A stretch of DNA of 21,354 nt. Source: a virus. The stretch spans positions 1 through 21,354 of the IMG/VR virus record IMGVR_UViG_3300048823_000126. One strand, 5' to 3'. Below, piece after piece: positions 1 to 21,354 of this stretch. The notes beneath the pieces are model-generated. The model ran no database searches and was not told the DNA's origin. It saw only the letters and a list, made by a program, of their open reading frames with translations. A program made the translations under genes and the position numbers. Numbering within the stretch: the stretch's first letter is position 1; each line of letters opens with the position of its first letter.

Positions 1-1
1 G

Positions 2-136
2 CATTTCAACGTGGTTGGCGGCGAAATCGGCGGCGTGAAGTTTGTTTACCGGAGATCGAGCTCGATCGCGGAGGTTTGCAAGCTGCCCCGCTATCGCGAA
101 GTCTTCGGCGAAAACCAGATGCGGGCCTCTTTGTGA
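2..136 (+). CDS. 3' end of an unrecognised phage protein (partial)
   Basis: An open frame enters from the left edge and ends at TGA 134-136, giving at least 44 residues. I do not recognise the family. The visible part mixes glycine, aromatic and basic residues and ends in MRASL. It looks real because the stop overlaps the GTG of the next gene (GTGA at 133-136), the same coupling used by the next two junctions. A GTG at position 11 could be the true start, but truncation by the window edge is more likely. Confidence 0.45.
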   Translation, partial: HFNVVGGEIGGVKFVYRRSSSIAEVCKLPRYREVFGENQMRASL

Positions 137-348
137 CCTTCCGCCTCGCCGATTCCCGGATTAAGCCAGAGTGGCGGCGGAAGTACCTGGCGAAACGCAG
201 CGACGCGCAAATCCGGCTTGACCTGGTCGAAGCCTTCGACGTCATCGGCCGACTGAAGTTGAAGATCTGGTTTCTCAGTTTGGTTGTGACAGCGCAGACC
301 GGCTCGATCTGCTGGCTGGCAACGCAACTCTTTTCGAGGCTGAAGTGA
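133..348 (+). CDS. Small single-helix membrane protein
   Basis: This 71-residue protein is read from GTG 133, which shares GTGA with the stop of the previous gene; the frame could also be opened from TTG 76. Residues 1-43 are charged and probably helical (DAQIRLDLVEAFDVIGRLKL). They are followed by one hydrophobic segment starting IWFLSLVVTA and a short basic tail (SRLK). The plan of amphipathic helix then C-terminal membrane anchor resembles XhlA-like phage lysis accessory proteins, but I see no diagnostic motif, so that is only a suggestion. It overlaps the next gene by four bases (GTGA 345-348), which implies translational coupling. Confidence 0.55.
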   Translation: MTFRLADSRIKPEWRRKYLAKRSDAQIRLDLVEAFDVIGRLKLKIWFLSLVVTAQTGSICWLATQLFSRLK

Positions 349-536
349 GATTCACCGAATTCCAGCGCTACGAACGATATAAAGCCTATTGCCTGCTTTT
401 AGGCGTGCAGCCGGCCGAGTTTTCAACCTGGCGCTACGAATCCTCAAGAATTCCCGACCTGATGGGCCTCACTCACCGCCGTATTGAACCGTTCTATCCC
501 TCGTCCGCGAAGCTGATTCCGCTGCAATCCCAATGA
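345..536 (+). CDS. Small hypothetical protein
   Basis: A 63-residue protein starting at GTG 345 and overlapping the preceding stop by four bases; its own stop overlaps the next ATG by four bases (ATGA 533-536). It is basic and rich in Tyr and Arg at the N-terminus (FQRYERYKAY). No membrane segment, signal or known motif is visible. The coupling on both sides is the main support that it is translated. Function not recognised. Confidence 0.55.
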   Translation: MRFTEFQRYERYKAYCLLLGVQPAEFSTWRYESSRIPDLMGLTHRRIEPFYPSSAKLIPLQSQ

Positions 537-802
537 GCACCGCAACCATAACTCCAGAGGTAGTGATCCTGAATCCAGATCACTTCGTCGCCGTGAAATT
601 GTCCGGCCTCAAGGTCGCAGACGTGCCCCGCTTCCTGGCTGCGCGCCGATCTACCCGAGTAAAGGGGCGTTCTGCTGCCCTGATCTGCATCGACTGTCTG
701 CACGGCCGGCACAAATTCTGCGATCACACCACCTGCCCCTGCGTGCATCACGAAGTGACGTTTGAGACGATCGTCGAATGCTTGCGGGCGGAGAAGCTGT
801 GA
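533..802 (+). CDS. Small Cys/His-rich, probable zinc-binding protein
   Basis: An 89-residue protein whose ATG overlaps the previous stop (ATGA). The N-terminal half is ordinary beta/alpha sequence. Residues about 52-73 hold a dense Cys/His cluster, CIDCLHGRHKFCDH followed by CPCVHH. The spacing C-x2-C-x4-H-x2-C-x-H-x3-C-x-C-x-H-H could bind one or two zinc ions. Clusters of this type occur in small phage and bacterial proteins of unknown role. No DNA-binding domain is evident. It closes a run of four coupled small genes, with 14 bases before the next gene. Confidence 0.65.
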   Translation: MSTATITPEVVILNPDHFVAVKLSGLKVADVPRFLAARRSTRVKGRSAALICIDCLHGRHKFCDHTTCPCVHHEVTFETIVECLRAEKL

Positions 803-816
803 GGAACTAACCCCTT

Positions 817-1215
817 ATGCTGTACGGAACTCTGACTCTCCCCTCCGCGCTGTACCCTGGCGATTCTTTCAGCTCGATCAACGCCGAGGCCTCCAATATC
901 TACCCTAGCGGCACTCCCGGCGAACGTGTCGCCCTGGCACAAACGCAGGACGGCAGCGAACGCGATATTTCGATGGAGCTGTGGTTCTCCGTGAATCCTG
1001 GCGTCTTTTCGATTGGCCTGCAAACCGCCGACACCGACATCAACGGCGCCTATCAGACCGAAGCCAGTGGCTCGATCACCACGGCAACGCAGACTGGCGG
1101 CGCCGGGCTCTACTATGCCCGCGTCGAGTTGCACGTCAAGGCGAAGTTCGCCCGGCCATACGTAACGACGCAGCCGGCGAACGCTTGCAGCATCACGGCT
1201 AAAATGAATGGCTAA
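817..1215 (+). CDS. Beta-rich virion-like protein
   Basis: A 132-residue protein with no Cys-rich motif or membrane segment. Its sequence alternates hydrophobic and small polar residues (Ser, Thr, Gly, Ala) and includes ELWFSVNPGVFSIGLQTAD and ARVELHVKAKF, which suggests a beta-sandwich. Such small proteins are commonly capsid decoration or fibre-tip domains. The start is ATG 817, preceded by a weak GAGGA. The 3' end overlaps the next gene by eight bases, so the two are probably co-translated. The family is not recognised; the virion role is inferred from composition and position. Confidence 0.65.
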   Translation: MLYGTLTLPSALYPGDSFSSINAEASNIYPSGTPGERVALAQTQDGSERDISMELWFSVNPGVFSIGLQTADTDINGAYQTEASGSITTATQTGGAGLYYARVELHVKAKFARPYVTTQPANACSITAKMNG

Positions 1216-1960
1216 ACTCCGCAACGCTTCTGCTTTTATCCTGCTCGCGGCCGTCGTCCTGGTCGTGGCTTTCCTTCCTTTGCTTTTCGGGCAGACTTCC
1301 AACCAAAACAACTTCGGCGGATCCGGCGGCGGCGGCGTCACGATTACGACCGTCTCCGGATTGAGTTCGATCCCCGGCAAAACCAAAGGGACGATCGCAA
1401 CCGTCACCGACGGAACGACGGCGACCGACTGCGCCACGGGCGGCGGCTCGATCGTCGTCGTCTGCCAATACAGCGGCTCAACCTGGGCCGCGGTCCCGCC
1501 CACGATCCCGTCGAAGCAATTCCTCACGACTCAATTCACGCAGACATTCTCGTCGGCCTTCAGCCCGGCAGCCATGGTCGGTTTGTCCTGGCCGATTGCC
1601 GGAAACACGAACTATGTGCTGCAGTGCGATTTCAATTACACCGCGAGCGCAAGCACGGCTGGCCTAAACTTCGCACTCACCGGGCCGGCGTTGCCTTCAT
1701 TGGTCACGGAAACGTGGGTCGGAAACGGCGCCTCCGCCGTAGCGACAGCAACCGCCGCCGCGCAACAAGCCGCCGCTTTCCCGACGCAGTTCGGGATGAT
1801 CGGCACAGGCATCGTGACCGCGGCGACCACCGACTGGGTTCACTTCACCGTCATCATTGAGAACGCGGCGACCGCTGGCACTTTGCAGGTGCAAGCGGGC
1901 GCGGAATCAACCGGAACCGTCACCGTCAACGCATACGCCGGCGGCTGCGTCCTCTACTAG
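1208..1960 (+). CDS. Secreted or membrane-anchored beta-rich fibre/decoration-like protein
   Basis: A 250-residue protein. It opens with a basic n-region (MAKLRNAS), a hydrophobic core (AFILLAAVVLVVAFLPLLFG) and then QTS, which is a Sec signal peptide or uncleaved anchor. A Gly/Ser linker (about residues 37-47) follows. Residues 48-90 form a small domain with TVTDGTTATDC, like phage proteins that sit ahead of fibre tips. The C-terminal 150 residues are Ala/Thr-rich beta sequence resembling jelly-roll tips of phage fibre or decoration proteins. It abuts the small terminase gene directly (TAG then ATG). A signal peptide on a virion-type protein is unusual; a host-derived surface protein is the alternative. 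Confidence 0.65.
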   Translation: MAKLRNASAFILLAAVVLVVAFLPLLFGQTSNQNNFGGSGGGGVTITTVSGLSSIPGKTKGTIATVTDGTTATDCATGGGSIVVVCQYSGSTWAAVPPTIPSKQFLTTQFTQTFSSAFSPAAMVGLSWPIAGNTNYVLQCDFNYTASASTAGLNFALTGPALPSLVTETWVGNGASAVATATAAAQQAAAFPTQFGMIGTGIVTAATTDWVHFTVIIENAATAGTLQVQAGAESTGTVTVNAYAGGCVLY

Positions 1961-2287
1961 ATGACGACCCAGAAAAAGGGGCCGGGCGGATCCCGGCCAG
2001 GCGCCGGCCGGAAAGCGAAAGCGAAGCTCCCGTACGTTCCCTCGAAAGAAGTCGCGAACGACGTCCTCGCGAGCATTGACGAAGTGGCTTACTGGCGGGA
2101 ATTTCTGCACGCGGGAAAAGTTTTAGCCACCCTGAGTGACCGGCAACGCGAAGAGGTTCGGTGGGCACTTAAAGTGTGTGTCGAGCGCGCCCGCGGCCTG
2201 CCGGCACAGCAGATCATGGCCGGCGGGAAGATCATTTTCGAACTGGTGAAACTTGGCGCAAATCGTTCTCCAGCCAAAACAATCTGA
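1961..2287 (+). CDS. terS: Probable terminase small subunit
   Basis: A 108-residue protein directly upstream of, and overlapping, the large terminase gene. The N-terminus has GGSRPGAGRKAKAK, the Gly/Arg-rich 'GRPGAGRK'-type motif typical of many phage small terminase and HTH-containing proteins. The rest is helical and charged, and ends in a helix (QQIMAGGKIIFELVKLGA). The small subunit recognises viral DNA for packaging and hands it to the large subunit. The start ATG 1961 directly follows the previous stop. The call rests on the motif and on synteny; a helix-turn-helix is not obvious by eye. Confidence 0.7.
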   Translation: MTTQKKGPGGSRPGAGRKAKAKLPYVPSKEVANDVLASIDEVAYWREFLHAGKVLATLSDRQREEVRWALKVCVERARGLPAQQIMAGGKIIFELVKLGANRSPAKTI

Positions 2288-3533
2288 GCTTGATGATCTC
2301 TTTGAAGGCCCTGCAACCTGGATTGGCTACGGCGGCTCACGTGGCGGCGCCAAGAGCGGCGGAATTGATCGCGTGTGTTTGCGGCGGCGGCTCGACTATC
2401 CCGGATCGAAAGCGGCCATTGTGCGGCGCGTCTGGGACGATGTGATGAAAAACCACGTCCAACCAATACTCGAAGCCTTCCCTGATCTCGTGCCCTTCTA
2501 CGCCAACAAGGAAATCAATATGCCAAACGGCTCGCGAATCTCGTTTATGGCGGCCGAGACCGAAGCCGACGTCACCCGCAAATTCTGGGGGCCGGAATTC
2601 ATGGACATCTTCGTCGACCAGGCGGAGCAATTCACAGAGAAAGAACTGCGGCAGATCAAGATGGCCGCCCGCGCCCCGAACCAACCCGAAGGCAAATGCA
2701 AGCTCGGACTCTTCTACAATCCCGGCGGCGTCTCGGTCGCCTTCCTGAAACGGATTTTCTACGACAAGGTTTATGAAGGCAAAGAACGCGCCGAAGACTT
2801 CGCCTTCATCCAGGCCTACGGCTGGGACAATGTCGAGTGGGCGCGTCCCGCGCTGATGTCGGACGGACTGACTGTCGAAGACTACGACTCTTGGGACGAG
2901 GCGAAGCGCTTTCAATATTTCGTCACCCGCACCCAGTACGGCCGCGATCTCGACGCGCAGCCGGAACACATTCGCATCGGCCATTTACTAGGCAGGTTCG
3001 ACCGCTTCGCGGGTCAGTATTTCGGCGCCGTCTTCGACAAAAAGAAAATGCAGCTCTCTCCGGACCAGGTACTCGCGCTGGTCAAGCCCTGGTGGACTCG
3101 CTGGTTGAGTCTCGACTGGGGCGTCTATCACCACACCGGAGTGCTCTGGCATGCGCGCGGGAAAGTTTCCGCGGAAGAGTTGCGCAAGGCGACGGGCCTG
3201 ATCTCGAAAGCTTCACCGATCGACCTGGTCGTCACCTACAAGACGCTGATGATGGAGCAGCAGAGCGAGGTCGAGATTGCCGAAGCGATCGTCAAGAACT
3301 GCAACGCCGTCGAGCGCCGCACGATCAAGTATTTCTTCATCGGCCCGATCGGCCCGGAGCGCAAAAAGAAGCTGGGCGTCGCGCAAACCGTCGAGCTGCA
3401 GATCGGAAGAGTGATGCGCAAGCACGGAATGCCGGAGCCAACCTTGGCCGACCATGACCGGATCGGCGGCTGGCGGCTGATGTACAACCAGATGCGCGAG
3501 ACTTCTCTCTGTGCCACGCAACAAGCGAGCTAA
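2253..3533 (+). CDS. terL: Terminase large subunit, ATPase and first part of nuclease
   Basis: A 426-residue DNA-packaging motor ATPase. Walker A is GGSRGGAKS at residues 27-35. A Walker B-like FMDIFVDQAEQ lies at 116-126, with Gln where Glu is usual, followed by a coupling-type motif FYNPGG at 154-159. The nuclease domain begins at about 279 with WLSLDWG (Asp288, first metal-binding acid). The TTG start at 2253 is the only ATG/GTG/TTG between the upstream in-frame TGA (2247-2249) and Walker A; it overlaps terS by 35 bases. The frame ends early at TAA 3531-3533, before the expected third nuclease motif, which is encoded in the same frame just downstream. Known families are longer than this by roughly the downstream fragment. 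Confidence 0.93.
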   Translation: MAQIVLQPKQSELDDLFEGPATWIGYGGSRGGAKSGGIDRVCLRRRLDYPGSKAAIVRRVWDDVMKNHVQPILEAFPDLVPFYANKEINMPNGSRISFMAAETEADVTRKFWGPEFMDIFVDQAEQFTEKELRQIKMAARAPNQPEGKCKLGLFYNPGGVSVAFLKRIFYDKVYEGKERAEDFAFIQAYGWDNVEWARPALMSDGLTVEDYDSWDEAKRFQYFVTRTQYGRDLDAQPEHIRIGHLLGRFDRFAGQYFGAVFDKKKMQLSPDQVLALVKPWWTRWLSLDWGVYHHTGVLWHARGKVSAEELRKATGLISKASPIDLVVTYKTLMMEQQSEVEIAEAIVKNCNAVERRTIKYFFIGPIGPERKKKLGVAQTVELQIGRVMRKHGMPEPTLADHDRIGGWRLMYNQMRETSLCATQQAS

Positions 3534-3797
3534 ATGTGGCTGATTGCCTCCGAGTGTCACGAACTGCTCGACGCGCTCCCGGTGTTGGTGGCCGATCCCG
3601 ATCGGGACGGCGACATCATCAAGACCGATTCGGTCGCGGACGACATCGCGGACACGGCGCGCTACGGCTTGAAATCGATGCTCGCGCCTTCCGGGAAGCC
3701 GCGGGAAGTGGAGCGGCAAGAAGTGCTGCAAGCGTATGACGACCGGATCGACAGAATCCGCCGTCTGCGGAACCCTGGCCCTGAAACCACACCTTGA
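3534..3797 (+). CDS. terL: Terminase large subunit, C-terminal nuclease segment (separated by a stop)
   Basis: An 87-residue frame beginning with ATG immediately after the TAA that ends the preceding frame, in the same reading frame. It carries the usual end of phage large terminases: a WLIASECHELLDALPVL stretch, then DPDRDGD, then DSVADDIADTARYGL, whose Asp residues supply the last nuclease metal ligand. It therefore belongs to TerL, not to an independent family. The TAAATG junction would allow terminating ribosomes to restart, giving a two-chain nuclease. Readthrough, a point mutation, or compensating indels or assembly error are alternatives. No Shine-Dalgarno is evident before this ATG. 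Confidence 0.85.
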   Translation: MWLIASECHELLDALPVLVADPDRDGDIIKTDSVADDIADTARYGLKSMLAPSGKPREVERQEVLQAYDDRIDRIRRLRNPGPETTP

Positions 3798-3963
3798 CCG
3801 CATCGATGACCAACGGCTCGCTGAAGTTTCCGACGAAGCGATGGTTTCCGAGATGGTGCAGCGCCGCTACCTGGCTGACCTGCGACTGAAAGACAAATGG
3901 AAGAAACAAAACAACGGGAAGAAACGAAAGCTCCGGTTCCAGCGGCCGCGGTCGATCAAGTAA
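3736..3963 (+). CDS. Small charged hypothetical protein (uncertain)
   Basis: A 75-residue frame overlapping the end of the terminase by 62 bases and the next gene by 67 bases. The centre looks like a genuine amphipathic helix (LAEVSDEAMVSEMVQRRYL) and the end is strongly basic (KKRKLRFQRPRSIK). Without it there would be a gap of about 100 bases in a genome that otherwise has almost none. The first 20 residues may not be translated; ATG 3841 or 3853 are alternative starts. A competing 27-residue frame from ATG 3806 also covers the gap. No family recognised. Confidence 0.4.
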   Translation: MTTGSTESAVCGTLALKPHLDRIDDQRLAEVSDEAMVSEMVQRRYLADLRLKDKWKKQNNGKKRKLRFQRPRSIK

Positions 3964-4154
3964 AGCTGATCGCGAAGCTGCAGCGTCGTCTGCAGATGAA
4001 CAACCAAGCTTATAAATCGGGCGAGAAAGCGAAGCGTTTCAGTTGGGCAAGACTCTCCCCTTTTTACGACGATCCGATTGCCGACGCGTTTTTCTTTGCC
4101 GGCTTCGATGGCATTCCCTGGATGAAAGCAATCCGTGGTGAATTTGATTCCTAG
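3897..4154 (+). CDS. Small hypothetical protein
   Basis: An 85-residue protein starting at ATG 3897 with a weak GAAAG upstream. The N-terminus is acidic and hydrophilic (MEETKQREETK). A Lys/Arg-rich helix with MNNQAYKSGEKAKRFSW follows, and the end is aromatic (FFFAGFDGIPW). No signal, membrane span or metal-binding motif is visible. It overlaps the next gene by about 20 bases. It lies in the accessory block between terminase and portal. Function not recognised. Confidence 0.6.
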   Translation: MEETKQREETKAPVPAAAVDQVKLIAKLQRRLQMNNQAYKSGEKAKRFSWARLSPFYDDPIADAFFFAGFDGIPWMKAIRGEFDS

Positions 4155-4494
4155 CTTTGCAGTCGCCGGGATGACCTGCATCCTGCTCGGCTTTTGTTGC
4201 CTGCTCGTCTGGCGCATCGCCGAATACGTGAAAGCTCTCCCTGTACAGCGCGGCTCGATCCGCAGGCCGCAGCCAGTGGCACAGCCGTCAGCCGCATCCC
4301 CTGGGCCGGCTGTGCCACTCTCCGAGGTCCCGAGAATGTGCCCGCAGTGCGGGGCAGGAACGATCGTCGGCGATAAGCCCTGCGATTTTTGCGATTACGA
4401 ACGGCCGAGAGCGATCCGCCGAGGCCGCGAAAGTTTCACCGCCATCAAGCGGAGAGTTGAGAACCAAATTCCAGTCCTGAGGACAACACAATGA
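4135..4494 (+). CDS. Membrane-anchored zinc-ribbon protein
   Basis: A 119-residue protein from GTG 4135 (GTG 4138 is equally possible). Residues about 6-25 form one membrane helix (FAVAGMTCILLGFCCLLVW). A Pro/Ala-rich linker (about 38-64) follows, and then a four-Cys zinc ribbon, MCPQCGAGTIVG...CDFCDYE, at about 68-89. The C-terminal tail is basic. The plan is that of a tail-out membrane protein presenting a zinc ribbon, probably in the cytoplasm. No known phage function is attached to it. Its stop overlaps the next start by four bases (ATGA 4491-4494), indicating coupling. Confidence 0.7.
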   Translation: MVNLIPSFAVAGMTCILLGFCCLLVWRIAEYVKALPVQRGSIRRPQPVAQPSAASPGPAVPLSEVPRMCPQCGAGTIVGDKPCDFCDYERPRAIRRGRESFTAIKRRVENQIPVLRTTQ

Positions 4495-4796
4495 GCGACG
4501 AAAAAGAAATAGTGAATGCGCTGGCCGAAAAAGAAGAGGCACAGCGCAAATCGTTTGTCGAAACCTTGCACCTCAACCACGGCAAGAAGCCCGCGCTTTC
4601 GATCTCGGTAGAAGAACGCGAAAAACAGATCGCCGCCGACGAAAAAGAGCGCGACGAATGGCAGAAAGATCATCCCGGCGAGGGCCTGCGCAAGTTCCAC
4701 GAGGAACGCGAGAAGAAACGCACCGCCGAGCCCGACATCACCAAAGCCCTCGACGCCGCCAAACAAGCACCCGCGGACGATAAAACTTCCGCCTAG
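4491..4796 (+). CDS. Highly charged helical hypothetical protein
   Basis: A 101-residue protein dominated by Glu, Lys, Asp and Arg, with long stretches expected to be helical or coiled-coil (ISVEEREKQIAADEKERDEW). It has no Cys, membrane segment or signal. It is coupled to the zinc-ribbon gene by an ATGA overlap. The charge pattern would suit a scaffold-like or nucleic-acid mimic role, but that is speculation; I do not recognise a family. The hairpin at 4815-4838 follows its stop by 18 bases. Confidence 0.7.
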   Translation: MSDEKEIVNALAEKEEAQRKSFVETLHLNHGKKPALSISVEEREKQIAADEKERDEWQKDHPGEGLRKFHEEREKKRTAEPDITKALDAAKQAPADDKTSA

Positions 4797-4814
4797 CTTC
4801 AACGGTCGAGCCCC

Positions 4815-4838
4815 TGCCCCGGTATCCACTCCGGGGCA
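4815..4838 (+). other. Perfect GC-rich hairpin between genes
   Basis: TGCCCCGG (4815-4822) is exactly complementary to CCGGGGCA (4831-4838) around an eight-base loop. It lies in the 69-base gap between two + strand genes and 27 bases before the next ATG. There is no T-tract after it, so it is not a standard intrinsic terminator; a processing site, RNA stabiliser or attenuating stem is possible. Confidence 0.6.
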
Positions 4839-4865
4839 CAGTTCAGCAGCAAGAAGGAAAACATC

Positions 4866-5258
4866 ATGGCAGACGCCAGTAAGTACCGCATGAATCCGCA
4901 GGTCGCGAAGATGCACGGCGACGGCGGCCAGCGCCCGGACAAAGGCATTCACAAGCCCGATCCCGGCGAGCAAGAACCGAAAGACGGAACCCACCCCGAC
5001 CACGTCGAGCTGCACGGCAAAGAGCCCGGCCCGTTCAAGACGCTGCACCACATGGGCAACGGCGAGCCACCCGAGGAGCGCCACCACAACACACTCCACG
5101 AAGCCCACCACGCCATGAACGATCACGTCGGCAAGGACGGCTGCTCAGGCGATGGCAACTGCGAACACGAGCCGGTCAACGATGAATTCAACGATGCCGG
5201 CGAAGAGGCAAAGCCCGGCGACGGCCCTGGCGCAGAGATCGCGCAATCCGGTTACTAG
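4866..5258 (+). CDS. His-rich, disordered hypothetical protein
   Basis: A 130-residue protein with 14 His and many Gly, Pro, Asp, Glu and Asn but very few bulky hydrophobic residues, so it is probably intrinsically disordered. His pairs recur (TLHHMG, ERHHNT, EAHHAMNDH), and CSGDGNCEHE near residue 91 adds two Cys. It could bind Zn, Ni or Cu, or be a flexible virion protein. The start is ATG 4866, with AAGAAGGAAA upstream at a rather long spacing. It follows the 4815-4838 hairpin. No family recognised. Confidence 0.65.
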   Translation: MADASKYRMNPQVAKMHGDGGQRPDKGIHKPDPGEQEPKDGTHPDHVELHGKEPGPFKTLHHMGNGEPPEERHHNTLHEAHHAMNDHVGKDGCSGDGNCEHEPVNDEFNDAGEEAKPGDGPGAEIAQSGY

Positions 5259-5318
5259 ATTTTTCAGGCACTCAGTTTTTACTATCCGGGCCTCCAGCCC
5301 TCAAGGAGCACTAAACCA

Positions 5319-7052
5319 ATGAAACGCATCACACTCGCAATTGCAACCCTGGCTCTACTGGCTGGATCCGCTTTCGGCCAGTATCTTCCCGCTTCGCCGC
5401 CCTCGGATATTTCCCGCGGGCTCGGCGTTTTCTATGCTCCGAACTACGCTTACGGTTTCGGCGCGATGGCTCCCGCTCGCGTGCAATCCGGCAACAGCGC
5501 GACCGGCTCGCAGACGATCACCTTGCAAATGGGACTCGTCACCCTTCCCGACGGCCGGACGGATATGCCCTTCAACGTCAACGCGCCGATTCTGGTCGGC
5601 AACGGCACGAACCAGGAAACGGTTACGCCGACTGCAGTCTCGGGATGCTATGAAGCCTCGATTCTGAGCGGTTCTCAAGGCATTAGCTGCAACATCACCG
5701 CATCGTTTTCGAACCTGCACGGCCAAGGTGAGATCGTACAATCTGGCACGTTTGGGTCGCAAGAAGCGATCAATGATGCGTTCTCGACCGGCGGCGGTCA
5801 GGTTGTAATCGACACCTTCTGGGCGGGCGGCTACGGCTCCGCACTTCAGGGAACGAACGCGATCCTGACCGCGGCCACCGGCTTCCCGAGCGTCGGGATT
5901 GTCGACTACCGCGGCAACGCCACGCAATACTGGAACCTGTTGCCGACGGTGACGACTTTCCTCGCCGCGCCGACGACGCTCACCTCGAGCACTGCGTTTT
6001 CAAGCGCCAGTGCGTCCTGCACTCCGAGCGGCTCCTGCTATACAGGCGGCACCATTCACGTCTGTATCGCATACGTGGACCTCGCCGGCAACGAAGGGCC
6101 ATGCTCGGCTGACTATTCCTTCACCGACACCTCAGCGAAAGCGATTCAGTTCACCGCCCCGGCAGCTTCGGCGGGAGCTGTCGGTTATGTTCTCTACGTC
6201 GGGCTCGAAAGCGGCTCAGCAAAGAACGAGTACAACATCCCACTGGTGACGCAGCCGACAGTGATTGGAGCCGCCCCGGTTTCGAACGGCGTCTGCACTC
6301 TGACCACCGTCGAAACCATTCTTCCCGCTTGCGCAGTCGCCAACACTACCTACGGTCAGACAGGTTCAGGCGCGGTTGCGATCGTATATCCGGTCGTAAC
6401 TTCACAGCAAGCGTTCCAGCTCGGCGGCGTTTCTACCACTTCCTATTACGCCCCAAACGTCGAAGCTCACACCGTTTACAGTTACGTTCCGGGTTCCCAT
6501 CCGGGACTGAATGGCGTCGTAAGCTCGAACCAACCCGCCACCATCTCGGCGGCGCTCGCCTCTACCGTTCCCTTCGTCCTCGGCTCCGTGCAGATCCCCC
6601 CTCAGTTTATGAACTACGTGGGCCGGGAAATCGAAATCTGTGGGCAGATCGTCGATGCGGCCGGCGGAGCGAACACCATCACGGCCATCCAATTCTGGTG
6701 GGATGCCGACGGCTCGAACGTGACCACCGGCATTCCGGTCTATATCGGCGGTCCGAAGATCACCACCACGCAAACCAACGTCGCCTATAACTGGAACTTC
6801 TGCCAGGACATCGAAACCACGGTGGCCTCGGCTTCGGCAACCGGCGGGTCGTTGCGCTCCACTCTTGGATGGGAAACAGCGACGGCGATCGCGGCCGGCA
6901 CTGCACCCACGGCTGGAACCAACATCGGCATTGCGGCCATCGGCTCGCTGAACCTGGCGGGACCGGCGCGCATTGACATCGTGTACGTCGAAACCACGGG
7001 CACCACCGACACGCCCCTGCTCTCGAACGTGACAGTGAAGGTCATCAACTAG
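5319..7052 (+). CDS. Secreted beta-rich virion- or surface-like protein
   Basis: A 577-residue protein with a textbook Sec signal peptide: MKRITLAIATLALLAGSAFG, then QYLP. AAGGAG lies upstream of ATG 5319. The body is Ser/Thr/Ala/Gly-rich beta sequence. Residues about 229-300 contain a fibronectin-III-like pattern (TIHVCIAYVDLAGNEG, later GYVLYVG). The last 170 residues resemble a jelly-roll tip domain (FVLGSVQIP, IQFWWDADG). Several Cys occur, which would suit disulfides in the periplasm or outside the cell. A likely terminator follows at 7063, so it may be an expression unit of its own. It could be a fibre, a phage-encoded surface protein, or captured host cargo. Precise function unknown. 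Confidence 0.7.
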   Translation: MKRITLAIATLALLAGSAFGQYLPASPPSDISRGLGVFYAPNYAYGFGAMAPARVQSGNSATGSQTITLQMGLVTLPDGRTDMPFNVNAPILVGNGTNQETVTPTAVSGCYEASILSGSQGISCNITASFSNLHGQGEIVQSGTFGSQEAINDAFSTGGGQVVIDTFWAGGYGSALQGTNAILTAATGFPSVGIVDYRGNATQYWNLLPTVTTFLAAPTTLTSSTAFSSASASCTPSGSCYTGGTIHVCIAYVDLAGNEGPCSADYSFTDTSAKAIQFTAPAASAGAVGYVLYVGLESGSAKNEYNIPLVTQPTVIGAAPVSNGVCTLTTVETILPACAVANTTYGQTGSGAVAIVYPVVTSQQAFQLGGVSTTSYYAPNVEAHTVYSYVPGSHPGLNGVVSSNQPATISAALASTVPFVLGSVQIPPQFMNYVGREIEICGQIVDAAGGANTITAIQFWWDADGSNVTTGIPVYIGGPKITTTQTNVAYNWNFCQDIETTVASASATGGSLRSTLGWETATAIAAGTAPTAGTNIGIAAIGSLNLAGPARIDIVYVETTGTTDTPLLSNVTVKVIN

Positions 7053-7062
7053 TCTGTCCCAC

Positions 7063-7101
7063 GGGCGAGTCGCAATTCCGGGCTCGCCCACTCCCTTTTT
7101 T
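7063..7101 (+). terminator. Probable intrinsic terminator
   Basis: GGGCGAG (7063-7069) pairs with CTCGCCC (7083-7089), giving a 7-bp GC-rich stem around a 13-base loop. ACTCCC and a run of six T (7096-7101) follow. It sits 10 bases after the stop of the secreted 577-residue protein and just before the next start at 7116, so it would end transcription from the upstream unit at least partly. Confidence 0.65.
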
Positions 7102-7115
7102 ATGGAGATTGACCT

Positions 7116-7334
7116 ATGGCTAACGAATTCTTCATCGCGTTTACGAGTCCCAGCGGCGGGCGCGGGTTTGTTCGTGTAGACCGCATCATCGCCTTCGAAG
7201 AAAGCGCTGATTTCTGCGACGACCAACCTCTCTCCAAGCCTTTCACTGGGATCAAACTCGACGACACGACTGGGACCGTACTCCAAGCCGTAGAGTCGGC
7301 GGCAGAACTCTCGGACAGGTTGGCAAATGGCTAA
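7116..7334 (+). CDS. Small FlbD-like beta protein
   Basis: A 72-residue protein starting at ATG 7116 with GGAG upstream. FVRVDRIIAFEES, a variable loop, then TGIKLDDTTGTVLQAVESAAEL matches the plan of small FlbD-like phage proteins (beta strands, then 'xTxIxLxxGxxxxVxExxxEL'). In phages these are common small proteins of unknown role. It overlaps the next gene by eight bases. The resemblance is by pattern only. Confidence 0.6.
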   Translation: MANEFFIAFTSPSGGRGFVRVDRIIAFEESADFCDDQPLSKPFTGIKLDDTTGTVLQAVESAAELSDRLANG

Positions 7335-7512
7335 CGATCCGCACTGGATGGAGAAAGCATTCTCCAAAAACAAAGGCTCTTTTCGCAAGTCTGCCCAGAA
7401 GCACGGACTGAGCACTCACGCCTTCGCCGAAAAAGAAAAAGGCGCGGGTGGCAAGGTCGGCAAACGAGCCAATCTCGCCTTAACTGCCATGAAGATCAAC
7501 GCCAATCGCTAA
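7327..7512 (+). CDS. Small basic phage protein, preceding portal
   Basis: A 61-residue basic protein. The N-terminus is WMEKAFSKNKGSFRKSAQKHG and the end is KRANLALTAMKI. This matches the pattern of small phage proteins of the type '...HPGALxxxLG...KxAxLAxTLxKI' found beside packaging and portal genes, whose function is unknown. Its stop abuts the portal ATG directly (TAA then ATG), so the two are probably co-translated. High Lys/Arg content makes nucleic-acid contact conceivable. Confidence 0.6.
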   Translation: MANDPHWMEKAFSKNKGSFRKSAQKHGLSTHAFAEKEKGAGGKVGKRANLALTAMKINANR

Positions 7513-9876
7513 ATGAGTACCACTCCCATCGCCAACGCACAAGGCACTTCACTGGAAGCAACCGGCGAAACCAACGGCGAACAAGAGACTCCTGAAATCC
7601 AGGAGAACGACGGCTCGAAGTGCGCCTGTGAAGACTACGGACTCACGGATCCGGCGGAAAACGACGAACCGCTGCAGCAAGCGATTCTTGCCCTGGTGAA
7701 GCACTACGAAGGCCTCGACAAATATGCCGTCCGGACCGAGACCATCGACGCCCGAAGGCAGCGCTTCTATCGCCGCGGCGATCAGTACGTCGTTTGTTTG
7801 GAATCGAATGGCTTTATCTTCACTCCCTATGGCGGTGCGGGCGACGAGTCGAACGGCGCACCCGACGGCGATTCTTCGCGATACACCGACGTCTATAACA
7901 TTTTCTGGCCTTACATGCGCGCCCTGATCTCGATCGGCGTGCAGAATCCGCCCGGCGTTGACTTCGAGCCCGACGATCCAACCGTTTCGACCGATATTTC
8001 CGCGTCGCGCGCCGCCGAGACCTTCCGCTTCGCGATCGATCGCGTGAATAAACGGAAGAAATTGCAGGCCGACGCGATGAGCCTTTTCTGCACCGATACG
8101 CGCTGCGTGATCTACACCCGCAACGTGCGCGACGGGCAGAAATTCGGATTTGAGAACGACGGCCCAAATAAAGGCCAGCCGAAGACCGTGCAATTGATGT
8201 CGGCGCACGGCACGCTCGAAACCAAGCCGACACCGATCACCACCGACAAAATGGAAGAGTGGATCTACTTCCCGATCGACGACGAGCTCGCCCTGAATCT
8301 CGCGAAAGAGACGTACCCGAAATATGCGGCTAATATCCGCCAGGGCAACTCCGGCGCCGGCGAAAGCAGTTATCGGCGCATGGCGCGGATCGGCGTGCTC
8401 CAGGGAACGCGAGCACTAAACAATGCCGGCGACGCTTTCGCGCATCTCGTCACCCGGAAACGAGTGTGGATGCGGCCCGCGGCTTTCCGTCACGCGCCGG
8501 CCGACATCGAAAAACGACTCCGCGAACTTTACCCCTCAGGAATGAAAGTGGTGGTCGTCGGCGATGCCTACTGCGGATCCTGCGATCAGGCGATGGACGA
8601 CCATCTCTCGGTTGGCTGGCCTGGTCCTGGCGACGGCGCCTCGAAGCCTTCGATGATGCACGACTTCGTTCCTGTGCAGGACGCTTTCAACGACTACCGG
8701 AACCTAGAAAAAGAGTATGCCGACTTCGGCATCCCGACTGTTTACCAACTCAAGGAGTTGTTCGACGGCGAGGCGATGCGCGACCAAACCGCGGAGCCCG
8801 GCAACCACGTCGAAGTCGTTCTGCCTGGCGGCCTCGGAACTATTGCCGACGCTTTCTATGTCGAGCCCGCGCCTGGCTGTCCGATTCAGATCCAGCAAGC
8901 CTACGAGAACCTGATGGGCGCCCTCGGCCAGTTTATGACCGGAGCGCAACCGGCCCTGTTCGGTGGATCGGACGCCGACAACACAACCAAGGGCGGCATC
9001 GCCATGATGCGCGATCAGGCGATGGGGCAGTTTTCGATTTGCTGGGGCGGAGTACAGGAACTCTTCGCTACGGCTTACCGGCAGGGCGCTTTGTGTCGCG
9101 CCGCGGCCTCGGCGAAAGATACCGACGAAAAGATTCACGTCAAGATCCCGGCCAAGCGCGGGAAGTCGATGGTCGCGACGATCGCGGTCGCCGATCTACA
9201 AAAAGGCAACTTCCACACCTACCCGGATCTCGATTCCTCGTTCCCGGAAACAACCGGCTCGAAGCGGCAGACCGTTTCGTCGATCGTGACCCAAGCCTTG
9301 ACCAACCCGGAGGCAACCGAAGCCTATGGAGTGCTCGAACCGGAGAACCTGGAAATTCAGCGGGAACTCTTGGGCGTGCACGATTGGGTCATTCCCGGCG
9401 CCGAGTCGGGCGACAAGCAAATGATGGAGATCGAGCTGCTCTTGAAATCGCGGCCGACGCCGAACGTCGATGCGATCAAGGCCTACGCGGCCGACCAGGC
9501 GATCGAGGGCGCCGTCGCCGAGCAAGCAGAGGGCACGGGGATTCCAGTGCCAAAGACTCCGCCGCCGAATGCCATGCAGATGTATCAGTCCTCGATTCCC
9601 GTCGATCCGATGTGGGATCGCCACAACTACGAAATCGCAAAGATCGAGCAGTTCCTTTCGTCTTCCGATGGGATCGAAGAGGCGAAAAGCAACAAGTGGG
9701 GGATTTTGAACGTGAAGCTGCACGGCATGGAGCATAAGGCGGCGAAGGCCGCGCAGGCTCCGCCGCCGGGCGCGATTCCACCGATGCCGCCGAAAAAGGG
9801 CGTACACGTCGCTCCACCGATCCCGACACCAGGTCCGATGAATTCGCCCGCACCCGCAGCGCCGACGCTGCAATAG
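7513..9876 (+). CDS. Portal protein
   Basis: A 787-residue portal, the dodecameric ring at the packaging vertex that holds terminase and later the tail. Size and order fit large podovirus-type portals. Residues 1-45 are a disordered acidic leader. The region near 58-90 (ALVKHYEGLDKYAVRTETID, ARRQRFYRRGDQYV) is the usual N-terminal helix pair. DVYNIFWPYMRALISIGVQN follows, and the central DFVPVQDAFNDYRNLEKEYADF with the later LMGALGQFMTGAQPALFGG region is typical of the stem and crown. Residues about 741-787 are a Pro/Ala-rich tail. It lies upstream of the scaffold and capsid genes, as expected. A 423-residue frame inside it is a shadow. Confidence 0.85.
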   Translation: MSTTPIANAQGTSLEATGETNGEQETPEIQENDGSKCACEDYGLTDPAENDEPLQQAILALVKHYEGLDKYAVRTETIDARRQRFYRRGDQYVVCLESNGFIFTPYGGAGDESNGAPDGDSSRYTDVYNIFWPYMRALISIGVQNPPGVDFEPDDPTVSTDISASRAAETFRFAIDRVNKRKKLQADAMSLFCTDTRCVIYTRNVRDGQKFGFENDGPNKGQPKTVQLMSAHGTLETKPTPITTDKMEEWIYFPIDDELALNLAKETYPKYAANIRQGNSGAGESSYRRMARIGVLQGTRALNNAGDAFAHLVTRKRVWMRPAAFRHAPADIEKRLRELYPSGMKVVVVGDAYCGSCDQAMDDHLSVGWPGPGDGASKPSMMHDFVPVQDAFNDYRNLEKEYADFGIPTVYQLKELFDGEAMRDQTAEPGNHVEVVLPGGLGTIADAFYVEPAPGCPIQIQQAYENLMGALGQFMTGAQPALFGGSDADNTTKGGIAMMRDQAMGQFSICWGGVQELFATAYRQGALCRAAASAKDTDEKIHVKIPAKRGKSMVATIAVADLQKGNFHTYPDLDSSFPETTGSKRQTVSSIVTQALTNPEATEAYGVLEPENLEIQRELLGVHDWVIPGAESGDKQMMEIELLLKSRPTPNVDAIKAYAADQAIEGAVAEQAEGTGIPVPKTPPPNAMQMYQSSIPVDPMWDRHNYEIAKIEQFLSSSDGIEEAKSNKWGILNVKLHGMEHKAAKAAQAPPPGAIPPMPPKKGVHVAPPIPTPGPMNSPAPAAPTLQ

Positions 9877-9883
9877 GAGACTT

Positions 9884-11287
9884 ATGACACACAAATTCTT
9901 TTTCTCGATTTTCAGCTACCTGATGTTCGCAGGTACGATGTTCTTCGCGGCCGGAGCGGTTGCTGATCCGATCGCTGCAGGAGGAAACGATGCAGGAGAC
10001 CCCGGCGCAGACGATGGCGCGGCCAATGGAGATCCTGGCGCGGACGCTGGGGAAGATTCTAGTGGTAGCGATAACCAATCCGCCGATGAGCCTGGTGCTG
10101 ACAAACCGGGTATTGACGGAAAGCCGCAAGCGGACGCGCAACTCGACGGCCGCACCATGCCGCCCAAAGTCCGGGAAACCCTCGACGCCCTCAAAGCTAC
10201 CGACCCGAAAGCCCACGCCTGGATGAAGGATCGACTCTTCGAGAACCGGGAATTCAAAAAGGAACTGCCCGGCGGCCTCGCAGAGCTGAAAACCCTTAAG
10301 ACGGAAGTCGCGACCTTTAAAAAAGATTTCCCCGACGTGGCAGCCGTCAAAACGGAAATCGCAGAGTGGCGCGGGATCGACGAAGCCTGGAATAAAGCCG
10401 ATCCGAAAGTGATCGATACCTGGTTCGACATGAACCCGGAAGCGACGGCGAAACTCGTGCCCGTCGCGATGAACAAGCTCGCGAGCACGAACCCCGAACA
10501 CTATCAGCACTACATGGCGCAGGTTCTCCGCAACACGCTCGTGCAGTCGGGCGTGAAGCAGAACCTCGGATTCCTGAACCGGCTGATCTCCGCCGGAGAC
10601 AAAGACGGGGCAACCGCTCTCCTGAAAGAAGTCACCGACTGGATGGCGGCCGTTGACGACACGGCACAGAAAGCGCCAGTCGCTCCACAGAAAGACCCCA
10701 AAGTCGACGACCGCAATAAATCACTCGACGATCGCGAATCAAAGATCTGGGCGAACGAAACCGCAGGCCAGATCAACCCCTTCCGCGCGTCCCTGATCCG
10801 CAAGGAAGCGACGCAATATTTGCCCAAGGGCGCCGAACTCGACGACGAAACTTTTGAAGCGCTCGACCGTCAGATCTCGGTTTACATGGACAAGGAATTC
10901 GCCGCGGACCCTGATTTCATTAAGACGTTCGCCGCCTACTCCGAAGCGAAGGACACGGCTGGTCTCGTCGCCTACATGCGACAGAAACTCGAGACCGTGC
11001 TCCGCTCGCAACCGGGACGCAACGGCCAGCCTGCGAAGATGGGTCCGGTCGAAAGAGCAGTGAAGCTCTTTTTCCGCGGTGCAACTCCGGCGAAGAAAGC
11101 ACCAGTCGCCGGAACCGTGAAACCCGGAGCAGCCGCACAGCCGCAAAAAGGCTGGACGAAAGTCGCCGCCGGGCCGAAGCCCCACGAGATCGACCGCACC
11201 CAATCCGATTTTGGCATGATCGCCAAACAGCAGGCCATTCTCAAAGACGGCAAGAAAGTCTATTGGGGAAACCAGATTCCGACCTAG
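9884..11287 (+). CDS. Scaffold-like protein with Sec-type N-terminus
   Basis: A 467-residue protein between portal and capsid genes, the usual place of the scaffolding protein. AGGAGA and ATG 9884 support this start, so the N-terminus MTHKFFFSIFSYLMFAGTMF, ending in AGAVADP (possible cleavage after AVA), is probably translated; it looks like a Sec signal. Residues about 31-85 are an acidic low-complexity region with GDPGAD twice. From about 95 it is helical and charged (PPKVRETLDALKATDPKAHA; TEVATFKKDFPDVAAVKTEI). A basic, Pro/Ala linker near 395-430 precedes a conserved-looking end (SDFGMIAKQQAILKDGKKVY). Role is inferred from synteny and composition. The signal is unusual for a cytoplasmic assembly factor. 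Confidence 0.7.
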   Translation: MTHKFFFSIFSYLMFAGTMFFAAGAVADPIAAGGNDAGDPGADDGAANGDPGADAGEDSSGSDNQSADEPGADKPGIDGKPQADAQLDGRTMPPKVRETLDALKATDPKAHAWMKDRLFENREFKKELPGGLAELKTLKTEVATFKKDFPDVAAVKTEIAEWRGIDEAWNKADPKVIDTWFDMNPEATAKLVPVAMNKLASTNPEHYQHYMAQVLRNTLVQSGVKQNLGFLNRLISAGDKDGATALLKEVTDWMAAVDDTAQKAPVAPQKDPKVDDRNKSLDDRESKIWANETAGQINPFRASLIRKEATQYLPKGAELDDETFEALDRQISVYMDKEFAADPDFIKTFAAYSEAKDTAGLVAYMRQKLETVLRSQPGRNGQPAKMGPVERAVKLFFRGATPAKKAPVAGTVKPGAAAQPQKGWTKVAAGPKPHEIDRTQSDFGMIAKQQAILKDGKKVYWGNQIPT

Positions 11288-11438
11288 TTCTGCTCACGGG
11301 AAACTGACACCCGAGAAAACAGGGAGCAAAACGAAGTCGAGTAACTACCGCCGCGTAGCTCAACCACACTGCACCGCCGAAGCAGCCATCCCACCGGGAT
11401 AAAACGGCAGCCGCGAGCCCACACAAGGAACTATTTCT
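11288..11438 (+). promoter_or_regulatory. 151-base leader before the capsid gene
   Basis: One of the longest non-coding gaps in the window. It ends in AAGGAAC, a usable ribosome binding site nine bases before the capsid ATG. I see only weak hairpins (for example ATCCC-ACC-GGGAT at 11388-11400) and no convincing -35/-10 pair. A long leader before the most highly expressed gene suggests separate control, but this is inference. Confidence 0.35.
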
Positions 11439-12710
11439 ATGAGCGTAGCAAGCGTCACTCAGACGTTGGCGCTCCAGCGCGAACAGGTGCGGCCGGAACT
11501 GCCCCGCCTCTTCCCGATGGACGACACCCTCTGGGCGGAAATCAAGCCGCGCGACGACATCGAAGTGGTGTCTTACCGTCCGACCCGCGTGCCTCAGTAT
11601 TTACTGAGCGGCGGCAAGCATCGGTTTGGCACCTTCGACGGCGCGGACATGGGCCAAGGCTCGTCCTTCACGACGGATTACTACACCCTCGTGCCCGTGT
11701 ATCCGTTCTCCTGCTGGCAATATTCGAAGCTGACGGAGATCACCACCAACAACGACAAAAAGGCGATCGAGAACTACGGCACCCGCACCAACAAAGAGGC
11801 GCTGGCCGAGTTCAACGTGTTCATGGAAGCGCTTTTGAACACCGACGGCTCGAACACCCTGGACTCTGTGGTTTCGGTCTCGGGGGCGCAGCTCACGGTG
11901 AACAACGCGACCATGTTCCGCGACAACAACGATTACGACCTGTGGAACGCGCTTTCCGGCAACTTCCTCGGGACCGTGACCGTGCAGTCGGTCGATAACC
12001 TCAATAACCAGCTCAACCTCACCGCCGCGCCTCCGGGAGCGACGGGTGCGGGCACGCTGATTCTCGTCAACGGTTCGGCGGGCGTCGCCGGAACGGGTTT
12101 CCTGGGGATTAAGTATTACCAGGTCAACTCGAACACCGGCAACGTCGGCGGCCTCGGCCGCCCGGCCTATCCGGGAAAACTGACGACTCCCTTTGTGAAC
12201 TTCAACTCGCAAGCCCTCACCCCGGCGAAAGCCCGGTTGATGCTGGCGCAGATGCAGATCGCGATGGGCATCGATCAGCCGGACAAAGTCGATCTGACCT
12301 GGAACATGAACGTGGACATGGTAGCGGCCTGGGAAAACGCAGGGCTCCTCGTCTCGACCGTGATCCAGAACCAGCTCAACGGCGGGAACGGCATCGACAT
12401 GCTGAAGAAATCCCCTCCGAAGACGTTGGCCGGAAGGCCGATTGTCGGCGGCGGAAAAGGTTCGATGCACGCCACACCGGGCCGGATCGACGGCCTGCCG
12501 TTGAAGCACCTGTTCCGGGTGGAGAATCAGCCGATCGACTTCTACGAAGTCGGCGGCCAGACGACCTTCTCCGCATACGGCGCTTCGGGCGGCATCGCTT
12601 CGTCCACGATTTTCTATCTCTGGTCGGGTGTGAACCTCGGAGATGAGAACGTGCATGCGGGCGTGTATGGCTCGAACATTGCAATTCCGGCGGGCTACTT
12701 CGGTCACTAA
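11439..12710 (+). CDS. Major capsid protein (HK97-type fold)
   Basis: A 423-residue protein following the scaffold gene. The N-terminal region (TLWAEIKPRDDIEVVSYRPT, then GGKHRFGTFDG) is typical of major capsid proteins of short-tailed phages. Residues about 143-212 look like an inserted beta domain (VVSVSGAQLTVNNATMF ... GTVTVQSVDNLNNQLNL ... AGTLILVNG). The core continues with ALTPAKARLMLAQMQIAMG and a C-terminal beta/alpha segment ending AIPAGYFGH. It would form the icosahedral shell with portal and scaffold. The start ATG 11439 has AAGGAAC upstream. A long hairpin after the stop could end or reduce transcription, as is common after capsid genes. Confidence 0.85.
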   Translation: MSVASVTQTLALQREQVRPELPRLFPMDDTLWAEIKPRDDIEVVSYRPTRVPQYLLSGGKHRFGTFDGADMGQGSSFTTDYYTLVPVYPFSCWQYSKLTEITTNNDKKAIENYGTRTNKEALAEFNVFMEALLNTDGSNTLDSVVSVSGAQLTVNNATMFRDNNDYDLWNALSGNFLGTVTVQSVDNLNNQLNLTAAPPGATGAGTLILVNGSAGVAGTGFLGIKYYQVNSNTGNVGGLGRPAYPGKLTTPFVNFNSQALTPAKARLMLAQMQIAMGIDQPDKVDLTWNMNVDMVAAWENAGLLVSTVIQNQLNGGNGIDMLKKSPPKTLAGRPIVGGGKGSMHATPGRIDGLPLKHLFRVENQPIDFYEVGGQTTFSAYGASGGIASSTIFYLWSGVNLGDENVHAGVYGSNIAIPAGYFGH

Positions 12711-12737
12711 CCAGTGACGGAGTGAATCCGTTCGGAC

Positions 12738-12789
12738 TCCGGGGCGGCGGAAATTGGACTCCTACCCCATGACCCCCTGCCGCCCCGGA
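12738..12789 (+). terminator. Long hairpin after capsid gene, possible terminator
   Basis: TCCGGGGCGGC (12738-12748) is exactly complementary to GCCGCCCCGGA (12779-12789). One G-T and one G-C pair extend the stem inward, giving about 13 bp around a 26-base loop. AAATTTT follows rather than a clean T-run. It starts 28 bases after the capsid stop. Likely a transcription attenuator or 3' stabiliser; intrinsic termination is possible but not typical. Confidence 0.55.
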
Positions 12790-12825
12790 AATTTTCACAA
12801 ATTCGAAATTTCGTAATTCGTAATT
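12789..12825 (+). repeat. AT-rich leader with tandem 7-mers
   Basis: This 37-base stretch is far more AT-rich than its surroundings. It contains TCGTAAT twice in tandem (12811-12824), a related TTCGAAAT copy just before (12802-12809), and the perfect palindrome CGAAATTTCG (12804-12813). It runs straight into the ATG at 12826 and leaves no Shine-Dalgarno. It could be a promoter or operator region, or an unstructured leader for direct ribosome entry. Confidence 0.5.
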
Positions 12826-13575
12826 ATGAGCGTCCTAACTCTCCCATTAACTACTAAGGTTCCGACCGTCGGCGAACCGGCGAAACTGCGGTTCTGGCCG
12901 GGCGTCCCGAACACTTGGGGCAAGAATCCTCACGGCAAGCCCCTCTATCGCGTCATCTGGTCCGAGTCCCACACCTACAGGCTCGGGGGATGCTGGCCCG
13001 ACAGTAAGGTCGAATACCGCTGGGCTCCGTACTACGGCTCGAAATCGGAATGGGTTTTAGAAAAGTGGCTCTCGCCTGAAGAGTTCGCGGGCAGTAAGAG
13101 CGAGTGGACTCGCTCGAACGTCGATGAATTTCTCGTGCAGCACGGCATCATCGTCTACACCATGGGACCGTACCCCCACGAAGGCTGGTACGACCACTGC
13201 TACTCCTTCCCGAACGATTCCCCGCCGAACCTGGAATTGATTGTCCCGCTTTTGGAGCAGACGAAGAAACTCACGTTCGCGCAGATCAAAGCCGGAATCA
13301 TGCTCCACCACGAACAGCAGAGAAAAGATTGGGAGCGCAAGGTCGAAGACGGACTGAAAGATGCGAACACCGCTTTCGGCGACAGCATGACGGCGGGAAA
13401 TCCCTCGAAGCCAACCGGCGACACGGCGGGACTTCATACCCCGATGGCGATCCGCGAAGCCGTCCGCAAATATCGCGGCGACAACCCAGAATCTGAAGCA
13501 CCGTTTGACCGTGACGCGCTGCCGAAACGCGGCGTCAGTATGCAGCAGATCAAGAGAAAAACAGGAGGAAAGTAA
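12826..13575 (+). CDS. Hypothetical protein downstream of capsid
   Basis: A 249-residue protein rich in Trp, Tyr and Pro in its first half (TWGKNPHGKPLYRVIW, GGCWPDSKVEYRWAPYYGSK, YPHEGWYDHCYSF). A helical, charged second half follows (LEQTKKLTFAQIKAGIMLHH and EQQRKDWERKVEDGLKDA). The end is basic. No known motif is recognised. It may be a head-associated or DNA-metabolism protein carried in the structural operon. The ATG is preceded by AT-rich DNA with no evident Shine-Dalgarno. One base separates it from the next gene's start. Confidence 0.7.
   Translation: MSVLTLPLTTKVPTVGEPAKLRFWPGVPNTWGKNPHGKPLYRVIWSESHTYRLGGCWPDSKVEYRWAPYYGSKSEWVLEKWLSPEEFAGSKSEWTRSNVDEFLVQHGIIVYTMGPYPHEGWYDHCYSFPNDSPPNLELIVPLLEQTKKLTFAQIKAGIMLHHEQQRKDWERKVEDGLKDANTAFGDSMTAGNPSKPTGDTAGLHTPMAIREAVRKYRGDNPESEAPFDRDALPKRGVSMQQIKRKTGGK
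13563..13568 (+). promoter_or_regulatory. Strong ribosome binding site fixing the 13577 start
   Basis: AGGAGG lies eight bases before ATG 13577. It supports that start over an in-frame ATG further upstream at 13505, which would overlap the previous gene by 71 bases. Confidence 0.85.
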
Positions 13576-13576
13576 C

Positions 13577-14407
13577 ATGCCAGAATCCATCACTGCCACA
13601 CGCGGCGACTCACGCACCGAAGAACTGGTCGCGCGCAACGAAAAAGAACTTCAGTTCATCCCGGAAGAGTCGATCGAGTTTGCCCAGCGCAACCTGATCC
13701 ACGTCTTCAACGTCTCGCCTTACGAGAAGATCATCGAACATCCCTCGTTTGGGCGCCTGCTCATTCCCGCCTGCGAAAAAGGCAAAGAATACTCGGAGCC
13801 CTTGATCGTCGAAGGCCTCGTCTTCACCGGCGTCTGCGTCGAGATGAAGACGGTTGAGATGCGGCACGAGTCGGGGCGTGTCTGTGTGATCGACCTGCTC
13901 GGACTCGGCCCGTTCAAGAATAAAGCGAATTGCCTTTTGAATTGGGGCATCTTCATCGCTGCCGAAGACACTTTCGATCCGGCGAAAAACGCCGAGGTCC
14001 GGGTCGCGACCGGCCGCAACGGGAAAGCCATCAAAATGCACCTGCCCGACTGGGTTAAGAAAGGCAAGCTCGGCGTAAAGCCGACGCGGAAGGAAATCGC
14101 GACCGCAAACGCACTCTTCGAGCAGACCGATATGGCGCTGATCGCGGAGGGTGACGACTTCGCCGCGCAAGGGCAAGAAGGTCAAAAGAACATCTCGAAA
14201 ATGCACCGCGAGGCGTTGCTCCGCCGCGGACAAACGCGCGGCTGGAGTGATCCGGTTAAGGGGATGACGTTGATTGCCTGCCCCGGATGCCAGGAGAACA
14301 TCAAGCCCGGAGTGGTGGTTCACACCTGCGGTTCGGTGCTCGATTGGGACAAGGCGATCGCACTCGGGATCAAGAAGGCGGAAGACCGGCCGAAGAATAA
14401 AGCCTAG
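13577..14407 (+). CDS. Hypothetical protein with C-terminal zinc-ribbon-like end
   Basis: A 276-residue protein. The first part is mixed alpha/beta (FNVSPYEKIIEHPSFGRLLI). A Lys-rich linker with WVKKGKLGVKPTRKEI precedes a helical segment. The end holds CPGCQENIKPGVVVHTCGSV, with C-x2-C and H-x-C giving four metal ligands, like a small zinc ribbon. The start is fixed by AGGAGG. Its stop overlaps by three bases the stop of the convergent - strand microprotein. Role unknown. Neighbouring capsid and connector genes suggest a head-associated function, and DNA or RNA binding is possible from the ribbon. Confidence 0.7.
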   Translation: MPESITATRGDSRTEELVARNEKELQFIPEESIEFAQRNLIHVFNVSPYEKIIEHPSFGRLLIPACEKGKEYSEPLIVEGLVFTGVCVEMKTVEMRHESGRVCVIDLLGLGPFKNKANCLLNWGIFIAAEDTFDPAKNAEVRVATGRNGKAIKMHLPDWVKKGKLGVKPTRKEIATANALFEQTDMALIAEGDDFAAQGQEGQKNISKMHREALLRRGQTRGWSDPVKGMTLIACPGCQENIKPGVVVHTCGSVLDWDKAIALGIKKAEDRPKNKA

Positions 14408-14505
14408 CCGTCAGGAAAGCCGCGGCGGAACTCTTCCGGTGTCGGCACCGAAATGATTGGAATTTTGCGGCGCAGATTGTAAAAAGCGGCCCCGGGATCG
14501 TACAT
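14404..14505 (-). CDS. 33-residue microprotein
   Basis: Read on the - strand from ATG 14505 to TAG (14404-14406): MYDPGAAFYNLRRKI, then PIISVPTPEEF, then RRGFPDG. It has the strongest signal for a small gene in the window: AAGGAG (14519-14514 on the - strand) overlaps the stop of the Tat protein gene and lies eight bases before the ATG. This is a typical terminate-restart layout, so the two form one transcription unit. No family is recognised. Its short length is the main reason for caution. Confidence 0.55.
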   Translation of the reverse strand: MYDPGAAFYNLRRKIPIISVPTPEEFRRGFPDG

Positions 14506-14513
14506 CTGGAGCG

Positions 14514-14519
14514 CTCCTT
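14514..14519 (-). promoter_or_regulatory. Ribosome binding site for the microprotein
   Basis: AAGGAG on the - strand overlaps the TAA of the Tat-signal gene (14518-14520) and ends eight bases before ATG 14505. Confidence 0.6.
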
Positions 14520-14838
14520 ACTCCACGCGATCGAAGTGGATCGAGCGGCCTTCGATTTTAGTGATCCTCAAGACCTCGACCGCGAGAGAACCATCGGCGT
14601 CATAGATCGACACGAGTTGACCGACCTCCAACTTTTCATTGCCGGAGACGGCAAACAGTCGACCGGGCACACGCATCGGCCGGTTCGAGCCGATCGACGA
14701 TGCTCCGAAGAGATCAAGGCCCTGGTTATAAGTTTTGATCTCTTTCGGAAAACTGAACACACGGAACGGAAAGGTTCTGACAGCCGCAGCAGCCGCCACA
14801 CCTCCGACCATCATGCCTAAGAATTTCCGCCGATCCAT
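14518..14838 (-). CDS. Tat-signal protein encoded against the structural operon
   Basis: A 106-residue protein from ATG 14838; a TTG at 14844 adds two residues and has AGG at better spacing. It begins MDRRKFLGMMVGGVAAAAAV, a twin-arginine signal (RRKFLG plus a hydrophobic core). The mature part contains GRLFAVSGNEKLEVGQLVSI and AVEVLRITKIEGRSIHFDRV, a beta-rich, SH3/KOW-like small domain. Tat proteins are exported folded. No clear AxA cleavage site is visible, so it may stay anchored. It lies alone on the - strand among head genes; only 19 bases separate its start from the divergent gene at 14858, so its promoter must lie inside that gene. Function unknown; a moron-type cargo or a capsid-related protein are options. 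Confidence 0.8.
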   Translation of the reverse strand: MDRRKFLGMMVGGVAAAAAVRTFPFRVFSFPKEIKTYNQGLDLFGASSIGSNRPMRVPGRLFAVSGNEKLEVGQLVSIYDADGSLAVEVLRITKIEGRSIHFDRVE

Positions 14839-14857
14839 GAGCAAGATTTTAACCTAG

Positions 14858-15622
14858 ATGCCCCTCGGGACCACACCTTACGATTCCGCCGATTACGTGC
14901 TGAACATCGCGCGCTCGCTCGGCAACGATGCGATCCAGACGCTCGCGGGCAGCCTGCTTGCCGACTCGCAGTCTTACGTCACCGTCTTTCTCAATTCCGG
15001 CTATCGCGCATTACAAAGACGGCTCGCGAACGCCGGGTATGCGACTTTCAAAAAGACGGTGCAGATTATCGGCGTGCCGGTGATCGGACAGCTCGATCCC
15101 GGAATGCAGCTTGAGATCAGCTACACCGGCACATATGACGGCGTCGAGAATCACGCGACTCCGGTCCTCCCGGCCGATTTCAACTGGCCACTGAAACTCT
15201 GGGAACGGCAGACGCTCACAACTCAAATCTGGCAGCCGATGTCTTTAGCCAGGAACGGATTGATCTCACGTCCGCAATCGATCTGGCTGCACAGTTGGCT
15301 TTACGAACAGGAGCAATTAGTTTTCCGCGGCGCAACCCAGGTCAACGATCTGCAACTGCGCTACGTTCCGTTCCTTCCCGAACTTGTGCTCACGCCTGAA
15401 CCGAGCCAGGTGCCGCTTCTGCGATGCGAGAACGCGCTCGCGGCTTACGTTCTCTATGCCTACGCCCTAGCCCGCGGCTCCGCTCTGCTCGCGGAGATCA
15501 AGAGCATGGCCGACAACTTCGTCAACGAGATGCTGCGCTCAGACGCGATGACAAAAACACACGGCAACCTTCGCCGCAAAGGTTATTCACACGGCCTGCA
15601 TCGCGGTTTTGGGCGCATGTAA
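14858..15622 (+). CDS. Probable head-tail adaptor protein
   Basis: A 254-residue protein downstream of the capsid gene and upstream of the nozzle-like gene. The pattern SYVTVFLNSGYRALQRRLAN followed by KKTVQIIGVPVIGQLDPGMQ, an aromatic middle (WPLKLWERQT, SIWLHSWLY, LQLRYVPFLP) and a helical C-terminus (ALAAYVLYAYALARGS, then SMADNFVNEML) resembles gp4/gp11-like adaptor proteins of short-tailed phages, which sit under the portal. Start ATG 14858 has no Shine-Dalgarno. The call is by pattern and position; a head completion or other connector protein is possible. Confidence 0.6.
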   Translation: MPLGTTPYDSADYVLNIARSLGNDAIQTLAGSLLADSQSYVTVFLNSGYRALQRRLANAGYATFKKTVQIIGVPVIGQLDPGMQLEISYTGTYDGVENHATPVLPADFNWPLKLWERQTLTTQIWQPMSLARNGLISRPQSIWLHSWLYEQEQLVFRGATQVNDLQLRYVPFLPELVLTPEPSQVPLLRCENALAAYVLYAYALARGSALLAEIKSMADNFVNEMLRSDAMTKTHGNLRRKGYSHGLHRGFGRM

Positions 15623-15639
15623 CGAAATTCTGATTTTCC

Positions 15640-15645
15640 AAGGAG
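15640..15645 (+). promoter_or_regulatory. Ribosome binding site fixing the 15654 start
   Basis: AAGGAG lies eight bases before ATG 15654, supporting that start over the in-frame upstream ATG at 15609, which would overlap the previous gene. Confidence 0.8.
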
Positions 15646-15653
15646 ACTCACCC

Positions 15654-16172
15654 ATGTTGGAACCTAGAATTACTCGAATCATGAAAGAGCCGCTCGGTCT
15701 CTATCTTCGTCGCGTCGGACTCATTAAGGGCTTCCGCCGCATCCTGGCCGATTTTTACGGGCCTACGAGCGACCAGCGGGGCGCGCTCGCGTCTGCCATC
15801 GCCGGAAACTCCGCTTTTGACGGCATCGATCAGTCCGATCGACTGACTACGATCTTCGGAACGCTGACGCCTTCAGGCAGTTATCCCGCGGCCGGCAACT
15901 TCGGCGACACGCTTTCCTTTGCCTCGCTCGATTTCATCAAATCGAGTTACGCTCCGCTGCGCGTCTACATCCTGGAACAGCCATTGGCCGGCGCGACCCC
16001 TTCCGGATACAGCTACGTTTTCTGTCAGGGCACCTCGCTTGCCAACGGGAAAATGGTTTTGATGTACGGCGGCGGCGCGAACGCTCCGAACACCGAGAAA
16101 ACCGGCAACCCCACTTACGCGAGTCTCTCGCTTTCCCCGCTCGTCTTCGAAGCCACCTTCGTCAGAGCCTAG
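15654..16172 (+). CDS. Hypothetical structural protein
   Basis: A 172-residue protein. The N-terminus is basic (MLEPRITRIMKEPLGLYLRR) and the rest is Gly/Ser/Ala/Tyr-rich beta sequence (FGTLTPSGSYPAAGNFGDTL, GYSYVFCQGTSLANGKMVLM). It has no signal or membrane segment. It sits between adaptor- and nozzle-like genes, so a small tail or connector protein is likely, but no family is recognised. It is followed three bases later by the large nozzle-like gene. Confidence 0.65.
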   Translation: MLEPRITRIMKEPLGLYLRRVGLIKGFRRILADFYGPTSDQRGALASAIAGNSAFDGIDQSDRLTTIFGTLTPSGSYPAAGNFGDTLSFASLDFIKSSYAPLRVYILEQPLAGATPSGYSYVFCQGTSLANGKMVLMYGGGANAPNTEKTGNPTYASLSLSPLVFEATFVRA

Positions 16173-16175
16173 TCG

Positions 16176-19100
16176 ATGCCGGGCGACGCACAGGGGACCA
16201 GTGTCCCTCTGAGCCTCTTCGGAGGCCAGGTCACGGAGATCGCACCGCCAGTTCTCGCGGAAGGCGATTCCCCGGACAATCAGGACGTAACTTTTCTGCT
16301 TGGAAGTGTGCAGAATCGCCCCTGTGCGTCTCGCCTTTTCCCCGTCACGCCACCCGGCTTCAATCCCTCGACCGTCTACCAGAAGACCTTCGTTCAACCG
16401 AACGCAGATCCTCTAAATCTGTTCATCGATTCGGCAAATAATCTCTGGCAAGAGGACGTCGGCAACAATCCCGGCGTAAAAACGCTCATTCAAGCGTTGC
16501 CGGCGTCGATCGTGCAGGCGCAGTCGTGCACCGCTTTCGGCCGTGAATACATCGCGGGCTCCGATGGTTTCCACGGCTCGCACGTCCCTCTGCAATATGA
16601 CGGCACCTACCTCGATCGCGTGACGATGGACGGGCCAGGGCAAGGCCCGATCGCAGCCGACGAGCAGAGCAGCTACCCCATCGCGGCGATCGGCGTGCCC
16701 GGCATTTCGCTTGCCGGGCAGACTTACGAAACGGTGAGCGGATTCACCGAAAGCGCCAACACCGTTTCAATGACTTGCGGCGCGGTGCCGGGCGGCGCCG
16801 CCGTCGGCGATTTCGTCGTCGTCTTCGGCCCGCAGTATCCAACGACGGGATGGCAATATTCCGGCGGCTTCACGATCACTCACATCGCCGGAAACGTCGT
16901 TCAATACGTTATCGCACAAAGCGGCCTCGCTTCCGCCTCTGGATCCTATAGCTGCGTTTTCTTCAAAGGTGCGAACGTCATCAGCTCGGGCACGCTGAAC
17001 GGCACTGTTTACACCCTCAACCTCGCGACGATCCCGGCAAATGTCAACGTCGGCGACATGGTCTTTGTCGCGACACTGCCGAACACCTCACTCACGAACC
17101 CGAACAACTATATGCAGCTCGCGGTTCTCGCCGTCGCCGGCACGACGATCCAGGTCGGCGCGGCAACGATCCCTGGAGCTCTCCCGAATTTCACCGGCGG
17201 CGGCTATCAGGTTTTCTTCCCCACGATCCAAGTCGTGACGACGGCGAACAATGCTTTCAGTGCAGGCCTGAATGCAGTCATCAGCGGATCGTCGACTTCA
17301 AACCCGAGCTACAACGCGACTTTTCGCTGCGTCTCGGTCACGAACGCGACGACTTTCCTCTGTGCAGTCCCTCAAACTGACGTAGGAGATTGGTTCGCGA
17401 ATTCCGGCACTGACACAAGCGGCGGCGGCACGGTCTCGATCGGCGGGAGTTCGGCCGCCGGTACGCATCAGGTTGCTTGTTCGTGGCTCACGCGGCAAGG
17501 GTTCATCTCGAAGCCGTCGCCGGTCTACGCCTGGAACTCGGGCGGAAGTGTGCGCACCGTTTTCGAGAACCTTCCGCTCGGGCCGTCGAACGTCGTCGCT
17601 CGCATCCTCGAATTGACCGGCGCCGAAGGCGACAACTTTTTCTATATCCCGACGACGACCAACATTCCCGGCCAATACGGAGCCCCTTCGTACACCGTTT
17701 TTGCGACCGTCGTCCCGGACAACGTGACCACGTCGACGACGATCGACTTTTCGGATAATTCCCTGTTCGCCTCGACCGCGGTCGACATCCAGGGCCGGAA
17801 CTATTTCGCGCAGGCAGTGCTTGGCGAAGTGCTCGGGATGTTCCCGTTCGCTTCCCGTCTCTTTGCCTGGGGCGAGCGCAACCGGATCACAAACTTTTTG
17901 AGCATGGGATTTGAAGGCGGCTATCTCTCCGGAGTGCTCGGCACGCCGCTCGGATGGGGGCTCGGTCCCTACGTCGGGGCGACCGGGACCCTCGGAACTC
18001 TCGTGAATGGCGGCGCTTGGGCGTCGGGCATGGCCTGGAAGATTACCGATAATGGCGTAATCAACGCGAAAAACGGATACCTCTTTCAATCCGCCTACCA
18101 GGACAGCCTCGGAATCGCCATCACCGAACCGAACACTCTTTACGATTTCCGATGCTGGCTCAAGCCCTCGATTGCTCTTGCGGCGGGATCGATTGTTGCC
18201 GTTCTGAGCAGTGTTTCTACCGGCTTCAGTGTCACGGCGACGATTGCTTTAGCTTCCATGCCCGCGACCGGCGGCTTTGCGGAAGCAACCTTTAGCGGCA
18301 TAACACCCGCAGTGATCCCGTCCGATTTACAGCTTGCATTTTATGAAACCGGATCCGTGTCCGAGATTTCGGCTCTGGTCGACGAGTGCTCGGTGATCCC
18401 AACCCTGGAGCCCTACCTCGACGACCAATTCAGTGTGAGCTACGTCAACGCCCCGGAGCAATTCGACGGCGAGACCGGGATCCTCGGCGCGACCGACGAC
18501 AGCTCGCAGATCAAGAACTGTTTCGTGTTGCGGAATTTGATGTACTTCAACACCGCCGACGGGAAACACAGAACTTCCGACAACGGTTTCGGTGAACCGT
18601 CTTCGTGGGACGTGGAAGAAGTTGCGCAAGCGGTCGGATCAGTTTCGGTCCACGGCACGGATCCAGGCAAAGCAGGCAGCGGCGAAAGCGGCGAGCAATG
18701 GGAATTCAAACTCTCGCTTGGCGGCCTCTACATTTTTGCCGGCGGCGCGGAGACGAAGATCTCTCAGGAGATCCAGAGCCCGACACAGAACGGCATGCCG
18801 GGATGGGATTCGATCAATAAAGCGGCCTTCGCGACCGCATGGCTCAAAAACGACACCGTGAACCGGCGTTGTTATATCGGAGTGCCCACGGGCGCCGCGA
18901 CGGCGCCGGATATCATGTTTGTGCTCGACTATCGCGAGCTGAACTCGGCCGAAGCGATCGCATCGAACGCGCCCTATCGCGAATCTTTCAGCGGCCGCAT
19001 GATTGCAAAAGAATTCTGCCGCAAGTGGACGCGGTGGAATTTGAGCGCAAACTGCGGCGAGATTCTGGCGCGGCCGGGCGGCGATTACGAATTCTCGATC

Positions 19101-19556
19101 GGCGACGGCAACGGACAAACCCCAGGGCAGCTCTCCGGCTTCAACAATTCCTACACCTTCACCACGGACCTTTTGACCGATCAGGACTACGGCCAGGTCA
19201 CGCCCTATTACACGACTTACTTTTTCGTGAGCCGCGACCAGGAGCAGCAACTCGGACTCGATTGCCACCGCAAGACCGCAACCTATCTCGCGGCCTTCAT
19301 CTCAGGCACAGGACAAACCGCAATCACGCCTTACTCGGCGTCGTTACTGAACCCCTACCCTGCTCTGCCGGCGTACCCCTTGAGCACAACGCCGACGCAC
19401 GATTTCGAGTGGGACACCTGGATCAACGGCGAACGCATCGCCTTAAAGATCGGCTCGATCCCGCTTCCCGGCGAAACCGATAACGGCTTCAACCTGCAAC
19501 ATCTCGTACTCACACTCAAGAAAGATCCGATGGCCCCGCTCCGAGGAGCAATGTAA
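16176..19556 (+). CDS. Large tail nozzle-like protein (podovirus gp10/gp12 type)
   Basis: The largest protein in the window, 1126 residues. The N-terminal FGGQVTEIAPPVLAEGDSPD followed by VTFLLGSVQNRPCASRLF matches the usual opening of tail nozzle or tubular proteins of short-tailed phages ('...GESP-NxxDVxFxxGxvxxRPG'). Middle segments are beta-rich, probably beta-propeller and inserted Ig/fibronectin-like domains: near 425-500, GTHQVACSWLTRQGFISKPS and a FYIPTTTN strand. The C-terminus WINGERIALKIGSIPLPGET, then LQHLVLTLKKDPMAPLRG is also typical. The role would be to extend and close the portal-adaptor channel below the capsid. It is longer than T7 gp12-type proteins, consistent with inserted domains. 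Confidence 0.7.
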   Translation: MPGDAQGTSVPLSLFGGQVTEIAPPVLAEGDSPDNQDVTFLLGSVQNRPCASRLFPVTPPGFNPSTVYQKTFVQPNADPLNLFIDSANNLWQEDVGNNPGVKTLIQALPASIVQAQSCTAFGREYIAGSDGFHGSHVPLQYDGTYLDRVTMDGPGQGPIAADEQSSYPIAAIGVPGISLAGQTYETVSGFTESANTVSMTCGAVPGGAAVGDFVVVFGPQYPTTGWQYSGGFTITHIAGNVVQYVIAQSGLASASGSYSCVFFKGANVISSGTLNGTVYTLNLATIPANVNVGDMVFVATLPNTSLTNPNNYMQLAVLAVAGTTIQVGAATIPGALPNFTGGGYQVFFPTIQVVTTANNAFSAGLNAVISGSSTSNPSYNATFRCVSVTNATTFLCAVPQTDVGDWFANSGTDTSGGGTVSIGGSSAAGTHQVACSWLTRQGFISKPSPVYAWNSGGSVRTVFENLPLGPSNVVARILELTGAEGDNFFYIPTTTNIPGQYGAPSYTVFATVVPDNVTTSTTIDFSDNSLFASTAVDIQGRNYFAQAVLGEVLGMFPFASRLFAWGERNRITNFLSMGFEGGYLSGVLGTPLGWGLGPYVGATGTLGTLVNGGAWASGMAWKITDNGVINAKNGYLFQSAYQDSLGIAITEPNTLYDFRCWLKPSIALAAGSIVAVLSSVSTGFSVTATIALASMPATGGFAEATFSGITPAVIPSDLQLAFYETGSVSEISALVDECSVIPTLEPYLDDQFSVSYVNAPEQFDGETGILGATDDSSQIKNCFVLRNLMYFNTADGKHRTSDNGFGEPSSWDVEEVAQAVGSVSVHGTDPGKAGSGESGEQWEFKLSLGGLYIFAGGAETKISQEIQSPTQNGMPGWDSINKAAFATAWLKNDTVNRRCYIGVPTGAATAPDIMFVLDYRELNSAEAIASNAPYRESFSGRMIAKEFCRKWTRWNLSANCGEILARPGGDYEFSIGDGNGQTPGQLSGFNNSYTFTTDLLTDQDYGQVTPYYTTYFFVSRDQEQQLGLDCHRKTATYLAAFISGTGQTAITPYSASLLNPYPALPAYPLSTTPTHDFEWDTWINGERIALKIGSIPLPGETDNGFNLQHLVLTLKKDPMAPLRGAM

Positions 19557-20105
19557 ATGCCCAACCTCCAGATTCCGCACCTCGACATCATCAGCCAGCG
19601 CGACCCGCTTCTCGGCGAAGCGTTAAGGGCTTTTCAGACGAGTCTCAACACGGTTGCCTCGCAAACCGGCGCGACGGCGCAAGGAATTCAATCGACTCCG
19701 AACGCGCCTTCGCAACTCAACGTGACAGCGGCCGGCGGGATCTTCGACGTCGCCATCCAAGACAATCTCCCCTCGCAGGTTGGCGTCGCTCCCGATTACT
19801 TTCTTGAGTATTCGCTGACGCCGAACTTCATTGCTCCCATCGTGATCCACCTTGGGCCGGCGCGAAATCACCGCGCAAATCTCGGCAACCAAACCCTCTA
19901 CTGGCGGACATACTCGCAAAACGGTCGCGCCTCGCAGCCTTCTGGAAAAACTTACTTCGGCCCCTTCCGCGCGCCAACGCCGGTTGTCGGCGGCGGCTCG
20001 ATCACCGGCCCGAATCCGCTCGCCTCTGCCGGGAGCGGGACGGCACCGACGAACGGCACACGCGGCGGAAGCGGTTACGGAGTTTTGCCGGTGAGAGAGC
20101 AGTGA
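19557..20105 (+). CDS. Fibre- or fibronectin-III-like tail protein
   Basis: A 182-residue protein abutting the nozzle-like gene (TAA then ATG). The first 35 residues are helical (DPLLGEALRAFQTSLNTVAS). Residues about 52-140 form a beta domain with YFLEYSLTP, then LYWRTYSQNGRASQPSGKTY, like fibronectin-III repeats in phage tails. The C-terminal quarter is Gly/Pro/Thr-rich and unstructured. A small tail-tip or fibre-attachment protein is the best guess. The stop overlaps the next GTG by four bases (GTGA 20102-20105). Confidence 0.6.
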   Translation: MPNLQIPHLDIISQRDPLLGEALRAFQTSLNTVASQTGATAQGIQSTPNAPSQLNVTAAGGIFDVAIQDNLPSQVGVAPDYFLEYSLTPNFIAPIVIHLGPARNHRANLGNQTLYWRTYSQNGRASQPSGKTYFGPFRAPTPVVGGGSITGPNPLASAGSGTAPTNGTRGGSGYGVLPVREQ

Positions 20106-20500
20106 TTCGACGGTTGGAATCTTCGGACTCGGCTCGACTGCAAGAACTCTTCGAGCTGCAGGGGTTCGATTACGACTTGCCGGATCTCCGGACACTGGTC
20201 GCGGCGCAGGCCTTCGACGATGGCGAGATTCAGCAAGCGGTGCTGGCGCGGCCGACGGTGGAACTTTATTTCCTTGCCGATCCTAAATGGTCGACCGCGC
20301 TTCGCCGTTTTCAGGTTTTACAGGATCTCCACGAGAGTATGCGACGAGATCTCCACGGCAAAGGCTTCGAGGACGCGCATGTTTTTCTGCCGCCCGAGAA
20401 AACGAAGAGTTTCGGACGCCGACTGATGCGCGATTTCGGATGGGTGCGGCCGCTCTGGACGCCACTCACGCGATCGACGGCTCCGAGAAGGACAACCTAA
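20102..20500 (+). CDS. GNAT-fold-like phage protein
   Basis: A 132-residue protein starting at GTG 20102, coupled to the previous stop. The opening IRRLESSDSARLQELFELQG, then FDYDLPDL, the acidic DDGEIQQAVLARPTVELYFL and the ending FLPPEKTKSFGRRLMRDFGW match a group of GNAT-like proteins encoded near phage tail genes. The classic Q/R-x-x-G-x-G/A acetyl-CoA loop is not evident, so catalysis is unproven. It could modify a virion protein or be a non-catalytic tail component. The next gene starts directly after its stop. Confidence 0.5.
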   Translation: MIRRLESSDSARLQELFELQGFDYDLPDLRTLVAAQAFDDGEIQQAVLARPTVELYFLADPKWSTALRRFQVLQDLHESMRRDLHGKGFEDAHVFLPPEKTKSFGRRLMRDFGWVRPLWTPLTRSTAPRRTT

Positions 20501-21064
20501 ATGGCGCGCGGACAAACAACGCAGGCAAATGACGTTTTCGGGCAGGCCTCCGGCGTCTTCGGGAATTCCAACCAGAACGCTCAGAACCTCTACTCGCAAC
20601 TTCTGCCCCAACTCCAGCAGGAAGCGACCGACCCGCAAGGATTCGGGAAAAAGGGCCTCGCAGCTCTCAACACGGCAAACTCGCAATCGGTTGGCGGGGC
20701 GACTTCCGGCGCGGTTGGCGACATCGGCCTCACTGCAGCCCGGACGCGCAACTCGGGCGGAGTCGCGGCCGGCGAAGATGAAGCAGTTAGAAGCGGCGAA
20801 CGTCAACTCTCGCAAAATGCCGTCGGGATCCAGGGCGAAAACGAGCAGCTCAAGCAGGCCCAGCAGCAAGCCGGACTCGCGGGAGAAGGCAGCCTCTACG
20901 GGACGAACACGAAAGACGCTCTCTCCGCTCTCGGCCTCGAAACCTCAGCCGTGAACGCGGCGACGCAAGCCGGACAATCCGGTTGGTTCCAGAACATGAC
21001 CGGCTTAATGAATGGGCTCAAGGGCGCCGGCTATTCGAGCGGCGGGACGACTTACAGCGGATAG
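20501..21064 (+). CDS. Repetitive polar virion-like protein
   Basis: A 187-residue protein of low hydrophobicity, rich in Gly, Ala, Gln, Ser and Asn. Helical segments include QNLYSQLLPQLQQEAT and ENEQLKQAQQQAG, with Gly-rich connectors (SVGGATSGAVGDIGLTAART, RNSGGVAAGEDEAVRSG). Proteins of this plan occur in the tail end of short-tailed phage structural operons and may be internal or ejected proteins; their role is not established here. Start ATG 20501 follows the previous stop without a gap. Confidence 0.6.
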   Translation: MARGQTTQANDVFGQASGVFGNSNQNAQNLYSQLLPQLQQEATDPQGFGKKGLAALNTANSQSVGGATSGAVGDIGLTAARTRNSGGVAAGEDEAVRSGERQLSQNAVGIQGENEQLKQAQQQAGLAGEGSLYGTNTKDALSALGLETSAVNAATQAGQSGWFQNMTGLMNGLKGAGYSSGGTTYSG

Positions 21065-21071
21065 ATTTTCT

Positions 21072-21354
21072 ATGGACCCTCTTTACGATAACGAGTCTCC
21101 CGACCAGCAATTGCAACGGCTGATCCGGCAATACAGCACCGCGCCGCCGCCTCAGAACGGTGCTCCGCCTCTTACCCCTCCGACTGGAGCGCCGCCTGCG
21201 CCTGGTCCCATCGCTGCCCCTGGAGGCCCGCCGCCGGTACTGACGCCGAAGATAGGTCCGCAACCGATTGCCCCGAATCTTCCGTCGCCCACTCCGGAAA
21301 TTCCACCACCGCCTGTGAGCGCTCCGCCTTCTGGAATGCCGAACCTTCCGCCGC
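21072..21354 (+). CDS. Pro-rich protein, 5' part only
   Basis: A frame opening at ATG 21072, seven bases after the previous stop, and still open at the window edge (at least 94 residues). The first 24 residues are polar and helical (MDPLYDNESPDQQLQRLIRQ). The remainder is a Pro/Ala/Gly tract with PPP and APP runs, as in flexible linkers of virion proteins. Any functional domain must lie beyond the window. In this context an internal or ejected virion protein is likely, but the family cannot be told. Confidence 0.55.
   Translation, partial: MDPLYDNESPDQQLQRLIRQYSTAPPPQNGAPPLTPPTGAPPAPGPIAAPGGPPPVLTPKIGPQPIAPNLPSPTPEIPPPPVSAPPSGMPNLPP

Follow-up and report, generated by a model that had tools for sequence, protein, structure and literature searches.

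A virus record of 21,354 bases, hereafter the window (i.e., the whole stretch of DNA analysed), carries between two plus-strand genes of its head module a minus-strand gene for a protein of 106 residues (14518-14838), and it is well supported that this gene belongs to a sporadically distributed family of accessory genes in uncultured tailed phages. The proteins of this family are bipartite, with a near-invariant leader of twin-arginine translocation (Tat) type on the one hand, and a hypervariable C-terminal part, the tail, on the other hand. That many of these tails consist of short segments resembling the major capsid protein (MCP) of the very phage encoding them is well supported by sequence comparison. 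While the architecture of the family is likewise well supported, its mechanism is a matter of what we infer from it, namely that the protein may serve as a capsid decoy.

The Tat-leader gene of the window and its surroundings

As delimited by relatives sharing the same leader, the gene starts with the ATG at 14838 and terminates with the stop codon at 14518-14520; this ATG is a better start than the upstream TTG at 14844, with 34 of the 38 members beginning 20 codons before RT[FW]PFR. The protein reads MDRRKFLGMMVGGVAAAAAVRTFPFRVFSFP followed by 75 residues. Its leader (residues 1-31; 14746-14838, minus strand) comprises the twin-arginine motif, a short hydrophobic helix rich in Gly and Ala, and the stretch RTFPFRVFSFP, and its tail (residues 32-106; 14521-14745, minus strand) corresponds to the region where the members are largely unrelated to one another. 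A minus-strand gene of Tat type, starting 19 bases from the divergent plus-strand gene at 14858, had been proposed in the initial annotation and proved real, the leader being present in 38 virus records (including IMGVR_UViG_3300048809_000061, the near-identical twin of the window with 99.995% identity over 19.9 kb) and its codons being under purifying selection. Respective to the Tat signal, the claim stands on the twin-arginine motif and on the Pfam and NCBIfam matches of the family, but the window's own member is matched by neither model. In the AlphaFold model, a helix covers residues 3-22 and the tail is of low confidence and mostly without structure; instead of the small beta domain suggested earlier, only a low-confidence hairpin is predicted (residues 76-89). 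Searches in Pfam, PHROGs, NCBIfam and the phage collection gave no match for the window protein, and a single-sequence scan of IMG/VR retrieved just one near-identical record. The description as an unusual, export-type phage gene without standard explanation was borne out.

It had further been argued that the gene must be transcribed from inside its divergent neighbour. This is not required, since a -10-like hexamer, TAAAAT (14846-14851, minus strand), is located 7 nt before the ATG, which would place the mRNA start approximately at the ATG, and of the promoter only a -35 element would overlap the neighbour, in its first codons. Because of this box, the mRNA is probably leaderless. A sigma-70 scan of the window recovered no full promoter, and a terminator scan recovered no terminator. 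A 33-codon ORF (14404-14505, minus strand) had been called a microprotein forming a two-gene unit with the Tat-leader gene, a proposal now rejected and an ORF not supported as a gene: apart from the window copies, no relative was found in the seven loci compared, and no MCP likeness was found either. The chance estimates nonetheless leave some room, an ORF of this length occurring in 0.9% of shuffles of that stretch, and in 0.06% together with a Shine-Dalgarno sequence, a combination picked post hoc.

On one side, the gene is faced by the 3' end of a head-module gene of cluster c4 (13577-14407, plus strand). On the other side stands the divergent gene of cluster c7 (14858-15622, plus strand), adaptor-like by position only, for the product of which no family match was found. 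In L005, whose MCP is 86% identical to that of the window, these c4 and c7 genes overlap directly with nothing in between, and the 450-base interval of the window is therefore an insertion relative to L005.

The MCP of the window, i.e., the type of protein imitated by the family, is encoded at 11439-12710 (plus strand). Its structural model is of low confidence (pLDDT 53) but matches phage capsids, all 17 of the 17 PDB chains at E<=0.001 being phage-type capsids (TM-scores of 0.21-0.35), and its PHROG match to a major head protein is weak (E 0.12). No match was found in the phage collection for two window-type MCPs, the nearest cultured relative of the phrog_283-type MCP is 47% identical, and the sole relative of one MCP subtype among 84,980 genomes is carried by a 45 kb contig that was binned, perhaps wrongly, into a Patescibacteria MAG. 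The MCP gene is preceded by a gene scaffold-like by position (9884-11287, plus strand), whose product bears a hydrophobic N-terminal segment, MFAGTMFFAAGAVAD. The scaffold-like protein has such a segment in the window as well as in L004, L005, L077, L085 and L113, and lacks it in L006, L007, L081-L083, L087, L096 and L106. Of note, the starts of two further plus-strand genes of the window (1208-1960 and 5319-7052) resemble by eye Sec signal peptides, which is unusual for a structural region.

Conservation, distribution and turnover of the leader family

The family was searched in IMG/VR with a degenerate DNA pattern for RT[FW]PFRV[FY]SFP, which retrieved 39 stretches in 38 records, the twin of the window counted, all 39 in frame with a Tat-type leader (the twin arginines of L025 are cut off by the contig end, and the leader of L008 is shorter). 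As such, the leader pattern M[DNE]RRxFLxxxxGGxAxxAAVRT[FW]PFRV[FY]SFP recurs in 38 IMG/VR records, and a relaxed pattern added 11 loci. A single match to the pattern is present in 35 of the 38 records, with two in G021, three in G033 and a second, weak one in G038. Across 34 aligned members (alignment A1), 13 leader positions are invariant, of which R3, R4, F6 and G13 were left free by the search pattern; the invariance of the second half of the leader is partly by construction, since the first search fixed most of that half. Among members from the relaxed search, T22 is replaced in some by S, E, Q or A, and V27 in some by T, A or M, and SFP is retained in 10 of 12 proteins. For 33 distinct leaders, pN/pS is 0.246 over codons 2-31 and 0.32 over codons 2-20, the part untouched by the search pattern. 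Judged from these ratios, the leader is under purifying selection.

The leader exhibits the Tat consensus, i.e., a twin-arginine motif (R3, R4, F6) followed by a moderately hydrophobic N-terminal helix. The Pfam model TAT_signal matched 21 of the 34 members at a permissive E of up to 10 (best E 0.00063) and the NCBIfam model TAT_signal_seq 12 of the 34, also at E of up to 10, with the window's member absent from both sets; besides these Tat-signal models, scanning the 34 members against the two libraries gave one weak capsid match per library and a few other weak matches. Ordinary Tat signals are conserved mainly in their twin-arginine motif and in hydrophobicity. In the present family, by contrast, the stretch R.[FW]PFR..SFP following the helix is nearly as conserved as the twin arginines, and this holds as well among members from the relaxed search, which did not fix all of that stretch.

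In its strict form, the leader pattern is absent from 84,980 prokaryote genomes. No convincing relative was found in 50,697 phage records, where the consensus leader only gave a 19-residue match at E 10, and no cultured member of the family was found in the phage collection. Several individual records are worth mentioning. L109, from record G033, harbours integrase genes and a LuxR-type regulator together with a member of the family and two leaders of the same style devoid of RT[FW]PFRV. The same Tat-led protein is encoded in L120 and L122, i.e., in records of 152 kb and 70 kb, respectively. In L097, tandem copies (7569-7877 and 8315-8689) have an identical leader and upstream sequence, and the first of them seemingly continues into a duplicated piece of adjacent DNA.

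That the gene would always be antisense beside capsid genes, a pattern envisaged in the initial annotation, was rejected. The gene occurs at varied sites and in both orientations, frequently among the packaging and head genes, close to the terminase gene, the MCP gene, or genes designated by position as portal, scaffold or adaptor; 16 of the 35 non-redundant copies oppose the main genes and the other 19 run with them. A TANNNT hexamer at a distance of 4-10 nt upstream of the ATG was seen in 9 of the 16 antisense copies versus 2 of the 19 sense copies (Fisher p 0.009), the expectation from shuffled sequences being 0.072. It is present in all eight non-redundant antisense copies having a divergent neighbour that starts less than 110 bases away, the window's copy included. 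This suggests that antisense copies produce a leaderless mRNA, with transcription starting at the ATG.

The presence of the gene varies even between close relatives. For one MCP subtype, the leader occurs in 7 of 38 loci with related MCPs, and among relatives of the window's MCP in 2 of 13 loci (the near-identical record and L169), bearing in mind that a missing leader is not proof of absence, as many of these loci are fragments. The loci L150, L151, L152 and L158 align at 93-95% nucleotide identity. L151 and L152 have the gene in common; in L158, the flanks are nearly the same as in L151 and L152 and the leader is identical to that of L152, but the tail is unrelated from about codon 32; in L150, the gene is missing and the start of the next gene is altered. 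As such, presence or absence of the gene as a unit is observed between close relatives (L150 versus L151, L152 and L158; L005 lacking the window's copy), and the hypervariability of the C-termini extends to tails being swapped between phages 93-95% identical, while the MCPs of L151 and L158 agree at 433 of 444 residues. A comparison of L151 with L152 gives five replacement changes, one silent change and two in-frame indels in the tail, and two replacement changes and one silent change in the leader, numbers too small to compare rates. The last residues shared by L012, L013 and L027 were rejected as a protein-level likeness, since the coding sequence there overlaps the first part of the following gene (portal by position).

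Resemblance of the tails to the capsid protein of the same phage

The 36 unique tails were compared with 239 cluster profiles made from the fetched regions. Of the resulting matches, the best 13 (E up to 0.006, uncorrected for the number of profiles) all fell to the window-type MCP cluster, k67 or k66; the next one (E 0.0095) involved an unrelated profile. Cluster k67 corresponds to the major head protein in PHROGs (phrog_283, E 1.5e-61) and k66 to a DNA ejection protein. With a profile built from 47 window-type MCPs, 13 of the 47 tails scored above 5 bits, each with the lowest p that 200 shuffles allow.

The 47 tails were further ranked within their own genome, each against every ORF of at least 60 residues in the available sequence and with 40 shuffles per tail; an MCP was identified for 26 of them and not for the other 21. 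In 16 of these 26, the phage's own MCP outscored every other ORF, versus 1.1% for shuffles, the count being 14 of 23 once L015, L035 and L043 are set aside, the MCPs of which were recognised as such only through their appearance as matches, and L012 and L013 being close relatives and thus not independent. Among these 16 tails, 10 reached E<0.01, i.e., L046 (1.6e-9), L015 (3.2e-8), L016 (9.5e-8), L022 (5.9e-6), L032 (6e-6), L012 (4.7e-5), L035 (1.2e-4), L117 twice (5e-4 and 4.5e-3) and L013 (1.9e-3), and the remaining six were weak, between 0.015 and 0.44, i.e., L008 (0.015), L125 (0.019), L014 (0.058), L009 (0.16), L038 (0.27) and L018 (0.44). In the other 10 of the 26, the MCP ranked second in L043 and L045 as well as in L020, there behind the phage's own ejection protein, 4th in L027, 10th in L029, 16th of 191 ORFs in the window, 17th in L119, 31st in L028 and 93rd in L044, and was not ranked at all in L023. 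The imitated MCPs belong to several families, namely the window type, phrog_283, phrog_9953 (L015) and, less surely, phrog_371, the MCP of L035 matching the latter at 7e-6 and having a head maturation protease as best PHROG match (4e-6).

Respective to the window, the whole C-terminus gave p 0.006 and 0.016 against the broad and narrow MCP profiles, respectively, and its first 40 residues 0.0025 and 0.003; over six tests (two profiles; whole tail and halves), p ranged from 0.0025 to 0.046. A single block is recognisable, namely SNRPMRVPGRLFAVSG (14641-14688, minus strand), which aligns with MCP positions 45-60 (SYRPTRVPQYLLSGG in the window's MCP) when profile scores are compared with shuffles; this likeness is weak and suggestive only. 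A capsid connection of the family is supported, in a way that had not been foreseen, and in the window only weakly so.

With reference to the window-type MCP profile, the imitated parts include the N-terminal arm (L022, 3-77; L032, 7-50; L117, 50-80), the region 235-316 (L016, L021, L014, L018, L045, L117) and the region 346-390 (L012, L119). Where two or three profile blocks are present in a tail, their order is reversed relative to the MCP, i.e., from C- to N-terminus: MCP positions 347-366, 290-312 then 43-59 in L115; 346-362 then 288-313 in L012 and L013; 377-390 then 7-50 in L032; 364-385 then 188-212 in L119. The firmest of these reversed blocks are those of L012 (6.9 and 9.0 bits), with several others at only -1.3 to 4 bits. 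A capsid fold extending over a domain or a whole protein was not found, the likeness being confined to segments of about 15-75 residues, some of them rearranged. Of note, two overlapping Tat-led genes of L160 (9167-9529 and 9507-9854) imitate different parts of the same MCP (50-80 and 272-316, respectively).

For the seven matched blocks with an identified MCP, the idea that the MCP gene was recently duplicated as DNA was discarded: only 44-64% of their nucleotides are common with the phage's own MCP gene, and since the blocks are alike in protein and not in DNA, they do not result from recent copying. In a separate case, the L019 tail (901-1236, minus strand) matches, with E 8.8e-11, a fragment with which its own record begins, L179 (3-338, minus strand), and in one block 84% of the nucleotides agree; no PHROG name was obtained for this L179 fragment, and the block may be a recent copy of whatever L179:3-338 is.

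Small MCP-like proteins devoid of the leader were also encountered, mostly covering MCP positions 360-396, in L081 (6402-6689), L127, L143 (4236-4451), L149 (2181-2396), L168 (1897-2259) and L170 (4766-5131), and with weaker likeness in L085 (14892-15206) and L113 (15204-15518). As a control, 109 other small ORFs were compared with the MCP profile: nine reached p<=0.01 and six exceeded 5 bits, all six with an MCP-like stretch; upon retesting, those of L081, L082, L096 and L087 were confirmed at E<=0.01 and those of L085 and L113 were not. This control is not clean, because some phages carry such leaderless proteins. Self-mimicry is thereby broader than the Tat-led family, and it does not need export.

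Possible roles and relation to known systems

Because a separate, sporadic and fast-changing gene joins a Tat-type leader to pieces resembling the MCP of the same phage, the best reading is a membrane-targeted capsid decoy, whose tail would bind proteins recognising the MCP and whose leader would move the complex away; as drawn from sequence, it is a tentative one. The imitated segments would bind those cell proteins recognising newly made MCP, i.e., capsid-sensing immune proteins or satellite proteins hijacking capsids. The Tat leader would then bring the bound complex to the inner membrane, or out of the cytoplasm via piggyback export, and the real MCP could accumulate without triggering the sensor. 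The tail would change fast because sensors, and the segments that they recognise, change as well. What we infer here is export through Tat, binding to a sensor and a benefit to the phage.

The MCP is reported to trigger directly CapRel-SJ46 (PMC9712102) as well as staphylococcal Thoeris (PMC11312562), so that in these systems, as would be the case here, the MCP is recognised by other proteins in the infected cell. As these two systems are described, though, the trigger is the MCP itself, in the cytoplasm, whereas pieces of the MCP are here re-encoded separately behind a Tat-type leader. Tat is also reported to export partners without any signal of their own (PMC4273604); with Tat substrates, such as the hitchhiker-exporting PaoABC, the leader has in common the RRxFL motif and the Gly/Ala-rich helix, and the hitchhiker mechanism described would let a signal-less bound partner be exported (PMC4273604).

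Against the decoy, the MCP is not the leading match for 10 of the 26 tails, among them that of the window, the match is weak for 6 of the 16 where it leads, and some MCP-like proteins are leaderless, e.g., that of L081 (6402-6689). Moreover, Tat normally wants folded cargo, whereas the tail of the window is modelled, with low confidence, mostly without structure, and we know of no precedent for the removal of a sensor to the periplasm. A more elaborate form of the proposal, where the family would provide dedicated and rapidly re-tailored capsid decoys, exported or bound to the membrane, in counter-defence against sensors or hijackers of the phage's own MCP, with the leaderless MCP-like proteins encoded by some of these genomes as their cytoplasmic partners, is rather doubtful.

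Alternatively, the leader could anchor the protein as a membrane tether for capsid assembly, with the MCP-like segments docking onto the scaffold or the procapsid and the heads assembling at the membrane. In favour of this are the many copies lying among packaging and head genes; also, the scaffold-like protein preceding the MCP has, in the window and in the five loci listed above, a hydrophobic N-terminus that may itself place head assembly at the membrane, and the N-terminal arm, through which HK97-fold capsids make assembly contacts, is among the parts mimicked. Such a tether nevertheless appears unlikely for a gene found in only 7 of the 38 loci with related MCPs (many of them fragments) and absent from a 93%-identical phage; its tail is exchanged between phages with almost the same MCP (433 of 444 residues agreeing), and its copies are antisense in 16 of 35 cases, nine of these with their own -10 box.

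The protein could also be directed at other phages, either through capsid-like peptides poisoning the assembly of co-infecting relatives or through superinfection exclusion by the exported protein. The gene is small, mostly single-copy, sporadic, fast-changing and often endowed with its own -10 box, which would suit such a weapon; satellites are described as using capsid homologues in this way, e.g., Ccm of SaPIbov5 (PMC8569155), and the prophage protein Tab as blocking virion assembly (PMC10884400). This reading is improbable, though, as a protein whose best match is the phage's own MCP would poison the phage itself, and lasting protection of a lysogen looks unlikely since the strict leader pattern is not found in 84,980 genomes. 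Like the present family, Ccm is a capsid-like protein encoded by a separate gene and interacting with the capsid system; it is described, however, as a satellite-encoded homologue of the helper capsid protein that fills pentameric capsomers (PMC8569155), whereas the tails reported here are short, partly rearranged segments in the phage's own gene.

Another improbable reading is functionless recombination debris, i.e., a mobile leader with its promoter landing in structural modules and reading into chance or decayed fragments of capsid genes. Insertion and loss are indeed frequent, MCP-like fragments without leader exist, one tandem copy of L097 appears to read into duplicated neighbouring DNA, and between L151 and L152 the leader changed as well (two replacement changes, one silent). 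Against decay stand a leader pN/pS of 0.32 over codons free of the search pattern, tail indels that are in-frame, and a likeness to the phage's own MCP residing in protein, not in DNA, across several MCP families. Finally, an exported periplasmic protein modifying the envelope or blocking a receptor would agree with the Tat-type leader, the accessory distribution and the 10 of 26 tails, the window's included, for which the MCP is not the best match, but is very improbable, as a merely incidental MCP likeness is untenable for the family as a whole (16 of 26 versus 1.1% of shuffles).

In its sporadic occurrence, its antisense -10 box and its presence or absence in close relatives, the family resembles phage morons, i.e., accessory genes that carry a promoter of their own. 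The usual descriptions of morons come from prophages, whereas 84,980 prokaryote genomes gave no match to the strict leader pattern, with record G033 nonetheless carrying integrase genes. Searches of an open-access library on Tat and phages, and on capsid mimics or decoys, listed no description of such a family. Set apart from the capsid triggers and from Ccm by the descriptions of these, the family appears categorically new in its architecture.

Should the capsid decoy prove true, recognition of the capsid would be under selection strong enough to sustain a separate gene imitating the phage's own capsid, and the combination of a decoy with Tat targeting would constitute a new route of counter-defence. 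Even without this mechanism, self-mimicking tails across several capsid families could be used as probe or bait for capsid-sensing proteins.
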